From contig PLJS01000278.1 in assembly GCA_003140315.1 (NCBI GenBank), positions 1 through 61,813 on the forward strand: DNA of 61,813 bases, given 5' to 3'. The stretch is from Hyphomicrobiales bacterium. GTDB taxonomy: Bacteria; Pseudomonadota; Alphaproteobacteria; Rhizobiales; Xanthobacteraceae. A program made the position numbers and the translations under genes. The notes under the pieces were generated by a model. It made no database searches and was not told where the DNA came from. It saw only the letters and a program-made list of their open reading frames with translations. Positions 1 through 61,813 of this stretch are shown here, in pieces (the stretch's first letter is position 1; every line of letters begins with the position of its first letter).

Positions 1-1061
1 CCAATCGGCGGGTTGGTATTACAGATGCCTACGCCCTGCCCTTCGACGTCATCACGAATTTCAATTATCCGGGCCATTCGGCGCTGCGCATGCATGGGCT
101 GCCGAGCCGAACCGGCGCGGAGCTGATCGACCGGCTGCGGTCGGCGGTCGAGACGCGCAGCATCCCGATCCTGTGCGGCGCGATCGCCGAGACGTTGTTC
201 GCCGACGGCGACGGGCGCGTTCGTGGCGTCGAGGCAAGGCGCGGCGACGCCATCGAGCGGATCGGATGCGGCGCGCTGGTGCTTGGCTGCAACGGCTATG
301 GCGGGGCACCCGCGCTGGTGCGGCGTTTCATTCCGGAGATGGCGGACGCGCTTTATTTCGGCCACGCCGGCAATCGCGGCGATGCGGTCGCCTGGGGCGG
401 CGCGCTCGGCGCCCGCCTCACGCACCTCTCCGGCTATCAGGGGCACGGCTCGGTCGCAACGCCGCACAATATCCTGATCACCTGGGCCGTGATCATGGAG
501 GGCGGATTTCAGGTGAACCGCGATGGCCGGCGCTTCGCAAACGAGGCGTTGGGCTATTCGGAGCATGCGGCGCGGGTGCTGGCTCAGCCGGGCGGAATCG
601 CGTTCGACATCTTCGATGAGCGCATCGCCGCGGTCGCGCGCCAGTTCCAGGATTTCCGCGATGCCGAGAACGCCGGCGCGGTCATCGCGGCGGACACGAT
701 CGACGATCTGGCGACCGCCATCGCGGTTCCGGCAGAGGCGCTGCGTAGCGAGATCGATCGGTTTTCCGGCGAAGACCGTTTCGGTCGCGCGTTCGATCCC
801 GCAAAGCGACTCGCCCCGCCCTATCGCGCCATCAAGGTCACCGGCGCGCTGTTCCACACGCAGGGTGGCCTCGCGGTCGACGCGCACGCGCGCGTGCTGC
901 GGGAGGACGGCAGCGCGTTCCCCAATCTGTTCGCGGCGGGTGGCGCCGCAGCCGGCGTATCGGGCGATACCGCCGCCGGCTATCTCTCCGGCAACGGATT
1001 GTTGACCGCGACCGTGCTCGGCCGCATCGCGGGACGTGCGGCGGCACGCATCCGCCTGTAG
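1..1061 (+). CDS. FAD-dependent fumarate-reductase/ketosteroid-dehydrogenase-like flavoprotein, 5' partial
   Basis: The reading frame is open to the left edge of the window, so the N-terminal GxGxxG dinucleotide site is missing and the start lies upstream. About 350 residues are visible. The middle has the FAD_binding_2 pattern, with the segments [12 protein letters not shown] and [11 protein letters not shown]. The end carries HTQGGL and a C-terminal flavin-contact segment [19 protein letters not shown]. This is the architecture of fumarate reductase, tricarballylate dehydrogenase (TcuA) and 3-ketosteroid dehydrogenase flavoproteins. Such enzymes oxidise or reduce a C-C bond next to a carbonyl or carboxylate. 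The substrate cannot be read from the sequence. The stop (TAG) is 29 nt before the pyrophosphatase gene, on the same strand. Confidence 0.85.
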
Positions 1062-1090
1062 GATCGATTCGCCAGCACGCGGAGCAAGCC

Positions 1091-1618
1091 ATGCGCATCG
1101 ACGCCATCGCGATCGGCCACAATCCGCCCGACGACGTGAACGTCATCATCGAGGTGCCGATCGGCGGCGAGCCGATCAAATACGAGATGGACAAGGCCGC
1201 CGGAACGCTAGTGGTCGACCGTTTCCTGCACACGCCGATGCGCTATCCGGGCAATTACGGTTTCGTGCCGCACACGCTCTCCGATGATGGCGATCCGATC
1301 GATGTGCTGGTCGCCAATACACGGCCGATCTTCCCCGGCGCGGTCATCAACGCGCGACCGATCGGCGTGCTCAAGATGGACGACGAAGCCGGCGGCGACG
1401 AGAAGATCATTGCGGTGCCGGTGCCGAAGCTCACCAAGCGCTATGAGCACGTCATGAATTACACCGACATGCCCGAGATCACACTGCAGCAGATCCAGCA
1501 CTTCTTCGAGCACTACAAGGACCTCGAGCCCGGCAAGTGGGTGAAGGTGATCGGCTGGGGCGACGCCGCGGAGGCGAAGCGGCTGATCACGGAGGCGATC
1601 GAGCGGGGGAGGAAGTAG
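1091..1618 (+). CDS. ppa: Inorganic pyrophosphatase, family I
   Basis: The 175-residue product is the normal length for bacterial family I soluble pyrophosphatase, a cytoplasmic Mg-dependent enzyme that hydrolyses PPi to two phosphates. The family signature DGDPIDVLV (about residues 65-73) supplies the metal-binding aspartates. YPGNYGFVP and the C-terminal [15 protein letters not shown] also match the family. The ATG follows a GGAGCAAGCC stretch. PPi from the acyl-CoA ligases in this window would be a substrate, but the gene is a housekeeping one and its position may be incidental. It converges with livM, with one base between the two stop codons. Confidence 0.97.
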
Positions 1619-1619
1619 C

Positions 1620-2522
1620 TCACGATGGCCCGGCCAGCCTCGGCAGCGGCTCAGGCATCAGCCCGCGCGGGCGGGCGTACAGCACCAGCAGAAGCCCGAG
1701 TCCGACCAGGAATTCGCGCAGCGCAGCAAGCTGCTCGGCCGAGAGCCACGGAACGACGCCGATCAGGAAGCGCGTGGATTCCAGAAAGAACACTACCACG
1801 AACGCGCCGATCACCGCGCCGAAATTGTTGCCGATGCCGCCGGCGGTGAGCGCCAGGAAGATGTAGATCGTGAGCAGCGGCACATAGATTTCCGGCACGA
1901 TGTAGCTTGTGTAATGCGCATAGAGCGCGCCCGCGAGGCCCGCCAGCGCGCCGCCGAGCGCGAACGCCTTGACCTTGAACTTCAGCACGTCCTTGCCGGC
2001 GAAGGCCGCGACCTGCGCGTCCTCGCGGATCGCGCGCAGCACGCGGCCAAATGGAGAAGTGCGCACGCGTTCGAGAACGAACAACGTGAGCGCCACGATG
2101 ACGAGGCAGAAGATCAGATAGGCGAGGTTGAAGTCGGCACCGAGCAGGTGCTTGAGCGGCTGCGGGATGCCCGAAATGCCGTCGGTGCCGCGCGTGAGCC
2201 AGATCTCGTTCTCGGCGACGATGCGGACGACCTCGGCGAAACCGAGCGTGACGATCGCCAGATAGTCGTCGCGCAGGCGCATGATCCCGAGCGTCACGAG
2301 TGCGCCCATCGCGGCTGTGCCGATCATGGCGGCGAGGAAGCCGAGCGCGATCGGCGCGTGCGCGTTCACGGTCAGCAGCGCCGAGATATAGGCGCCGAAG
2401 GCGTAGAAGCCGACGATGCCGAGATTGACCATGCCGGCCATGCCCCACATCACGTTGAGGCCGAGCGCGAGGATCGCGTAGATCGAAGCAAACGTCGCCA
2501 TCGCGATGAGATAGCTGGTCAT
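1620..2522 (-). CDS. livM: Liv-type ABC transporter permease LivM (module A)
   Basis: About 300 residues of mostly hydrophobic sequence with the BPD_transp_2 fold, the second membrane subunit of branched-chain amino acid/amide-type importers. Recognisable segments are ALGLNVMWGMAGMVNLG near the N-terminus, the cytoplasmic-loop sequence FGRVLRAIREDAQVAAFAGKD that contacts the ATPase, and GGIGNNFGAVIGA. The start is the ATG giving MTSYLIAMATF; the frame stays open further upstream, but that part is the livH C-terminus in another frame. It is the last gene of an operon whose other parts are hyuA, hyuB, a flavin oxidase, livG, livF, the binding protein and livH. The substrate is unknown and is probably what HyuAB or the oxidase acts on. 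Confidence 0.93.
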   Translation of the reverse strand: MTSYLIAMATFASIYAILALGLNVMWGMAGMVNLGIVGFYAFGAYISALLTVNAHAPIALGFLAAMIGTAAMGALVTLGIMRLRDDYLAIVTLGFAEVVRIVAENEIWLTRGTDGISGIPQPLKHLLGADFNLAYLIFCLVIVALTLFVLERVRTSPFGRVLRAIREDAQVAAFAGKDVLKFKVKAFALGGALAGLAGALYAHYTSYIVPEIYVPLLTIYIFLALTAGGIGNNFGAVIGAFVVVFFLESTRFLIGVVPWLSAEQLAALREFLVGLGLLLVLYARPRGLMPEPLPRLAGPS

Positions 2523-2529
2523 CGCGGCC

Positions 2530-3396
2530 TCATGCGGTTTTCGCCCCGAGGAGCCCGCGCGGGCGAAACGTGAGGACAACGAGGATCGCCAGGAACCCGA
2601 TCGCGGATTTGTAGGTCGCGGGCAGCGCGAGCAGCGACAATTCCTCCGACAGCCCGATCGCAAGGCCGCCGATCACCGCGCCCGGTACGCTGCCGAGCCC
2701 GCCGACCACTGCCGCGGCGAATACCGAGAGGATCGCCCGGAAGCCGACCAGCGGATCGATCGAGGTGTCGAGCCCCACCAGCATGCCGCCGATGCCAGCA
2801 AGGCCCATGCCGATCCCGACGGCGAGCCGCGCCATCCGGTCGGGGTCGATGCCCTTTGAATCCGCCAGCATTGGGTTGTCGGCCACGGCGCGCATCGCCT
2901 TGCCGGTGATGGTCAGCATCATGAACACGAACAGGAGCGCCATCGCGATCAGCGCGATCGCGGCGTTCTCGACCTGCTGCGGGCCGACGTGGAGAAAGCC
3001 GAACGTCCAGTCACGCCGCAGCGGAATGGCGTAGTCGCGTGGGCTCCCGCCGAAGAAGAAGCGGATCGTGCTCTCGATCATCAGGTTGAGCGCGATCGAG
3101 GCGATCGCGATCGTCAGCGCGCTGTAGCCGCGCAGGGGACGCAACGCGACATGATCGGACGCGATCCCGGCCGCGCCGGCGGCCACGAATGCGCCGACCA
3201 CGGCGAGCCATGCCGAGAACTTGAGCCACGCATTGAGCATGTAGCCCGCATAGGCGCCGACCGCCATGTGGGCTGCGACCGAGAAATTCACGAAGCGCAG
3301 CACCGCGTAGATCATCGTCAAACCAATGGCGGGCACCGCCAGCACGGCGCCCGCCATCAGGCCGTTGAGCGAAAGCTGGAGCGTCTTTTCCAGCAC
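2530..3396 (-). CDS. livH: Liv-type ABC transporter permease LivH (module A)
   Basis: The 288-residue membrane protein is the normal length for LivH and starts with GTG one base after the binding-protein stop. LNGLMAGAVLAVPAIGLTMI and FVNFSVAAHMAVGAY match the LivH N-terminus. The loop ITGKAMRAVADNPMLADSKGID is the EAA-like ATPase contact. It forms the transmembrane pore with LivM and is energised by the LivG and LivF ATPases of the same operon. It is translationally close to both neighbours (1 nt and 7 nt gaps). Confidence 0.93.
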   Translation of the reverse strand: MLEKTLQLSLNGLMAGAVLAVPAIGLTMIYAVLRFVNFSVAAHMAVGAYAGYMLNAWLKFSAWLAVVGAFVAAGAAGIASDHVALRPLRGYSALTIAIASIALNLMIESTIRFFFGGSPRDYAIPLRRDWTFGFLHVGPQQVENAAIALIAMALLFVFMMLTITGKAMRAVADNPMLADSKGIDPDRMARLAVGIGMGLAGIGGMLVGLDTSIDPLVGFRAILSVFAAAVVGGLGSVPGAVIGGLAIGLSEELSLLALPATYKSAIGFLAILVVLTFRPRGLLGAKTA

Positions 3397-3397
3397 G

Positions 3398-4603
3398 TCA
3401 GATCTTCACCTCGACCAGCTTGCCGTCCTTGATCTGCGTGGTTCGGAACGCGACCTCGATGATGTTGCCGATGTCGCTGAATTTACAGGGGCCCGATGCG
3501 CCCGCGTATTTGATCTCCTTGCCGTCGGCGAGAGCCTTCAGCCCGTCGAGCGCGTTGTCGACCTTCATGGCGCTGTCGTTGTTCGCGATCTTGCGGATGT
3601 TGTCGCGCACGCCGGTGCCGCTCGCGTCCTTGCCCTTCGCCATCGAGAGGATCACGAGATTGGCGTGGTCGTAGGCTTGGCAAATGTAAGTATCGAGCGT
3701 GTCGCGCTTCACCAGCGCCTTGAGCGCCGCATAGGCCGACGAACCGCCCGCGGGCGAGGGCTCGGCGACGGCGTACATGCCTTCGGCGGCATCCTTGCCG
3801 GCGCCGTCGATGAAGGCCGCCGTCATGCCGTAGGCGAAGCCCATGACCTTGCCCTTGAAGTTCGCGCGGAACAGGTCCTTCGCCATCACGATGTTCTCGG
3901 CCTGGTAGCCGCCCATCATGAAGAGGTCGGGGGTCGCGCGCACCATCTCGTCGATCTCGGAGCGGAACGAGGTCTTCTTGCCGTCGATGATGGTGCTCTG
4001 GACCTTCACGCCCTTCGGCTCGACGGTGTCGCGGATCGCCTTGAACACCGTCTCGGTGAACGGCGTCTGCGGCATGATGAGGTAGAGGTTCTTGGCGCCT
4101 TGAGCCAGCGCGAAGCGGGCGAACTCCTTGCCCTGCAGCTCCGTGTGCGGCTGCGTGCGCACGAAGTAGCCTTGGTGCGGCAAGAGCGCGATCGAATCGG
4201 CCGCCGAGATGCCGAGCAACATCACCTTGTTCTCCCAGCACAGCGGGACGACGGCGCTGCCGACCGCCGACGCCCACACGCTCATGATCGCCGAGACCTT
4301 GTCGACGTCGATCAGCTTGCGCGTGGCGCGCACGCCCGCTTCGGCGTTGGTCTGGTCGTCCTCGGCGAGATACTCGATCTTGCGGCCGAGCAGGCCGCCG
4401 GCCGCATTCACCTGGTCGACGACGGCCTGATGCGCGACGCGGCTGTTCGGGCCGAACGGCGAGCCCGAACCGGTGAGCGAGACAAGCCCGGCGATCTTGA
4501 TGGGCCCGGTCTGGCCGAAGCCCGGCGACGTGATGACGAACGGCGCGGCGATGGTGGCGGCGCCGGTGAGAAGCGCGCCGCGGCGCGTGATCAATCGAGA
4601 CAT
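3398..4603 (-). CDS. Periplasmic substrate-binding protein, Liv/amide type (module A)
   Basis: A 401-residue Peripla_BP_6 protein. The N-terminus has a Tat-like twin arginine (TRRGALLTG) followed by a hydrophobic stretch and an Ala-rich region ending near GFGQ, consistent with export. The mature part begins with PIKIAGLVSLTGSGSPFGPN, the first strand and ligand loop of this fold. The ATG is preceded by a strong GGGGGA ribosome site. It delivers the ligand to LivHM. The ligand cannot be inferred, since this family covers branched-chain amino acids, amides, urea and aromatic acids. The ATPases lie upstream and the permeases downstream in the same operon. Confidence 0.92.
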   Translation of the reverse strand: MSRLITRRGALLTGAATIAAPFVITSPGFGQTGPIKIAGLVSLTGSGSPFGPNSRVAHQAVVDQVNAAGGLLGRKIEYLAEDDQTNAEAGVRATRKLIDVDKVSAIMSVWASAVGSAVVPLCWENKVMLLGISAADSIALLPHQGYFVRTQPHTELQGKEFARFALAQGAKNLYLIMPQTPFTETVFKAIRDTVEPKGVKVQSTIIDGKKTSFRSEIDEMVRATPDLFMMGGYQAENIVMAKDLFRANFKGKVMGFAYGMTAAFIDGAGKDAAEGMYAVAEPSPAGGSSAYAALKALVKRDTLDTYICQAYDHANLVILSMAKGKDASGTGVRDNIRKIANNDSAMKVDNALDGLKALADGKEIKYAGASGPCKFSDIGNIIEVAFRTTQIKDGKLVEVKI

Positions 4604-4644
4604 GAATTCCCCCTGTTCTGGTATTGCCCGGATGATAGCAGCGA

Positions 4645-5352
4645 TCAGCCTCCAAGGAACGCGTGCCGCACCTCGGCATCGGCTGCCAGGGCGCTGGCGC
4701 GGCCCTCGCGTGCATTGGACCCGTCGACCAGCAGGTAGCCGCGATCCGCAATCTCCAGTGCGTCGAGCGCGTTCTGCTCGACCATAACAATCGTCATACC
4801 AGCGGCGTGCAGGCCCTTGATCAGCGCGAACAGCTCCTGCGCGGCGGCCGGCGACAGGCCGGCGGACGGCTCATCCAGCAGCATCAGCCGCGGCGCCGCC
4901 ATCAGGGCCATCGCCATCGCGAGCATCTGGCGCTGCCCGCCGGAGAGCGTGCGCGCCTCCTGGGCGCGGCGCTCGGCGAGCACCGGGAAACGTCCGAAGG
5001 TTTCGTGGATGCGCCCTTTTGTGGCGCGGCGATCGACATAGCCGCCTACTTCCAGATTGGCTTCGACGCTGAGCGAGGGGAACACGTTCGCCTCCTGCGG
5101 CACGAAGGCGATGCCTTGCCGCGTGATCTCGCGGGGCTTGAGCCCGCCGATCGGCTTGCCTTCGAACGTGATCGCGCCCTCGCGCGGCTTGAGGAAACCG
5201 GCGATCGATTTCAGCAGCGTCGATTTGCCGGCGCCGTTCGGCCCGATCAGCACGACGAGCTCGCGCTCCGCGACTGTCATGCCGACGCCCTTGAGCACCT
5301 CGTCATGCGCGCCGTAACCGGCGACGACGTTCGTGACCGAGAGCATGGTCAT
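4645..5352 (-). CDS. livF: Liv-type ABC transporter ATP-binding protein LivF (module A)
   Basis: The 235-residue ATPase has Walker A GPNGAGKS, signature LSGGQRQMLAMAMAL, Walker B LMLLDEPSAGL and the H-loop region MVEQNALDALE. The short length and LKSIAGFLKPREGAI are LivF-like rather than LivG-like. It pairs with LivG to drive LivHM. Two in-frame ATGs occur at the start (5352 and 5346) and neither has a clear ribosome site. The 181-nt gap before it, on the livG side, holds a triple-hairpin repeat, so expression relative to livG may differ. Confidence 0.94.
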   Translation of the reverse strand: MTMLSVTNVVAGYGAHDEVLKGVGMTVAERELVVLIGPNGAGKSTLLKSIAGFLKPREGAITFEGKPIGGLKPREITRQGIAFVPQEANVFPSLSVEANLEVGGYVDRRATKGRIHETFGRFPVLAERRAQEARTLSGGQRQMLAMAMALMAAPRLMLLDEPSAGLSPAAAQELFALIKGLHAAGMTIVMVEQNALDALEIADRGYLLVDGSNAREGRASALAADAEVRHAFLGG

Positions 5353-5393
5353 ATTGGCTGCAATGTGGTTCGAGGGCGCCGCATACTCGGTTT

Positions 5394-5503
5394 ACCTCCT
5401 CCTGAAAGGAGGAGGTCGCCGAGCAAAGCGAGGCGGGTGGGGGTCCTGCGAGTCCGAGAAAAAGGCGACCCCCACCCCACCCCTCCCCCTTTCAGGGGGA
5501 GGG
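5394..5503. repeat. REP-like array of three GC-rich hairpins
   Basis: There are three perfect inverted repeats in about 110 nt between livG and livF. Stem 1 is ACCTCCTCCT (5394-5403) with its complement at 5407-5416 and loop GAA. Stem 2 is GGGTGGGGGTC (5435-5445) pairing with 5467-5477. Stem 3 is CCCTCCCCCT (5481-5490) pairing with 5494-5503. The stems resemble those at 38921-39036, 39977-40126 and 42508-42532, so this is a dispersed family. Its position inside an operon suggests an mRNA-stabilising or processing element rather than a terminator, because no T-run follows. Confidence 0.8.
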
Positions 5504-5533
5504 AGCAGACCGAGCCCGCGGCACGGGAAATCC

Positions 5534-6295
5534 TCACGCCCGATGCCCCATGTAGATGTCCTGCACGCGGCGGTCGGCGCGCAATTCCGCAAAGCGCCCT
5601 TCCGCGAGCCGCTTGCCCTGTGCCAGCACCACGACGTGGTCGCACAGCGCGGCAACGAGCCCCATGTTGTGCTCGACGATCAGGAACGTGAGGCCGCGCA
5701 CTTTCAGCGCGAGGATATGCTCGCCGAGCTTCTTGGCGAGCGTCGGATTGATGCCGGCGGCGGGCTCGTCGAGCATGATCAGCTTCGGCGCGGCCATCAG
5801 GGCGCGGCCGAGCTCCAAAAGCTTCTTCTGCCCGCCCGAGAGATCGATCGCGCGATTGTCGCCGACATGGATGATGTCAAGCTCACGCGCGACCTCGATC
5901 GCGCGCCCCCGCAGCTCTTCCTCGCGCGCGCGCACCGCCTTGCCGCGCAGCACGGCGGCGCAGAACGTCTCGCCCTGCTGGCGCTTGCCGTACAGCATCA
6001 GGTTCTCGATCACGGTGAGCTGGGCCAAGCCGCGCGCGATCTGGAATGTGCGCGAGAGGCCGATCTCGGCGAGCCGATCCGGCCGCCAGCCGGTGATGTC
6101 GGTGCCGTCGAACGTGACCGTGCCGCTATCCGGCCGCAGCGCGCCGGTGACGGCGTTGAACAGGGTCGTCTTGCCGGCGCCGTTCGGTCCGATCAGGCCG
6201 GTGATCCGCCCCTGCTCAACCGACACATCCGCGCCGTCGAGCGCCGCCACCCCACCGAAGCGCTGCCGCAGACCTTTGATGTCCAGGAGCGCCAT
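5534..6295 (-). CDS. livG: Liv-type ABC transporter ATP-binding protein LivG (module A)
   Basis: A 253-residue ATPase with Walker A GPNGAGKT, a signature seen as LSGGQKKLLELGRALM, Walker B LIMLDEPAAGINP and a C-terminal region with MGLVAALCDHVVVLAQGK. The LivG-type extra loop around RTFQIARGLAQLTVIENLML is present. It partners LivF (4645-5352). It starts 12 nt after the upstream flavin oxidase stop, so it belongs to the same transcript as hyuAB. Confidence 0.94.
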   Translation of the reverse strand: MALLDIKGLRQRFGGVAALDGADVSVEQGRITGLIGPNGAGKTTLFNAVTGALRPDSGTVTFDGTDITGWRPDRLAEIGLSRTFQIARGLAQLTVIENLMLYGKRQQGETFCAAVLRGKAVRAREEELRGRAIEVARELDIIHVGDNRAIDLSGGQKKLLELGRALMAAPKLIMLDEPAAGINPTLAKKLGEHILALKVRGLTFLIVEHNMGLVAALCDHVVVLAQGKRLAEGRFAELRADRRVQDIYMGHRA

Positions 6296-6307
6296 GGTTT
6301 GGGTCTG

Positions 6308-7468
6308 TTATCCTCTGTTGCCGCCGAAGGATTGCACGAACAGGTTCCCGGCCGCGAAGCGATCATGGCTGAACTGACGGAAGTCGTCGGCAGTTTTTCC
6401 GGTCAACAGCCAGCCAGCAAGCTCCCGCCCGATTGCCGGTGCAATTTTGAAGCCATGTCCGCTGCCGCCGCAGAAATCCGCATAGCCCGCGATTTCCGCG
6501 CGGGGTCCGACGACCGGATACCAGTCCGGCGTCACGTCATAGAGCGCCGCATAGGCTTCAAGCAGCTTCATGCCGGAGAAGGCCGGCAACCGGTGCTCCA
6601 CGCGCGCCTGCACGTCGCTGATGAAGGCGTCGTCGGCGGTCGTCTTGTAGTTATAGGGATCGACGTCGAAATACTCCTTCGGAAAGCCGCGCCCGATGAT
6701 GAAGCGGCCTTGCCCGAGCGGACGGAAATAGCAGGCATCGACGCCCATCGAGATCGATGTCTTCGGGATCGTGCGTCCCGCCGGGACCTGCCAGACCGTG
6801 TCCTGCTCGCGCACGGTCCGCAGCGGCAGGTCGAGCCCCACGCTCTCGGCCAGCGGCTTTGCCCAGGGGCCCGCCGCGTTGACGACGATGTTGCCGGCGA
6901 CTTCGGCGTCGTCGAGCTCGACGCCGGTGACGCGATCGGCGGCGCGCAACAGACGCCGCACCGGCGTGCGGGCGCGGAATTCGCCGCCGAGCGCCTTGAA
7001 CGCACCGACATAGGCTTCGGTCGCCTGCACGGGATCGGCGTAGCCGCCGTGCGGCTCGTACACGACGCCCGCGATGCCATCCGGGTTGATATCGGGCAGG
7101 CGTTCGGGAAAGCCCGGTCCGTCGGACCATTCGTTCAGGATGCCGAGGCTTTTCTGCATCGCGACGTTCTTCTTGGCGCCTTCGAGCATGTCGTGTGAGA
7201 CGACGAAGCAATATCCGGCCTGCACGAAGCCCGCGTCCTTGCCCAGTTCGGCGCGCGAATTCTCAAGCATCGTGATGCTGGCGCGCGCGAGCCGCACCAG
7301 CAGCGGCGTCGAGTAGCTCTGGCGGATGATCGCAGCGCTTTTTCCCGTGCCGCCGCTCGCGGGCTCGCCGCGCTCGATCAGCAGCGTCTTCGCGCCCGCC
7401 TTCTTGAGATGATAGGCGGTCGCGGCGCCGCTGATGCCCGCCCCGATGACGATCGCGTCGTAGCTCAT
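6308..7468 (-). CDS. DAO-family FAD-dependent amine/amino-acid oxidase or dehydrogenase
   Basis: The 386-residue protein begins with a GAGISGAATAYHL dinucleotide site (about residues 9-21) and an acidic end to the second strand (LIERGEPASGGTGK). It ends with the DAO-family closing motif GGSGHGFKIAPAIGREL. This layout matches sarcosine oxidase, glycine oxidase and related flavoproteins that oxidise secondary or primary amines next to a carboxylate. It overlaps hyuB by 4 nt (ATGA), so it is translationally coupled to the hydantoinase genes. A reasonable inference is that it oxidises the N-substituted amino acid released by HyuAB, as sarcosine oxidase follows N-methylhydantoin hydrolysis. The exact substrate is not readable. 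Confidence 0.88.
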   Translation of the reverse strand: MSYDAIVIGAGISGAATAYHLKKAGAKTLLIERGEPASGGTGKSAAIIRQSYSTPLLVRLARASITMLENSRAELGKDAGFVQAGYCFVVSHDMLEGAKKNVAMQKSLGILNEWSDGPGFPERLPDINPDGIAGVVYEPHGGYADPVQATEAYVGAFKALGGEFRARTPVRRLLRAADRVTGVELDDAEVAGNIVVNAAGPWAKPLAESVGLDLPLRTVREQDTVWQVPAGRTIPKTSISMGVDACYFRPLGQGRFIIGRGFPKEYFDVDPYNYKTTADDAFISDVQARVEHRLPAFSGMKLLEAYAALYDVTPDWYPVVGPRAEIAGYADFCGGSGHGFKIAPAIGRELAGWLLTGKTADDFRQFSHDRFAAGNLFVQSFGGNRG

Positions 7469-9156
7469 GGATTGCCCTTCGGCTCGAAGCTGTAATTCTT
7501 CTTCACGAAGTCGCTTGAGAATTTACCCGACACGAAGTCGTTTTCGACCGCGGCCTTGTCGCGCTCAGCCGGCGGTCCATAGCCTCCCGCGCCCGGCGTC
7601 TCGACCATAATCGCCTCGTCGGATTTGACTTCGAGGTTCGCCGGCTTGGTCGGGAGCGGCACTTCCTCGCCGTGGCTCAGCTTGACGAATTTTCCGATCC
7701 CGCCGCTGCCGCCGCCGAAGATGCCCCACGGATGATTGACGAAACGCTCGCCCTGGCCGGAGAACGTCATCGTATGGCCGACCGGGCGGACCACACGGCG
7801 GAGCCCAAGCCCGCCGCGATATTTGCCCGCCCCGCCGGAATCCTCGACGAAGCCGTAGCTCTCCACCAGCAGCGGATATTCCATCTCGATCGATTCCACG
7901 GGAAGATTCGACGTGTTGGTGATGTGCACCTGCACGCCGTCCTTGCCGTCCTTGGTGAAACGCCCGCCGAAGCCGCCGCCGAGCGTTTCGAGATAGACGT
8001 AGTCGCGGTCGTGGCGCGGGTCGTGGCCGAAGAACACGGCCGTGGTGTTCGCGCCGTTCGCGGCGCCGACCGCGGCCTCGGGGATCGCGGGCGCGAGCGC
8101 GCCGATCACCACGTCGACGATGCGCTGCGCCGTATTGGCGCGCGCCGCGACCGCCGCCGGAAATTTCGCATTAATCAACGTGCCGAGTGGGGCGTGGATG
8201 TCCACGAGGTCGATCAAGCCCTGATTGTTCGGCACGTCGGGATCGAGGAGTGCCTTGAGCGAATAGAGGACGCCGGCGAGCGTCACCGTCGGTGTCGAAT
8301 TGATGTTGCCTTTCACCTGCGGGCCTGTACCGGTGAAATCGAACATGACCTTTTGGTTGCCGCCATGCGGCGGCACGGTCACGCGCAGCTTGAGCGGGAT
8401 GTTGGTGGTTCCGACGCCGTCATCGTCCATCACGTCTTCGAAGCTGTACTCGCCGGGAGGAATGCGCGTGAGCGCTTCGAGCAGGCGTTCGCGCGTGCGA
8501 CGGATGATCTCGTCGAACGCTGCGACGAGCATCGGCACGCCGCGCGCCTCGATCATCTCGCCGATGCGCCGCACGCCCAAACGACACGCCGCCACCTGCG
8601 CGAAATAATCGCCGCGCCGCTCCTCCGGCACGCGCGCGTTGAGCAACAGCAGGTCGAGGATGTCGTCCTGCAATTGTCCTTCGCGGAACAGCCGGATCAC
8701 GGGAATGCGCGTGCCTTCTTGATAGATCTCGGTGCCGCCCGCCATGCTGCCCGGCGTGATGCCGCCGATGTCGGCGTGATGCGCGATGTTGCACATGAAG
8801 CAGACGAGCTTGCCGTCGGCGAACACCGGCATCGCCATGTTGACATCGGGCAGGTGCGAGCCGCCCGCGACGAACGGATCGTTGGAGATGAAGATGTCGC
8901 CCTCGCGCACGTCCGACAGCGGCATCTTGGCGAGCAGCGTGTTCATCAGGCCCATCATCGAGCCGAGATGAATCGCGAGCGAATTCTCCGCCTGCACGAT
9001 CAGGCGTCCGCGCTGATCGATGACGGCGGTCGAGTGGTCGTGGCGTTCCTTGATGTTGGTCGAATAGGCGCTCTTCATCAACGCGATGTAAGTTTCATCC
9101 GCGATGGACTTGAGCCCATTGGACATGATTTCGAGCGTGATCGGATCGATGCTCAT
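7465..9156 (-). CDS. hyuB: Hydantoinase B / oxoprolinase family subunit (module A)
   Basis: The 563-residue HyuB-family subunit has characteristic segments such as DQRGRLIVQAENSLAIHLGS near the start, GDIFISNDPFVAGGSHLPD, FDFTGTGPQVKGNIN in the middle and a glycine-rich end (RGGLGLRRVVRP, TPGAGGYGPP). HyuA and HyuB together form ATP-dependent cyclic-amide hydrolases (N-methylhydantoinase, 5-oxoprolinase) or related carboxylases such as acetophenone carboxylase. ATGA overlaps with hyuA upstream and with the oxidase downstream indicate tight coupling. The sequence alone does not separate hydrolase from carboxylase. Confidence 0.93.
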   Translation of the reverse strand: MSIDPITLEIMSNGLKSIADETYIALMKSAYSTNIKERHDHSTAVIDQRGRLIVQAENSLAIHLGSMMGLMNTLLAKMPLSDVREGDIFISNDPFVAGGSHLPDVNMAMPVFADGKLVCFMCNIAHHADIGGITPGSMAGGTEIYQEGTRIPVIRLFREGQLQDDILDLLLLNARVPEERRGDYFAQVAACRLGVRRIGEMIEARGVPMLVAAFDEIIRRTRERLLEALTRIPPGEYSFEDVMDDDGVGTTNIPLKLRVTVPPHGGNQKVMFDFTGTGPQVKGNINSTPTVTLAGVLYSLKALLDPDVPNNQGLIDLVDIHAPLGTLINAKFPAAVAARANTAQRIVDVVIGALAPAIPEAAVGAANGANTTAVFFGHDPRHDRDYVYLETLGGGFGGRFTKDGKDGVQVHITNTSNLPVESIEMEYPLLVESYGFVEDSGGAGKYRGGLGLRRVVRPVGHTMTFSGQGERFVNHPWGIFGGGSGGIGKFVKLSHGEEVPLPTKPANLEVKSDEAIMVETPGAGGYGPPAERDKAAVENDFVSGKFSSDFVKKNYSFEPKGNP

Positions 9157-11198
9157 GGGCTCAGCTCGACGATGAGATTGAGGTAAGGGTCGACGGTCAC
9201 GTGGTCGCCGGGAAACAGCAGCGTGGTCGAGTCGAGCTGTTCGATCATGGCGGGTCCTTCGATCATGTCGCCCGGCAGGAGCGCTGAGCGATCATAGATC
9301 GGCGTGTGCTCGGCCTTGTCGAACGAAAACCAGACCATGCGGTGCGTGGTTGTCTCCGGCCTTCGGCCTTCGCTCACCTCGCCGGGCCGGGTCGCGGGCT
9401 GGCGCAGACGGCCCGCCGCGATCAGGCGGAAGTTCACGATCTCGATCGGATCGGCCGGATTGTGGAAGCCGTAAGCGCGCTCGTGCTCGGCGAAAAAGCG
9501 CTGCCTGAGCTCCTCGGCATGCGGCAGCGGCGAGGTGTCGCCGAGCGCAATCGCAAGCTCGAAGTTCTGACCCACGTAGCGGGCATCGAGCACGATATCG
9601 ATCTTGCGATTCGCTTTCTCGACCGCTTCGGTGTCGAACCAGGCGTCGGCCTGCGCCTTCAATTCGGCGACGCGCGCGATCACGTCGGCGAGCCGCGCAT
9701 CGCTGAGCGGCGTGACCGCGGTGCGCACGAAGGTCTCGCGCAGGTCCGATACGATCAGCCCTTGCGCGCACAGGATGCCGGGCGCGAGCGGCACGAGGCA
9801 GCGGCGGATGCCGAGGCTTCTCGCAACATCCGTCGCGTGCAGCGGCCCGGCGCCGCCGAACGGCAGCAGCGCGAAGGCGCGCGGATCGTGGCCGCGCTCG
9901 ACCGAAACCGCGCGGATCGCCCGCACCATGTTGGCGACCACGATGCCGAGCATCCCATGCGCGGTGCGCTCGACCGGAAAGCCGAGGCGTTCCGCGAGCG
10001 GCGCGAGCGCGTTGCGCGCGAGGCCTTCATCCAGCGCCATGTCGCCGCCAAGCAGGCCTTTGGGAGAAAGCCGCCCGAGCACGAGGTTCGCATCGGTCAC
10101 GGTCGCATCGGTACCGCCGCGCCCGTAGCAGGCCGGGCCCGGCTGCGCGCCCGCACTCTGCGGACCGACCTTCATCAGTCCGTCACGGTCGAACCAGGCG
10201 ATCGAGCCGCCGCCCGCGCCGACCGCGTTGATGTCGAGCGAGGCAAGCCGCGCCGGATAGCCCTCGATCCATTTGTTGAACGCTGTGCCGGCCGTGTAAT
10301 CGCGGATCAGCGCCACGTCGGCGCTGGTGCCGCCCATGTCGAGCGAAATGACATCCGGCACGCCGGACAGCCGCGCCATGTGGATCGCGCCGACCACACC
10401 CGCGGCGGGACCGGACAGCGCGGTGCGGATCGGGAGGTTGCGTGCGCGCGCAACCGACATGAGCCCGCCGGCCGACTGATTGATGCCGAGCGCGGCGTTC
10501 GGCGCGGCCTCGGCCAGACCCTCGGCGAATTCGCCGAGATAGCGGTCGATCACCGGCTGCAGATACGCATTCAGCACCGTCGTGGAGAGGCGCTCGTATT
10601 CGCGGAATTCCGGCTGCACTTCGCTCGAAATCGACAGGTACATGTCGGGATATGCGGCGCCGAGCGCATCGCGGATCATCGCCTCATGCGCGGGATTGAG
10701 GAACGAGAAGAGGAGGCACACCGCGCAGGCGTCGGGCTTGGCGGCCCCGATCGCCGCGACGAGCGCGGGCAGCGCCTCCGGAACAAGCGCCTTCACGGCG
10801 CTCCCGTCCGCGGTGATCCGCTCCGGCGCCTCGAAGCGCAGTTCGCGCGGCACCAGCGGAGCGGGATAGTCCTCCTGCAGGCTGAACACATGCGGGCGGA
10901 TCTGGCGGCCGATCTCGATCAGGTCGCGGAAGCCTTGCGTGACGACGAGCGCGACCTTGCCGCCGCGGCGCTGGATCAGCGCATTGGTGGCGACCGTCGT
11001 GCCGTGCGAGAGCCGCGTGATGGCAGAAAGGTCGATATCGTGACGCGCGGAAAGCTCGCGGAGACCGGAAATCACCGCTTGTGCGGGATTGGACGGGGTC
11101 GAGGCGACCTTGTGGAGGACAATCCGGTCGGTGGAATCGTCGAACGCGAAAAAATCCGTGAAGGTGCCGCCCACGTCGACACCGATCATCCAGGACAT
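9153..11198 (-). CDS. hyuA: Hydantoinase A / oxoprolinase family subunit (module A)
   Basis: An ASKHA-fold ATPase subunit of about 681 residues. The start is the ATG giving MSWMIGVDVGGTFTDFF; the frame can be extended to a TTG, but the ATP-binding DVGGTFTD loop belongs at the extreme N-terminus in this family. Other family marks are SHGTTVATNALIQRRG, SLDMGGTSADVALI and a YGRGGTDATVTDANLVLGR segment. It partners HyuB, which overlaps its stop by ATGA. As first gene of the module A operon it faces the molybdenum hydroxylase operon across a 137-nt divergent region with a paired inverted repeat. Confidence 0.93.
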   Translation of the reverse strand: MSWMIGVDVGGTFTDFFAFDDSTDRIVLHKVASTPSNPAQAVISGLRELSARHDIDLSAITRLSHGTTVATNALIQRRGGKVALVVTQGFRDLIEIGRQIRPHVFSLQEDYPAPLVPRELRFEAPERITADGSAVKALVPEALPALVAAIGAAKPDACAVCLLFSFLNPAHEAMIRDALGAAYPDMYLSISSEVQPEFREYERLSTTVLNAYLQPVIDRYLGEFAEGLAEAAPNAALGINQSAGGLMSVARARNLPIRTALSGPAAGVVGAIHMARLSGVPDVISLDMGGTSADVALIRDYTAGTAFNKWIEGYPARLASLDINAVGAGGGSIAWFDRDGLMKVGPQSAGAQPGPACYGRGGTDATVTDANLVLGRLSPKGLLGGDMALDEGLARNALAPLAERLGFPVERTAHGMLGIVVANMVRAIRAVSVERGHDPRAFALLPFGGAGPLHATDVARSLGIRRCLVPLAPGILCAQGLIVSDLRETFVRTAVTPLSDARLADVIARVAELKAQADAWFDTEAVEKANRKIDIVLDARYVGQNFELAIALGDTSPLPHAEELRQRFFAEHERAYGFHNPADPIEIVNFRLIAAGRLRQPATRPGEVSEGRRPETTTHRMVWFSFDKAEHTPIYDRSALLPGDMIEGPAMIEQLDSTTLLFPGDHVTVDPYLNLIVELSP

Positions 11199-11285
11199 CA
11201 GGAAACCCGCAACGAGGAAGTCACGGGTGATCTTGGCTGTCGCCGCCGACAAGATCAATCGATGCTAGGTTGTCGCACGGGTGCT

Positions 11286-11309
11286 TTGCGCATGGTGCCG
11301 TTTGCGCAA
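11286..11309. promoter_or_regulatory. Inverted repeat, candidate operator between hyuA and the Mo-hydroxylase operon
   Basis: A perfect 7-nt inverted repeat, TTGCGCA (11286-11292) and TGCGCAA (11303-11309), has a 10-nt spacer. The inner hexamer TGCGCA is itself a palindrome, so TTTGCGCA is also directly repeated 16 nt apart. The element sits 27 nt upstream of the plus-strand ATG and 88 nt from the hyuA ATG, where a shared regulator of both operons would bind. No regulator gene lies next to it. This is a candidate from position and symmetry only. Confidence 0.4.
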
Positions 11310-11335
11310 CAATGCCGCTCAGTCGAGGGAACGCA

Positions 11336-13726
11336 ATGAGCTGGGTCGGCCAATCGATCGAGCGGGTGGAAGACGCGGCCTTGCTCACGGGGCGCGGGCG
11401 CTACATCGACGACCTCGGCACGCCGCCCGGCACGCTGCACGCCGCGATCCTGCGCTCGCCGCATGCGCACGCGATGATCCGCGACATCCGCACCGATGCG
11501 GCGCGCGCCGCCAAGGGCGTGACGGCGGTCATCACGGCGGCGGAGGTCACGCGGCTCGGCGGCCCGTTGCTCGCCGGCATCCGGGCGCCGATCCAGTGCT
11601 GGCCGATCGCGGTCGAGCGGGTGCGCTACGTGGGCGAGCCGGTCGCCGTGGTGGTCGCGGCCGATCGCTATCTTGCCGAAGATGCGCTCGACCTGATCGA
11701 GGTCGACTACGAGCCGCTTGCCTGCGTGGTGCATCCGCGCGATGCGCTCGATCCGACGAGCGCGGTCCTGCACGCAGGGCTCAAGAGCAACATCGCGAGC
11801 GACCGCTCGTTCCGTTACGGCGATCCCGAGAAAGCGTTCGCCGAGGCCGCGCATCGCATCGCGGTCGCCGTGCATTATCCGCGCAATTCCTGCACGCCGA
11901 TCGAGACCTACGGCGTGGTCGCCGATTACGACCCTTGGGAAGACGCCTACGACATCCTCGCCAACTTCCAGGGCCCGTTCAGCATCCATCCGGTGATCGC
12001 GCGCGCGCTGAAAGTGCCGGGCAACCGGCTGCGCCTGCGCACGCCGCCCGACAGCGGCGGCAGCTTCGGCGTCAAGCAGGGCGTGTTCCCGTACATCGCG
12101 CTGATGGGCATCGCGGCGCGGGTCGCGGGACGGCCGGTGAAATGGATCGAGGACCGGCTCGAACATCTCGCGGCGTCGGTGTCGGCGACGAACCGGATGA
12201 TCTCGCTTGAGGCCGCAGTCGCGGCCGACGGCCGCGTGACCGCGCTCGCCTGGGACCAGGTGGAAGACGTCGGCGCGCATATCCGCGCGCCCGAGCCCGC
12301 CACGCTCTACCGCATGCACGGCAATCTCACCGGGGCCTATGACATCCGCAACGTGTCGGTGCGCAACCGCGTCGTGCTCACCAACAAGACGCCGACCGGC
12401 CTCAATCGCGGCTTCGGCGGACCGCAGGTCTATTACGCGCTCGAACGGCTGATGCAGCGCATCGCGATCGAACTGAGGCTCGATCCGCTCGACGTGATCC
12501 GGCGCAATCTCGTGCCGAGCGGCGCGTTTCCATACAAGACGGCGACCGGCGGGCTGCTCGATTCCGGCGACTATCCGGCCGCCGTCGCGGCGGCGGTGGA
12601 GGATGGCGGGCTCGCGGCGCTGAAAGTGCGGCAAACGAGTGCGCGCGCCGAAGGCCGGCTCTACGGCATCGGCTATACGGCTGTGGTCGAGCCAAGCGTC
12701 TCCAACATGGGCTACATCACGACGGTGCTCACGCCCGAAGAACGGCGCAAGGCCGGCCCGAAGAACGGCGCGCAGGCGACCGCCACCATAGCTCTCGATC
12801 CGGCCGGCGCGGTCAGCGTGCACATCGCGTCCGTGCCGCAGGGCCAGGGCCATCGCACGGTCGTCGCGCAGATCGTCGCCGACGCGCTCGGCCTTGCGCC
12901 GAAGGACATCCGGGTCGTGACCGAGATGGATACGGCGCGCGACGCCTGGTCGATCGCATCGGGCAATTATTCGAGCCGCTTCGCGCCGGCCGTCTGCGGC
13001 GCCGTGCAGCTTGCGGCGGAGCGAATCAAGGCAAAGCTATCGCGCGCGGCCGCCGCGCAGCTCAACGTGCCCGCCGGCGAGATCGAGTTCGCCGGCGGCC
13101 GCGTGCACGCGCGCCACAATCCCGACAACGCACTGCCGTTCGGCCGGCTCGCGGCGGCGAGCCACTGGGCGCCGGGCACGGTCGCCGACGGCGACCACGC
13201 GCTCCGCGAGACCGTGTTCTGGACGCCGCCGCAGCTCGCGGCCCCCGGCGAGGACGATGACATCAACTCCTCGCTCTGCCACGGCTTCATCTTCGACTTC
13301 TGCGGCGTCGAGGTTGACTGCGTCACCGGCGAACTGCGCATCGACAAATATGTCACGATGCACGACTGCGGCCGCGTGCTGCATCCCGGCATGGTGGCGG
13401 GGCAGGTCACTGGCGGTTTCGCGCATGCGCTCGGCGCGGCGGTCTACGAGGAATTCGTCTATGGCGACGACGGCAGCTTCCGCACCGGCACGTTCGCCGA
13501 CTACCTGCTGCCGACGACGATGGAAGTGCCGACGCCGGTGATCCTGCACTACGAGTCGCCCTCCCCGTTTACGCCGCTCGGCGCCAAGGGCGTCGGCGAA
13601 GGCAATTGCATGAGCACGCCGGTGTGCCTGGCGAATGCGGTCGCGGATGCGCTCGGCATCGCGGAGATCGACCTGCCGCTCAGCCCCGCCAAGCTCGCGG
13701 CGTTGCTGCCGCGCGGCGCGCCATGA
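11336..13726 (+). CDS. Xanthine-dehydrogenase-family molybdopterin-binding (large) subunit, CoxL-like
   Basis: A 796-residue catalytic subunit of a molybdenum hydroxylase. The ATG is preceded by GAGGGAA and gives MSWVGQSIERVEDAALLTGRGRY, the usual N-terminus of this family. The C-terminal GAKGVGEGN contains the conserved active-site glutamate next to molybdenum. The CO-dehydrogenase form I loop AYRCSFR is absent and NRGFGGPQ occupies the equivalent place, so this is not a true CO dehydrogenase. Its enzyme class hydroxylates N-heterocycles, aldehydes or thioesters with water-derived oxygen. The FAD and 2Fe-2S subunits follow with ATGA-type overlaps. A CoA ligase and crotonase downstream suggest an aromatic or heterocyclic acid substrate. 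Confidence 0.93.
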   Translation: MSWVGQSIERVEDAALLTGRGRYIDDLGTPPGTLHAAILRSPHAHAMIRDIRTDAARAAKGVTAVITAAEVTRLGGPLLAGIRAPIQCWPIAVERVRYVGEPVAVVVAADRYLAEDALDLIEVDYEPLACVVHPRDALDPTSAVLHAGLKSNIASDRSFRYGDPEKAFAEAAHRIAVAVHYPRNSCTPIETYGVVADYDPWEDAYDILANFQGPFSIHPVIARALKVPGNRLRLRTPPDSGGSFGVKQGVFPYIALMGIAARVAGRPVKWIEDRLEHLAASVSATNRMISLEAAVAADGRVTALAWDQVEDVGAHIRAPEPATLYRMHGNLTGAYDIRNVSVRNRVVLTNKTPTGLNRGFGGPQVYYALERLMQRIAIELRLDPLDVIRRNLVPSGAFPYKTATGGLLDSGDYPAAVAAAVEDGGLAALKVRQTSARAEGRLYGIGYTAVVEPSVSNMGYITTVLTPEERRKAGPKNGAQATATIALDPAGAVSVHIASVPQGQGHRTVVAQIVADALGLAPKDIRVVTEMDTARDAWSIASGNYSSRFAPAVCGAVQLAAERIKAKLSRAAAAQLNVPAGEIEFAGGRVHARHNPDNALPFGRLAAASHWAPGTVADGDHALRETVFWTPPQLAAPGEDDDINSSLCHGFIFDFCGVEVDCVTGELRIDKYVTMHDCGRVLHPGMVAGQVTGGFAHALGAAVYEEFVYGDDGSFRTGTFADYLLPTTMEVPTPVILHYESPSPFTPLGAKGVGEGNCMSTPVCLANAVADALGIAEIDLPLSPAKLAALLPRGAP

Positions 13727-14550
13727 AGTCTGCGCCGTTCGACTATGTACGCGTGGGTTCGCTCGCGGAGGCGCACGCCGTGCTCGCCGCCGAGGGCGGC
13801 GACGCCGCCGTGATCGCGGGCGGGCAGACGCTGGTGCCGCTCCTTTCCATGCGCATGGCGCGGCCGAAGGTATTGGTCGACATCATGCGCGTGCCGGAGC
13901 TTGCCGTGATCGTGGCCGAGAACGATTCGATCCGGGTCGGCGCGGCGGTGCGGCAGGCCGAGTTGCTGGCATGGCCAGAACTCGGCGCAAGCCAGCCGCT
14001 GCTGGCGCTGGCGCTGCCCTGGGTCGGCCATGCGCAGACGCGCGCGCGCGGCACGGTATGTGGGTCGATCGCGCTCGCGGACCCGAGCGCCGAGTTGCCG
14101 CTATGTCTCGTCGCGCTCGGTGGCGACGTCGTGTTGTCGTCGAAGGGCGGCCGACGCACCGTCGCGGCGGACGATTTCTTCACCGGCCTGATGTCGACGG
14201 ATCGCCGCGACGACGAATTGATCGAAGCGGTGCGATTCCCCGGCCGCCGGACCTCTGAAGGCTTTGCGTTCCGCGAATTTGCGCGCCGCCACGGCGATTT
14301 CGCGATCGTCGCCTGCGCGGCGGTTGCGAATGAGAAAGTCCTCCGTCTCGCCATCGGCGGGGTCGCGGATCGGCCGGTCGCGCGCGACTTCAAAGGTCTG
14401 GACGGCGCTGCGCTCGACGACGCGCTCGACGCCTTCGCGTCCGAACTCGACGCGCGCGACGACCTGCACGCGACCGCCGATTATCGCCGGATGCTGGTGC
14501 GCAAGCTCGGCCGCACGACAATCGAGGAGGCGCGCCGATGTCGCGCCTGA
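13723..14550 (+). CDS. Molybdenum hydroxylase FAD-binding (medium) subunit, CoxM-like
   Basis: A 275-residue FAD_binding_5 / CO_deh_flav_C protein. The flavin-binding loop appears as AVIAGGQTLVPLLSMRMARP (about residues 28-47) and the second loop as RGTVCGSIALADPSAELP. The start ATG overlaps the large-subunit stop (ATGA). Upstream in-frame sequence is the large-subunit C-terminus in another frame and was excluded. It passes electrons from the iron-sulfur subunit to an acceptor. It overlaps the next gene by 13 nt. Confidence 0.92.
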   Translation: MKSAPFDYVRVGSLAEAHAVLAAEGGDAAVIAGGQTLVPLLSMRMARPKVLVDIMRVPELAVIVAENDSIRVGAAVRQAELLAWPELGASQPLLALALPWVGHAQTRARGTVCGSIALADPSAELPLCLVALGGDVVLSSKGGRRTVAADDFFTGLMSTDRRDDELIEAVRFPGRRTSEGFAFREFARRHGDFAIVACAAVANEKVLRLAIGGVADRPVARDFKGLDGAALDDALDAFASELDARDDLHATADYRRMLVRKLGRTTIEEARRCRA

Positions 14551-15035
14551 ACGCCGACGCGCGCCATCGCATTCGCCTGGAAGTCAACGGCCGCGCGGTC
14601 GAGGGCGAGGCCGAGCCGCGCATGCTGCTGACCGATTTCCTGCGCCACACGCTGGGCCTCACCGGCACGCATGTCGGCTGCGAGCATGGCGTGTGCGGCG
14701 CCTGCACCATCCAGATCGACGGCGCGCCCGCGCGCGCTTGCCTCACGCTCGCCGTGCAGGTCGACGGCGCGAAGCTCCACACGGTCGAGGGTCTCGCGCC
14801 GGAGCCGGGACGCCTGTCGGTGCTGCAAGAAGCCTTCCGCCGCCATCACGCGCTGCAATGCGGCTTCTGCACGGCGGGCATCCTGATGTCGCTCGACTGG
14901 TATCTGCGCCAGACGCCGGACCCTGGCGAAGTGGAGTTGCGCGAATTCCTCGGCGGGCACCTCTGCCGCTGCACCGGCTATGTGCCGATCGTCGCGGCCG
15001 CGCTCGATGCGGCAAAACGGCTGCGTGATGCTTGA
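14538..15035 (+). CDS. Molybdenum hydroxylase 2Fe-2S (small) subunit, CoxS-like
   Basis: The 165-residue protein has both [2Fe-2S] domains of the family. The N-terminal plant-ferredoxin type shows GCEHGVCGAC (C-x4-C-x2-C, about residues 50-59), and the C-terminal helical domain shows QCGFCTAG and LCRCTGY (C-x2-C and C-x-C). It carries electrons from the molybdenum site to FAD. The order large, medium, small and the overlaps with both neighbours show one three-subunit enzyme. Its stop overlaps the start of the CoA ligase by 8 nt, tying hydroxylation to CoA activation. Confidence 0.95.
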   Translation: MSRLNADARHRIRLEVNGRAVEGEAEPRMLLTDFLRHTLGLTGTHVGCEHGVCGACTIQIDGAPARACLTLAVQVDGAKLHTVEGLAPEPGRLSVLQEAFRRHHALQCGFCTAGILMSLDWYLRQTPDPGEVELREFLGGHLCRCTGYVPIVAAALDAAKRLRDA

Positions 15036-16536
15036 TCTCGGCACCAGCTTCCTGGCCAGTGTGGCGCGCGACCCGAGCGCGCTCGCGATCGTCGATGGCG
15101 ACGTGCGGCTCGCCTATGCGGAGTGGTACCGTCGCATCTCGTCCGTCATCGCGGGTCTCGACGCGCTCGGCCTGAAGGCCGGCGACCATCTCGTCACGGT
15201 GCTGCAGAACCGCTGGGAGGCAGCGACCTTGCACTGGGCCTGCCAGTTCGCCGGCATCATCATCACGCCGCTAAACTGGCGCGCGAGCGCCGACGATCTC
15301 GATTTCGTGTGTGAAGACGCCGACGCGAAGGCGTTCGTTTACGAGGATGTGTCGAGCGAGGCGGTCCATACCTGCAAGGTAACATGTCCGCGCGTCACGC
15401 TGGGCGATATCAACGCATGGATTTCGCTGGACGCCCCGGACGCGCAGCCGCAGGCGGACGCGCACGCCTGGTCGGTGATGCTCTATACGTCCGGCACGAC
15501 CGCGCGGCCGAAGGGCGTGCCGCGCCGCCAGCGCGCAGAGCGCGCCGCAGCGGTCGCGCATGTGGCGCAGAACCTCTATCGATCAGGCGAGCGCACGCTC
15601 GGCGTCATGCCGCTCTATCACACCATGGGAGTGCGTTCGCTGCTCGCGATGTCGCTGATCGGCGGCACGTTCGTGTGCCTGCCGCGCTTCGATCCCGCCC
15701 GCGCGCTGGAACTGATCGAGGCCGAGCGGATCACCAATCTCTATCTCGTGCCGACGCTCTATCATGATCTGGTGCATCACGAACGCTTCGCGCAGAAGGA
15801 CGTGGGCTCGGTGCGCAAGCTCGGCTTCGCGGGCGCGTCGATGACGGATGGCCTGCTGAAGGAGCTGACCCGCGCATTCAAGCCCGATCTGTTCGTCAAC
15901 CATTACGGCTCATCGGAGATCTATACGTTCACGATCGACCAGAATGCGCCGGCAAAACCCGGCTCGGCGGGGCGCGCCGGTATCAACCAGATGATCCGCG
16001 TCGTGACGCTCGGCGCGGCCACTCCGGACGAGATCGCGCCGCGGAACCAGGAAGGCGAGATCATCGCGCATCTTGCGAGCGACGAAGCCTTCGAGGGTTA
16101 CTGGCGCCGGCCGGATGCCGACGCGAAAGCGCTGCGTAACGGCTGGTACTTCACCGGCGACACCGGCACTATGGATGCTGACGGCGACCTGTTCGTCACC
16201 GGCCGCGTCGACGACATGATCATCACGGGTGGCGAGAACGTCTCGCCGATCGAGATCGAGAGTTGCCTCTCGCTGCACCCGGCGGTGTCCGAGGTCGCGG
16301 TCGTGGGCTTGGCGGACGAGCGCTGGGGCAAGATCGTAGCGGCCTTCGTGAAGCGCCGCGCGGTGGCCGAGCATGACGAGCTCGATGCGTTCTGCCGCGC
16401 GTCGGGGCTTGCCAGTTTCAAGCGCCCGCGCCGCTATGTCTTCGTCGAGGCCATTCCGAAATCGCCGGTCGGCAAGCTCTTGCGCCGCAAGCTGGTCGCC
16501 GGCGAATACGATATCGAGAAAGGAACCGCCGCATGA
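15028..16536 (+). CDS. AMP-forming acyl-CoA ligase (class I adenylate-forming)
   Basis: A 502-residue adenylate-forming enzyme that activates a carboxylic acid to its CoA thioester. The P-loop appears as YTSGTTARPKG, the ATP-binding motif as YGSSEIYTF, the hinge region as GWYFTGDTG followed by GRVDDMIITGGENVSP, and the catalytic lysine motif as PKSPVGKLLRRKL near the C-terminus. The start ATG giving MLDLGTSFL lies inside the end of the iron-sulfur subunit gene; earlier in-frame starts read through that gene. The context (molybdenum hydroxylase upstream, crotonase downstream) points to an aromatic or heterocyclic acid, but specificity residues cannot be decided by eye. Confidence 0.92.
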   Translation: MLDLGTSFLASVARDPSALAIVDGDVRLAYAEWYRRISSVIAGLDALGLKAGDHLVTVLQNRWEAATLHWACQFAGIIITPLNWRASADDLDFVCEDADAKAFVYEDVSSEAVHTCKVTCPRVTLGDINAWISLDAPDAQPQADAHAWSVMLYTSGTTARPKGVPRRQRAERAAAVAHVAQNLYRSGERTLGVMPLYHTMGVRSLLAMSLIGGTFVCLPRFDPARALELIEAERITNLYLVPTLYHDLVHHERFAQKDVGSVRKLGFAGASMTDGLLKELTRAFKPDLFVNHYGSSEIYTFTIDQNAPAKPGSAGRAGINQMIRVVTLGAATPDEIAPRNQEGEIIAHLASDEAFEGYWRRPDADAKALRNGWYFTGDTGTMDADGDLFVTGRVDDMIITGGENVSPIEIESCLSLHPAVSEVAVVGLADERWGKIVAAFVKRRAVAEHDELDAFCRASGLASFKRPRRYVFVEAIPKSPVGKLLRRKLVAGEYDIEKGTAA

Positions 16537-17336
16537 GCCCGATGACTTTCACCGATCCGCGTCTCGCCAAGCTCGACGGCTTCCGCGTCGAGATCGACGA
16601 AGCGCGCGAGCGTGCCGACGTCATCCTCGACCGGCCGCGGTTCAACATCGTGTCGATGCCGCAGCGCGACCAGCTTCGTCTCGTGTTCGAGACGCTGGAC
16701 GAAGACGCGCGCGTGCGGGTGATCGTGTTGCGGGCGGCCGGCGAGCATTTCTCCTCCGGCGGCAACATCAAGGGCTTCATGGAGGCGACGCCCGAAACGG
16801 TTTCGAAGCTTGCCTGGAACATCGCGGCGCCGGCGCGCTGTTCCAAGCCGGTGATCGTGGCGAACCGCGGCTACTGCTTCGGCGTCGGCTTCGAACTCTC
16901 GCTCGCCTGCGACTTCCGCATCGTGTCGGAGACCGGATTCTACGCGCTGCCCGAGCAGCGGCTCGGGCAGATCCCAGGTTCCGGCGGCTCGGCGCGGCTG
17001 CAGAAGATCGTCGGCATCACGCGCACCAAGGACATCGTGATGCGCTCGCGCCGTGTCCCGGCACGCCAAGCCTACGACTGGGGCATCGCGACCGAATGCG
17101 TGCCGGACGCGGAGCTTGAAAAGGCGACCGACGCGCTGGCGGACGAGTTGCGCGGCTTCGCGCCGCTCGCCCAGCGCACCGCAAAGAAGCTGCTCAACGA
17201 CACCGAGGATTCGACGCTCTCGATCGCGATCGAGCTCGAAGGCCATTGCTACAGCCGCCTGCGCCAATCCGACGACTTCAAGGAGGGCGTCGAGGCGTTC
17301 CACGCCAAGCGGCCGGCGAAATTCAAGGGGAGTTGA
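16533..17336 (+). CDS. Enoyl-CoA hydratase/isomerase (crotonase) family protein
   Basis: A 267-residue crotonase. The oxyanion hole segments are FSSGGNIKGF and YCFGVGFELSLACDF. Both catalytic glutamate positions of hydratases are kept: GFELS, and the LPE of YALPEQRLGQIPGSGG. Hydratase activity is therefore plausible, though some crotonases with the same residues do ring cleavage or isomerisation. It overlaps the CoA ligase by ATGA and is the last gene of the operon. It converges on the MmgE/PrpD gene after 6 nt. Confidence 0.92.
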   Translation: MSPMTFTDPRLAKLDGFRVEIDEARERADVILDRPRFNIVSMPQRDQLRLVFETLDEDARVRVIVLRAAGEHFSSGGNIKGFMEATPETVSKLAWNIAAPARCSKPVIVANRGYCFGVGFELSLACDFRIVSETGFYALPEQRLGQIPGSGGSARLQKIVGITRTKDIVMRSRRVPARQAYDWGIATECVPDAELEKATDALADELRGFAPLAQRTAKKLLNDTEDSTLSIAIELEGHCYSRLRQSDDFKEGVEAFHAKRPAKFKGS

Positions 17337-17342
17337 TTTCGC

Positions 17343-18704
17343 TCACGTGGCCCCGAGCCGGTCGAGCAGCGTGCGCATGTCGAGCGCGCCGCGCCCCGCC
17401 GCATCGAGCAGCGTCGTCGCGATCTCGCGCCCTCGGCCCTCAGGGTAACCGCAACCGATGAGGCGATGGTCGAACAGATCAATCGCCGTCGCGCGGTCAT
17501 GGAAGAAGATCGTCTGCGACGCCTCGCTCGATGCGTGCTTGCGCCGGCTGCCGTCGGCCAACTCGACCTCGACACTCGCATCCATGTGCGTGCCGATGTC
17601 GTCCGGCTCGACCGTCGAGACTTTGACGAGGCGCAGGATGTTCTCGTCCTGCCGATGGTTTTCCGGGATGTCGTATTCGAGCTCGCCGTTCGTCAGCATC
17701 GCAGCGACGCAGAAGGTCGTGCTGGCGAGCGCCTGCACGGTGCGCTCGAACGTGCCGCAATAGGCCGTGCCGGGATATTCGGTGTAGGGCCGCCACATCG
17801 TGATGGTGACGCGGCGGATCGCGGCCGGATCGATACCATCGTCGCAGAGGAGCTTCGCGGCCGCGACCGCCGGGCAATTGTCGCCGAGCGCGGCCCAGGG
17901 CTTGGCGATGGCACGCAGGATCGATTCCGGGTTTGGATCGCTGTGCCAGCGCGGCGGCGTTTCCTCAAGGCCCGCGAGCGCGCGCAGGAAGCCGCGCGGC
18001 CCTTCGAGCGCGTCGGGCGCGCCGACGACGCCGCCCTTGGCAAGCTGCGCGGCAAGGAGCCCGCCGCGCGCGGCCTGCGCCGCATGCGCGCGCCATTCGT
18101 CCGAACCGCAGCGCACCGGCTCGACCGTGCCACCGGTGATGCAGGCGGACATCGCCATGGCGTTGAATGCCTGCTCGGCATTGAGCTTCAGCCCGACCGC
18201 CGCAGTCGCGGCGGCACCGATGGTGCCGAGCGTCGGCGTCGTGCGCAGGCCGCGCGCGATCATCGGCCGCGCGACCTTTTCATCCGCGCCCATCCACTCA
18301 AGCGTCGCATAGCCGGCGGCGATCGCGCGCAGCACCTGGTCGAGCGGCGCGCCCGTCGCCTCGCCGAGCGAGACGGCAAGCGGCACGATCAGGGAGCCCG
18401 GATGGCTCCAGGACGGATGATCGCTATCGTCATGGAAGTGCGCATGCGCGCCGAGCGCGTTCGCGGTGACGGCCTCCGACAGCACGACGCGCGCGCCGTC
18501 GGCCCAGATACGCGCAGTCCCCGGACCCGGCGCGACTGGCGTCACGGCGGCGCGCATCGCGCGGAACGTGCGCTCCTCGCGCGCCATCAGAGTGAGCGCG
18601 ACCGTGTCGAGCAGGCAGCAGGCCGCGCGCTCCGCGACCTTCGGCGCGAGCGGCGCCGCGACACTGCGCGCAACGAATGCGCCGAGGCGTTGCGTTGCGT
18701 TCAT
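17343..18704 (-). CDS. MmgE/PrpD family protein
   Basis: The product is about 453 residues, the usual length for MmgE/PrpD (2-methylcitrate dehydratase, cis-aconitate decarboxylase, iminodisuccinate epimerase). Family traits include HFHDDSDHPSWSHPGSLIVP near residues 90-110, a TLGTIGAAATAAVGLKLN helix and the C-terminal domain with a PDDIGTHMDASVEVELADG strand. The ATG giving MNATQRLGAFV follows GGGGAGGGGAACTG, a strong ribosome site; an upstream extension has no such support. It stands alone and converges with the crotonase gene. Family members range over dehydratase, decarboxylase and epimerase, so the reaction is left open. Confidence 0.88.
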   Translation of the reverse strand: MNATQRLGAFVARSVAAPLAPKVAERAACCLLDTVALTLMAREERTFRAMRAAVTPVAPGPGTARIWADGARVVLSEAVTANALGAHAHFHDDSDHPSWSHPGSLIVPLAVSLGEATGAPLDQVLRAIAAGYATLEWMGADEKVARPMIARGLRTTPTLGTIGAAATAAVGLKLNAEQAFNAMAMSACITGGTVEPVRCGSDEWRAHAAQAARGGLLAAQLAKGGVVGAPDALEGPRGFLRALAGLEETPPRWHSDPNPESILRAIAKPWAALGDNCPAVAAAKLLCDDGIDPAAIRRVTITMWRPYTEYPGTAYCGTFERTVQALASTTFCVAAMLTNGELEYDIPENHRQDENILRLVKVSTVEPDDIGTHMDASVEVELADGSRRKHASSEASQTIFFHDRATAIDLFDHRLIGCGYPEGRGREIATTLLDAAGRGALDMRTLLDRLGAT

Positions 18705-18949
18705 CAGTTCCCCTCCCCGATTGTGACCCTTATCATTCAGATGGACAGACCTTAGCCCACCGCTCTGGAACCCAAACAAACGCAGCGACAGCTGCCGGGC
18801 CGTATGGCTGTGGCTCCGGGCGTGGTGCAGCGCACCGTCCCGGAATGACGGGCCTATGATTCATATCGATCCCGACCTCGAATCGGTAGCGGCCGCGGAC
18901 CGTGATAAAGTATTGTTGGGCCGTCTTTTACCGCGGGACAAGCTTAGCG

Positions 18950-20976
18950 ATGCCTAATGGCTTGTTCGGCCGCAGCCGAATGCAAACAGTCGACGTCTCC
19001 GACGACATCCGGACGTACAGACCCTTCATCGACGGGTTGCGTGCGATCGCCATCCTCACCGTGGTCGGCTCCCATGTCGGCATACCGGGATTTGCCGGAG
19101 GATTTGTCGGCGTTAACATCTTCTTCTTCGTGATTTCCGGCTATCTGATCATCGGGCAGATCATCTCCGACATCCGGAACGGGCGCTTCAGTCTCGTCGG
19201 TTTTGCGGCGCGCCGCGCACTTCGCATCCTTCCAGCATTTCTGCTCGTCATAACGACTTGTCTCGTGCTCGTCACGACCGTATTCGTGCAATTCGACTAC
19301 AAGGAATTCGCGCAGTCCGTCTTTCGGTCTGCGCTGATGTTCGCGAACCACCATTTCCTTTCGCATCAGGGCTATTTCGACACCGTCGCCATCACCAAGC
19401 CGCTCCTACACACGTGGTCATTATCGGTCGAAGAGCAGTTCTATCTCGTTGCGCCCTTGACGCTCGTTGGACTGTTCGCATGAACGCGGCATGTGTCGCC
19501 CGCGGCGGCTCGAAGAATCTGGACCACCATGACGGCCGGCCTGGCGCTCGCCTCGTTCGCGGCGTGCATCGTGTTCACCCGGCGCGATCACAATGTCGCC
19601 TTCTACATCATGCCGACACGGGGTTGGGAGTTCATCCTGGGTGGCATCGTTCCAGTTTTGGTGCCGCTCTTTCGCCGCTGCTCGGGCAAGGCCATTGACG
19701 CGACAGCGATCGGCGGAACAGCGGCGATTGCATTCGTCGTGATGTTCGACGTCTACACTCAATATCCTTCGTTTCGTGCCGCGTTGCCGGCGGTCGGCGC
19801 GATGCTCGTGATCACGAGCGGCGTCGCCGCGCCCCAGAATGTCATCGCGCGCGCGCTCGCGACGCGACCGATGGTCGCGGTCGGGTTGGTCTCTTATGCC
19901 TGGTACCTGTGGCACTGGCCCCTGTTGTCGTCCTGCGCGCAAGCAATTTCACCGAACACGATGTCTGGAAGGCGATAGCTGTCGCCGCGCTGTCCTTCGT
20001 GCTCGCGGTGCTGACTTATCGTTTTGTCGAGCGGCCGATCCACGACTGGCGGCGTAGCCGCAGACTGCGCAATGTGCCGGTGCTGGCGTCGATGTTGGCG
20101 GCCTGCCTGCTGATCGGCAGCGTCAAGTACGCCTGGTCGCTCTACGTCGCGCCGCGCCTGCTGCCGGCCGTGACGGGACTTGAGCCTCCCGCGGTCGGAG
20201 CCGCGAGCTATCCGCCGACAGCCCATCGAGGATTGCTGCTCGGCGATTCCCATGCAACCGTTCTGGCTTCGGGCGCCGAAGATTACGTCCGCCGCGCTGG
20301 CGCCTCCTGGACCGTGACGGCACGCGGTTACTGTCCGCCGCTGCTGCACATTGACATCGTCGACCCCTCCGGCGAGCGGAATGAGACCTGCAACAAGCTC
20401 TTCGGAAGCGTGGATTTTTCCGATTCCGAATTCCTGGTCGTGACCGCTCGCTGGAATCTCTACCTCGGACTGCCGTGGTCGGAGTTGTATTACCGGCAGT
20501 ACGGCCTGACCGACGAGCAGGCCGGAGCGATCCCGGCCGATCCTATCGAACTGATGCGCCGCGGACTCGCCGCAACGCTTGCTGCCGCAAAGCAAGGCGG
20601 GGTGCGTCGCATCCTGGTTGTTGGCCCCTTGCCCGAATTTCCGCTGCATCCTCCGTCCTGCCTCGTGCGCGCGCTCCGGCTCGGGGTCGATGACTGCATG
20701 GTGGATCGGGCTTCTGTCGATGCGCGGCGGGCACGCACGATGGAGATGCTGCGTCGCGTCACGCAGGGTATCGAAGGCACCCGCCTGATCGATCCGATCG
20801 ATGTGTTCTGCGACGCGACGACGTGCTGGCCGCACAGCGGGCGCATGCTCTACTTCTTCGATTCAAACCATCTCAGCCCGGCCGGCATCGAACGATTCCT
20901 TCACGCGTTCGAGAGCGACTTCCGCTGGGCACTCACTGGCGAGCAGGCGGATGCGCGCGCGCGTCCTCCACCCTGA
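18950..20976 (+). pseudogene. OafA-like membrane acyltransferase with SGNH domain, broken by a stop and a frameshift
   Basis: Three pieces together make one O-antigen/peptidoglycan-type acyltransferase 3 protein. Piece 1 (18950-19483) has FIDGLRAIAIL, GGFVGVNIFFFVISGYL and HTWSLSVEEQFYL. It ends in an in-frame TGA at 19481, after which the same frame continues with plausible membrane sequence to YAWYLWHWPLL. Near 19925-19932 the frame then changes by one base into VVLRASN and the VERPIHDW segment. The last part is a periplasmic SGNH domain with LLLGDSHA (block I) and DSNHLSPAG (catalytic Asp and His). Other start choices are the ATG at 18980 and a TTG or GTG upstream. Either the gene has decayed or the assembly has two errors here. 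Confidence 0.8.
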
Positions 20977-20993
20977 ATGAAGAAGATACCGGC

Positions 20994-22196
20994 TCAGTAA
21001 GACCGTTCCATTCCGAGCACGTGCTGGCCGAGATAGGCGAGCACGAGGTTCGTGGAGATTGGCGCGATCTGATAGAGCCGTACCTCGCGCCATTTGCGCT
21101 CGATGTCGTATTCCTTCGCATACGAGAAGCCGCCATGCGTCTGCATCGCGGCCTCGGCCGCCTTCCAGCACGCCTCCGAGGCGAGCAGCTTCGCCATGTT
21201 GGCGTCCGCACCGCACGGCACGTTCACGTCGAACAGCGCGGCCGCGCGGCGGCACATCATGTCGGCAGCCTCAAGCTCGGCGTAAGCGCGCGCGAGCGGA
21301 AACTGCACGCCCTGGTTCTTGCCGATCGAGCGGCCGAACACGACGCGGCTGTTGGCGTAATCGACCGCCTTGTTGAGAAACCAGCGGCCGTCGCCGACGG
21401 CTTCCGAGGCCACGAGAATGCGCTCGGCGTTCATGCCGTCCATGATGTAACGCAGGCCCTGGCCTTCCTCGCCGATCAGGTTCTCGGCCGGCACTTCGAG
21501 ATTGTCGAAGAACACTTCGGTGGTGTTGTGGTTCACCATCGCCTTAAGCGGCCGGATGTCCATGCCGCGCCCGCGCGACTCGCGGATGTCGACGAGGAAC
21601 ACCGAGAGGCCTTCGGAGCGCTTCTTCACTTCTTCGATCGGCGTGGTGCGGGCGAGGAGCAGCATGAGATCGGAATGCAGCGCGCGCGAGGTCCAGACCT
21701 TCTGGCCGTTGACGACGTATTTGTTGTTGCCTTTGCGCACCGCGCGGGTCTTGAGCTTGGTCGTGTCGGAGCCGGTGGTGGGCTCGGTCACGCCGAACGC
21801 CTGCAGGCGCAGTTCGCCGCTCGCGATGCCGGGCAAATAGCGTTGCTTCTGCTCTTCATTGCCGTGCCGCAGCAGCGTGCCCATGATGTACATCTGCGCG
21901 TGGCACTGCGTCGCCGTGCAGCCCGCGACATTGATCTCTTCAAGAATCGCGGCAGCGGCACGGATCGGGAGCCCGGCGCCCCCATAGGCTTGAGGGATCA
22001 GCGCCGCCAGATAGCCGCCGGCGGTCAGGTCCGTGACGAGTTCGGTCGGATAGGCGGAGCGCTCTTCGAGATCGCGCCAATAGGCGCCGGGATATTTGGC
22101 GCAGATGCGCCGCACTGCTTCGCGCAGATCTGCATAGTCCTCGCCGAGCTCAAGCGAGACTGCAACCCCGTCCTTGACCGGGCTCTCAATGTTCAC
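20994..22196 (-). CDS. Acyl-CoA dehydrogenase
   Basis: A 400-residue flavoenzyme of normal length starting at GTG with GAGG 8 nt upstream. The flavin-binding segment appears as AFGVTEPTTGSDTTKLKT and the second as KVWTSRA. The C-terminal helix GGFSYAKEYDIERKWREVR carries a glutamate at the position of the medium-chain enzyme's catalytic base. It oxidises an acyl-CoA to the 2,3-enoyl-CoA and passes electrons to ETF. It is the last gene of a four-gene operon: CoA transferase, enoyl-CoA hydratase, HMG-CoA-lyase-like, then this gene. That order suggests a short beta-oxidation route. Confidence 0.93.
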   Translation of the reverse strand: MNIESPVKDGVAVSLELGEDYADLREAVRRICAKYPGAYWRDLEERSAYPTELVTDLTAGGYLAALIPQAYGGAGLPIRAAAAILEEINVAGCTATQCHAQMYIMGTLLRHGNEEQKQRYLPGIASGELRLQAFGVTEPTTGSDTTKLKTRAVRKGNNKYVVNGQKVWTSRALHSDLMLLLARTTPIEEVKKRSEGLSVFLVDIRESRGRGMDIRPLKAMVNHNTTEVFFDNLEVPAENLIGEEGQGLRYIMDGMNAERILVASEAVGDGRWFLNKAVDYANSRVVFGRSIGKNQGVQFPLARAYAELEAADMMCRRAAALFDVNVPCGADANMAKLLASEACWKAAEAAMQTHGGFSYAKEYDIERKWREVRLYQIAPISTNLVLAYLGQHVLGMERSY

Positions 22197-22205
22197 GCTT
22201 GTGCC

Positions 22206-23150
22206 TCACGCCGCCTGGCGGGCGTCCGCATAGGAAAAGCCCTTCGGCAGGCCGGCCTTTGCGACCTGGCCGTAGAAGGCTTCGCCCGGCAGCGCCTGCA
22301 TCACGATCTTTCGCACCTCGACCAACTTTTCGAGGTCGATGCTGGTGGTAAAGCCGAGCGACTCGGCCAGGAACACCACGTCCTCGGTCACGACGTTGCC
22401 GGTCGCGCCCGGCGCATAGGGGCAGCCGCCGAGACCGCAGAGCGAAGCATCGAAATGGCGCACGCCTGCCTCGATCGCCGCCGCCACGTTGGCGACGCCA
22501 AGGCCACGCGTATCGTGAAAATGCGACGCGAGCACGATGTTCGGACCGGTAGCGTCACGGACGCGCCGGAATAGCGTGCGGATCGCGTTCGGATTGCCGA
22601 AGCCGACCGTGTCGGCAAGCGCGATCTCGTCGACGCCGATCGCCGCGACCTGCTCGGCGAAGCTCACCACGCGATCGTGCGGCACGCTGCCCTCGATGGT
22701 GCAGCCGAACGAGGTCGCGAGCCCGCAGAGCAGGCGCGGACGCTTGCCCGCCTCGATGCCCTTGAGAAACTCCGCGATGCGCTTGAGGTCGGCGAGCGAC
22801 TCCGCGGTCGAACGGCGCACATTGTTGAGGTTATGGCTCTCGCTGACCGACACGACGTAATCGAGCCGATGCACGCCGAGCGCGGCGCCGCGCTCGGCAC
22901 CTTTCAGGTTCGGCATCAGCGCCGCGACGGTGAGACCCGGCACCGCGAGGGCGCGCCGGGTCACCTCCTCGGCATCGGCGAATTGCGGCAGAAGTTTCGG
23001 CGGCACGAACGAGCACACCTCAATGTCGCGCACGCCGGCAGCGACCTCCGCCTTGATCCACGCGAGCTTCACGTCGGTCGGCACCACGGTCTTGATGTTC
23101 TGCAGCCCGTCGCGCAGGCCGACTTCGCGGACCTCGATGAATTCGGCCAT
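22206..23150 (-). CDS. Hydroxymethylglutaryl-CoA lyase-like protein
   Basis: A 314-residue TIM-barrel lyase of the HMGL-like family. The N-terminal EVGLRDGLQ loop holds the conserved Arg and Asp, HFHDTRGLG supplies metal-binding histidines, and CGLGGCPYAPGATGN carries the active-site cysteine of true HMG-CoA lyases. The ATG giving MAEFIEVREVG is preceded by AGGAG; longer readings are the hydratase gene in another frame. The known reaction is HMG-CoA to acetyl-CoA plus acetoacetate. With the neighbouring CoA transferase, dehydrogenase and hydratase it could complete a pathway for a 3-methyl-dicarboxylic acid. Related lyases with other 3-hydroxyacyl-CoAs are possible. Confidence 0.9.
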   Translation of the reverse strand: MAEFIEVREVGLRDGLQNIKTVVPTDVKLAWIKAEVAAGVRDIEVCSFVPPKLLPQFADAEEVTRRALAVPGLTVAALMPNLKGAERGAALGVHRLDYVVSVSESHNLNNVRRSTAESLADLKRIAEFLKGIEAGKRPRLLCGLATSFGCTIEGSVPHDRVVSFAEQVAAIGVDEIALADTVGFGNPNAIRTLFRRVRDATGPNIVLASHFHDTRGLGVANVAAAIEAGVRHFDASLCGLGGCPYAPGATGNVVTEDVVFLAESLGFTTSIDLEKLVEVRKIVMQALPGEAFYGQVAKAGLPKGFSYADARQAA

Positions 23151-23164
23151 TGAGTTCTCCTGAT

Positions 23165-23962
23165 TTACTTGCCTTTGAAGTTCGGCTTGCGCTTCTCGTT
23201 GAAGGCCTTGATGCCTTCCAGGCGATCCTCGGTCGAGACCATCTTGTTGTAAACGTCGATCTCGAAGAACAGCGCAGAGCGCAGGTCCATGTTGGCGCCG
23301 AAATGCATCGACCGCTTGGCCTGCCGTACCGAGATCGGCGCATTGCCGGCGATCGTCGTTGCGGTCGCGAGTGTCTCTTCCATGAGCTTGTCGGGCGCGC
23401 AGAGCTTGTTGACCACGCCCCAGTCGAGCGCATCCTGCGCCGAGAATGGCTTGCCGGTGAGGATGATCTCCTTGGCGCGACGCGACCCGACCGCGCGCGG
23501 CAGAAACTGCGTGCCGCCGCCGCCCGGCATGATGCCGAGGGTGATCTCGGTCAGGGCGAAGCGGGCGTTCGTGTCCGCATAGATGAAGTCGCAGGTGAGC
23601 GCGATCTCGCAGCCGCCCGCATAGGCCGCGCCATGCACCGCGCAGATGACTGGGATCGGGCAGTCGAGAATGCTGAGCGTCATGCGCTCGAACAGCGCGT
23701 GCTGCTTCAGCCATGTCTCGTTGCTCATGCCGTGGCGCTCTTTCAGGTCGGCGCCTGCGCAGAACGCCTTGTCGCCGGTCGCCGTGAGGATCACGCAGCG
23801 ATAGTCGCCGCTGTCGCGGATCAATCGCGAAAACACGTCGAGCATGTCGTGGCCCATCTGCGTCGAGATGGCGTTGCGCGCCTGCGGCCGGTTGATGCGC
23901 ACGGTGAGCACGTGCTCGGCCGGCTCCTCCAGGACGAGCGTCTCGTACGTCTGGTCTTTCAT
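23165..23962 (-). CDS. Enoyl-CoA hydratase (crotonase family)
   Basis: A 265-residue crotonase with AFCAGADLKERHGM and AVHGAAYAGGCEIALTCDF as oxyanion-hole segments. The catalytic glutamates are in GGCE and in the LTE of FALTEITLGIMPGGGG. That pair is typical of active hydratases such as 3-methylglutaconyl-CoA or short-chain enoyl-CoA hydratase. The ATG overlaps the stop of the CoA-transferase gene (ATGA). The HMG-CoA-lyase-like gene starts 14 nt later. In this operon it would hydrate the product of the acyl-CoA dehydrogenase to a 3-hydroxyacyl-CoA for the lyase. Confidence 0.93.
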   Translation of the reverse strand: MKDQTYETLVLEEPAEHVLTVRINRPQARNAISTQMGHDMLDVFSRLIRDSGDYRCVILTATGDKAFCAGADLKERHGMSNETWLKQHALFERMTLSILDCPIPVICAVHGAAYAGGCEIALTCDFIYADTNARFALTEITLGIMPGGGGTQFLPRAVGSRRAKEIILTGKPFSAQDALDWGVVNKLCAPDKLMEETLATATTIAGNAPISVRQAKRSMHFGANMDLRSALFFEIDVYNKMVSTEDRLEGIKAFNEKRKPNFKGK

Positions 23963-25122
23963 GAGGCTGCTTTCTTGGCGATGGACGCATGCGACGGGGA
24001 CAGCAGATCGTTGTGCTCGCCGAGCGTCGGCGCGGAGAAGCGATAGGGCGGACGCTCGCCGTCGAATTCGAGCGGCAGGCCGACCAGCGTCATGTCGAGG
24101 TCGGGGGCCTTTTGCAGGATGCGGAGTGCCTTGGTCTGCTCCGCAGCCACCACCTGATCGACCGACTGGATCGGCGCGGCGGGAACACCGGCCGCGTCTA
24201 GGCACGCGAGCCATTCGGTGGTCGGCTTTGTGTGAAGCACCGCTTGCAGCATCGGGATCAGCGTATGGCGGTTCTCGACGCGCTTGGAGTTCGTCGCGAA
24301 GCGCACGTCGTCCGCGAGCCGAGGGCGCTCCAGCAGTATGGCAAGTGTGCGGAATAGATTGTCGTTGCCGGCTGCGACCATCACGTGGCCGTCGGCGGTC
24401 TCGAACGCCTGGTGCGGCACGATCTCGGTCACGCCCGAGCCCATGCGGCGGCGCAGATCCCCGGTCGAGAGATATCCGCCGATATGCGGCGCCATCCAGC
24501 CGACCGCCGTCTCGAACAGCGAGGTCGTGACGTGACAGCCCTCGCCGGTGACGTGGTGGCGGTTGAGCGCCGCGAGAATCCCCATCGCGGCCCACATCCC
24601 CGCGCCCATGTCGACGATCGAGGTGCCGACGCGCACCGGCTCGCCGCCCTCGACGCCGGTCACGCTCATGATGCCGCCATAGGCCTGCATCAGCGGGTCG
24701 TAGCCGGGCTTGTCGCGCAGCGGGCCCGAGCGGCCATAGGCGCCGAGGTCGCAGTAGATCAGCGCGGGCTTCTTCGCGCGCAGCGCGTCCGCGCCGAGGC
24801 CGAGCTTGTCGATCGCGCCCGGGCGCATATTCTGGATCACGACATCGGCGTGATCGAGGATGAAGGCTGTCAGCCGTTCGCAGGTCTCGGTGTCGCGCAG
24901 GTTGAGCGCGAGGCCGCGCTTGTTGTGATTGAGAACATGAAAAAGGGTTGAAGTCCCGTGCACGAACGGTGGACCCCAGTCGCGCCCGTAGTCACCCTTG
25001 CCCGGGCTCTCGACCTTGATGACGTCGGCGCCGAGATCCGCGAGGATCGAGGCGGCATAAGGCCCGGCAACGCTGTGACAAAATTCGACGACCGTGGTTC
25101 CGGACAGAGGCAGTCCGTCCAT
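23959..25122 (-). CDS. CaiB/BaiF class III CoA transferase
   Basis: A 387-residue family III CoA transferase. The N-terminus LSGTTVVEFCHSVAGPYAA and DLGADVIKVESPGKGDYGR are characteristic. VGTSIVDMGAG contains the aspartate that forms the acyl-enzyme anhydride. It moves CoA from a donor thioester (often succinyl-CoA) to a free acid. It is the first gene of the four-gene operon, and its promoter region is shared divergently with the acyl-CoA synthetase and includes the TGAAACGTTTCA operator. It supplies an ATP-independent entry step for the acid degraded by the downstream enzymes. Confidence 0.92.
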   Translation of the reverse strand: MDGLPLSGTTVVEFCHSVAGPYAASILADLGADVIKVESPGKGDYGRDWGPPFVHGTSTLFHVLNHNKRGLALNLRDTETCERLTAFILDHADVVIQNMRPGAIDKLGLGADALRAKKPALIYCDLGAYGRSGPLRDKPGYDPLMQAYGGIMSVTGVEGGEPVRVGTSIVDMGAGMWAAMGILAALNRHHVTGEGCHVTTSLFETAVGWMAPHIGGYLSTGDLRRRMGSGVTEIVPHQAFETADGHVMVAAGNDNLFRTLAILLERPRLADDVRFATNSKRVENRHTLIPMLQAVLHTKPTTEWLACLDAAGVPAAPIQSVDQVVAAEQTKALRILQKAPDLDMTLVGLPLEFDGERPPYRFSAPTLGEHNDLLSPSHASIAKKAAS

Positions 25123-25172
25123 CCTTATCGTTCCTCAGTGACGTTTCTTGGCGTCCGCTCCCATTGCGGAAA

Positions 25173-26774
25173 ATGACGCTATCGAATAACTTTTTGAGCG
25201 TCAATGAAACGTTTCATCAATCGCTGCTTGTGGTGTCCGTCCTGAACGACGAGCCGGCCGTCGCTTCCGTAAGTCTATGGGAAACGTCGCTGCGAGCCTT
25301 CGCGGCTCGCTTTGACTCGCGCGTGGCGATCACCTCGCGCGGGCGCGTGCTCACCTATCGAGAGCTTGCCGTGCAAGCCGACGCGGTGCGTGCCGCCGTG
25401 ATCGAGGCCGGCGTCAAACCTGGCGAGCCGGTCGCGATCGTTGCCCGCAATGGGCCGGGCGTCGTCGTCGCGAGCTACGGCGTGATGGCGAGCGGCGCGG
25501 CCGAGTTCGTGGTCGACCTCAATCTCGGACCCGACGACGTCGCTTACGCGATGCGGATCATGGGCATCCGGCGCGCGGTCGCGGAACGCGGCGAATTGCA
25601 GCGCGTGGCCGCGCTCGGGCTCGACGTGCTGGTGCTCGAAGACGTCATCGCTCGCCCTCCCCGCGACGTTGCGGCGCCGCCGTTCGAGTGGCGCGCCTGG
25701 GGCAAGGCGATCATGACCTCCGGCACCACCGGCCGGTCCAAGGCGATCATCCACCGGCATGACCGGCGCTGGTACGCGCATGTCCTGCTGCGCTCGCATT
25801 TGCCGTTCGTGCCGGGCGCGAACGACCGCGTACTGCTGATGACGGCCTATGCGCACGGCGCCGGGTTGCTGGCCGCCGCGTGGTTCGAAAGCGGTGCGTC
25901 GGTCGAGCTGATCGATGGCGTCGATGTGGCTCACGCGGATGATCTATTCGCGCGCGGCGATCTCACCGCCGTGTTCGCACCGCCGACCGTGCTGGCGAAG
26001 CTGATCGAAGGCACGCGGCACAAGCGCATCGACGGCATCAAGACCGTGTTCTGCGGCACCGCGACACTGCAGCCCGCGCTGTATCACGCGGCGGCCGCGC
26101 TGTTCGGCCCGGTCATCCGCGTCACCTACGGCAAATCGGAGATGTTCAACCCAATCACGGTGCTCGAACCGCATGAGGCGGCCGAGTACTATCGCGACCT
26201 CAGCGTCCTCGACGCGGTCTGCCTCGGCGCGCCGGCGACCGGCGTGGAGGTCGTGGTGCGCGACGATTCCGGCCGCGTCTGCGGCCCCGGCGGGCACGGC
26301 GAAATCCATCTGCGCAGCCCACATATGATGATCGGCCATGTCGACGGGCACGGCTTCCACGAGCTGCCCGAAGGCGCGTTCCATACGACCGGCGACCTCG
26401 GCTTTCTCGACGGGCGCGGGCGGCTGTTCCTTGCCGGGCGCGCGCACGACGTGATGAAGAGCGGCGGCTACAAGATCTATCCGGAAGAGATCGAGCGCGT
26501 GCTGCCGAACGGCATGGTGGTGCTCGGCATTCCGTCGACGCATTGGGGCGAGGTCATCGTCGCGGTGGCGGAAGGCGCGCGGGAGGACATGACGGAGACG
26601 GTCGCGCGCGCGACCTCCGGGCTGGCGCGCTACAAGCAGCCGCGCGCGTGTCTCACGATCGAGACGATCCCGCGCAGCCTGCAGGGCAAGGTGCAGCGCT
26701 CGCGCGTGCGCGAGCTGGTGCTGCAGCGCTATGCGATGATCGACGGACCGTATCCGAAGTTCGAGGTGCGGTAG
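25173..26774 (+). CDS. AMP-forming acyl-CoA synthetase
   Basis: A 533-residue adenylate-forming enzyme if it starts at the only nearby ATG (25173). The P-loop is MTSGTTGRSKAIIHR, the hinge is FHTTGDLGFLDGRGRLFLAGRAHDVMKSGGYKIYPEE and the catalytic lysine motif is PRSLQGKVQRSRV. No convincing ribosome site precedes 25173. GTG codons at 25230 or 25233 would give about 514 residues and place the operator at 25204-25217 upstream of the gene, which is attractive but also lacks a ribosome site. It is divergent from the CaiB operon and converges with lacI. It probably activates the same or a related acid. Confidence 0.88.
   Translation: MTLSNNFLSVNETFHQSLLVVSVLNDEPAVASVSLWETSLRAFAARFDSRVAITSRGRVLTYRELAVQADAVRAAVIEAGVKPGEPVAIVARNGPGVVVASYGVMASGAAEFVVDLNLGPDDVAYAMRIMGIRRAVAERGELQRVAALGLDVLVLEDVIARPPRDVAAPPFEWRAWGKAIMTSGTTGRSKAIIHRHDRRWYAHVLLRSHLPFVPGANDRVLLMTAYAHGAGLLAAAWFESGASVELIDGVDVAHADDLFARGDLTAVFAPPTVLAKLIEGTRHKRIDGIKTVFCGTATLQPALYHAAAALFGPVIRVTYGKSEMFNPITVLEPHEAAEYYRDLSVLDAVCLGAPATGVEVVVRDDSGRVCGPGGHGEIHLRSPHMMIGHVDGHGFHELPEGAFHTTGDLGFLDGRGRLFLAGRAHDVMKSGGYKIYPEEIERVLPNGMVVLGIPSTHWGEVIVAVAEGAREDMTETVARATSGLARYKQPRACLTIETIPRSLQGKVQRSRVRELVLQRYAMIDGPYPKFEVR
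25176..25204 (-). promoter_or_regulatory. Candidate sigma-70 promoter of the CaiB-hydratase-lyase-dehydrogenase operon
   Basis: On the minus strand TTGACG (25204-25199) is followed after 17 nt by TAGCGT (25181-25176). The -35 box matches 5 of 6 consensus bases, while the -10 box matches only 3. The transcript would begin about 45 nt upstream of the CaiB ATG. The palindrome at 25204-25217 touches the -35 box, so a bound repressor could block polymerase. The call rests on spacing and position. Confidence 0.4.
25204..25217. promoter_or_regulatory. LacI-type operator, copy 1
   Basis: ATGAAACGTTTCAT is a perfect 14-nt palindrome with the central CG step typical of LacI/PurR-family operators. The core TGAAACGTTTCA recurs exactly at 37680-37691 in front of the operon that ends with a LacI-family gene (26778-27803). 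This copy abuts the -35 box of the minus-strand promoter and lies within the first codons of the plus-strand acyl-CoA synthetase if that gene starts at 25173. I infer that the neighbouring LacI protein binds both copies. Confidence 0.75.
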
Positions 26775-26777
26775 CGC

Positions 26778-27803
26778 TCACTTCCTCGGAGCCGCCGTTG
26801 ACTCGCGAAACACGAAGTCCGTCGGCAACAAGACGTGGCACGGATCGAGCGCGGCGCGCCCGGAAATCCGCTCCAGCAGCATTTCTGCTGCGATGCGGCC
26901 GACCTCCGCGTGATCCCAGCGCGACACGCTGATCGGCGGCGTGTGCAACTCGGCGAGGCTGGAATCACCCGCCCCGACGACAGAGATGTCACGCGGAATT
27001 TGCAGTCCCTTGGCGCGGATCGCACGCAATACGCCGTCGAGCATGTCGATGCCGCCCGCCATCACGGCGGTCGGCCGCTCGCGGTTGCCGAGTACGCCGG
27101 ACATGAAGGAGAAGCCGGATTTCGACAGGAAACTCGTCGCGCTCACGAGATCGCGATCGATCGGCACGCCGCGCTCCTGATGCGCCGCGCGGTAGCCGCG
27201 CAGGCGCTCGCGCGCGGGCAGCAGGTCCTCGGGGCCGGTGATGACGGCGATGCGCCGGTGTCCGAGCGAGAGCAGATGATCGGCGATCCGCTTCGACGAA
27301 TGAAAATGATCGGCCGAGACCGAATCGGCCCAGACCGGTTCGTCGCGGTCGACCAGCACGATCGGGACGTTGAGCGTGCGCAGGAATTGATCGAATTCCT
27401 GCGTCAGCGGAGAATATTGGCCGAGCAGGATGCCGTCGGCCTGGCGCCGGGTGAGACGTTTGAGCAGTTCGCGCTCGCGCTCCGGGTTTCCCTCGGAATT
27501 GGTGAGCACCAGCGCATAGCCCGCCTCGTGCAACACGTCGTGCGCGGCACGCACGAAGGCCGCGAGTGGCGGGATGGAAATCTCGCGGATGATGCAGCCG
27601 ATCGTCTGCGTGGTGCGGTTGCGCATGCTCTGCGCCACGAGGTTCGGCGCATAGCCGAGCGTCTCGATCGCCTGGTGCACGCGCACGCGAATGTCCGCGC
27701 GCACGGTCTCGTTGCGGTTGAGCACGCGCGACACGGTGCCGACCGAAACGCCGGCCGTGCGCGCCACGTCGCGGATGGTGAGTTTCGCGCCTTGGGCGCT
27801 CAT
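26778..27803 (-). CDS. LacI-family transcriptional regulator
   Basis: A 341-residue regulator. The N-terminal helix-turn-helix (about residues 8-28) reads TIRDVARTAGVSVGTVSRVLN. It is followed by the hinge helix, here VAQSMRN with Met where most family members have the Leu that wedges into the operator centre. A periplasmic-binding-like effector domain follows (TIGCIIREISIPPLAAFV, GPEDLLPARERLRGY). Its start overlaps livF by ATGA, so it is the last gene of the module B operon. That makes it self-regulated if it binds the operator at 37680-37691. The second copy at 25204-25217 would add the CoA genes to its regulon. The effector is probably a pathway compound. Confidence 0.93.
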   Translation of the reverse strand: MSAQGAKLTIRDVARTAGVSVGTVSRVLNRNETVRADIRVRVHQAIETLGYAPNLVAQSMRNRTTQTIGCIIREISIPPLAAFVRAAHDVLHEAGYALVLTNSEGNPERERELLKRLTRRQADGILLGQYSPLTQEFDQFLRTLNVPIVLVDRDEPVWADSVSADHFHSSKRIADHLLSLGHRRIAVITGPEDLLPARERLRGYRAAHQERGVPIDRDLVSATSFLSKSGFSFMSGVLGNRERPTAVMAGGIDMLDGVLRAIRAKGLQIPRDISVVGAGDSSLAELHTPPISVSRWDHAEVGRIAAEMLLERISGRAALDPCHVLLPTDFVFRESTAAPRK

Positions 27804-28558
27804 TCGGCGGCGACGGGCGCCGACGCGAAATAAGCGTGCTCCAGCCGGTGCGGCAGATCGGTCTCCGCGGTGCTCGCCTCCAGCACGATCGACCCGCGCG
27901 CGAGCGCGTAGACGCGGTCGGCGAGCGCCAGCGCCTTCTCGATCAACTGCTCGACCAGCAATACGGCGGTTCCGCTCTCGCGCAGCTTGCGCACCACGTC
28001 GAACACGCGATCGACCAGCACGGGCGAGAGACCCGCGGACGGCTCGTCCAGCATCAGGAGGCGCGGCCGTTGCACCAGGCCCTGCGCCACAGCCAGCATT
28101 TGTTGTTGTCCGCCGGAGAGCGCGACAGCGCGCTGGTGGCGTTTCTCGGCAATCTCCGGGAAATAGCCGAGCGCTTCCTCGACGCGCGCGCTGCGTTCGC
28201 CGCGCGGCAGGTCGTAGGCGGCAAGCAGGAGATTGTCGACGACGCTTTGCTGCGTGAACACGCGATGGCCTTCGATAACGTGCGCGAGGCCCGCCTGCAC
28301 GGTCTCGCGCGGAGCGGCACCGGCGAGATCGCGCCCGGCGAAGCTCACGCTTCCCTGCGACGGCAGCAGTCCGGAAATCGCGCGCAACAGCGTGGTCTTG
28401 CCGGCCCCGTTCGGCCCGAGCAGCGCGACGACTTCTCCCACTTTGATCGTGAGATCGACACCGCGCAGCACGCCGACCTTGCCGTAGCCGGTGGAAAGCC
28501 CGGTCACGCGCAGCAAAGGCTCCGCCGCCGATGGCAGATCAGCCGCCAAGGTAGGCAT
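27800..28558 (-). CDS. livF: Liv-type ABC transporter ATP-binding protein LivF (module B)
   Basis: A 252-residue ATPase with Walker A GPNGAGKT, signature LSGGQQQMLAVAQGL, Walker B LLMLDEPSAGLSP and the switch region VEQLIEKALALADRVY. The size, RETVQAGLAHVIEGHRVF and the gene position identify it as the LivF partner of the fused LivM-LivG just upstream, which it overlaps by 20 nt. It overlaps the repressor gene downstream by ATGA. Confidence 0.93.
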   Translation of the reverse strand: MPTLAADLPSAAEPLLRVTGLSTGYGKVGVLRGVDLTIKVGEVVALLGPNGAGKTTLLRAISGLLPSQGSVSFAGRDLAGAAPRETVQAGLAHVIEGHRVFTQQSVVDNLLLAAYDLPRGERSARVEEALGYFPEIAEKRHQRAVALSGGQQQMLAVAQGLVQRPRLLMLDEPSAGLSPVLVDRVFDVVRKLRESGTAVLLVEQLIEKALALADRVYALARGSIVLEASTAETDLPHRLEHAYFASAPVAAE

Positions 28559-30344
28559 TGACCACCTCCCGGTGCGAACGGATTTCCGCGGGCGTGCCGG
28601 CCGCGAGCATCTTGCCGAGATTGAGCACGGTCACATGGTGGCAGATGTCGAAGATCAGGTCGGCATGGTGCTCAACCAGGAGCACGCCGGTACCGGCCTG
28701 CGAGATCGCGACCACCAGCGCACCGAGCCGCCGGATCTCCTCGGCCGAAAGACCGGCCGCCGGCTCGTCGAGCAGCAGGAACGCAGGCCGCAGCATCAAG
28801 GCGCGCGCGATCTCGATGAAGCGCAATTCGCTGTGCTGCAGCCGGTCGGCGCGCACGCCGGCAAGCTGTTCAAGCCCGACAGCCGACAGCGCGAGCATCG
28901 CGGTCTCGTGCAGCATCTTTTCGTCGCGCCAATGACGCGGCAGCGCCAGTAGCGATTCGACGAAGGTCCCGCGGCCGTCGATCGTGCCGCCGATCATGAC
29001 GTTTTCCAGCACCGAGGCCTCGCCGACGATGCGCGGCGTCTGGAAGGTGCGCGCGATGCGCATGTGCGCGCGCGCATGATGGGCGAGCGTTGTCAGCGCG
29101 ACGCCGTTCAGCCGCGCGACGCCGCCCTGCGGCGTGTAATAGCCGGAGATCACATTGAGCGTCGTGGTCTTGCCGCTGCCGTTCGGGCCGATCAGTCCGT
29201 GGACTTGCCCGGGGAGGATCGTGAGGTCGAGGCCGTCGATGGCGCGCACACCGCCGAAGCTCAGCGCGACCTGCTCGAGCGTCAGCGTGCCCGGCGCGGT
29301 GTCCTGGCCGAGCAGGCGCTTGAGCAGATCGGGCCGCGGGATGATCGCGCGATTGCTCTCGAGCGGACGGCGGCTCTTGAAATCGAGAAGCTCGGCAATG
29401 CCGCCCGGCATCACGAGCACGATGGCGAGCAGCAGCACTGCGTAAAGGAAGGTCGACCACGCCACCAAAGGCGCGGCAAATTCCGGCAGGACGGTGAGCA
29501 GGATCGTGCCGAGCAGCGGCCCGAGGATCGAGCCGCGACCGCCGATCAGGATCGAGATAAAGAACAGGACCGAGAGGTCGATCGTGAACGCATCCGGTGT
29601 GATGTAGGACTGCAGCGAGGCGAACAATCCGCCCGCGATCGCGGCGGTCGCCCCGCTGAACAGGAACACGATGACCAGAAGGCCGGGCTTCGAGATGCCG
29701 TTCGCTTCGGCTGCGACTTCGGCATCGCGGATCGCGGTGAGTGCGCGGCCAAAGCGGCTCTTGGCGATGTTCGCCGTCATCCAGGTGCAGATAGCGGCGA
29801 GGCCAAAACAGAAATAGTAGAAGCCCCATTGGGTGTCGAATGGCGCGGGGAAGATCGGGCCGGCGACGCCGACGCCACCGCCGGTGACGCTTGCCCAGGC
29901 AAGCACGATCTGGGTGACGATTGTCGCGAACCCCAGCGTCGTGATGGCGAAGTAGAATGTGCGCAGCCGCAGCGCCGGCAAGCCGACGATCACCCCGCAC
30001 ACCGCGCCGACGACGCCGGCAATCGCGAGCGCCAGATAAGGATGAAGCGGCGGCATCACGTTGCCGGCCGCGAGCACGCTGGTGGTGTAGGCGCCGACCG
30101 TCAGCAGGGCCACCCAGCCGATCGCGATCTGACCCGCGAAGCCAACGACGAGGTTCAAGCCGGCGGCCAGCACCCAATAGACGCAAGCGCGCGTCGCGAT
30201 GACGCCCCAGTAGCCGCCCGCGAACAGCGGCAGCGTGACGCCGATGACGAGCAGCACCAGCAAGGGCAGCGCCGCGCCGAGCGCGCCGGAGCCGATCGCG
30301 GACGGGCGGGCCCGCGAGGCTTGTGTCGTCGACATGTCGATCAT
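28539..30344 (-). CDS. Fused LivM permease-LivG ATPase (module B)
   Basis: A 601-residue fusion. Residues about 20-325 are a LivM permease (LNLVVGFAGQIAIGWVALLTVGAY, FGRALTAIRDAEVAAEANGIS, GGRGSILGPLLG). A linker of about 30 residues follows. Residues about 355-600 are a LivG ATPase with GPNGSGKT, the LivG loop ARTFQTPRIVGEASVLENVM, a weak signature around RADRLQHSELRFIEIARALM and LLLDEPAAGLS. The signature has HSELRFIE in place of the usual LSGGQ, a departure to note. The ATG overlaps the livH stop. Such fusions occur elsewhere in proteobacteria; module A keeps the two functions as separate genes. Confidence 0.93.
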   Translation of the reverse strand: MIDMSTTQASRARPSAIGSGALGAALPLLVLLVIGVTLPLFAGGYWGVIATRACVYWVLAAGLNLVVGFAGQIAIGWVALLTVGAYTTSVLAAGNVMPPLHPYLALAIAGVVGAVCGVIVGLPALRLRTFYFAITTLGFATIVTQIVLAWASVTGGGVGVAGPIFPAPFDTQWGFYYFCFGLAAICTWMTANIAKSRFGRALTAIRDAEVAAEANGISKPGLLVIVFLFSGATAAIAGGLFASLQSYITPDAFTIDLSVLFFISILIGGRGSILGPLLGTILLTVLPEFAAPLVAWSTFLYAVLLLAIVLVMPGGIAELLDFKSRRPLESNRAIIPRPDLLKRLLGQDTAPGTLTLEQVALSFGGVRAIDGLDLTILPGQVHGLIGPNGSGKTTTLNVISGYYTPQGGVARLNGVALTTLAHHARAHMRIARTFQTPRIVGEASVLENVMIGGTIDGRGTFVESLLALPRHWRDEKMLHETAMLALSAVGLEQLAGVRADRLQHSELRFIEIARALMLRPAFLLLDEPAAGLSAEEIRRLGALVVAISQAGTGVLLVEHHADLIFDICHHVTVLNLGKMLAAGTPAEIRSHREVVNAYLGG

Positions 30345-31198
30345 ACGCGGCGCCCGGCACTTGCGCCCGCGAGGCCGTCAGGGCGCGCCAGCAGCACGAG
30401 GATGAACACGGTGAACACCGCCACCGAGGCGAAGATGCCGCCAACCAGGAAGTTGGCGGCCTGCTGGAACAGGCCGAGCACCAGGCCGGCGACGACCGCG
30501 CCGCGATTGTTGCCCATTCCGCCGAGCGCGACCGGCACGAAGCCGTAGAAGGTCAGCAGCGGTGCGTTGGCGAAGAACGCAAGCAGCATCTGGCCGCTCG
30601 CGAAGCCCGCGAGCGCCCCGATGACGCCGGCGAGCGCGTAACTCGCCATGCGCAGGTTGCGTTCCGGCAGGCCGAGCGCGCGCGCCGCGTAATTGTCCTC
30701 CGCGATCGCCCGGAAGGCGTGACCGACCAGCGTGCGGCGATAGAGCAACTCGAGGCCGACGATCACGACCACGCAAGCGATCATCGGCAGCCAGTATTGC
30801 TGATCGAAGCTGTTGCGTTCGATATTGAAGATGCGCGGAAACGGCTGCGCATCGGTGCTCCACTCGATCGCGGTGAACTGCTGGACGATGAGCGCCAGCG
30901 CAAGCGTGGAGAGCACGTAGAGATGCTGGTCGAGGCTTTTGAGGACCGGACGAACGGCGACAATCTCGGTGACGACGCCCAGAAGGGCGCCGCCAACGAG
31001 TGCCAGGATGAAGCCTGCCCAGACGGGCAGGCCCATCCGCAGGATGAACAGCGAACCGAGCACGCCACCGATCATCCCGAGAGTGCCAGCCGTGAAGCTG
31101 AACACCCTCGAGGCCGAGTACATCACGTTGTAGGCGATGCCGATCAGTGCGTAGACGCAGCCGATCGCCAGGCCCGATAGTACGATCGATAGGACCAT
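30341..31198 (-). CDS. livH: Liv-type ABC transporter permease LivH (module B)
   Basis: A 285-residue LivH-family membrane protein. The N-terminus IVLSGLAIGCVYALIGIAYNVMYSAS and the loop GHAFRAIAEDNYAARALGLPERN match the family. GGMGNNRGAVVAGLVLG corresponds to the conserved membrane re-entry near the C-terminus. It starts 4 nt after the second binding-protein gene and overlaps the LivM-LivG fusion by ATGA. It forms the membrane pore with the LivM half of that fusion. Confidence 0.92.
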   Translation of the reverse strand: MVLSIVLSGLAIGCVYALIGIAYNVMYSASRVFSFTAGTLGMIGGVLGSLFILRMGLPVWAGFILALVGGALLGVVTEIVAVRPVLKSLDQHLYVLSTLALALIVQQFTAIEWSTDAQPFPRIFNIERNSFDQQYWLPMIACVVVIVGLELLYRRTLVGHAFRAIAEDNYAARALGLPERNLRMASYALAGVIGALAGFASGQMLLAFFANAPLLTFYGFVPVALGGMGNNRGAVVAGLVLGLFQQAANFLVGGIFASVAVFTVFILVLLARPDGLAGASAGRRV

Positions 31199-31202
31199 CG
31201 GC

Positions 31203-32396
31203 TCACGCGGCGCCGTAGCCGGGAGCGAGATTGAACGCGCCTTGCTTGAGCGAGTTGGCCTCGCACATGACGACTTCGTTGTCCGGATAGCCGTCGCGGC
31301 TGTCGGCGGAGAACCCGACGGTGCCGTAAACGCCCGGATAGGCGCGGGCCTTGTTCCAGTAGCCCGCCATCTGCTCGGGCGCGAGTCCGCCGTTCTTCAC
31401 CGCCTCGGCGATCATGAACGGCGCGTCGTAGCCGACGCCGATCCACCACAGCAGCGTGTCGCTCATCTCGATCTTGTTCGCCTTGAGTCGATCGACGAAA
31501 GCCGCGGCGCGATCCGGCAGCTTGCCCTTCGCGTCGTAGCAGACCGGCTTGAAGTTGTTTGGATAGACCTTCGCCCAGTATTCGGGCTTCTCCAGCAGCG
31601 CCTGGGTCTGGCCGGAGCCGAGCGTGGTCTGGCCGACGATCGGCACGTCCCAATTCAGTTGTCCGCGCGTATTGATGATGCGGGACAGGAAGCCGGCGTT
31701 CACGCTCCACGGCATGATCACCTCGGCGCCCGCCGCCTGCATGCGCAGTTCCTCGGGCTTGAGGTCAGGGTTCGCGGCGTCGACGCTGCTCTGATAGACG
31801 ACTTCGCCGCCCAGCGTCTTGATCATCGGCACGTAGGCGTTGAGCGAGGAGGTACCGTAGCCGGTCGTGTCGCTGATGACCGCGACCTTCTTTTTCTTGA
31901 GCGTCTCGATCGCATAGCGGTTCGCGGCGCCGCCGATCTGCTGGTTGGTCGGACCGTTGCGATAGCACAGCGGGTACTTCTTCACGTCGGTGAGCGAGTC
32001 GACCCAGCACGAGTGCATCTGCACCATGTTCTGGCGCGCCAGGATCGGCACGACCGCGAGCGCCTCGCCCGAATTGAGCGGACCCCAGATGATATTGACC
32101 TTGTGGCTGCGCGTAAGCTCGGCCGTGGCGTTCACCGCCTTGGTCGGATCGGACTGCGTGTCGCGGACGATCAGTTCGAGCATGCGGCCGTCGACGCCGC
32201 CGGCCTTGTTGATCTCGTCCACGGCAAGCTGGGTACCGCGGGTGATGCCGATGCCGGTTGAGGACGACGGGCCGGTGACCGCCGGCAGATAGCCGATCAG
32301 GATCGGGTCTTTCTGGGCGATGGCGGGCTTGGAGATGCCGACGGCAGCAACGACGGCGGCGCCGGACTTCAAAGCTTGACGACGAGTGAGTGACAT
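31203..32396 (-). CDS. Periplasmic substrate-binding protein, Liv/amide type, tandem copy 2 (module B)
   Basis: A 397-residue Peripla_BP_6 protein with an N-terminal twin-arginine signal (SLTRRQALKSGAAVVAA) and probable cleavage near AIAQ. By eye the mature domain is more than three quarters identical to the neighbouring copy at 32455-33657, including PILIGYLPAVTGPSSSTG and LKPEELRMQAAGAE. The ATG has GGAGGACTGAAA upstream. It lies directly before livH. The pair probably arose by tandem duplication. Differences cluster in the last quarter (around residues 300-370), which may alter ligand range. Confidence 0.92.
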   Translation of the reverse strand: MSLTRRQALKSGAAVVAAVGISKPAIAQKDPILIGYLPAVTGPSSSTGIGITRGTQLAVDEINKAGGVDGRMLELIVRDTQSDPTKAVNATAELTRSHKVNIIWGPLNSGEALAVVPILARQNMVQMHSCWVDSLTDVKKYPLCYRNGPTNQQIGGAANRYAIETLKKKKVAVISDTTGYGTSSLNAYVPMIKTLGGEVVYQSSVDAANPDLKPEELRMQAAGAEVIMPWSVNAGFLSRIINTRGQLNWDVPIVGQTTLGSGQTQALLEKPEYWAKVYPNNFKPVCYDAKGKLPDRAAAFVDRLKANKIEMSDTLLWWIGVGYDAPFMIAEAVKNGGLAPEQMAGYWNKARAYPGVYGTVGFSADSRDGYPDNEVVMCEANSLKQGAFNLAPGYGAA

Positions 32397-32454
32397 TTTC
32401 AGTCCTCCGATGTGATTGGAAAGGCGTGTTGTTTAAGGCTTCCTGTCCGGGGCA

Positions 32455-33657
32455 TTAAACGCCGTAGCCAGGGGCAAGGTTGAAGGCACCGTCTTTGAGC
32501 GAGTTGGCCTCGACCATCACGACCTCATCGTCGGGATAGCCGTCATGGTTCTCAGGCGTGAAGGAAATATCGCCGTACACGCCGGCGAACTTCTTCATCT
32601 TGTTGTAATATCCTTCCATCGCCTTTGTGTCGGTACCGACGGCTTTGGCCGCCTCGGCGATCATGTACAGCGTGTCGTAGCCGACGCCGATCCACCACAG
32701 AAGCGTGTCGCCCATGTCGATCTTCAGCGTGTGCAGACGATCGACGAATACCCGCGCGCGCTCCGGCAGCTTCCCGGTCGAGTCGTAGCAAACCGGGCGG
32801 AAGTTGTTCGGGTACACCTTTGCCCAGTACTCGGGCTTCTCGAGGAGCTGCTGGGTCTGACCGGAGCCGAGCGTGGTCTGGCCGCAAATCGGCACGTCCC
32901 AGACCATCTGGCCACGCGTGTTGATGATGCGCGACAGGAAGCCGGCGTTCACGCTCCACGGCATGATCGCCTCGGCGCCGGCCGCCTGCATGCGCAGGAT
33001 TTCGGGTTTGAGATCCGGGTTCGCAGCATCGACGCTCGCCTGATAGACGACTTCGCCGCCCATCTGCTTGACCATCGGCACGTAGGCGTTGAGCGAGGAC
33101 GTGCCATAGCCCGTCGTGTCACTGATGATTGCGATCTTCTTCTTCTTCAGCACCTCGACCACGTAGCGGTTCGAGGCGCGGCCGATCTGCTGGTTGGTCG
33201 GAGCATTGCGATAGCAAAGCGGATACTTCTTGGGGTCGGTCAGGCTGTCGACCCAGCAGGGGTGAATCTGCAGAGTGTTGGAACGTGCGAGAATGGGCAC
33301 GACGGCGAGCGACTCGCCGGAATTAAGCGGCCCGAATATGACGTCGACCTTGGCGGAGCGTGTCAGTTCCGCGGTCGCGTTCACCGCCTTGGTCGGATCG
33401 GACTGCGTGTCGCGGACGATCAGCTCGATCATGCGGCCATCGACACCGCCGGCCTTGTTGAGCTCGTCGACGGCGAGCTGCGCGCCACGAGTCATTCCCA
33501 CGCCCGTCGAGGATGAAGGGCCAGTCAGCGCCGGCAGATAGCCAATCAGGATCGGTTCCTTGGCAGCGATTGCAGGCTTGGCGACGCTGCTCGCGGCGAT
33601 GGCGGCAGCGCCGGCGGACTTCAACGCTTGACGACGCGTGATCGAGAGTTTCGACAT
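32455..33657 (-). CDS. Periplasmic substrate-binding protein, Liv/amide type, tandem copy 1 (module B)
   Basis: About 400 residues in the same family as the previous entry. The start is the ATG giving MSKLSITRRQALKSAG, because GGAGG lies 7 nt upstream of it; the ATG two codons earlier sits one base from that GGAGG. A twin-arginine export signal precedes a probable cleavage near AIAA. It is the first transport gene after hyuB, separated by a 93-nt gap with a hairpin, so it may be expressed at a different level from the enzymes. Two binding proteins for one permease set suggests two related ligands or a dosage effect. Confidence 0.92.
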   Translation of the reverse strand: MSKLSITRRQALKSAGAAAIAASSVAKPAIAAKEPILIGYLPALTGPSSSTGVGMTRGAQLAVDELNKAGGVDGRMIELIVRDTQSDPTKAVNATAELTRSAKVDVIFGPLNSGESLAVVPILARSNTLQIHPCWVDSLTDPKKYPLCYRNAPTNQQIGRASNRYVVEVLKKKKIAIISDTTGYGTSSLNAYVPMVKQMGGEVVYQASVDAANPDLKPEILRMQAAGAEAIMPWSVNAGFLSRIINTRGQMVWDVPICGQTTLGSGQTQQLLEKPEYWAKVYPNNFRPVCYDSTGKLPERARVFVDRLHTLKIDMGDTLLWWIGVGYDTLYMIAEAAKAVGTDTKAMEGYYNKMKKFAGVYGDISFTPENHDGYPDDEVVMVEANSLKDGAFNLAPGYGV

Positions 33658-33715
33658 CTGCATTCCTCCCAAACAAAATGAGGTTTCTTTCGGACCCCTG
33701 ACAGCCACTATATCG

Positions 33716-33731
33716 CCGGCACGATTGCCGG
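33716..33731. other. Intra-operon stem-loop between hyuB and the first binding protein
   Basis: CCGGCA (33716-33721), loop CGAT and TGCCGG (33726-33731) form a perfect 6-bp stem in the 93-nt gap after the hyuB stop. There is no T-run, so it is not a classical terminator. In many ABC operons a stem-loop beside the binding-protein gene protects its mRNA, and that is the likely role here. The rest of the gap shows only the ribosome site. Confidence 0.45.
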
Positions 33732-33750
33732 GATAGCGCGGCAAGCTCTC

Positions 33751-35553
33751 TCATTCGGCGGCGGCGAACACTCCATCGCTACTCTCGCCCTTCGCGGCGC
33801 ACATGCGATTTCGCAGCGCAGCAGTGGCGGACGCATCGAGCTTGCGGTTATCAGACGAAAGTACGACGCCGTAATGCTCGCGCGCGGAGGCTGCCGATAC
33901 ATAGCCGTCCAGCACATCTTTGAGCACGCGATCCGGCTCGCGATCGAGTGGATCGCCATAGCCGCCGCTGCCTGCACAACGAATGAGCACACGGTCGCCC
34001 TTGTGCACGATCGCGGCGGCGCCCTTGCTCGGCATTTCGGTGATGCTGCCATCGGGATGCGTCACGGTGGAACGGAAGCAGGCGCCTTCGAGCCCACCGA
34101 ACAGGCCTTTCGGCGCGACGCGGCTGCGCTCGGCCGTGACGGTGAGCGTCGCCTCCTCGAATTCGACACGATAGACGCGGTCGGTGGTGAGGCCGCCGCG
34201 CCAGCGCCCGGCGCCGCCGGAGTCGGCGACGATCTCCCATTTCTCGACGGTGAGCGGCATCAGGTGCTCGGTCAGCTCGGTCGACTGCGTGCCGGTATTG
34301 CCGACGAGAACGCGGATCGCCGAAACGCCGTCCTTGTCGGGGCGCGCGCCGAAGCCGCCGGCATTCGGATCGACCGTGGTGACGAGCTTGCGGCGGAATG
34401 CGCGGCAGCGCTCGGCGACCGGATCGGCGCCGCTGAATATCCCCGAGCAGGCGGCGTCATTGCTCTGCGCCGTCACGCGGTCGGGCACCGCCTGCGACAG
34501 GACCTTGAGCAGCATGTCGATGATGCGCGGCGAGGTCTCGGTGACACCGCTCACCACGGAAGCCGGATAGGTGCAATTGAGCACCGTACCTTCGGGGCAG
34601 ATAATTTCCACGGGGCGGTAGCAGCCCTGGTTGATCGGGATCAGTGGATCGGTGATCGCCTTCACGGTGAACCAGGTCGAGTTGCAGAGCACCGAGAACG
34701 GGCAGTTGACGCCGCCGCGCACTTGAGCAGCCGTGCCGGTGTAGTCGAAAGTCATCTTGCTGCCCGCAACCGTGATCTTCACCTGCACGGGGATCAGGTC
34801 CTGCGGCCAGCCGGCGGTGCCGACCGGCTCGAGGAAGTCGCTGCCCTCGTAGACCCCGTCCGGGATCTTCTCGATGCGCGCGCGCGTGAGGCGCTCGGAA
34901 TAATCGAGAGAGCGCGCCATCGCGTCGGCGATGGCGTCCTTGCCGTATTTCTTCGCCATCTCGATGATGCGCGCGCCGCCGACGAACGTGCCGGCATACT
35001 GCGCCTTGATGTCGAGCGTGCGGTTGTCGGCGTCGCGCGTGTTGTTCACGATCAGGCGGAACACGTCGTCGACCGGATTGTCGTCGCGAAAGAGCAGCAC
35101 CGGCGGAATGCGAATGCCTTCGGCATGCACGTCCCAGGTGGCAACCGCGAACGAGCCCGGCGCGATGCCGCCGATATCGACCCAATGGCCTCGCGTCATC
35201 GTATAGGCGACGATCTCGCCATCGACGAAGACCGGACGCGTGAGCTGCACATCGGGCTGGTGATTGCCGCCGCCGAGATAGACGTCGTTGGAGATGATCA
35301 CGTCGCCGTGGCGCAGATTGTCCACGCCGATCGCCTCGACCGACGCCTTGGTCGACATCACGGCCGAGCCCATCATGGTCGGGATATCGTTGCCTTGGGC
35401 GACGAGCTGCATCTTGGCGTCGAAGATCGCGGCCGACGCATCGCCGCCCGAATGGATGATCGGGCTCGCCGCGGTGCGCATCATCGCGACTTTCATCTCG
35501 CGCGCCGCCGCGTAGAGGCCCGAGCGGATGATCTCGTAGACGACCGTATCCAT
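33751..35553 (-). CDS. hyuB: Hydantoinase B / oxoprolinase family subunit (module B)
   Basis: A 600-residue HyuB-type subunit with DAKMQLVAQGNDIPTMMGS near the N-terminus, GDVIISNDVYLGGGNHQPD, FDYTGTAAQVRGGVN and a glycine-rich end (GGAGRWRGGLTTDRVYRV, RCAGSGGYGDP). It is clearly diverged from the module A copy at 7465-9156 (563 residues), so the two modules probably handle different substrates. Its start overlaps the hyuA stop by one base (TGATG). It works with HyuA in ATP-dependent cyclic-amide hydrolysis or a related carboxylation. Confidence 0.93.
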   Translation of the reverse strand: MDTVVYEIIRSGLYAAAREMKVAMMRTAASPIIHSGGDASAAIFDAKMQLVAQGNDIPTMMGSAVMSTKASVEAIGVDNLRHGDVIISNDVYLGGGNHQPDVQLTRPVFVDGEIVAYTMTRGHWVDIGGIAPGSFAVATWDVHAEGIRIPPVLLFRDDNPVDDVFRLIVNNTRDADNRTLDIKAQYAGTFVGGARIIEMAKKYGKDAIADAMARSLDYSERLTRARIEKIPDGVYEGSDFLEPVGTAGWPQDLIPVQVKITVAGSKMTFDYTGTAAQVRGGVNCPFSVLCNSTWFTVKAITDPLIPINQGCYRPVEIICPEGTVLNCTYPASVVSGVTETSPRIIDMLLKVLSQAVPDRVTAQSNDAACSGIFSGADPVAERCRAFRRKLVTTVDPNAGGFGARPDKDGVSAIRVLVGNTGTQSTELTEHLMPLTVEKWEIVADSGGAGRWRGGLTTDRVYRVEFEEATLTVTAERSRVAPKGLFGGLEGACFRSTVTHPDGSITEMPSKGAAAIVHKGDRVLIRCAGSGGYGDPLDREPDRVLKDVLDGYVSAASAREHYGVVLSSDNRKLDASATAALRNRMCAAKGESSDGVFAAAE

Positions 35554-37607
35554 CAGCGCCTCACCGTGACGATGAGATTACGGTCGGCATCGACCCCCAA
35601 TTTGTCGCCGACATCGATCGGCAGCCGGGTGCTCGGCTCCTCGACGACAAGCGGGCCTTCGAGCGTATCGCCGGGCCGCAGATCCGCGCGGCGATAGCGC
35701 GGCACGGTGCGAAAGCCGCCGTCGAGATAGAGCTTGGCCTCGCCGGCCGGCTCCGGCTTTGCGTCCGTACGCGCGGCACCCCGGCCAGTGACCTGCGTGC
35801 CGATGCGCCCGGCGACGCGCAGGCGGATGTTGACGGCGCGCACGGGACGATCGGGTTGCACGAAATTCCAGTGGCGCAGGTGCTCGCGCTCGAAGCCCTT
35901 GGCGACCGCATCGATCGTGCCCTGATCGATCGGACCGTCGGGGATCGGGATCTGCAACGTCTCGGCCTGCGCCAGATAGCAGCAGTCGACGCGCCGCTCG
36001 ATCTTGACCTCGCCCGGATCGACATCGGCATCGCGCATCAGCGCCTGCGCCTTGCCTTCCAGCTCGGCGAAGCGCGCTGCGAGTTCCTGCGGGATGAGTT
36101 CATCGAGCGTCTTGACGATCGAGGCCTGCAGGTCGTGCAGCATGTCGGCGACCAGCATGCCGAAGGCTGAGAACAAACCCGGCATCGGCGGCAGCACGAC
36201 CGTCGGCATCTGCAGTTCACGCGCAAGCTCGACCGCGTGCACCGGGCCTGCGCCGCCGAACGCCAGATAAGCGAAGTCGCGCGGGTCATAGCCGCGCTCG
36301 ACGGTGACGAGCCGCACGGCCTGCGCCATCAGGGCATTGGCGATGGCGCGCACAGTCCGCGCGGCATCGATCGCAGATACTCCCAGCGGATCGGCGAGAT
36401 GCTCCTTCACGGCGCGCTCGGCCGCCGCGACATCGAGCTTGAAGTCGCCGCCAAGGAAGCTTTCTGGCTCGACATGGCCGAGGATCACGTTGCAATCGGT
36501 CACGGTCGGGCGCGTGCCGCCGCGGCCGTAGCAGGCCGGCCCCGGATCGGCGCCCGCGCTCTGCGGGCCGACATGCACGCCGCCGCCTTCGTCGATCCAG
36601 GCAATCGAGCCGCCGCCGGCGCCGACCGAGATGATGTCGATGTTAGGGCAGCGCACCGTATAGCTGTGCAGCAGCGTATCGTTGCGCACTTCGGGCTTGC
36701 CGTCGCGGATCAGCGACACGTCGAAGCTGGTACCCCCCATGTCGCCGGTGATCGCGTTCGCGATGCCCATGCGCTCGCACACGCGCACCGCCGCCGTGAC
36801 GCCGCCCGCTGGCCCCGACTCCAGCAGCGTCACCGGCCGGTCGCTCGCGATCTCGGGTGGCGTCAGCCCGCCGTTCGATTGCATGAAATAGAGCTTCGAC
36901 GTCACGCCCGCTTCGCGCACGCGCCGTTCGAAGGTGCGGCCGTATTGTCCGCAGCGCGGCCCGAGCACCGCGTTCATCACGGTCGTGCTGGTGCGCTCGT
37001 ATTCCATGATCTCGGGGTTCACCTCGATCGAGGCGGTGACGAAGGCGTCGTTGGTTTTAGCCTTGAGATGCTCGAAGGCGCGGCGCTCGTGCTCGGGATT
37101 GACGTGGCTGTTGATGAAGCAGATCGCGATCGCCTCGACGCCGTCGGCCTTCAGCTCGGCCAGCGCCTGATCGACGTCGTCGAGCGCGAGCGGCGTCTCG
37201 ACCTTGCCGTCATAGAGAACGCGCTCACGCACTTCGAGCCGCCTTGCGCGTGGCACGAGGTCGGGCGGGTTGTCGAAGAACAGATCGTAAAGGTCGGCGC
37301 GGTCGTGGCGCCAGGCGCGGCGGATTTCCAGGATGTCGCGGAAGCCCTTGGTGGTCAGGAGCGCGGTCTTCGCGCCCTTGCCCTCGATCACCATGTTGGT
37401 CGCGATCGTAGTGCCGTGGCCGACGAAGCCGACGTTGCCGGGCGTGGTCTTGCTCAGCTCGAGAATGCGCTTGAGGCCGTCAAGCGCGCCGACCGAAGGG
37501 TCGCGCGGGGTCGAGGGCACCTTGGTGGACCACACTTGCCCGGTCGCGTCATCGAGCAGGACGATGTCGGTGAACGTTCCGCCAACGTCGATACCGATCC
37601 GTCGCAT
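35553..37607 (-). CDS. hyuA: Hydantoinase A / oxoprolinase family subunit (module B)
   Basis: A 684-residue HyuA-type subunit. The ATG giving MRRIGIDVGGTFTDIVLL has GAGGAAC upstream, which fixes the start; an in-frame TTG seven codons earlier is less likely. Further marks are GHGTTIATNMVIEGKGAK, TGDMGGTSFDVSLI and CYGRGGTRPTVTDCNVILG. It is the first gene of the operon that runs through two binding proteins, the permeases and ATPases to lacI. A good promoter (37694-37722) and the LacI-type operator (37680-37691) lie 73-115 nt upstream. Confidence 0.93.
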   Translation of the reverse strand: MRRIGIDVGGTFTDIVLLDDATGQVWSTKVPSTPRDPSVGALDGLKRILELSKTTPGNVGFVGHGTTIATNMVIEGKGAKTALLTTKGFRDILEIRRAWRHDRADLYDLFFDNPPDLVPRARRLEVRERVLYDGKVETPLALDDVDQALAELKADGVEAIAICFINSHVNPEHERRAFEHLKAKTNDAFVTASIEVNPEIMEYERTSTTVMNAVLGPRCGQYGRTFERRVREAGVTSKLYFMQSNGGLTPPEIASDRPVTLLESGPAGGVTAAVRVCERMGIANAITGDMGGTSFDVSLIRDGKPEVRNDTLLHSYTVRCPNIDIISVGAGGGSIAWIDEGGGVHVGPQSAGADPGPACYGRGGTRPTVTDCNVILGHVEPESFLGGDFKLDVAAAERAVKEHLADPLGVSAIDAARTVRAIANALMAQAVRLVTVERGYDPRDFAYLAFGGAGPVHAVELARELQMPTVVLPPMPGLFSAFGMLVADMLHDLQASIVKTLDELIPQELAARFAELEGKAQALMRDADVDPGEVKIERRVDCCYLAQAETLQIPIPDGPIDQGTIDAVAKGFEREHLRHWNFVQPDRPVRAVNIRLRVAGRIGTQVTGRGAARTDAKPEPAGEAKLYLDGGFRTVPRYRRADLRPGDTLEGPLVVEEPSTRLPIDVGDKLGVDADRNLIVTVRR

Positions 37608-37679
37608 GCGTTTCGCGTTCCTCAACAACAGCCGATACGAGCGGGCTCACGGCCGGCTCCGCTGGTCATTTGTTCTTGT

Positions 37680-37691
37680 TGAAACGTTTCA
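37680..37691. promoter_or_regulatory. LacI-type operator, copy 2
   Basis: TGAAACGTTTCA is a perfect 12-nt palindrome, identical to the core of the copy at 25204-25217. It begins two bases downstream of the -10 box of the module B promoter, so it covers the expected transcription start. A repressor bound here would block initiation, the classical LacI arrangement. The operon it would control ends with a LacI-family gene. Confidence 0.75.
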
Positions 37692-37693
37692 TG

Positions 37694-37722
37694 AGGTTAG
37701 GTCGTGGTGTCGACACTGTCAA
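37694..37722 (-). promoter_or_regulatory. Sigma-70-type promoter of the module B operon
   Basis: On the minus strand a perfect -35 box TTGACA (37722-37717) is followed by a 17-nt spacer and TAACCT (37699-37694). The -10 matches 3 of 6 bases, but spacing is ideal and the operator follows directly. The leader before the hyuA ATG would be about 80 nt. Confidence 0.6.
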
Positions 37723-37805
37723 TCAACCGGCCGCTGCAAGGGTGTCGGTCGGGATTTGAAAAGCCGTGCGGAGCAGGTCGCGCAACCGGCAAGCCGCGGC
37801 CGTCC

Positions 37806-37833
37806 TTGGCTATCGGCTGGCTTTCTGTACGAT
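37806..37833 (+). promoter_or_regulatory. Candidate promoter of the NMT1-type binding protein gene
   Basis: TTGGCT (37806-37811) and TACGAT (37828-37833) are separated by 16 nt and lie 58 nt upstream of the ATG at 37891. The match is moderate. The rest of the 283-nt divergent region (37608-37890) holds the module B promoter and operator and nothing else that I can identify. Confidence 0.35.
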
Positions 37834-37890
37834 GGTGGGCAGCCGGACCGGCCGTGAGTTGGGCCGAGACAAAAACATATAGGAGGCCCA

Positions 37891-38904
37891 ATGACGCGAA
37901 TGTCCAACGCCATCGCGGCGGCCGCGATTTTGACCACGACTCTCGTCTTGAGCGAAAGCGCCGCGCAGGCGACCGAGATCCGGCTCGCCCGCCAGTTCTC
38001 CATGGGCTATCTGCAATTCAACGTCATGGAGCACGAGAAGCTGCTCGAGAAGCATGCGGCCGCACTCGGCGTGAACGATCTACAAGTCACCTGGACGATC
38101 TTCAATGGTCCGGACGCGATGAACAACGCGCTGATCTCGGACTCCGTCGACATCGTGGCGGGCGGCACGCCCGGCCTGCTGACATTATGGAACCGCACCC
38201 GCGGTACGGCGAACGAAGTGCGCGGCATTTCGGCGCTGTCGTCGCAGCCGATCCTGCTCAACACCCGCAGCGACAACATCAAATCGATCGCCGACCTGAA
38301 GGATTCCGATCGCGTGGCGCTGCCGGCCGTGAAGGTCTCGATCCAGGCCGTCGTGCTGCAGATGGCCGCCGCGAAGATGTTCGGCCAGGCGAACTACGCC
38401 AAGCTCGACCCGCTCACGGTGTCGATGTCGCCGCCGGACTCGACCATCGCGGTGCTCGCAGGCTCGAACGAGATCAACTGCGTGTTCAGCGTTCCGCCGT
38501 TCCAGCAGCAGCTGCTCGAGAAGCCGGGCATCCACTCGATCCTGAATTCCTTCGACGTGATGGACGGTCCCGCCACATTCACGGTGGCGTGGACCACGTC
38601 GCGCTTCCGCGAGAAGAACCCGGCGCTCTACAAGGCGCTGGTCGCCGCGCTGAAGGAAGCAACCGCGATCGTCGACAAGGACCGCCAGAGGGCCGCCGGT
38701 TATTGGATCGAGGATGTGCATTCCAAGCTGCCGCTCGAGAAGGTGACGGCGGTCGTGTCCGGCCCACAGGTGCGCTGGACCATGACGCCCGAGCACACCA
38801 TGAAGTTCGCGACCTTCATGGCGAGCGTCGGCTCGCTGAAGGAAGCACCGAAATCGTGGAAGGATATTTTCTTCTCGGAGATTCATGATCTCGACGGGAG
38901 TTGA
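37891..38904 (+). CDS. Orphan ABC substrate-binding protein, NMT1/SsuA/TauA type
   Basis: A 337-residue periplasmic binding protein with an N-terminal signal peptide (MSNAIAAAAILTTTLVLSES, cleavage near AQA). RLARQFSMGYLQFNVMEHEK and DIVAGGTPGLLTLWNRT match the nitrate/sulfonate/thiamine-precursor binding family. GGAGG lies 4-5 nt before the ATG. No matching SsuB/SsuC-type ATPase or permease occurs in the window, so it must share a transporter encoded elsewhere or act in sensing. A TauD-family dioxygenase converges on it, which could suggest sulfonate use, though members of both families take other substrates. Confidence 0.88.
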   Translation: MTRMSNAIAAAAILTTTLVLSESAAQATEIRLARQFSMGYLQFNVMEHEKLLEKHAAALGVNDLQVTWTIFNGPDAMNNALISDSVDIVAGGTPGLLTLWNRTRGTANEVRGISALSSQPILLNTRSDNIKSIADLKDSDRVALPAVKVSIQAVVLQMAAAKMFGQANYAKLDPLTVSMSPPDSTIAVLAGSNEINCVFSVPPFQQQLLEKPGIHSILNSFDVMDGPATFTVAWTTSRFREKNPALYKALVAALKEATAIVDKDRQRAAGYWIEDVHSKLPLEKVTAVVSGPQVRWTMTPEHTMKFATFMASVGSLKEAPKSWKDIFFSEIHDLDGS

Positions 38905-38920
38905 GGCGCTCTTTCAGTAT

Positions 38921-39036
38921 CCCTCCCCGTCTTCGGGGGGGTCGGATCGCGAAGCGATCTGGGGTGGGGTCTTATCCCGATCGCAGACCCCACCCGGCCT
39001 CGCTGCGCTCGGCCACCCTCCCTCTTTGGGGGAGGG
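38921..39036. repeat. REP-like hairpin array between convergent genes
   Basis: The array contains CCCCG-TCTT-CGGGG (38925-38938), GATCGC-GAA-GCGATC (38945-38959), a longer pairing of GGGTGGGGTC with GACCCCACCC, and CCCTCCC (39016-39022) with GGGAGGG (39030-39036). It fills the space between the binding-protein stop and the TauD stop and may act as a two-way terminator. GGATCGC-GAA-GCGATCC recurs at 40041-40057. Confidence 0.75.
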
Positions 39037-39037
39037 A

Positions 39038-39928
39038 TTACACCGCCTGCTGGGTGAACTCCGGATCGAATACCCGGTCGGCCATCACCTGGCAGCGCTT
39101 GATCAGGCGATGCTCGTCGGCGGTGTAGTCCGGCAAGGCCTGATGCAGCGTGCCGATATTGTCCCACATCAGCACGTCGCCCTCGGTCCACGAATGCGCG
39201 TAGCAGAACTTCGGCTGGAGCTGATGCCGGAATAAGAATGCGAGCAATTCGTCGCTCTCGTCTTCGGGCAATTCGTTGATGCGCATCGCGTAGCCGGGAT
39301 TGCAGTAGAGCACCTTGCGGCCCGTGATCGGGTGCGTGAGGAACACCGGATGCGACACCGGCGGCTTCTTGCGCCGCTGCTCCTCGGTCAAGGCTTTCCG
39401 CGTCGAGCCCGGTTGCGCCCGCGCCTTGTCCCAGAACTTGGCGAAGTCATGCAGCACCGTCTTGCCGTCGAGACGCGCCTTGATGTCGGCCGGAAGCGCG
39501 TCGTAGGCCGCATGCATCGAGGCAAATTCGGTGGAGCCGAGCGCCTTGCCGTTCCGCCGCGGCACCTTGATGGCGTAGAGCACATTGGCGAACGCGATCG
39601 TCGCCGAATACGACATGTCGGTGTGCCAGTCCTGCCCGGCATCGGCGAGCCCGATCGGCTTGCCGTTCTCCTTGATGTTGGAGAGGATCATGACCTCGGG
39701 ATGCACCGGGTCCTGGAAGGTGCCGGCGACATTGATTTCAAGCTCGCCGAAGCGGCCCGCGAAACCTTTCAGCGACGTGGCTTCGAGCATCTGACCCGGA
39801 ATGCAGAGCACGCTATGCCGCCCAAGCGCGCCGAGGATGACGCCGAAGTCCCTCGCGCTCAGCGGCTTTCCTAGGTCGGCGCCGAGGACGCGCGCGCCGA
39901 GCACTTTGCCGCTGGGGACGATTTCCAC
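39038..39928 (-). CDS. TauD/TfdA family 2-oxoglutarate- and Fe(II)-dependent dioxygenase
   Basis: A 296-residue dioxygenase of normal family length. The iron facial triad is visible as H102-x-D104 (WHTDMSY) and the distal H262 (GTLHQALPDY). An arginine at 274 or 278 (HRLIKRC) would bind 2-oxoglutarate. Family members hydroxylate taurine, sulfate esters, phenoxy acids and similar compounds, releasing CO2 and succinate. It stands alone between two hairpin arrays, converges with the orphan binding protein, and is preceded by an unrelated polar amino acid ABC operon. The substrate is unknown; a sulfonate is one option. Confidence 0.9.
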   Translation of the reverse strand: MEIVPSGKVLGARVLGADLGKPLSARDFGVILGALGRHSVLCIPGQMLEATSLKGFAGRFGELEINVAGTFQDPVHPEVMILSNIKENGKPIGLADAGQDWHTDMSYSATIAFANVLYAIKVPRRNGKALGSTEFASMHAAYDALPADIKARLDGKTVLHDFAKFWDKARAQPGSTRKALTEEQRRKKPPVSHPVFLTHPITGRKVLYCNPGYAMRINELPEDESDELLAFLFRHQLQPKFCYAHSWTEGDVLMWDNIGTLHQALPDYTADEHRLIKRCQVMADRVFDPEFTQQAV

Positions 39929-39976
39929 CTTGGAACTCCCTGACGTTTATCGATCCATCTAACCCCCACCCTACCC

Positions 39977-40126
39977 TCCCCCGCAAGCGGGGGAAGGATA
40001 AAGGGAGGTGCGCGCTTCACCTTTCCCATGGGGAGAGGTCGGATCGCGAAGCGATCCGGGTGAGGGGTTACGGGGCTTCCGAGAGAGCGATGCCCCCTCA
40101 CCCCACCCCTCTCCCCACGGGGAGAG
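39977..40126. repeat. REP-like hairpin array
   Basis: In the 243-nt gap between the ABC ATPase and the TauD gene are three perfect stems: TCCCCCGC-AA-GCGGGGGA (39977-39994), GGATCGC-GAA-GCGATCC (40041-40057) and CCCTCTCCCC-AC-GGGGAGAGGG (40105-40126). They belong to the same family as those at 5394 and 38921. No promoter stands out in the rest of the gap. Confidence 0.8.
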
Positions 40127-40171
40127 GGAGCAGACCGCCCAAGCGGCCTCGGATTCGGCCCCAAACAAACT

Positions 40172-40918
40172 TTAGAGAATCTGATCAAGGAACTGGCGCG
40201 TGCGTGGGTCCTTCGGGCTCGCGAAGAACTCCTTCGGCGGCGCGTGCTCCACGAGAAGGCCGCCGTCGGTGAAATAGACCTCGTTCGCGACTTCGCGCGC
40301 AAAGCCCATCTCGTGGGTGACGATCATGCAGGTCATGCCGTCCGCGGCGAGTTCGCGGATCGTCACCAGCACGTCCTTCACGGTCTCGGGATCGAGCGCC
40401 GCCGTCACCTCGTCGAACAGCATGATGTCGGGATTCATCGCGAGGCTGCGCGCGATCGCGATGCGCTGCTGCTGGCCGCCGGAGAGCTCGCCCGGATGGG
40501 CGCCCTCCTTGCCCTGCAGGCGCACCTTGGCGATCAGCGCGAGCGCTTGGCGCTCGACCTCGCGCTGGTCGCGCTTGAGCACATGGATCGGCGCCATCAT
40601 GACGTTTTCCAGCGCCGTCTTGTGCGGGAACAGATTGTACTGCTGGAACACCATGCCGACCTTGCGGCGCAGCGCGAGCTTGTCGAGCTTTGGATCGTTC
40701 ACCTCCTGGCCCTCGACCAGGATCGAGCCGGACTCGATTGGCACCAGCGCGTTGACGCAACGCAGCAGCGTGGATTTCCCCGATCCGGACGGGCCGATGA
40801 TGCAGATCACCTGGCCCTTCATGACCTCCATCGACACGCCCTTGAGCACCCGCGCGGCGCCGAACGACTTGAAGACGGCGCGCAGGCTGACGAGCGGCTG
40901 GTCGGGCGTCCACACCAT
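40172..40918 (-). CDS. Polar amino acid ABC transporter ATP-binding protein (GlnQ/HisP type)
   Basis: A 248-residue ATPase of the amino acid subfamily: Walker A GPSGSGKS, LRRKVGMVFQQYNLFPHKTALENV, signature LSGGQQQRIAIARSLA, Walker B IMLFDEVTAALDPE and the H-loop VTHEMGFAREVAN. VFQQYNLFPH is characteristic of GlnQ/ArtP-type proteins. It starts immediately (ATG at 40918) before the stop of the second permease. It energises the importer made of the two permeases and the binding protein at 42551. Confidence 0.94.
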   Translation of the reverse strand: MVWTPDQPLVSLRAVFKSFGAARVLKGVSMEVMKGQVICIIGPSGSGKSTLLRCVNALVPIESGSILVEGQEVNDPKLDKLALRRKVGMVFQQYNLFPHKTALENVMMAPIHVLKRDQREVERQALALIAKVRLQGKEGAHPGELSGGQQQRIAIARSLAMNPDIMLFDEVTAALDPETVKDVLVTIRELAADGMTCMIVTHEMGFAREVANEVYFTDGGLLVEHAPPKEFFASPKDPRTRQFLDQIL

Positions 40919-41749
40919 TCAGGTCACCGCGAAGCGTTTTTCGAGCGCGAGCGTCGCGCGCGCGATCGGATAGCAATAGAGGAAGAACCAGAGCAGCAGA
41001 TAGAGATACATCGGCACGAGCAGTTCGCTGCGCCCTTCCGACGAGAGGATATCGCCCGTCAGGGTCATCGCCTCGCTCACGCCGACCACGGAGGTCAGCG
41101 GCGTCGCGACCGTGAGGATGGCGTAGAGGTTCATCCAGGGCGGCGTCATGCGCTTGATGCATTGCGGCAGGATGATCATGCGCAGCGTTTGCGCGCGCGT
41201 CATCGCAAGCGAGTCCGCCGCCTCCCACTGGCCGAACGGGATCGAGCGCACCGCACCGCGCACGAGCTCCGACATGTTCGCCATCACGGGCAGCGACAGC
41301 CCGATGGTCGATTTGAGCCAGCCCGGCAGCGGCACGATGGTGTGGCCGATGCGCACCTCGAACGGCAACAGCAGCATGCAGTAGAATAGCAGCACCAGCC
41401 AGGGCGAATTCCTGAAGAACTGCGTGACGAACCAGGACGACGCCCGCACCTGCGGCAGCAGCGAGACCTGCGCGAGGCCGAGCGGAACGCCGGTCACGGT
41501 GCCGATCGCCATCGCGAGGAAGCTCATCGCGATGTTGAGCGCGAAGCCCTGTGCCAGCAGCGGCGTCCATTTCAGCATCGTGGCGATGATGTCGGGCGTG
41601 CCGGGCGCGGCCTGTGCTTCGCCGATGCCGACCGCCGCGATCAGCGCGGCCACGAGCGCAGCGCCGTGCCACGCGTTGAAGCGCCACGGCTCGGCGGCGC
41701 CGATACGGAACGGCTTCAACACGGCAAGATCGGTGCGGCCAATGATCAT
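40919..41749 (-). CDS. Polar amino acid ABC transporter permease, second subunit
   Basis: A 276-residue His/Glu/Gln/Arg-type permease. The conserved cytoplasmic EAA-like loop is ELVRGAVRSIPFGQWEAADSLAMTRAQTLRMIILPQCIKR, and FFRNSPWLVLLFYCMLLLPF is the usual TM2 entry. The start ATG overlaps the first permease stop (ATGA). About 40 residues of N-terminal sequence precede the first conserved helix, longer than in many members. It forms a heterodimeric channel with the upstream permease. Confidence 0.92.
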   Translation of the reverse strand: MIIGRTDLAVLKPFRIGAAEPWRFNAWHGAALVAALIAAVGIGEAQAAPGTPDIIATMLKWTPLLAQGFALNIAMSFLAMAIGTVTGVPLGLAQVSLLPQVRASSWFVTQFFRNSPWLVLLFYCMLLLPFEVRIGHTIVPLPGWLKSTIGLSLPVMANMSELVRGAVRSIPFGQWEAADSLAMTRAQTLRMIILPQCIKRMTPPWMNLYAILTVATPLTSVVGVSEAMTLTGDILSSEGRSELLVPMYLYLLLWFFLYCYPIARATLALEKRFAVT

Positions 41750-42498
41750 GCCGTCGTGTATCCGGGGATGCGCAACGCGCGCTCCCAGCGTCCCATGACC
41801 CAGACGAGCAGGCCGACCAGCGCCACATAGACGATCATCAACACGTTCATCATCTCGGGCACGTTCGACTCGTCCGACCAGATCTGGTTCGCGACGTAGA
41901 GCATTTCCGGCACCGCGATCGCGTAGGCGATCGTCGTGGTCTTGACGAGATTGACCAGATTGTTGTTGAGCGCCGGCAGGCTGATGCGGAACGCGAGCGG
42001 CAGGATCACGTAGACGTAGGCCTTGAGCCTCGAATAGCCGAGGCTTTCGGCCGCTTCCAGCGTCTCGCGCGGCACCGCCTCGATGCCGGCGCGGAAAATC
42101 TCGACGTTGAATGCGCCGGCATAAAACGACAGGCAGATCGCAGCCCAGGTGAAGTTCGTTACGACCGGCACCGCGATGCCGTTGCCGCCGGAGATCTTGA
42201 GATATGAGCCGAGCGCGAAATAGAAGAAATAGAGCTGCACCAGCGGCGGCGTGTTGCGGAAGAACTGGATGTAGCCCTGGGTCACAAGCCGCAGCACACG
42301 CGAGCGCGAGCCCTGTATCCACGCGCCGACGACGCCGATCACGACGCTCGCGACGAGGCAGGTCGCCATCAGGCGGACGGAGGTGAGAAATCCGTTGAGG
42401 AAACGCGCGCGGTCGAACGCGTCGTAGAAAATCGTGAGCTTGATGCCGGATGTGTCATGCAACACCCGGAACCAGTCCCAGAGCGGTTGGAGGCTCAT
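41746..42498 (-). CDS. Polar amino acid ABC transporter permease, first subunit
   Basis: A 250-residue permease with FFRNTPPLVQLYFFYFALG and the loop EIFRAGIEAVPRETLEAAESLGYSRLKAYVYVILP, both typical of the GltJ/AapQ class. It overlaps the second permease by ATGA. A GC-rich hairpin (42508-42532) separates it from the binding-protein gene. The ligand class is probably a polar or acidic amino acid or a related small acid. Confidence 0.92.
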   Translation of the reverse strand: MSLQPLWDWFRVLHDTSGIKLTIFYDAFDRARFLNGFLTSVRLMATCLVASVVIGVVGAWIQGSRSRVLRLVTQGYIQFFRNTPPLVQLYFFYFALGSYLKISGGNGIAVPVVTNFTWAAICLSFYAGAFNVEIFRAGIEAVPRETLEAAESLGYSRLKAYVYVILPLAFRISLPALNNNLVNLVKTTTIAYAIAVPEMLYVANQIWSDESNVPEMMNVLMIVYVALVGLLVWVMGRWERALRIPGYTTA

Positions 42499-42507
42499 CT
42501 TTCTTCA

Positions 42508-42532
42508 CCTCTCCCCGCGAAGCGGGGAGAGG
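42508..42532. repeat. REP-like hairpin inside the ABC operon
   Basis: CCTCTCCCCGC (42508-42518), loop GAA and GCGGGGAGAGG (42522-42532) form a perfect 11-bp stem between the binding-protein stop and the permease start. This placement is common for mRNA-stabilising elements that raise binding-protein levels above permease levels. Confidence 0.8.
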
Positions 42533-42550
42533 GAAAGGCGGCGCATCTCA

Positions 42551-43369
42551 TCACGACTTCTTGGCGTACTTGTCGTGCATCGCCTTGAGGAAGGCCGACG
42601 GCTGGATTTGCCACTTCTTCTCCAGCTCGATCAGCTTGCCGGTGCGGTGCCAATCTTCAAGCTGCGCCGCCATGAACTTGCCCCACTCGCCGTCGCGCTC
42701 CTCAAGCTTCACGGCGAGGCCCCACGGCTCCTCCATGATGCTCGGCAGCGCCATCTCGAAGCCCGACCATTTCGGATCGGCGAGGCGCTCCGCAAAGGCC
42801 GTGTCGTCATAGACCCAGCCGACGCAGTTGCCCTGCTGCAGCGCGACCTCGGCCTCGGTCTGGCCCTTGAAGGCGACAATGTCGGCGCCGAATTTCTCGG
42901 CGACCGGCTTGTTGTACCAGGCGCCCTGGATGCCGCAGATCTTCTGGTCCTTGAGCTGCTCCCAGGCCTGGATCTTCGCCTTCTTGTTCGCAAGCACGTT
43001 GACGCCGGAGGCGTAATAGAGCGGCTCGATGATGCCGACGATCAGCCGCCGATCGGGCTTGTCGTTCATGGTGGCGATCATCAGGTCGATCTTGCCCTGT
43101 TGCAGGAATTGCATGCGGTTCGACGAGACGAGCGGCTCGATCTCGAGCTTCACACCGAGCTTGTCGGCGACGAGCCTTGCGATATCCGGCTCGAAGCCGA
43201 CGATCGCACCGCTCGGGTCGCGGAAGCCGAACGGCTTGTAGTCGGCCTTGGTGCCGACGACGAGGACGCCGCGCTGCTTGATCCTCTCGAGCGTCTGCGC
43301 GGACACGGGCGCGGCGGCGAGCGCCGCGCCGAGAACGGCGGCGGCCGCAGTCAGGAGCAATTTGTGCAT
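42551..43369 (-). CDS. Polar amino acid ABC transporter substrate-binding protein
   Basis: A 272-residue SBP_bac_3 protein. The signal peptide (MHKLLLTAAAAVLGAALAAA, cleavage near VSA) is followed by LERIKQRGVLVVGTKADYKPFGFRD, the standard first strand of the family, and VGFEPDIARLVADKLGVKLE. It is the first gene of the operon. It catches the ligand in the periplasm for the two permeases. The ligand residues cannot be assigned by eye. Confidence 0.92.
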   Translation of the reverse strand: MHKLLLTAAAAVLGAALAAAPVSAQTLERIKQRGVLVVGTKADYKPFGFRDPSGAIVGFEPDIARLVADKLGVKLEIEPLVSSNRMQFLQQGKIDLMIATMNDKPDRRLIVGIIEPLYYASGVNVLANKKAKIQAWEQLKDQKICGIQGAWYNKPVAEKFGADIVAFKGQTEAEVALQQGNCVGWVYDDTAFAERLADPKWSGFEMALPSIMEEPWGLAVKLEERDGEWGKFMAAQLEDWHRTGKLIELEKKWQIQPSAFLKAMHDKYAKKS

Positions 43370-43440
43370 GACAAGTCCCCTTGGCTTCTTGGCTGGCGGA
43401 AAGCTTAGCCAAGATGCAGGGAGTGTGCCAGCGACTCAGC

Positions 43441-43534
43441 GTCATCCTGAGGTGGCCGCCGAAGGCGGCCCTCGAAGGATGGCAACGAACGCCGTCGCCC
43501 TTCGAGGCGCCCTGCGCGCGCACCTCAGGGTGAC
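43441..43534. repeat. Nested intergenic palindrome
   Basis: GTCATCCTGAGGTG (43441-43454) and CACCTCAGGGTGAC (43521-43534) are outer arms with one mismatch. Inside are GGCCGCC-GAA-GGCGGCC (43454-43470) and CCTCGAAGG (43470-43478) pairing with CCTTCGAGG. The whole 94-nt element sits between the aldolase stop and the ABC binding-protein gene. It differs from the C-tract hairpins elsewhere in the window, so it is a second repeat family. Confidence 0.8.
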
Positions 43535-43545
43535 GACTTACAACT

Positions 43546-44340
43546 TCACGTCTCTAGCGCCCGCACCTGCTTCGCGTTCTCGGTCGCTGCAGCAAGCAGG
43601 AAGCCCAAGTCGGTGCCGGTCGAGACGAAACGCGCACCCATCTTGACGAATTCGCCGGTGAGCTTCGGACGCGAGGCGAGTCCGCCGACACCGACATGCT
43701 TGCCGTGCTTCCTTGCGGCCGCGATCGCCCGCGCATACGCGTCGCGGACGCGCGGATTCTCGTAGTCGCCCGGAATGCCCATATCGGCGGTGAGATCATT
43801 GGTGCCGAACAGCGCCATATCGACGCCCTCGACGGCAAAAATCTCGTCGGCGCGTTCGATCGCCTCGGCGCTCTCGAATTGCACGATCACCATGGTGGCG
43901 GCGTTCAGCACGCGGTAGTGCTCTGTCGCGGGCGGGCTGCGGAAGCCGAACTGCGCCAGTCCGCTGCCGTAGCCGCGCTCGCCGAGTGGCGGATATTTCG
44001 CCGCCTTCACGGCCTCGCGCGCCTGTGCGGCATTACGCACGTCCGGCACGATGATGCCGAGCGCGCCACCATCGAGCACCCGCTGCACCAGTTCGAGTTG
44101 CGGCACGCGCACGAATGCCGCGATGCCAACGTCCAGCGCCGCAACGCAGATCTGGCTCGTCGTCTCCAACGACAGGCTCGAATGTTCGAGATCCACATAA
44201 AGCGAGTCGAAACCCGCGGTCTTGGCAAGCCGCGCGATCTCGACGCTGCGCGTGAGGCGCACCGTCATCGAGGCGACGACCTCGTTGCGCGCGAGCTTTT
44301 CCTTCACGACATTGCGCACCGCATAATCGGACATGGTCAT
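43546..44340 (-). CDS. HpcH/HpaI family aldolase/citrate lyase-type protein
   Basis: A 264-residue class II aldolase-like TIM barrel. FDSLYVDLEHSSLSLE, GIIVPDVRNAAQAREAVKAAKYPPLGERGYG and the acidic metal ligands in VQFESAEAIE and GTNDLTADMG match the HpcH family, which cleaves 2-keto-4-hydroxy acids to pyruvate or a related 2-keto acid plus an aldehyde. The start ATG overlaps the metallo-hydrolase stop (ATGA). It is the last gene of the GST, hydrolase, aldolase operon, a set that suggests late steps of aromatic or lactone breakdown. Confidence 0.9.
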   Translation of the reverse strand: MTMSDYAVRNVVKEKLARNEVVASMTVRLTRSVEIARLAKTAGFDSLYVDLEHSSLSLETTSQICVAALDVGIAAFVRVPQLELVQRVLDGGALGIIVPDVRNAAQAREAVKAAKYPPLGERGYGSGLAQFGFRSPPATEHYRVLNAATMVIVQFESAEAIERADEIFAVEGVDMALFGTNDLTADMGIPGDYENPRVRDAYARAIAAARKHGKHVGVGGLASRPKLTGEFVKMGARFVSTGTDLGFLLAAATENAKQVRALET

Positions 44341-45227
44341 GCAGCCGGCTCGAACATGTAGCCCTCGCCCTGCCGACGCACATAGCCGCAGTAAGGCGCC
44401 CCGAGATGCATCGGCATGATCAGCGCGCCGCGCTCGGCCGCGCGGGCAAGCACCGCCGCGCGCGAGGCGAGCGCCTTGTCGGGCCAGAGGCAGTAGCGGT
44501 CGTTCCAGTCGGGCCGCGCGATCTGGATCGCGTTGTGCATGATGTCGGCGGTGAAGATGCCTTCCTCGCCGCGCGAGCGAATTCGAAATGAAAGCATGAG
44601 GGGCGCGTGGCCGGGCACCGGCTCGGGCGCGAGGCAGCCGGCGACCTCGCTTTTGCCGTCCATGAAGTCCGCGAGACCGGCATCGAGAATCGGCAGCACG
44701 CTGTCGACATGCGAGCCGCCATTGATGGCTTTGTCGCCCTTGTCGTAGAGCGCTTGCCAGTAGTCGAACTCATCCTTGGGAAACAGATAACGCGCCTTGC
44801 CGAAGGTCGGCACCCATTTGCCGTCCTTCTCGACCGTGTTCCAACCGACATGGTCGGTGTGCATATGCGTATGCACGACATGCGTGACCTGCTGCGGGCC
44901 CGCGCCGATCGCTTCGAGCCAGGGCATGACCAGCGTGTTGAGGCGATCCATGCGCTCGGCCGGACGGGGTTTCCGGTTTCCCACTCCGGTGTCGATCACG
45001 ATCACGTTGCCGCCCGCGTGCACGACCCAGAGCTGGATCGTGACGATCAGCCGGTCCATGTGCGGTACGTAATGGTTTGGCGCGAGCCAGTTCGCATTGG
45101 CCTTGAGCACCGCGTCGCGCTCGGCCTTGTCGACCGCCGGATAGAGAAACGCCGGATCATGCGTGGGCCCGGAATATTCGATCACGCCGGTGATACGCGC
45201 ATCGCCGATGCTGTGATGGTGGATCAT
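44337..45227 (-). CDS. Metallo-beta-lactamase-fold hydrolase (lactonase/quorum-quenching-like)
   Basis: A 296-residue MBL-fold protein with the dinuclear zinc motif HMHTDH (H121-x-H123-x-D125-H126) inside VVHTHMHTDHVGWN. Further metal ligands are likely in VPGHAPL and FTADIMH. The overall shape resembles AiiA/MPH-type lactonases and phosphotriesterases. No signal peptide is seen, so it is probably cytoplasmic. It starts 9 nt after the GST stop and overlaps the aldolase start. It may open a ring-cleavage lactone before the aldolase acts. Confidence 0.88.
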   Translation of the reverse strand: MIHHHSIGDARITGVIEYSGPTHDPAFLYPAVDKAERDAVLKANANWLAPNHYVPHMDRLIVTIQLWVVHAGGNVIVIDTGVGNRKPRPAERMDRLNTLVMPWLEAIGAGPQQVTHVVHTHMHTDHVGWNTVEKDGKWVPTFGKARYLFPKDEFDYWQALYDKGDKAINGGSHVDSVLPILDAGLADFMDGKSEVAGCLAPEPVPGHAPLMLSFRIRSRGEEGIFTADIMHNAIQIARPDWNDRYCLWPDKALASRAAVLARAAERGALIMPMHLGAPYCGYVRRQGEGYMFEPAA

Positions 45228-45236
45228 GGAGCGGGC

Positions 45237-45860
45237 TCAATCATCCTTCGGCTCGTTTGCTGCGACCGACTGGCGCGCGTTGAAAATCTTGTGCCAGGCG
45301 GCGATGCGCGGATGCAGTTTGCGCCAGTCGAGCTCGCCAAAGCGGAAGTCGATGTAGCCGAGCGCGACGCCGAGCGCGATGTGCCCGATCGAGAATGGCG
45401 ACGACGCAAGCGCGTCCGCCTCGTCCTCCAGCGCGCCGACCGACGTGATGGTTTTCAGCCGCCATGCGTCAATGTGTTCCGCGGACCGACGGCCCGCGGG
45501 GCGCAACTGCTCGGTCCGCCACGTCAGCAACGTATCGAGCATGCCGTCACCGAGCGCCTGGCGGCGCAACGCGGTCCATCGCTGCGGCAAAGCCGACGGA
45601 AACAGCTTCGCGCCGTCGTGGAGGGAGTCGAAATATTCGCAGATCACCGGCGAGTCGTAGAGCACCGTGCCGTCCGCCAGCACCAGCGTGGGCAGCCGGC
45701 TTTGCGGGTTTTGCCGCATCAGCTCCAGGTTCGGCGTCGCGGACGCGACAAGCGTGCGCACGGTGCGCAGGCGGTCGCCAAGGCCCAGCTCGTGTGCCGC
45801 GATCATCACCTTGCGCACGAAAGGCGAGCGCGGCGACCAGTGCAGCAGCATGTCCTGCAT
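45237..45860 (-). CDS. Glutathione S-transferase family protein
   Basis: A 207-residue GST. MLLHWSPRSPFVRKVMIAAHELGL is the thioredoxin-like N-terminus, with SPFVRK carrying the catalytic Ser of zeta/theta-like bacterial GSTs. LPTLVLADGTVLYDSPVICEYFD is the glutathione-binding strand and cis-proline region. The chosen ATG has GGGAAG 7 nt upstream; the frame can extend 18 codons further without better support. It is the first gene of the operon with the metallo-hydrolase and aldolase, and it faces the CoA transferase genes across 129 nt. An isomerase role in a ring-cleavage pathway is possible. Confidence 0.87.
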   Translation of the reverse strand: MQDMLLHWSPRSPFVRKVMIAAHELGLGDRLRTVRTLVASATPNLELMRQNPQSRLPTLVLADGTVLYDSPVICEYFDSLHDGAKLFPSALPQRWTALRRQALGDGMLDTLLTWRTEQLRPAGRRSAEHIDAWRLKTITSVGALEDEADALASSPFSIGHIALGVALGYIDFRFGELDWRKLHPRIAAWHKIFNARQSVAANEPKDD

Positions 45861-45989
45861 GCGTTTCTTCCCTGAGGCGAGCTTGTCACCAATCAGGTGG
45901 CGGGGACAAGTCATGGCCCGTGCGCGCTTTCCTCATGGCCGCGCCGCGCCCGCGATGCTAGAAGGCAAAAAACACGGGACAGGGACGGA

Positions 45990-46658
45990 ATGCCGATCGA
46001 TAAGCGGGTTGCGTCAGCCGCGCAGTCGCTGGAGGGCGTCGGTGACGGGGCGACGGTTTTCATTTCAGGCTTCGGCGGCGCGGGATTTCCCAACGTCCTC
46101 ATTCGCGCTCTGCGCGAACGCGGGCCGAAAAATCTAACTCTGGTCGTGAATTCGGCGACGCACCGCTATTCGCTCACCCATGAGCTCATCGACGCCAACC
46201 TGGTGCGCAAGGTGATCTGCACCGCCGCGCGCGGCCACACCAAAGACCCCTCTGCGTTCGAAAGCCGCTGGATGGAAGGCAAGATCGAGCTCGAGTGCGT
46301 GCCGCAGGGGACGTTCACGGAACGCATCCGCGCCGCCGGCGCCGGCATCCCGGCGTTCTTCACGCCGGTCGGGTTCGGCACCGAGCTCACAGCGGGAAAA
46401 GAAGTGCGCCGCTTCGGCGAACGCGACTATGTGCTCGAGCCCGCGATCGCCGGCGACCTCGCGCTCATCCGCGCCGATACCGCCGACCGCTACGGCAATC
46501 TCACCTTCCGCTACGCGCAGATGAATTTCGGCCCCGTGATGGCGACCGCCGCGAAGCTCGCCGTCGCCGAGGTGCGCGCCTTCGCCGAAGAGCCGATCCC
46601 GCACGCTCAGGTGCAACTCCCCGGCGTCTATGTCGACCGCGCGGTGGCCGTGTCATGA
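45990..46658 (+). CDS. 3-oxoacid CoA-transferase subunit A
   Basis: A 222-residue class I CoA transferase alpha subunit. VFISGFGGAGFPNVLIRAL near the N-terminus contains the glycine-rich CoA-binding loop, and GIPAFFTPVGFGTELTAGKEVR is characteristic of PcaI/SCOT-A/AtoD-type subunits. The ATG follows AGGGA and gives MPIDKRVASAA. It overlaps subunit B by ATGA. It transfers CoA from succinyl- or acetyl-CoA to a 3-oxo acid such as acetoacetate or 3-oxoadipate. Acetoacetate from the HMG-CoA-lyase-like enzyme at 22206 is one possible substrate. Confidence 0.92.
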   Translation: MPIDKRVASAAQSLEGVGDGATVFISGFGGAGFPNVLIRALRERGPKNLTLVVNSATHRYSLTHELIDANLVRKVICTAARGHTKDPSAFESRWMEGKIELECVPQGTFTERIRAAGAGIPAFFTPVGFGTELTAGKEVRRFGERDYVLEPAIAGDLALIRADTADRYGNLTFRYAQMNFGPVMATAAKLAVAEVRAFAEEPIPHAQVQLPGVYVDRAVAVS

Positions 46659-47338
46659 CGCCGCTGAATCGCCTGCAGATCACCTGGCGCGCCGCGCAGG
46701 ACATCGAGGATGGCGAGGTCGTCAATCTTGGCATTGGTCTGCCGGTGCATTGCTCGGATTATCTGCGGCCGGGCGTCGACGTGGTCATCCAGGCCGAGAA
46801 CGGCGTGATCGGCGCGGGCCCGCTCGCGGCGCATGACAAGATCGACACCGATCTCGTCGATGCCGGCTCACGGCGCATCACGCTGCGGCCGGGCGCTTCC
46901 ATCGTCGACTCCTCATGGTCGTTCGCCATGATCCGCGGCGGACATATCGACGTGACGATCCTCGGTGCGTTCGAAGTGGCCGCCAATGGCGATCTCGCGA
47001 ACTGGGACATGCGGATTGCGAACCGCGGGCCGCTGGTCGGCGGTGCGATGGATCTGGCGGCCTGCGCGCGTGCCGTGTGGGTCATCATGGAGCATGTGAC
47101 GCGCAAGGGCGCGCCGCGGCTGTTGGAAAGATGCGCGTTGCCGCTCACCGCCGTGCGCTGCGTCAGCCGCGTCTATACCGACTTGGCCGTCGTCGACGTC
47201 ACGCCGCACGGCTTTTTGGTGCGCGAGATCGTGGACGGGATGAGCCGCGACGAATTGCAGGCGAAAAGCGGCGCGCCGCTCGCGTTTGCAGGCGACTGCA
47301 AGGTGCTGACCGCGCCGCCGATCGCGCTGCCGGAGTGA
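46655..47338 (+). CDS. 3-oxoacid CoA-transferase subunit B
   Basis: A 227-residue beta subunit. VVNLGIGLPVHCSDYL and the catalytic motif QAENGVIGAGP are present, with Glu48 in ENG as the residue that forms the CoA thioester intermediate. The end, VDGMSRDELQAKSGAPL, matches PcaJ/SCOT-B proteins. It overlaps subunit A by ATGA and is followed after 5 nt by the alpha/beta hydrolase gene. That gene order resembles beta-ketoadipate operons (pcaIJ with pcaD). Confidence 0.93.
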   Translation: MTPLNRLQITWRAAQDIEDGEVVNLGIGLPVHCSDYLRPGVDVVIQAENGVIGAGPLAAHDKIDTDLVDAGSRRITLRPGASIVDSSWSFAMIRGGHIDVTILGAFEVAANGDLANWDMRIANRGPLVGGAMDLAACARAVWVIMEHVTRKGAPRLLERCALPLTAVRCVSRVYTDLAVVDVTPHGFLVREIVDGMSRDELQAKSGAPLAFAGDCKVLTAPPIALPE

Positions 47339-47343
47339 GCGGC

Positions 47344-48132
47344 ATGAATTTCATCGAGGCGAACGGCGTCTCGCTGCGCTACGCGCTCGCAGGCAGCGGC
47401 AAGATGCTGGTGCTGATCCACGAGATGGGCGGCACGATGGAGAGCTGGGACCTCGTCGTGCCCGCGCTTTCGGCGAAACGCCGCGTGCTGCGCTACGACA
47501 CGCGCGGCGCGGGGTTCTCGGAGAAAATCCGAGGGGTCCTCAAGATCGACGCCATGACGGACGATCTCGTCGCGCTGCTCGATGCGCTCGGCATCACGGA
47601 AAAGGTTGCGCTCGCCGGCACCGCGGTCGGCGGCGCGATCGCACTGCATATGGCCGTGCGTTTTCCCGAGCGCGTTGCCGCCGTGATCGCCACCAGCCCG
47701 GCGATCTCGATCCCGCCGGCCAACCGCGCGGCCGTGCTCGCGCGGGTCGCAAAATTCGAGAGCGAGGGCTTGCGCCCGGCGGTCGATGCGACCGCCGCCA
47801 ACGGCTATCCAGTAGAGCTGCGCCAGGACACGGCGCGCTTCGAAGGCTTCCGCGCGCGCTGGCTCGCGAACGATCCCGCAAGCTTCGCCGCGATCTATCG
47901 CATGCTCGCCGACATGGACCTTTCGGGCGAACTTGCGCGCATCGCATGCCCGGTGCTGGTGATCGGCGGCGGATACGATCGCGGCCGCCCGCCCGCCGTG
48001 GCCGAGCCGATTGCGCGAGCGATCCCCGGCGCCACGTTCAAGGTCCTGCCGACGGGGCACTACGCGGCGCTGCAGACGCCGGAACTGGTGGTGGCGGCGA
48101 TCGAAGAATTTCTGCAGCACGTCGGGGCTTAG
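47344..48132 (+). CDS. Alpha/beta-fold hydrolase of the PcaD type lacking the nucleophile serine
   Basis: A 262-residue alpha/beta hydrolase close in layout to 3-oxoadipate enol-lactonase. The oxyanion region is LIHEMGGTMESWD, and YDTRGAGFSE follows. The nucleophile elbow reads AGTAVGGA, so position 94 is Ala (codon GCG at 47623-47625) where G-x-S-x-G is expected. The other triad members are likely kept: Asp212 in GGGYDRGRP and His239 in PTGHYAAL. Without the serine it should not act as an ordinary esterase. It might be inactive, use a decarboxylase- or lyase-like mechanism, or bind ligand only. The rest of the frame is intact and coupled to the CoA transferase genes. Confidence 0.9.
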   Translation: MNFIEANGVSLRYALAGSGKMLVLIHEMGGTMESWDLVVPALSAKRRVLRYDTRGAGFSEKIRGVLKIDAMTDDLVALLDALGITEKVALAGTAVGGAIALHMAVRFPERVAAVIATSPAISIPPANRAAVLARVAKFESEGLRPAVDATAANGYPVELRQDTARFEGFRARWLANDPASFAAIYRMLADMDLSGELARIACPVLVIGGGYDRGRPPAVAEPIARAIPGATFKVLPTGHYAALQTPELVVAAIEEFLQHVGA

Positions 48133-48139
48133 CGCGCCG

Positions 48140-48454
48140 CTATACGACGACCGCCCCGTGATCGAGCAACTCTTGTCGCTGCTCCTCGGTGACCTTGGAC
48201 GGCACGTGCACGCGCAACCTGCCGCCGGAGGATTCCGAACGAAATGCTTTGACGAAGGAGAGCGTCGCGTCGAAATCGTGGAAATACACCCGGTCCTGGG
48301 GCTGCCCGCGACCGGCTGGATAGACTTGCGCGAACCATTCACCGACCGCCATGACGTCTGTTCGCGCTCGTAACATCGGCGCGCTCCAGATTTCCAATCG
48401 AAATGGCCGGGAAGAGTTCCAATCGCGCTTCACCTCGAGCGATGCCGGTTCCAT
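48140..48454 (-). CDS. Hypothetical protein, 104 residues
   Basis: I do not recognise a family. The product is soluble, with VYFHDFDATLSFVKAF, a basic segment GGRLRVHVPSKVTEEQRQELL and a short hydrophobic end DHGAVVV. Codon use looks like its neighbours. The ATG has GGGAACCCG upstream. It converges with the hydrolase gene (7-nt gap). The N-terminal 25 residues are less convincing, and the ATG giving MLRARTDVMAV is an alternative start. Confidence 0.5.
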   Translation of the reverse strand: MEPASLEVKRDWNSSRPFRLEIWSAPMLRARTDVMAVGEWFAQVYPAGRGQPQDRVYFHDFDATLSFVKAFRSESSGGRLRVHVPSKVTEEQRQELLDHGAVVV

Positions 48455-48574
48455 CGGGTTCCCACAATACCAACGATACCAATTACCGGCGGTGCGACAT
48501 CAGCAAGATACCACCCCGACCTACGCTCCCCGAGCTGGGTGGTGCTGCCATTCGAACGGAACGGGGAGTATCAG

Positions 48575-48757
48575 ATGCGGACCCAAGTCATCGCGATCAT
48601 CGCCTTGAGCGCCGTCGTCGTCGCGGCGATCTGTCTGGCCTTGCCACATGCGACCGTTACGCTGAACGAGGCGGGAACCGACGTCGTCGCAATCGACGTC
48701 TTCGCTGTGACGAACAACGCGGAAAACCCTTCTGAGCAACGGTACGCCGAGCACTAG
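48575..48757 (+). CDS. Small exported or membrane-anchored hypothetical protein
   Basis: A 60-residue product starting with MRTQVIAIIALSAVVVAAIC, a plausible signal peptide or single membrane anchor, then a short hydrophilic tail (TNNAENPSEQRYAEH). GGGGAGT lies about 7 nt before the ATG. Its TAG stop shares the tetranucleotide CTAG with the convergent czcA stop. No family is recognised. An earlier in-frame start at 48539 would add 12 residues without a better ribosome site. Confidence 0.5.
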   Translation: MRTQVIAIIALSAVVVAAICLALPHATVTLNEAGTDVVAIDVFAVTNNAENPSEQRYAEH

Positions 48758-51700
48758 CCGGAGGTCGCGGCGGCCTCCTCCTTCTGCTCGGGCGCGAACG
48801 CAGCAGGTTTGTCCCGCATGAACAGGCGGGCAAATGTGGGGATAACGGTCAAACTGCAAATCGGAGAGAGCAGCATGCCGCCGACGATCACGCAGGCGAG
48901 CGGCTGCTGCACCTGCGATCCGATGCCGGTGGAGATCGCCGCCGGGACCAGGCCGATGCAGGCGGACAGTCCCGTCATGAAGATCTGCCGCATACGCGTC
49001 TCGCCGGCCGCGATGATGGACTCCTCGACGCCTTGTCCGAGCGCCCGATTGCGGCGCACGTAGGAGATGAGCAGGATGCCGTCCATCGCCGACACGCCAA
49101 ACAGCGAGATGAAGCCGATCGCTGCCGAGATGCTGAAATTTAGGCCCGCGACCGTGAGCCCGAGGATGCCGCCTGCAACCGCGAACGGGATGCCGGAGAG
49201 CGCGAGCAGGCTGTCACGCACCGAATTGAACAGGCTGTAGAGCAGCATGAAGATGAGCAGCAGGCTGATCGGGACGATCAAGGCAAGCCGCTTCTGCGCG
49301 TCCACGAGTGCGCCGAATTCGCCGGTCCAATCGAGCTTGTAGCCCGCCGGCAGCGGCACCTTGTCGGCGACGCGCTTCTGCGCCTCCGCGACGGTGGAAC
49401 CGAGATCGCGGCCGCGCACGCTGTACTTGAGCGGAACGAAGCGCTGACTGTTCTCTCGATAGATGTAGGACGCGCCGCTTTCGAGCCGCACGTCGCCGAG
49501 CTCGCCGAGCGCGATATAGGCGGGCGGCGACTTCGGATCGCTGTTCGGCAACGCGACCGGGATCGAGCGGATCGCATCGACATTGTCGCGATATTCCGGC
49601 GCGAGGCGGACCGTGAGGGCAAAATTGTATTCGCCCTCGTAGACGCGCGTGATCTCCTGTCCGCCGATCGCCGCCTGGATCACCGCATTGATGTCGCCGA
49701 CGGCGAAGCCGTAGCGCGCAGCCTTGGCGCGATCGATCCACACGACCAGATTCGGCTGGCCCAGAAGGTTGAACACGCCGGGATCGGCGATGCCCGGCAC
49801 GTCGGAAATCTCGGCCTTCACGGCCCTCGAGAGGCGCTGCAGCTCGCCGAGATCGTTGCCGAAGATCTTCACCGAGTTCTCGCCCTTCACGCCGGACACC
49901 GCCTCCTCGATGTTGTCCTGGATGTATTGCGAGAAATTGAAATCGACGCCGACGAATTCGCTTGCGAGCCGGTCGTTGAGATCCTTGACGAGTCCCTCCT
50001 TCGTGAGGCCGCGCGGCCACTCATCGAGCGGCTTCAGCGGCACGAAGAACTCCGCCACGAACGAGCCGTCCGGATCGGTCGCGTCCTCGCCGCGGCCCTG
50101 CTCGGACACGACCGTTTGCACGACAGGATAGCTGCGGATGATGTCGCGCATGCGCGCGACGCTCTCCATGCCGGCCTCGAGCGTGATCGTCGGCGGCAAC
50201 AGGGCCCTGATCCACATGTTGCCTTCCTCGAGCTTCGGAAGGAACTCGCTGCCGAGCCGCGTCGCGAGCGCGCCGCAGATCAACAGGAAGACGAGCGCGA
50301 TAGCAGCCGCGACGCAGCAGTGGCGTACGGCGCGGGGCAAGACCTCGTCATAGGCCTTGCGGAGCCAACGCACGACCAGCGTTTCGACCTCGTTGACGTG
50401 CTCGGGCAGCAGGATCGAGGCGAGTACCGGCGTGACGGTGAAGGTCGCGATCACGGAGCCGATCAGCGCATACGCATAGGTCCGCGACATCGGACCGAAG
50501 ATCTGTCCCTCGACGCCCTGCATCGTGAACAGCGGCAGAAACGCCGCTATGGTGATGATCACCGAGAACAGGATCGCCTTATCGACCTCGACAGCGCCGA
50601 TCAGCACACGGTCGAGCTTGTTGGTCGGCGCCGCATCGGCCTCGCGCCGGGGATGCGCAAGGTGACGGAAGATATTCTCGACCATGATGACAGTCGCATC
50701 GACGATGATGCCGAGATCGATCGCGCCGACGGACAGGAGATTCGCGGATTCGCCCCTCAGCGCCGTGACGATGACCGCGAGGAAGAGTGCCACGGGGATC
50801 GTCGCCGCCACGATCAGCGCGCAACGGAGATTGCCCAGGAACACCCACTGGATCAAGAAGATCAGCGCGACACCGAAAATGAGGTTGTGCAGGACGGTCC
50901 GCACTGTGGTGGCGACAAGGTCGCCGCGATCGTAGAAGACATCGACCTTCACGCCCGGCGGCAGGCTGCCGTCGGTGTTGATGCGCTCGATCGCAGTGCG
51001 CAAGCGCTGCACCACCTCCATGGTGCGCTCGAGCTTCTGCATCAGGATGATGCCGAACAGGATATCGGTCGTCTCGTTGCGTCCCGCGATGCCGAGGCGT
51101 GGCGTAAAGCCGATCTGCACCTTGGCGACGTCCGACAGCAGCACCGGTACGCCGCCCTGCTGCGTCAGGACGATGTTGCCGATGTCGTCCAGCGAGCCGA
51201 TGATCCCGATGCCGCGGACATTGACAGACTGTTCTCCCATCGCGATGGTGCGGCCGCCGACATTGGAATTGCCGGCCGAGATCGCCGTGATGATCTGCGG
51301 CAATGTCAGGCCATAGGCCACCATCTTGTTGAGATCGACCTCGGCCTGGAACTCCTTGGTCTTGCCGCCGAGCACCGACACGTCGGCGACGCCCGGCACG
51401 GTGCGCAGCTTGCGCTCGACGACCCAGTCCTCCAGCGTCTTGAGCTCGGTCAGGGACATGCCGGGCGGTCCCTTGAGCTGGTACCGCATGATCTCGCTGA
51501 TGCCGCCGGCCGGAGAAATCACCGGCTGGACACCGTTCGGGAGCGTCGCGTCCTTCAGGCGATTGAGGGTCTGCTGGCGCACGAAGTGATAGTCGCGCCC
51601 ATATTCGAACTGCAGGCGGATGAACCCCAGCGCGAAGACGGTGTTCGAGCGCAGGTATTTCGGGCGTGCTCGACACCGCGATCTCGAGCGGGATCGTGAC

Positions 51701-51883
51701 GTAACGTTCGACTTCTTCCGGCGACTGGCCGGGCCATTGCGCGATCACCTCGATGATCGGCGGCGAGGGGTCCGGATAGGCTTCGATGTTGAGCGCCGTG
51801 AAGGCCGCGTAGCCGAGGCCGAGAAAAGCCAGCAACGACACCAGCGCCGGCGTCGAGGCCGTCGAGTACTTGCACGCGGCCAT
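48754..51883 (-). pseudogene. CzcA-type heavy-metal RND efflux pump, start lost and frameshifted
   Basis: Together the pieces encode about 1040 residues of a CzcA/CusA-like inner-membrane proton antiporter. The intact 3' frame (to 48754) includes AIDLGIIVDATVIMVEN with the conserved Asp, Asp and Glu of the proton relay. The first 75 residues (ALNIEAYPDPSPP, EEVERYVTIPLEIAVSSTP) lie in another frame; near 51659-51661 the frame jumps to KYLRSNTVFALGF. The usual start and first dozen residues are absent, because czcB coding sequence runs straight into ALVSLLAFLGLGY at about 51843. No full-length pump can be made from this sequence. An assembly error is the alternative. Confidence 0.82.
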
Positions 51884-53036
51884 CCGATTCGAGACCGATC
51901 TTCACCTTGCGGCGCTGAAACAGCAGAGGCTCGCGTTCGACCCAAATGCTTGCCTGCTCGCCGTCGCGGATCACGGCTTCGATCGGAACCACGGGGCGCG
52001 GCACGCTGCTGCCGATCGTGATCTTGAAACTTGCGAACATCTCCGACCTGAGCACGCCATCGGGATTGGGGATTTCCGAGCGCACCACGATGCGCCGTGT
52101 CGAGGCATCGGACGCAGCCCCGATCGCGCTGATGCGCGCCTTGAACACCCGGTCGGGAATGGCCGCGATCTTCGCCTCGATGTCCTGGCCGACGCGCACG
52201 TTCGCGATGTCGTTCTCGGGCACGTTCGCCTTCAGCCACATCGTGGTGAGATCGGCGATCGAATAGAGCGGATCGCCCGCATCGGTGCGCACATACTGGC
52301 CGGGTCCGACCTTGCGGCCGATGACGGTGCCGTCGATCGGGGCGTTGATGGTGACGAGCGGATTGACGCTGCGCTCGCGCTCGACGCGTTCGACTTCGCC
52401 CTTGTCGCGGCCGACGATCACGCGCAGGCGATTGCGCGCCGCCATCAAGGTGCCGTTCGCAGTCGCAAGATCGGATTCGGCGCCGGCGAAATCATTGCGC
52501 GCCTGATCGACCTCGCGCATCGAGGTCGCCTTGTCTTTGAGCAGGCCGGTCTGCCGGTCGAGCACGCGCTTGGCGAGGGCGAGTTGCGCGTTCGCCTTTT
52601 CGACACCGTGCAGCGCCGCGATCAAGTCGGTCTGCGTCTGCACCACTTCGGGACTGTCGATCTCGAACAGCGGATCGCCGCGCTTGACCGTGTCCCCGAT
52701 TCTCGCGAGCAGCCGCGTCACGCGGCCGGAGAACGGTGTAAGCACCACGGTGCTGGCATCTTCATTGAAGGCGATCTGGCCAATCGCGGCCTTCTGGATG
52801 CGGAACTCGTCGGTGACGACCGGGACGATGTCGAGCTGGTGGATCTGATCGGCGCTGACGCGGACGCTGTCGGGGCTCTTGCGCGTGGCTTGCGGGTTCA
52901 CGTCCGCCGAGACGATGTCCGATGCGCGAAGGTACGGCGTTGCGAGCAGCAGCAGAAGGGCGCATGCGGCGCCGATGGCCGGCGCACCAGCGGCGCGCGC
53001 TGCGCGCGCGAAATGCTGAAAGAAACGCACCTTCAT
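51555..53036 (-). CDS. CzcB/CusB-type periplasmic adaptor with damaged 3' end
   Basis: The ATG (53036) overlaps the outer-membrane-factor stop by ATGA. Residues 1-37 include a signal anchor (APAIGAACALLLLLATPY). A barrel-sandwich domain follows (FSGRVTRLLARIGDTVKRGDPLFEI), then a helical hairpin and the membrane-proximal part ending VQVLDGLDAG at about 51850. There the homologous sequence stops about 20 residues before the usual end, and the frame reads on through czcA out of frame to a stop at 51555, adding about 95 unrelated residues. A deletion joining czcB to czcA is the simplest reading. In intact systems this adaptor links the inner pump to the outer channel. Confidence 0.8.
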   Translation of the reverse strand: MKVRFFQHFARAARAAGAPAIGAACALLLLLATPYLRASDIVSADVNPQATRKSPDSVRVSADQIHQLDIVPVVTDEFRIQKAAIGQIAFNEDASTVVLTPFSGRVTRLLARIGDTVKRGDPLFEIDSPEVVQTQTDLIAALHGVEKANAQLALAKRVLDRQTGLLKDKATSMREVDQARNDFAGAESDLATANGTLMAARNRLRVIVGRDKGEVERVERERSVNPLVTINAPIDGTVIGRKVGPGQYVRTDAGDPLYSIADLTTMWLKANVPENDIANVRVGQDIEAKIAAIPDRVFKARISAIGAASDASTRRIVVRSEIPNPDGVLRSEMFASFKITIGSSVPRPVVPIEAVIRDGEQASIWVEREPLLFQRRKVKIGLESDGRVQVLDGLDAGAGVVAGFSRPRLRGLHGAQHRSLSGPLAADHRGDRAMARPVAGRSRTLRHDPARDRGVEHARNTCARTPSSRWGSSACSSNMGATITSCASRPSIA

Positions 53037-54481
53037 TGGACGACGGCCTCCTGCGTCGGAGGACTTCGGTTCCACCAGCCGCCGCCGAGCGCCTGGAACA
53101 GCGCGACCGTATCGGCGAGCCGCGCGGCCTGCGCCTGTACGCGCGCGAGCGACGTTTGCAGATAGGCCTGCTGCGCGTTGAGCAGGACCGGGCTCGACAC
53201 TTGTCCTTGTTCGACCTGGCGGCGCACGAGATCGATGCTGCGGCGCGCGGATTGCTCGGCCGTGATCGCCGCGCTGACGGCGCGCGCGTCGGCCTGCAAG
53301 GCACGCAGCACATCGGCGACATTCTGGAACGCGGTCAGCACCGTTGAGCGGTATTGCGCGGCGGCCTGCGCGGTCGCCTCCTCGGCGGACTTTTGCTTGT
53401 AATAGCGGCTGCCGGCGTCGAACACCGTCGCCGCCGCATTGCCGGCGATCGTCCAGAAGCCGGTGCCGGGCGCAAACAATTGCCCGATCGCCTCGGCCGT
53501 GCTGCCGACATTGCCCGTGAGCGTGATCTGCGGCAGGCGGTTGGCGATGGCAACGCCGATCTGCGCATTGGCGGCATGGAGGTTTGCTTCCGCGGCACGC
53601 ACGTCCGGACGCTGGCGCACGAGGTCTGCCGGCAGGCTGAGCGGCAACCTTCTCGGGGGTCGAAAGGATTGCAGCTCGAACGCCGCCGGCAGTCCTTCGC
53701 TCGGAAAGCGCCCGGTCAGCGTCGCGAGCAGATTGCGCTGCTGCGCGAGCTGTTTCTCCAACGGGGGCAGCAGAAGCCGCGCCTGAGCGACGGCCGTCTC
53801 CTGCGCCACCACGTCGGGGAGCGCGATTTGCCCGCGGTCGTTCTGGCGCCGCAGGATGTCGAGCAACTGGGTCTGGATCTCGATCAGCCGCCGCGTCGCG
53901 GCGATCTGTCCGCGCAACGAGGCTTCCTGGATCGCGCCGAGCGCGATGTTCGTGGCGAGCGTGACGTAGACGCCCTCGCGCTGAAAAGCCTGCTGCTCGG
54001 CCTGCGCGTCGGCGGACTCGATCGCCCGCCGTGTGCCGCCGAACACATCGGGCACGAACGAGACGCTCACCTGCGCGGTGTGCAGGCTGTAGAGGTCGGC
54101 GCCGGACGCCAGGCCGGATGAGACAGGGTCCGCGATCTTCTGCCGGCTGGCATCGAAACTCCCGGTGACGACCGGAAGCAACGTGCCGCGCAACGAGAGT
54201 GCGTTCGCCTGCGCGACGCGGACGGCGGCTTCCGCCGCGGCGAGATCGGGATTGTTCGCGATTCCGTCTTCGATCAGTCTGTTGAGGCCGGGCGAGCCCA
54301 ATACGTCCCACCAGCGCGCCGCGACATCGGCGCCCGGCACCAAGGCGTCGCCCGGCGGACCGTCGCGTTGCGACAGGAAGCCTTTGACGTCCGGCGCGTC
54401 CGGCTGCTTGAAATCCGGTCCGACGGCGCAACTGGTCAGCATGCTCAGCGCCATGAAGAAGGAGGGAAAACGAAACGACAT
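53033..54481 (-). CDS. NodT-family outer-membrane efflux lipoprotein (CzcC/OprM-like)
   Basis: About 482 residues with two OEP repeats. The start at 54481 gives MSFRFPSFFMALSMLTSCAVGPDF, a lipoprotein signal with lipobox LTSC, and is preferred over longer frames beginning at 54496 or 54628 that would bury it. RWWDVLGSPGLNRLIEDGIANNPDL is the standard NodT N-terminus, and QRPDVRAAEANLHAANAQIGVAIA marks the second repeat. It forms the outer-membrane channel of the tripartite pump. It is the first gene of the czc-like operon, and a sigma-54 promoter lies upstream at 54652-54668. Confidence 0.9.
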   Translation of the reverse strand: MSFRFPSFFMALSMLTSCAVGPDFKQPDAPDVKGFLSQRDGPPGDALVPGADVAARWWDVLGSPGLNRLIEDGIANNPDLAAAEAAVRVAQANALSLRGTLLPVVTGSFDASRQKIADPVSSGLASGADLYSLHTAQVSVSFVPDVFGGTRRAIESADAQAEQQAFQREGVYVTLATNIALGAIQEASLRGQIAATRRLIEIQTQLLDILRRQNDRGQIALPDVVAQETAVAQARLLLPPLEKQLAQQRNLLATLTGRFPSEGLPAAFELQSFRPPRRLPLSLPADLVRQRPDVRAAEANLHAANAQIGVAIANRLPQITLTGNVGSTAEAIGQLFAPGTGFWTIAGNAAATVFDAGSRYYKQKSAEEATAQAAAQYRSTVLTAFQNVADVLRALQADARAVSAAITAEQSARRSIDLVRRQVEQGQVSSPVLLNAQQAYLQTSLARVQAQAARLADTVALFQALGGGWWNRSPPTQEAVVQ

Positions 54482-54651
54482 CCAGCCGCGGCACATATCC
54501 CGGCCGGCCGTAACGGGCAACGCAGGTCGCCCGAGCAACACATCGCCGTTCGCATCCAACTCGACCGCCCCGAACTCCGGCCGGGAGAAACACCCGGTCG
54601 GCCAACGCCCCTTCTTCTTCTCCGGCATCGAACTTTTGATGTCGGTCTGTC

Positions 54652-54668
54652 AGCAACCATCATGCCAA
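54652..54668 (-). promoter_or_regulatory. Sigma-54 (-24/-12) promoter of the czc-like efflux operon
   Basis: On the minus strand TTGGCATGATGGTTGCT matches the sigma-54 consensus YTGGCACGrNNNTTGCW at all but one position (T for C in the -24 box), with exact GG-N10-GC spacing. Transcription would start near 54640, giving a leader of about 160 nt before the lipoprotein ATG. The next gene upstream is a sigma-54-dependent response regulator. The 70-nt stretch between them includes AATATATT and the palindrome CGCACGTGCG (54719-54728), a possible activator site. Confidence 0.75.
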
Positions 54669-54737
54669 GGGGCCGGCTCGGAAGCGAGAATAAACAAAGC
54701 TAAATCAATATATTATGACGCACGTGCGCGCGCGCTT

Positions 54738-56135
54738 TCAGTGTTTTGGCGGCTTTCCGCCAGTCAGCCCCGTGACGACGGCGGACTTCGGCCGATCCGT
54801 CTCGATGAATCGCTGCCGGTCGAGCCCGAGACGCGCCATTTTCTCACTCAGAGTGCGGCGCGGAAGGTTGAGCTGATCCATCACGGCATTGATCTTTCCG
54901 CCGCTTTCGGCGAGCGCGCGCTCGATCACCGCACGCTCGAACGCGTCGACCTGCTCGGCAAGCGACGCTTTCGCTTCGCTTTCCATCGGCCGTGGCGTGA
55001 AGCTGCCGAGCCCGAGCGCATAGCGTTCCGCGGCATTGCGCAACTCGCGCACGTTGCCGGGCCACTCGCGTGCCATCAGCATATTCGCCGTCGCGGCAGA
55101 GACCGGCCGCAAGTCGCGCCCATGTGCCTGCGCAGCCAGCCCGGCGAAATATTCGAACAGCAGCGGGATGTCTTCCTTGCGCTCGCGCAGCGGCGGAACG
55201 GTGAGCTCCACGACCGAAAGACGATAGTACAGGTCAAGGCGGAAGCGTCCCTCGTTGCTCGCCTTGCGCAGATCGACCTTGCTCGCCGCGATCGGGCGCA
55301 CGTCGGTCGCGATACTGTGGTTCGATCCGAGGCGCTCGACCGTGCGTTCCTGCAACACGCGCAGCAATTTGCCCTGAGTCGCGAGCGGCATGCTGTCGAT
55401 CTCGTCGAGGAACAACGTGCCGCCGCTCGCGTGTTCGAGCTTTCCGGCTCGTGCCTTGACGGCGCTCGTGAATGCGCCTGCCTCGTGGCCGAAGAATTCG
55501 CTCTCCACCATCGTCTCGGGGATCGCGGCGCAGTTGATCGCTACATAGTTGCCGCTTTGACGGTGTCCGAAATCATGCAGGCAGCGTGCGATCAGATCCT
55601 TTCCGCTCCCCGTCTCGCCGCAAAGAATGACGCTGACGTCGGTTCCGGCCAGTTCCGCCACGGCCGTGCGCAGATCTTCCGCGGATCTCGACGTGCCGAT
55701 GATACGTGAACTCAACGTTTGTTCGTTGACGGCGCGACGCAAGCGCCGGTTCTCCATGACAAGTTGACGCTTTTCGCCGGCATGACGTACGATGTCCAGA
55801 AACCGGTCCGGCGCGAACGGCTTTTCGATGAAGTCGTAGGCGCCGAGCCGCATGGCTTCGACCGCCGTCTCGACATCGCCATGGCCGGTGATCACGATGA
55901 CCGGCAATTCGGGATCGATTTGCTGCGCGCGGCGCAACAGCTCCAGTCCGTCGATGCCCTCCATCTTGAGATCGGTGACGAGCACGCCGCGAAAATCAGC
56001 GCTCAACCGGCCGAGCGCCAACGTGGCGCTCTCGTAAACCATGAGCTCGAAACCCGCGAGCTCGAGCCATTGCGTCACCGCCTGACGCATCGAGGCTTCG
56101 TCGTCCACGAACAGGACAGGACCGCGGTCAGACAT
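54738..56135 (-). CDS. DctD-like sigma-54-dependent response regulator
   Basis: A 465-residue NtrC-class activator. The receiver domain (about 6-118) has the acid pair D11-D12, phosphoacceptor D55 (VLVTDLKM) and K105. The AAA+ domain has Walker A GETGSGKD (173-180), GAFTSA (220-225) and Walker B TLFLDE. The C-terminal Fis-type helix-turn-helix is [19 protein letters not shown]. The sigma-54 contact loop is GAFTSA rather than GAFTGA. The ATG giving [13 protein letters not shown] overlaps the kinase gene by 8 nt. It probably activates the sigma-54 promoter at 54652. DctD homologues usually control dicarboxylate uptake, so this target would be a reassignment. Confidence 0.93.
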
Positions 56136-58002
56136 GAACGGCCTTCTCCCGCGGCGGCACGTCCAGCACCAGGCGTGGAAGCTCGATGACGATTGCGGCC
56201 CCGCCTTGCGGACGATTCGAGGCGTGAATACGGCCACGAAAATCCTGCACGATGCTGTAAGTAATGGAGAGGCCGAGGCCCAGGCCCTTTCCAACCGGCT
56301 TCGTGGTGACGAACGGGTCGAAAATCCGGTCGATCACTTCAGCCGGGACGCCCGGCCCATTGTCGGCGATCTCGATGCGCGCCAAGTCGTCGATCGCGTC
56401 GACCGTGATGTCGATAGCTGGGTGCCGTACGTCGGTAACGGCATCGAGCGCATTGCGGATCAGGTTGACCAGCACCTGTTCGAGCTGAACCGCGTATCCC
56501 GACACCCAAACATCCGACCGGATATCGCGATTGATGTCCACGCCCGCGGCTTTGATCTGGCTTTCGGTCAGAAACAAAGCGCCGTCGATGACGCGCGCGA
56601 CCTGAACCGGTTCCGGCCGGCCCGGCTCGCTCTTGCGGGCAAACATTTTCAGATGGCTGGTGATGCTCGCCATGCGCTCTGCAAGGCCATCGATGAGATC
56701 GAGATTCTTGATGACCTGCGTGGCATTGCCGCGCTGCATGAAGATGCGCGTGCTCGCCATGAAAGTGCGGATTGCCGCCAGCGGCTGATTGACCTCGTGT
56801 GCGATCGCGGCGGACATCTGTCCAAGTGCCGCGAGCTTGCCGGCCTGCACCAGTTCGTTCTGGGTGGCGCGCAGGCGCGCCTCGGTGCGGCGGCGTTCGT
56901 CCACCTCGGTTTGCAGCAGCGCGTTGGACTCGCGAAGCTCGCGTGTCCGCTCCGCGACTTCGGACCTAAGCCTCACGCCGGCCTGCCGTGCGGCGAGATA
57001 GGCGCGTTGGCGCTGCACCATGTAGAGCAGCAGCGAGATCACGAGCGCCGAGATCGCGCCGCCGATGATCGCGCCGTCGCGTTGGTCCGCCCGGACCACC
57101 GCGAGATCGGCGAAACGATGAATCGTCCAGCCGAATTCCGGAAGCGCCATGGTTTGATAGAGATAGGTCGCATCGGTATCGCTGGTCCTGACCCGGACGA
57201 CCGCATTCGTGCCGCGCTGCTCGAGCACTTGAAGATCAATCGGCTTGGTGAGGTCGGCGGGATAGTTGGGCGGCGCGGACTCCGTGGGCAGGTGCTCTGC
57301 CTTCGCGCCGCTGATCACATGGTACTTGTAGGCGGGATCGCTTGCCAGGAAGGCGACGCCGTCGGCGTCGGTGACGAGGACGTGCTCGGCACCCCGCTCC
57401 CAGGTGGATTCAAGCACGTCGAACTCGATCCGGACGGCTGCGACGCCGAGCAGTGCATTATCGTGTGCCGCGGTGTCGCGTATGGCCTCGGCCAAGTAAT
57501 AGCGGACTCGATTGTTGACCGGTTCGACACCGAGATAGCTGCTCCGGCCCGACTCGATCGCCTTCACGAAGTAGGAGCGATCCGCGAGATTGCGGCCAAT
57601 CAGAACCTCGGCCGGGTCGGACGCTCCGGCCGCCAACACGACGCCGTCCCGGCCGATCACGTACAGTGCGCGGGTGTCGGCTTCAACGTTGATGCGCTGA
57701 AGCTTCTGGCTGAGCTCATCGAGCCGGACTTGGTCCTTCGGTCCCGCAAGCGCGGTGCGCGCATCCGCATCGAGCGACAGCACGATCGGCAGATGGTCCT
57801 GCCGATTGACTTCGGCGCGGACCGCAATGGCGATGAGCTCGACGCGCGGCTGGTTGATCGCTTGCAGCGACCGCAGCGCGTTCTCGCGCCGGAAATATTG
57901 GAACCCGTATGCCGCAAGGCCGATCACCACGAGTGCGGCAGCAAGCAATGCCGGCGGCTTGAACCTGCGCCACGATCCTCGGCGATTTTCGGTAAGGAGC
58001 AT
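56128..58002 (-). CDS. DctB-like sensor histidine kinase
   Basis: A 624-residue membrane kinase. TM1 is about residues 16-36 and TM2 about 310-330, and between them is a periplasmic double-Cache-like sensor domain (ALYVIGRDGVVLAAG, RSYFVKAIESGRSSYLG). A coiled coil follows TM2, then the HisKA domain with phosphoacceptor H402 (SAAIAHEVNQPLAAIRTF) and an ATPase domain (NLIRNALDAV, DNGPGVP, GKGLGLGLSI). This is the DctB layout, which senses C4-dicarboxylates or similar carboxylates. The chosen ATG (58002) lies just before the first hydrophobic segment; longer frames add low-complexity sequence. It is co-transcribed with the regulator. Confidence 0.92.
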   Translation of the reverse strand: MLLTENRRGSWRRFKPPALLAAALVVIGLAAYGFQYFRRENALRSLQAINQPRVELIAIAVRAEVNRQDHLPIVLSLDADARTALAGPKDQVRLDELSQKLQRINVEADTRALYVIGRDGVVLAAGASDPAEVLIGRNLADRSYFVKAIESGRSSYLGVEPVNNRVRYYLAEAIRDTAAHDNALLGVAAVRIEFDVLESTWERGAEHVLVTDADGVAFLASDPAYKYHVISGAKAEHLPTESAPPNYPADLTKPIDLQVLEQRGTNAVVRVRTSDTDATYLYQTMALPEFGWTIHRFADLAVVRADQRDGAIIGGAISALVISLLLYMVQRQRAYLAARQAGVRLRSEVAERTRELRESNALLQTEVDERRRTEARLRATQNELVQAGKLAALGQMSAAIAHEVNQPLAAIRTFMASTRIFMQRGNATQVIKNLDLIDGLAERMASITSHLKMFARKSEPGRPEPVQVARVIDGALFLTESQIKAAGVDINRDIRSDVWVSGYAVQLEQVLVNLIRNALDAVTDVRHPAIDITVDAIDDLARIEIADNGPGVPAEVIDRIFDPFVTTKPVGKGLGLGLSITYSIVQDFRGRIHASNRPQGGAAIVIELPRLVLDVPPREKAVHV

Positions 58003-58204
58003 TGTCACGGGCCTTGACCCTCGACCACACCGCCGCACACCTACATTGTTTCGACACTCATCATAATTCCGAGGAAGCCGCCATCGCATTTTTCGATTTG
58101 AAGGCTGGAGCGAAGTCGGCAGGCTAGGGCTGGTGGCGCTCGATGATTCAAATTGTCGACATGTTTTCAATCAAACTTTATGGCAACAGAGTAACCGTAC
58201 TTGG

Positions 58205-58324
58205 ATGCGCCTGTTATTCGTCTTGCTGCTGTTGACGTCGTTCACGATCTGGGACCAGCGCCAGAACCGCGCCGAGTATACCGGCCCGTTTTTCTATTTC
58301 TTGCACCGGTTGCTGAATCCCTAG
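58205..58324 (+). CDS. Possible small membrane peptide
   Basis: 39 residues beginning MRLLFVLLLLTSFTIWDQRQ, a hydrophobic N-terminus followed by a polar and aromatic tail. No ribosome site is visible before the ATG. An AT-rich stretch upstream (58150-58195) includes TTGTCG and TTTATG spaced by 18 nt, a possible promoter. Its stop shares CTAG with the minus-strand candidate below. It lies in the 757-nt gap between the kinase and the monooxygenase, whose only other candidate content is that minus-strand frame. Confidence 0.33.
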   Translation: MRLLFVLLLLTSFTIWDQRQNRAEYTGPFFYFLHRLLNP

Positions 58325-58488
58325 GACTTGATCCGCATGACCAGATAGGCCGCAAAGATCGCCGGGATCAGCGCAGGACCTGGAACATGCACGATGCCGA
58401 GACCGAGCTGGATCAGCGGCAGCCAGTAGACGAGTTGCGCAAGTCTTCGGCCGGTCGCGTCGAGCTTACCGGACGAAGCAGACGGCAA
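58321..58488 (-). CDS. Possible small two-helix membrane protein, TTG start
   Basis: The frame gives about 55 residues from a TTG with GAGAAG upstream. It has two hydrophobic helices (LAQLVYWLPLIQLGLGIVHV and PALIPAIFAAYLVMRI) separated by a proline and ends in a basic tail. The frame is open a further 25 codons upstream but has no ATG. The membrane character over 40 residues is unlikely to be chance. It may be the 3' remnant of a larger gene rather than a functional gene. No family is recognised. Confidence 0.35.
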   Translation of the reverse strand: MPSASSGKLDATGRRLAQLVYWLPLIQLGLGIVHVPGPALIPAIFAAYLVMRIKS

Positions 58489-58759
58489 GTGTGTCGCTTC
58501 TCGCCCGGATTGCGCGTCGCGAGAACCTGTGGTTCCACGCTGACGGCGCCATTCGCGCGGCCGCGATCATGGCGCCGCAAATCGCGCCGCGGCTTGCCGG
58601 CATCCAGCAGGCAGATTCCATTGCGCGTACGCGCGCCTGTTTACAACAGTCGTCCGGAGAATGTCGGCTTACATACGCGGGACCTGTTTGCCATACTTGA
58701 CCTTGCGCCGGCGGCCGATCGGTCGCGCGCCGACTCGAACCAGGCACGGGAGCGAACGC

Positions 58760-59917
58760 GTGGCGAAATTCAAGCTTTCGGTTGCCACTGTCGGAGCTGG
58801 GATGGGCGGGCTTTCCGCCGCCATCACGCTGCGCAAGGCCGGCTTCGATGTCCAAGTCTATGAACAGGCGGAGCGCTTCGGCCGGATCGGGGCCGGCATC
58901 CAGATGCTCCCCAACTCGTCCAACGTGCTCCGCGGGATGGGTGTGCTGGATCGCCTGTGCGCAATCTCGTTCATGCCGTATTCGCACCTCAACCGGGTGT
59001 GGGATACCGGCGAGATCAAGCGCGAGTTGCCGATGCCCGAGACGATGTACGGCGCGCCGTTTCTCTGCATGCACCGCGCGGACTTGCACAATGCGCTGGC
59101 CGACGCGCTGCCTGCCGAGATCATCCATCTCGGCAAGAAGCTCACCGGCCTGGAGCAGCGCGGCGCGCACGTGGTGCTCTCGTTCGAGGATGGCTCCGGG
59201 GCGAAAGCCGACGCGGTGATCGGCGCCGACGGCGTGCACTCGCTGGTGCGCCAGATCGTGGTCGGTCCCGATGCGCCGATCCATAAGGGACGTATCGCCT
59301 ACCGCGCGGTATTCGACGCCGCGCGCCTTGGCGACATGCAGATCGCGCCATCCCGCACCAAGTGGTGGGGACCCGATCGGCACATCGTCATCTATTACAC
59401 GACCAAGGACCGCAGCCAGCTCTACCTCGTCACCAGCGTGCCTGAGCCTGCCAACTGGATCACGCCGGAATCCTGGTCCGCGACGGGCGACGTGAAAGAG
59501 CTGCGCGCCGCCTATGACGGCTTCCACCCGGAAGTGCGCAACGTGCTGGATGCCTGCCCGGATTGCCACAAATGGGCGATCCTCGAACGCGAGCCGCTGC
59601 CGACCTGGAGCCGAGGCCGCGTGGCCCTGCTCGGCGACGCGTGCCATCCGATGACCCCATACATGGCGCAGGGCGCGGCGACCTCGATCGAGGATGCCGC
59701 AGTGCTCGCCCGCTGCCTTGAGGCGGTCGACGGCGAGGACGTCGAGGGGGCCTTCTCGGTCTATGAAGCGAGCCGCAAGCCGCGCACTTCGCGTATCCAG
59801 TCGATTTCCAGCGCCAATACGTGGATGAGCGGCGCTGACGACGACCCGAGCTGGCTCTACGGCTACGACGCCTGGACCGTCCCGCTCGCAAAGCCGAAGA
59901 TGGCCGCCACGGCCTGA
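58760..59917 (+). CDS. FAD-dependent aromatic monooxygenase, NicC (6-hydroxynicotinate 3-monooxygenase)-like
   Basis: A 385-residue flavoprotein hydroxylase. The GTG start is chosen because GGGAG lies 7 nt upstream and the dinucleotide site GAGMGG falls at residues 12-17, as in the family. The DG motif is IGADGVHSLVRQ and the GD motif is LLGDACHPMTPYMAQGA. KWWGPDRHIVIYYTT and the ending DPSWLYGYDAW recall NicC of Pseudomonas more than salicylate hydroxylase. NicC uses NADH and O2 to decarboxylate and hydroxylate 6-hydroxynicotinate to 2,5-dihydroxypyridine. The substrate here is an inference and other hydroxylated aromatic acids remain possible. An MFS carrier follows after 40 nt. Confidence 0.88.
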   Translation: MAKFKLSVATVGAGMGGLSAAITLRKAGFDVQVYEQAERFGRIGAGIQMLPNSSNVLRGMGVLDRLCAISFMPYSHLNRVWDTGEIKRELPMPETMYGAPFLCMHRADLHNALADALPAEIIHLGKKLTGLEQRGAHVVLSFEDGSGAKADAVIGADGVHSLVRQIVVGPDAPIHKGRIAYRAVFDAARLGDMQIAPSRTKWWGPDRHIVIYYTTKDRSQLYLVTSVPEPANWITPESWSATGDVKELRAAYDGFHPEVRNVLDACPDCHKWAILEREPLPTWSRGRVALLGDACHPMTPYMAQGAATSIEDAAVLARCLEAVDGEDVEGAFSVYEASRKPRTSRIQSISSANTWMSGADDDPSWLYGYDAWTVPLAKPKMAATA

Positions 59918-59957
59918 CGGAAAACGGGCGCTCTCCGGCGACAAAACAGGGTGAACG

Positions 59958-61382
59958 ATGACTGTCGTGACCGTGGACGCGGCCGATTCCCTCGCGAATG
60001 CGGACAGACGCGGCAGCCTGGACGCGGCGGCGCTGCTGACGCGCATCGAGAGTGTGCCGTTCTCCCGCTGGCATATGCGCTCGCGCGTCGTCATGGGAAG
60101 CGCGACGTTCTTCGACGCCTTCGACGCGCTGTCGATGGCCTTCGTGCTGCCCGTGCTGATCGGTCCATGGCAGATCACGCCGACCGAGATCGGCTTTCTG
60201 ATCTCGGCAAGCTATGTCGGGCAACTCATCGGTGCCCTGATCTTCAGCCGCCTCGCCGAAAGCTACGGGCGCACCCGCATGGCCGCGGCGGCTACAGCGA
60301 TCATGTCGATCATGAGCATCGGTTGCGCACTCGCGGGAAACTTCTGGGCGCTCTTTGCCTGCCGTCTTGTGCAGGGCATCGGCGTTGGCGGAGAGATGCC
60401 TGTCGCGGCCACCTATATCAGCGAATTATCCCTCGCGGGGCAGCGCGGGCGTTTCTTCATGCTCTACGAGATGATCTTTCCGGTCGGCCTCATGGCGACC
60501 GGACAGGTGGGCGCATGGGTCGTGCCGTACCTTGGATGGCAGGCGATGTTCCTGCTTGGCGGCATTCCGGGCCTCGTCATCACCTTGCTGCTGCTGCGCC
60601 TTCCCGAGTCGCCGCGGTGGTTGATCTCGCGCGGTCGCCTCGCAGAGGCGGAAGCCATCATCCGGGACGTCGAGGCGAGCACCGATCGTCGAATTCCTTC
60701 GATCGCGCAGTCGGCGGTGGCGGATACGGGGCGTGCGGAGGCCCGGCCCGCGCCCGGCGAGCCGCAGCGCACACGATGGATGGAGGTGCTCTCGCCGGTC
60801 TTCCGAAGGCGCACATTGATCGTCTGGACGCTGTGGTTTTGTGCCTATTTCATCGCGAACGGCATGAACAACTGGATGCCGACCCTGTACCGCACGGTCT
60901 ATGGCCTCGAGCTGCAGCAATCGCTCCGTGCCGCGGCGCTGACGAATGTCGCCCAGGTCGCTCTCCTCCTGGTCTGCGCGTTCTGCATCGACCGGATCGG
61001 ACGCAAGCAATGGATTCTGGCGACATTCGTCGGGGGCGGCGTGCTGCTCGCTGCGCTCGGCCTTGGCGGTGCAAGGGATGTGATGTGGGTGATCGTCCTA
61101 GCTACGCTGGCCTATGGGCTTATCGGGTCGTCGAACGCCGTGCTCTATCTCTACACGCCGGAGGTCTATCCGACGCGCATGCGCGCGCTTGGGACCGGGC
61201 TCGCGACCTCCTGGCTGCGCATCGCCTCCGCAATCGGCCCAGCGGTGATCGGTTTCATGGTCGGCAAGGAAGGCATCGCTTCGGTATTCCTGCTCTTCGG
61301 GGGGGTGGCCATCATCGGGGCGCTCGCGTCATGGTTCATGATCGAGACGCGCGGCCGCAGGCTGGAGGACATCGCCGCGTAG
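59958..61382 (+). CDS. MFS transporter, aromatic acid or nicotinate carrier (AAHS/NiaP-like)
   Basis: A 474-residue 12-helix major facilitator. Family motifs are FSRLAESYGRTRM (loop 2-3), GVGGEMPVAATYISEL, PESPRWLISRGRLAEAE before the central loop, DRIGRKQW (loop 8-9) and TPEVYPTRMRALGTG. PESPRWL and PEVYPTR are shared with sugar-porter-like carriers including niacin transporters. The ATG has GGGTGAACG upstream. It is probably co-transcribed with the NicC-like monooxygenase and imports its aromatic or pyridine carboxylate substrate by proton symport. Confidence 0.9.
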   Translation: MTVVTVDAADSLANADRRGSLDAAALLTRIESVPFSRWHMRSRVVMGSATFFDAFDALSMAFVLPVLIGPWQITPTEIGFLISASYVGQLIGALIFSRLAESYGRTRMAAAATAIMSIMSIGCALAGNFWALFACRLVQGIGVGGEMPVAATYISELSLAGQRGRFFMLYEMIFPVGLMATGQVGAWVVPYLGWQAMFLLGGIPGLVITLLLLRLPESPRWLISRGRLAEAEAIIRDVEASTDRRIPSIAQSAVADTGRAEARPAPGEPQRTRWMEVLSPVFRRRTLIVWTLWFCAYFIANGMNNWMPTLYRTVYGLELQQSLRAAALTNVAQVALLLVCAFCIDRIGRKQWILATFVGGGVLLAALGLGGARDVMWVIVLATLAYGLIGSSNAVLYLYTPEVYPTRMRALGTGLATSWLRIASAIGPAVIGFMVGKEGIASVFLLFGGVAIIGALASWFMIETRGRRLEDIAA

Positions 61383-61525
61383 CATGAGAGAGTCCGCTCT
61401 GCCTCCGATAGCCGACAAATCGCTACATCGCGGCGAAACGACGCGAAGGACCATACGCGGCCGTTGGCTTCGCGACGTGCTCCAGGTCATTGGTAGGACG
61501 AATTTCTAGCCATCACGGAACCTCG

Positions 61526-61663
61526 TTGTTATGGTCCGTGGCCAACGACCACGATCAGGACGAGGAGGTGCGCCAAGTCTGTGCCCTCATTGAGCGCGGC
61601 GTGGGTGGGATCGCGCTGGTCGGCCACCAGCATGCGCGAGAGGTCTACCAGTTGCTGGACTGA
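61526..61663 (+). pseudogene. Relic of a LacI-family regulator (effector-domain fragment)
   Basis: About 45 codons read LLWSVANDHDQDEEVRQVCA, then LIERGVGGIALVGHQHAREV and a stop (TGA at 61661). This resembles the segment around residues 85-130 of LacI/GntR-type repressors (the LLANSD-x-PERE...LIARGVDGIALVG region). No start codon, DNA-binding helix or remaining effector domain is found in frame. The surrounding 61383-61802 stretch contains no intact gene. It may be what is left of the regulator of the NicC-like/MFS pair. Confidence 0.5.
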
Positions 61664-61802
61664 AATCAGCTACTTACAAGAATAGCCGCGGCACCTGCGG
61701 GGCATCTCGCCGGAATCTGCCACGCGTCACTGTCGTGGCCGCACCGCAGCCACGGGCGGGTGACCAAGTAAGATAAAGCAAGGGGACAAGGGGAGAAACG
61801 CC

Positions 61803-61813
61803 ATGCAAATTTG
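61803..61813 (+). CDS. Start of a further gene, 3' truncated by the window edge
   Basis: An ATG (61803) follows AGGGGAGAAACGCC, a strong ribosome-binding site with about 7 nt spacing, and the frame reads Met-Gln-Ile before the sequence ends. The identity cannot be known. Confidence 0.45.

Follow-up and report, generated by a model that had tools for sequence, protein, structure and literature searches.

The gene P0001 occupies positions 47344..48132 on the forward strand of a 61,813-nucleotide contig from a Hyphomicrobiales bacterium (PLJS01000278.1 of assembly GCA_003140315.1; we call this whole analysed stretch of DNA the window). It encodes a PcaD-like alpha/beta hydrolase of 262 amino acids with Ala at its nucleophile elbow, as judged from its translation, Pfam and NCBIfam models, homologues, a profile search of the PDB and a fold match. 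Upstream on the same strand lie the genes for both subunits of a 3-oxoacid CoA-transferase: subunit A (PcaI/ScoA family, 45990..46658, its start inferred within an open reading frame spanning 45897-46658), which scored 233.8 bits against TIGR02429 (cut-off 128.5), and subunit B (PcaJ/ScoB family, 46655..47338), which scored 261.2 bits against TIGR02428 (cut-off 243.55). The start of subunit B overlaps the end of subunit A, and the hydrolase ATG follows the subunit B stop by 5 bases. The opposite strand carries a divergent gene for a glutathione S-transferase (GST) family protein (45237..45914), a metallo-beta-lactamase (MBL)-fold hydrolase that weakly resembles the AidB lactonase (44337..45227; 64 bits, cut-off 360), an HpcH/HpaI-type aldolase/lyase (43546..44340), and genes for a family-3 solute-binding protein and an ABC ATPase. 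Also on the reverse strand, the gene of an RND efflux pump (PF00873) at 48754-51883 is apparently split over two reading frames, with profile positions 105-1020 matched in one frame and 12-75 in the other, which seems to reflect either breakage of the gene or an error in the sequence.

In the translation of P0001, residues 91-98 read A-G-T-A-V-G-G-A, placing Ala94 (codon GCG, 47623..47625) at the elbow, while the acid Asp212 (47977..47979) and the base His239 (48058..48060) are retained. A preliminary description of this DNA had reported this elbow and codon, the preserved Asp and His, and an undamaged frame coupled to the CoA-transferase genes, and on each point the translation and gene spacing bore it out. 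An additional departure lies in the oxyanion loop, where Glu27 (codon GAG, 47422..47424) replaces the Gly of the usual H-G, so that the loop reads H-E (within H-E-x-x-G).

P0001 belongs to the alpha/beta hydrolase superfamily (PF00561, 81.9 bits, cut-off 25.8), and its best NCBI models are PcaD and PcaD fusions. The label 'PcaD-like' used in the preliminary description holds for the fold and the nearest curated family but not for the curated PcaD score, which at 155.2 bits against TIGR02427 fell under the cut-off of 255.85; this score, together with Ala at the nucleophile position, rules out a true PcaD. The enol-lactonase of Burkholderia xenovorans (2XUA) was the top PDB match to the profile of the P0001 clade defined below (E 7e-52), and when P0001 alone was the query 3OM8 ranked first and 2XUA fourth. 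Fold comparison also ranked 2XUA first, with a TM of 0.85 to a moderate structure model of P0001 (built from three input sequences; pLDDT 75, with residues 29-33 and 240-244 below 50). P0001 shares with PcaD/CatD its fold, length, acid and His and, in the window, has a PcaIJ-type CoA-transferase as its neighbour; it differs from them in having Ala for Ser and H-E for N-S in the loop, as well as Arg172, Asp177-Pro178 and Arg215, which are typical of the P0001 clade.

Searches with the P0001 protein applied no elbow filter and covered overlapping genome sets that include its own genome. Relatives turned up in 9 of 397 genomes within the order (E 1e-45) and in 48 of 296 within the family (E 1e-38), as well as in 5 of 385 from the class and 4 of 398 from the phylum. 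From 114 loci we obtained 101 distinct homologous proteins and took as the clade the 68 that carry Glu27. Every one of these 68 has Ala at position 94, as compared with 3 of the 33 homologues lacking Glu27, the other 30 of which have Ser. Pairwise identities within the clade run from 28 to 94% (median 39%), and G30 and G57, like E27 (the mark used for selection) and A94, are invariant in all 68 members, as are D212 and H239 in the 67 that are readable at those positions. Arg172 is found in 59 of the 68 and Arg215 in 64. The Ala94 codons (GCG 31, GCC 29, GCA 5, GCT 3) resemble overall Ala codon use in the clade, and dN was lower than dS in all seven pairs computed (0.03-0.21 versus 0.14-0.72). 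The Ala elbow is real, clade-wide and under selection. The preliminary description had taken it for either a single T-to-G lesion or a non-hydrolytic member (lyase, decarboxylase or ligand-binding), and saw selection as seemingly maintaining a protein unable to form the usual acyl-enzyme. The close homologues found carry Ala with synonymous variation at codon 94, which refutes a lesion, and a private mutation or sequencing error has next to no chance of explaining Ala in 68 of 68 members through four codons. Maintenance by selection is supported by the invariant residues, the dN and dS values and the clade itself, which fit a lyase, a decarboxylase or a ligand-binding protein alike. Gly92 of the elbow has also been lost in 22 of the 68 members, as if the strained turn might no longer be needed in these proteins.

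Members of the clade occur across Alphaproteobacteria and in some Beta- and Gammaproteobacteria. Named examples include those of Roseomonas aerilata (DSM 19363) and Primorskyibacter flagellatus, and others are plasmid-borne in Aminobacter (including sp. MSH1), Paracoccus, Pseudomonas luteola, Massilia and Paraburkholderia. Three more plasmid relatives (L112-L114, 33-37% identity) have Ser at the elbow. On plasmid p195_2 of Bradyrhizobium sp. 195 (L111, 8001-8704), a relative of P0001 is found in two pieces, one annotated as a small hydrolase and the other overlying hypothetical proteins on the opposite strand; it is probably a decayed copy.

Phylogenetic analysis addressed whether Ala94 defines a clade, and Ala and Glu27 together did so. 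A quick tree was built on 100 rows after masking of columns 27 and 94 and exclusion of the partial protein L095, and placed 67 Ala/Glu proteins on one side of a single branch (SH-aLRT 93). A more careful tree of 53 rows below 70% identity, for which column 26 was masked as well, again put the 40 Ala/Glu rows on one side of a branch (support 97/92). The remaining Ala proteins fell outside this group, and because the trees require at least three (quick) or at least two (careful) changes between Ser and Ala, more than one origin of Ala is possible, the direction of change and the long branches being unsure. The genome of P0001 also encodes two hydrolases, L161 and L182, that combine the H-E loop with a Ser elbow, which shows that Glu27 does not always go with Ala.

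We surveyed the neighbours of the gene using local family models, setting 61 clade loci against 20 control stretches taken from as many of these genomes, a rough control in which related loci were counted separately. The MBL-fold protein was present in 22 of the 61 loci, GST in 18, CoA-transferase subunits A and B in 15 each, two thiolase models in 8 each, and BKACE in 4, with none of these in any control stretch. Taken together, a CoA-transferase, thiolase or BKACE gene accompanied 24 of the 61 loci and none of the 20 controls. The HpaI-type aldolase/lyase was found in only 3 of 61 loci; ABC transporter (17/61 versus 7/20), TctC (18/61 versus 3/20) and ECH (12/61 versus 1/20) genes were not clearly enriched; and single families, among them HpaI, BKACE, both thiolase models and the ABC transporter, stayed above p 0.05 in the control comparison. 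The associations divided along the clade: in the half that includes the window, 22 of 31 loci had the MBL-fold gene and 20 of 31 had a 3-oxo-acid gene (CoA-transferase, thiolase or BKACE), compared with 0 of 30 and 4 of 30 in the other half, where CMD, amidohydrolase, cupin or a small conserved protein was more often present. These half-by-half counts were made by hand from the neighbour list and the quick tree, and because the models were derived from these very neighbourhoods and the loci include many related ones, the contrasts between halves and with controls serve as a guide and not as a test. On a plasmid of P. luteola, the clade gene is accompanied by a thiolase, both CoA-transferase subunits and catC, and EthD is annotated in two plasmid loci. 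As constant partners both catC and EthD were ruled out, catC being present in 1 of 61 loci and the EthD gene used as query matching itself alone.

We also read the elbows of every other frame that matched the alpha/beta-hydrolase model (E 1e-6) in the 61 loci. The 28 other hydrolases comprised 17 with Ser, 9 with Ala, 1 with Asp and 1 with Cys. The half of the clade without the window had all 17 Ser elbows, 16 of them in PcaD-like proteins mostly adjoining the Ala gene. Within the 31 loci of the window's half, the 10 other hydrolases were nine Ala and one Cys, and no Ser elbow was read at this threshold. Counted over the clade, 22 of the 68 members have a Ser-bearing paralogue in the same locus, and a looser model added one more (L086). 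These 22 pairs of an Ala-elbow and a Ser-elbow PcaD-like gene, mostly adjacent, are in L035-L039, L041, L042, L045-L047, L070-L073, L075-L078, L080-L082 and L109.

Because the clade keeps the rest of its active site despite having Ala, its members are probably working enzymes with a different chemistry. Our preferred reading, between belief and doubt about which we are evenly poised, is that P0001 is an active general-base enzyme that lacks a nucleophile and acts most likely on an enol-lactone or an enol/beta-keto acid ahead of the CoA-transferase. The clade would have given up the nucleophile and retained the remaining machinery, in which Asp212 would position His239 as a general base that attacks substrate or water directly, Glu27 would sit in what was once the oxyanion pocket and donate or accept protons as a relay, Arg215 and Arg172 would bind carboxylates, and no acyl-enzyme would form. 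In the window's half of the clade, P0001 would most likely replace the enol-lactonase (PcaD/CatD) step, yielding by the opening or tautomerisation of an enol-lactone or enol acid a 3-oxo acid, which the adjoining CoA-transferase (or a thiolase or BKACE in other loci) would then activate or cleave. A canonical PcaD encoded in these loci would not be carrying out this step, since no Ser-elbow hydrolase was read in the 31 loci. In favour of the proposal stand the four invariant residues, the synonymous change at codon 94 with dN below dS, the supported branch, the placing of many of the genes in clusters for acid catabolism (3-oxo-acid genes at 24 of 61 loci, and the P. luteola plasmid locus in particular), and 2XUA as best PDB match by profile and fold. 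Several observations weigh against it. The MBL-fold protein could fill the enol-lactonase slot instead, catC is nearly absent, and 37 of the 61 loci have none of the three 3-oxo-acid genes, which are scarce in the other half of the clade. As for the mechanism, Glu27 also stands beside Ser in L161 and L182, neither Arg is invariant, and the structure model is too moderate, with its two poorly predicted segments, for active-site geometry to be read.

A rather unlikely alternative is that P0001 is a beta-keto-acid decarboxylase, in which the His-Asp dyad and loop residues would hold a 3-oxo acid while CO2 is lost non-covalently, as in tomato methylketone synthase 1. That plant enzyme also has the alpha/beta hydrolase fold and carries Ala in its elbow. 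The parallel with P0001 lies in this elbow and in 3-keto acid chemistry. ShMKS1 decarboxylates 3-ketoacids (PMC6843456), and a 3-oxo-acid context surrounds most loci of the window's half. In the window's own operon, however, a 3-oxo acid would rather reach the CoA-transferase, and loss of CO2 would be wasteful unless the substrate had two carboxylates.

Less probable still is a pseudoenzyme, with P0001 serving as a ligand-binding protein or as a partner subunit, for example of a neighbouring Ser-bearing paralogue. The 22 members with such a paralogue in their locus, and L086, would suit this idea, but the other 45 members, including that of the window, lack a Ser-elbow relative in the stretch fetched (some of these stretches being short) at the thresholds used. 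The invariance of His239, Asp212 and Glu27 also argues against it. NDRG proteins have the alpha/beta hydrolase fold without a nucleophile, as does P0001, and NDRG3 is described as non-enzymatic, with all of its triad residues replaced (PMC7022630). A dyad without use would be expected to be lost in the same way, which favours use of the dyad in the P0001 clade, where unlike in NDRG3 both His and Asp persist.

We consider it very unlikely that P0001 is a cofactor-free oxygenase like HOD, in which His239 would deprotonate an enol and O2 would occupy the pocket vacated by the change of Ser to Ala. In HOD the nucleophile is reported not to be essential and a His-Asp pair to act as the base, and HOD-type dioxygenases with natural Ser-to-Ala elbows exist, Ala favouring O2 at the site (PMC10548524). 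The dispensable nucleophile with His-Asp as base is also a precedent for our preferred reading of P0001. HOD-type enzymes nevertheless differ in their known substrates, which are N-heteroaromatic, and in the place of the acid: with the elbow at Ser101, the HOD dyad is formed by H251 and Asp126, 25 residues past the elbow (PMC10548524). P0001 has no Asp or Glu at residues 110-125 and keeps Asp212 as its conserved acid, and on these grounds we did not file it with HOD. Nor was any HOD-type enzyme named among the best 60 of 480 PDB matches to the clade profile.

Equally improbable is a relocated nucleophile, with Glu27 (through an ester or anhydride intermediate) or Ser34 making the attack. A search for a moved nucleophile singled out these two as the only clade-typical polar loop residues that stand out: Glu27 is invariant, and position 34 is Ser in 64 members, Thr in 3 and Asn in 1, compared with the 33 homologues outside the clade, 22 of which have Met there. 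A Ser preceding Trp in this helix is, however, common among alpha/beta hydrolases, and Ser34 looks structural.

If the clade does work without a nucleophile, its annotation hides another reaction. The five named plasmid members that we fetched are all annotated as plain alpha/beta (fold) hydrolases, a name that implies a serine chemistry that clade members cannot carry out in the usual way. The clade would then be a natural test of turning a Ser-His-Asp machine to non-covalent chemistry, with Ser-bearing sisters in the same locus for about a third of its members. Because Ser-to-Ala elbows have been reported for HOD-type dioxygenases, alpha/beta hydrolases that dispense with the nucleophile are already known in principle, and the P0001 clade would add a variant, with a putative function. 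A literature search covering titles and the starts of abstracts found no description of the Ala94/Glu27 clade among the matches listed.

The nine other Ala-elbow hydrolases of the window's half point to a broader pattern. They form four groups: five with GHA[YF]G (53-94% alike), two with GTAAGG (41% alike) and two singles. With the same model and threshold, Ala was found at 4 of the 46 other elbows of the window's own genome and at none of the 3 that could be read from control stretches, and a Fisher test of Ala enrichment in the window's half against the own genome gave p 9e-7 with related loci treated as separate; the model was built from 101 rows, 71 with Ala, which introduces a small bias common to the own-genome figure. 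It is possible, and we suggest it tentatively, that alpha/beta hydrolases free of the nucleophile are a recurrent, unrecognised catabolic class whose members travel together and serve consecutive steps on enol(ate)s or beta-keto acids through His-Asp (with Glu27 in P0001), in a hydrolysis, lyase or oxygenase reaction new for the fold.

GHA[YF]G hydrolases are encoded at L048:4544-5542, L049:4512-5360, L059:5281-6126, L060:4906-5748 and L102:8845-9789, and in the window's own genome (G000) at positions 2765-3625 of contig C270 (L180). The C270 gene, whose elbow reads GHAYG, sits between thiolase and FAA-hydrolase genes, and the start of its protein resembles a signal peptide by eye. In two sister genomes, G408 and G447, its orthologues share a locus with the orthologue of P0001, as do its relatives in G589, G500 and G1182, and a relative was found in 14 of the 43 genomes with a P0001-clade gene (E 1e-25). 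No relative of this second Ala hydrolase turned up in the PDB at E 1e-6. Further Ala elbows in the window's half (GTAAGG, GCAIGG and GVAAGG) are found in L089 from 15388, in L091 from 13849, at L093:14484-15251 and in L094 from 5825. Across the own genome, 49 distinct elbows were readable in the fetched subset of 63 Pfam matches, some of them fragments, and comprised 32 Ser, 6 Asp, 5 Ala, 5 Cys and 1 His. Besides those of P0001 and the C270 gene, its Ala elbows are in L003, L169 and L178 (GFAMGG, GFAFGA and GHAFGN). The Ala proteins of C270 and C293 form one group, with 33% identity between the C293 protein and the orthologue in G447 of the C270 protein.
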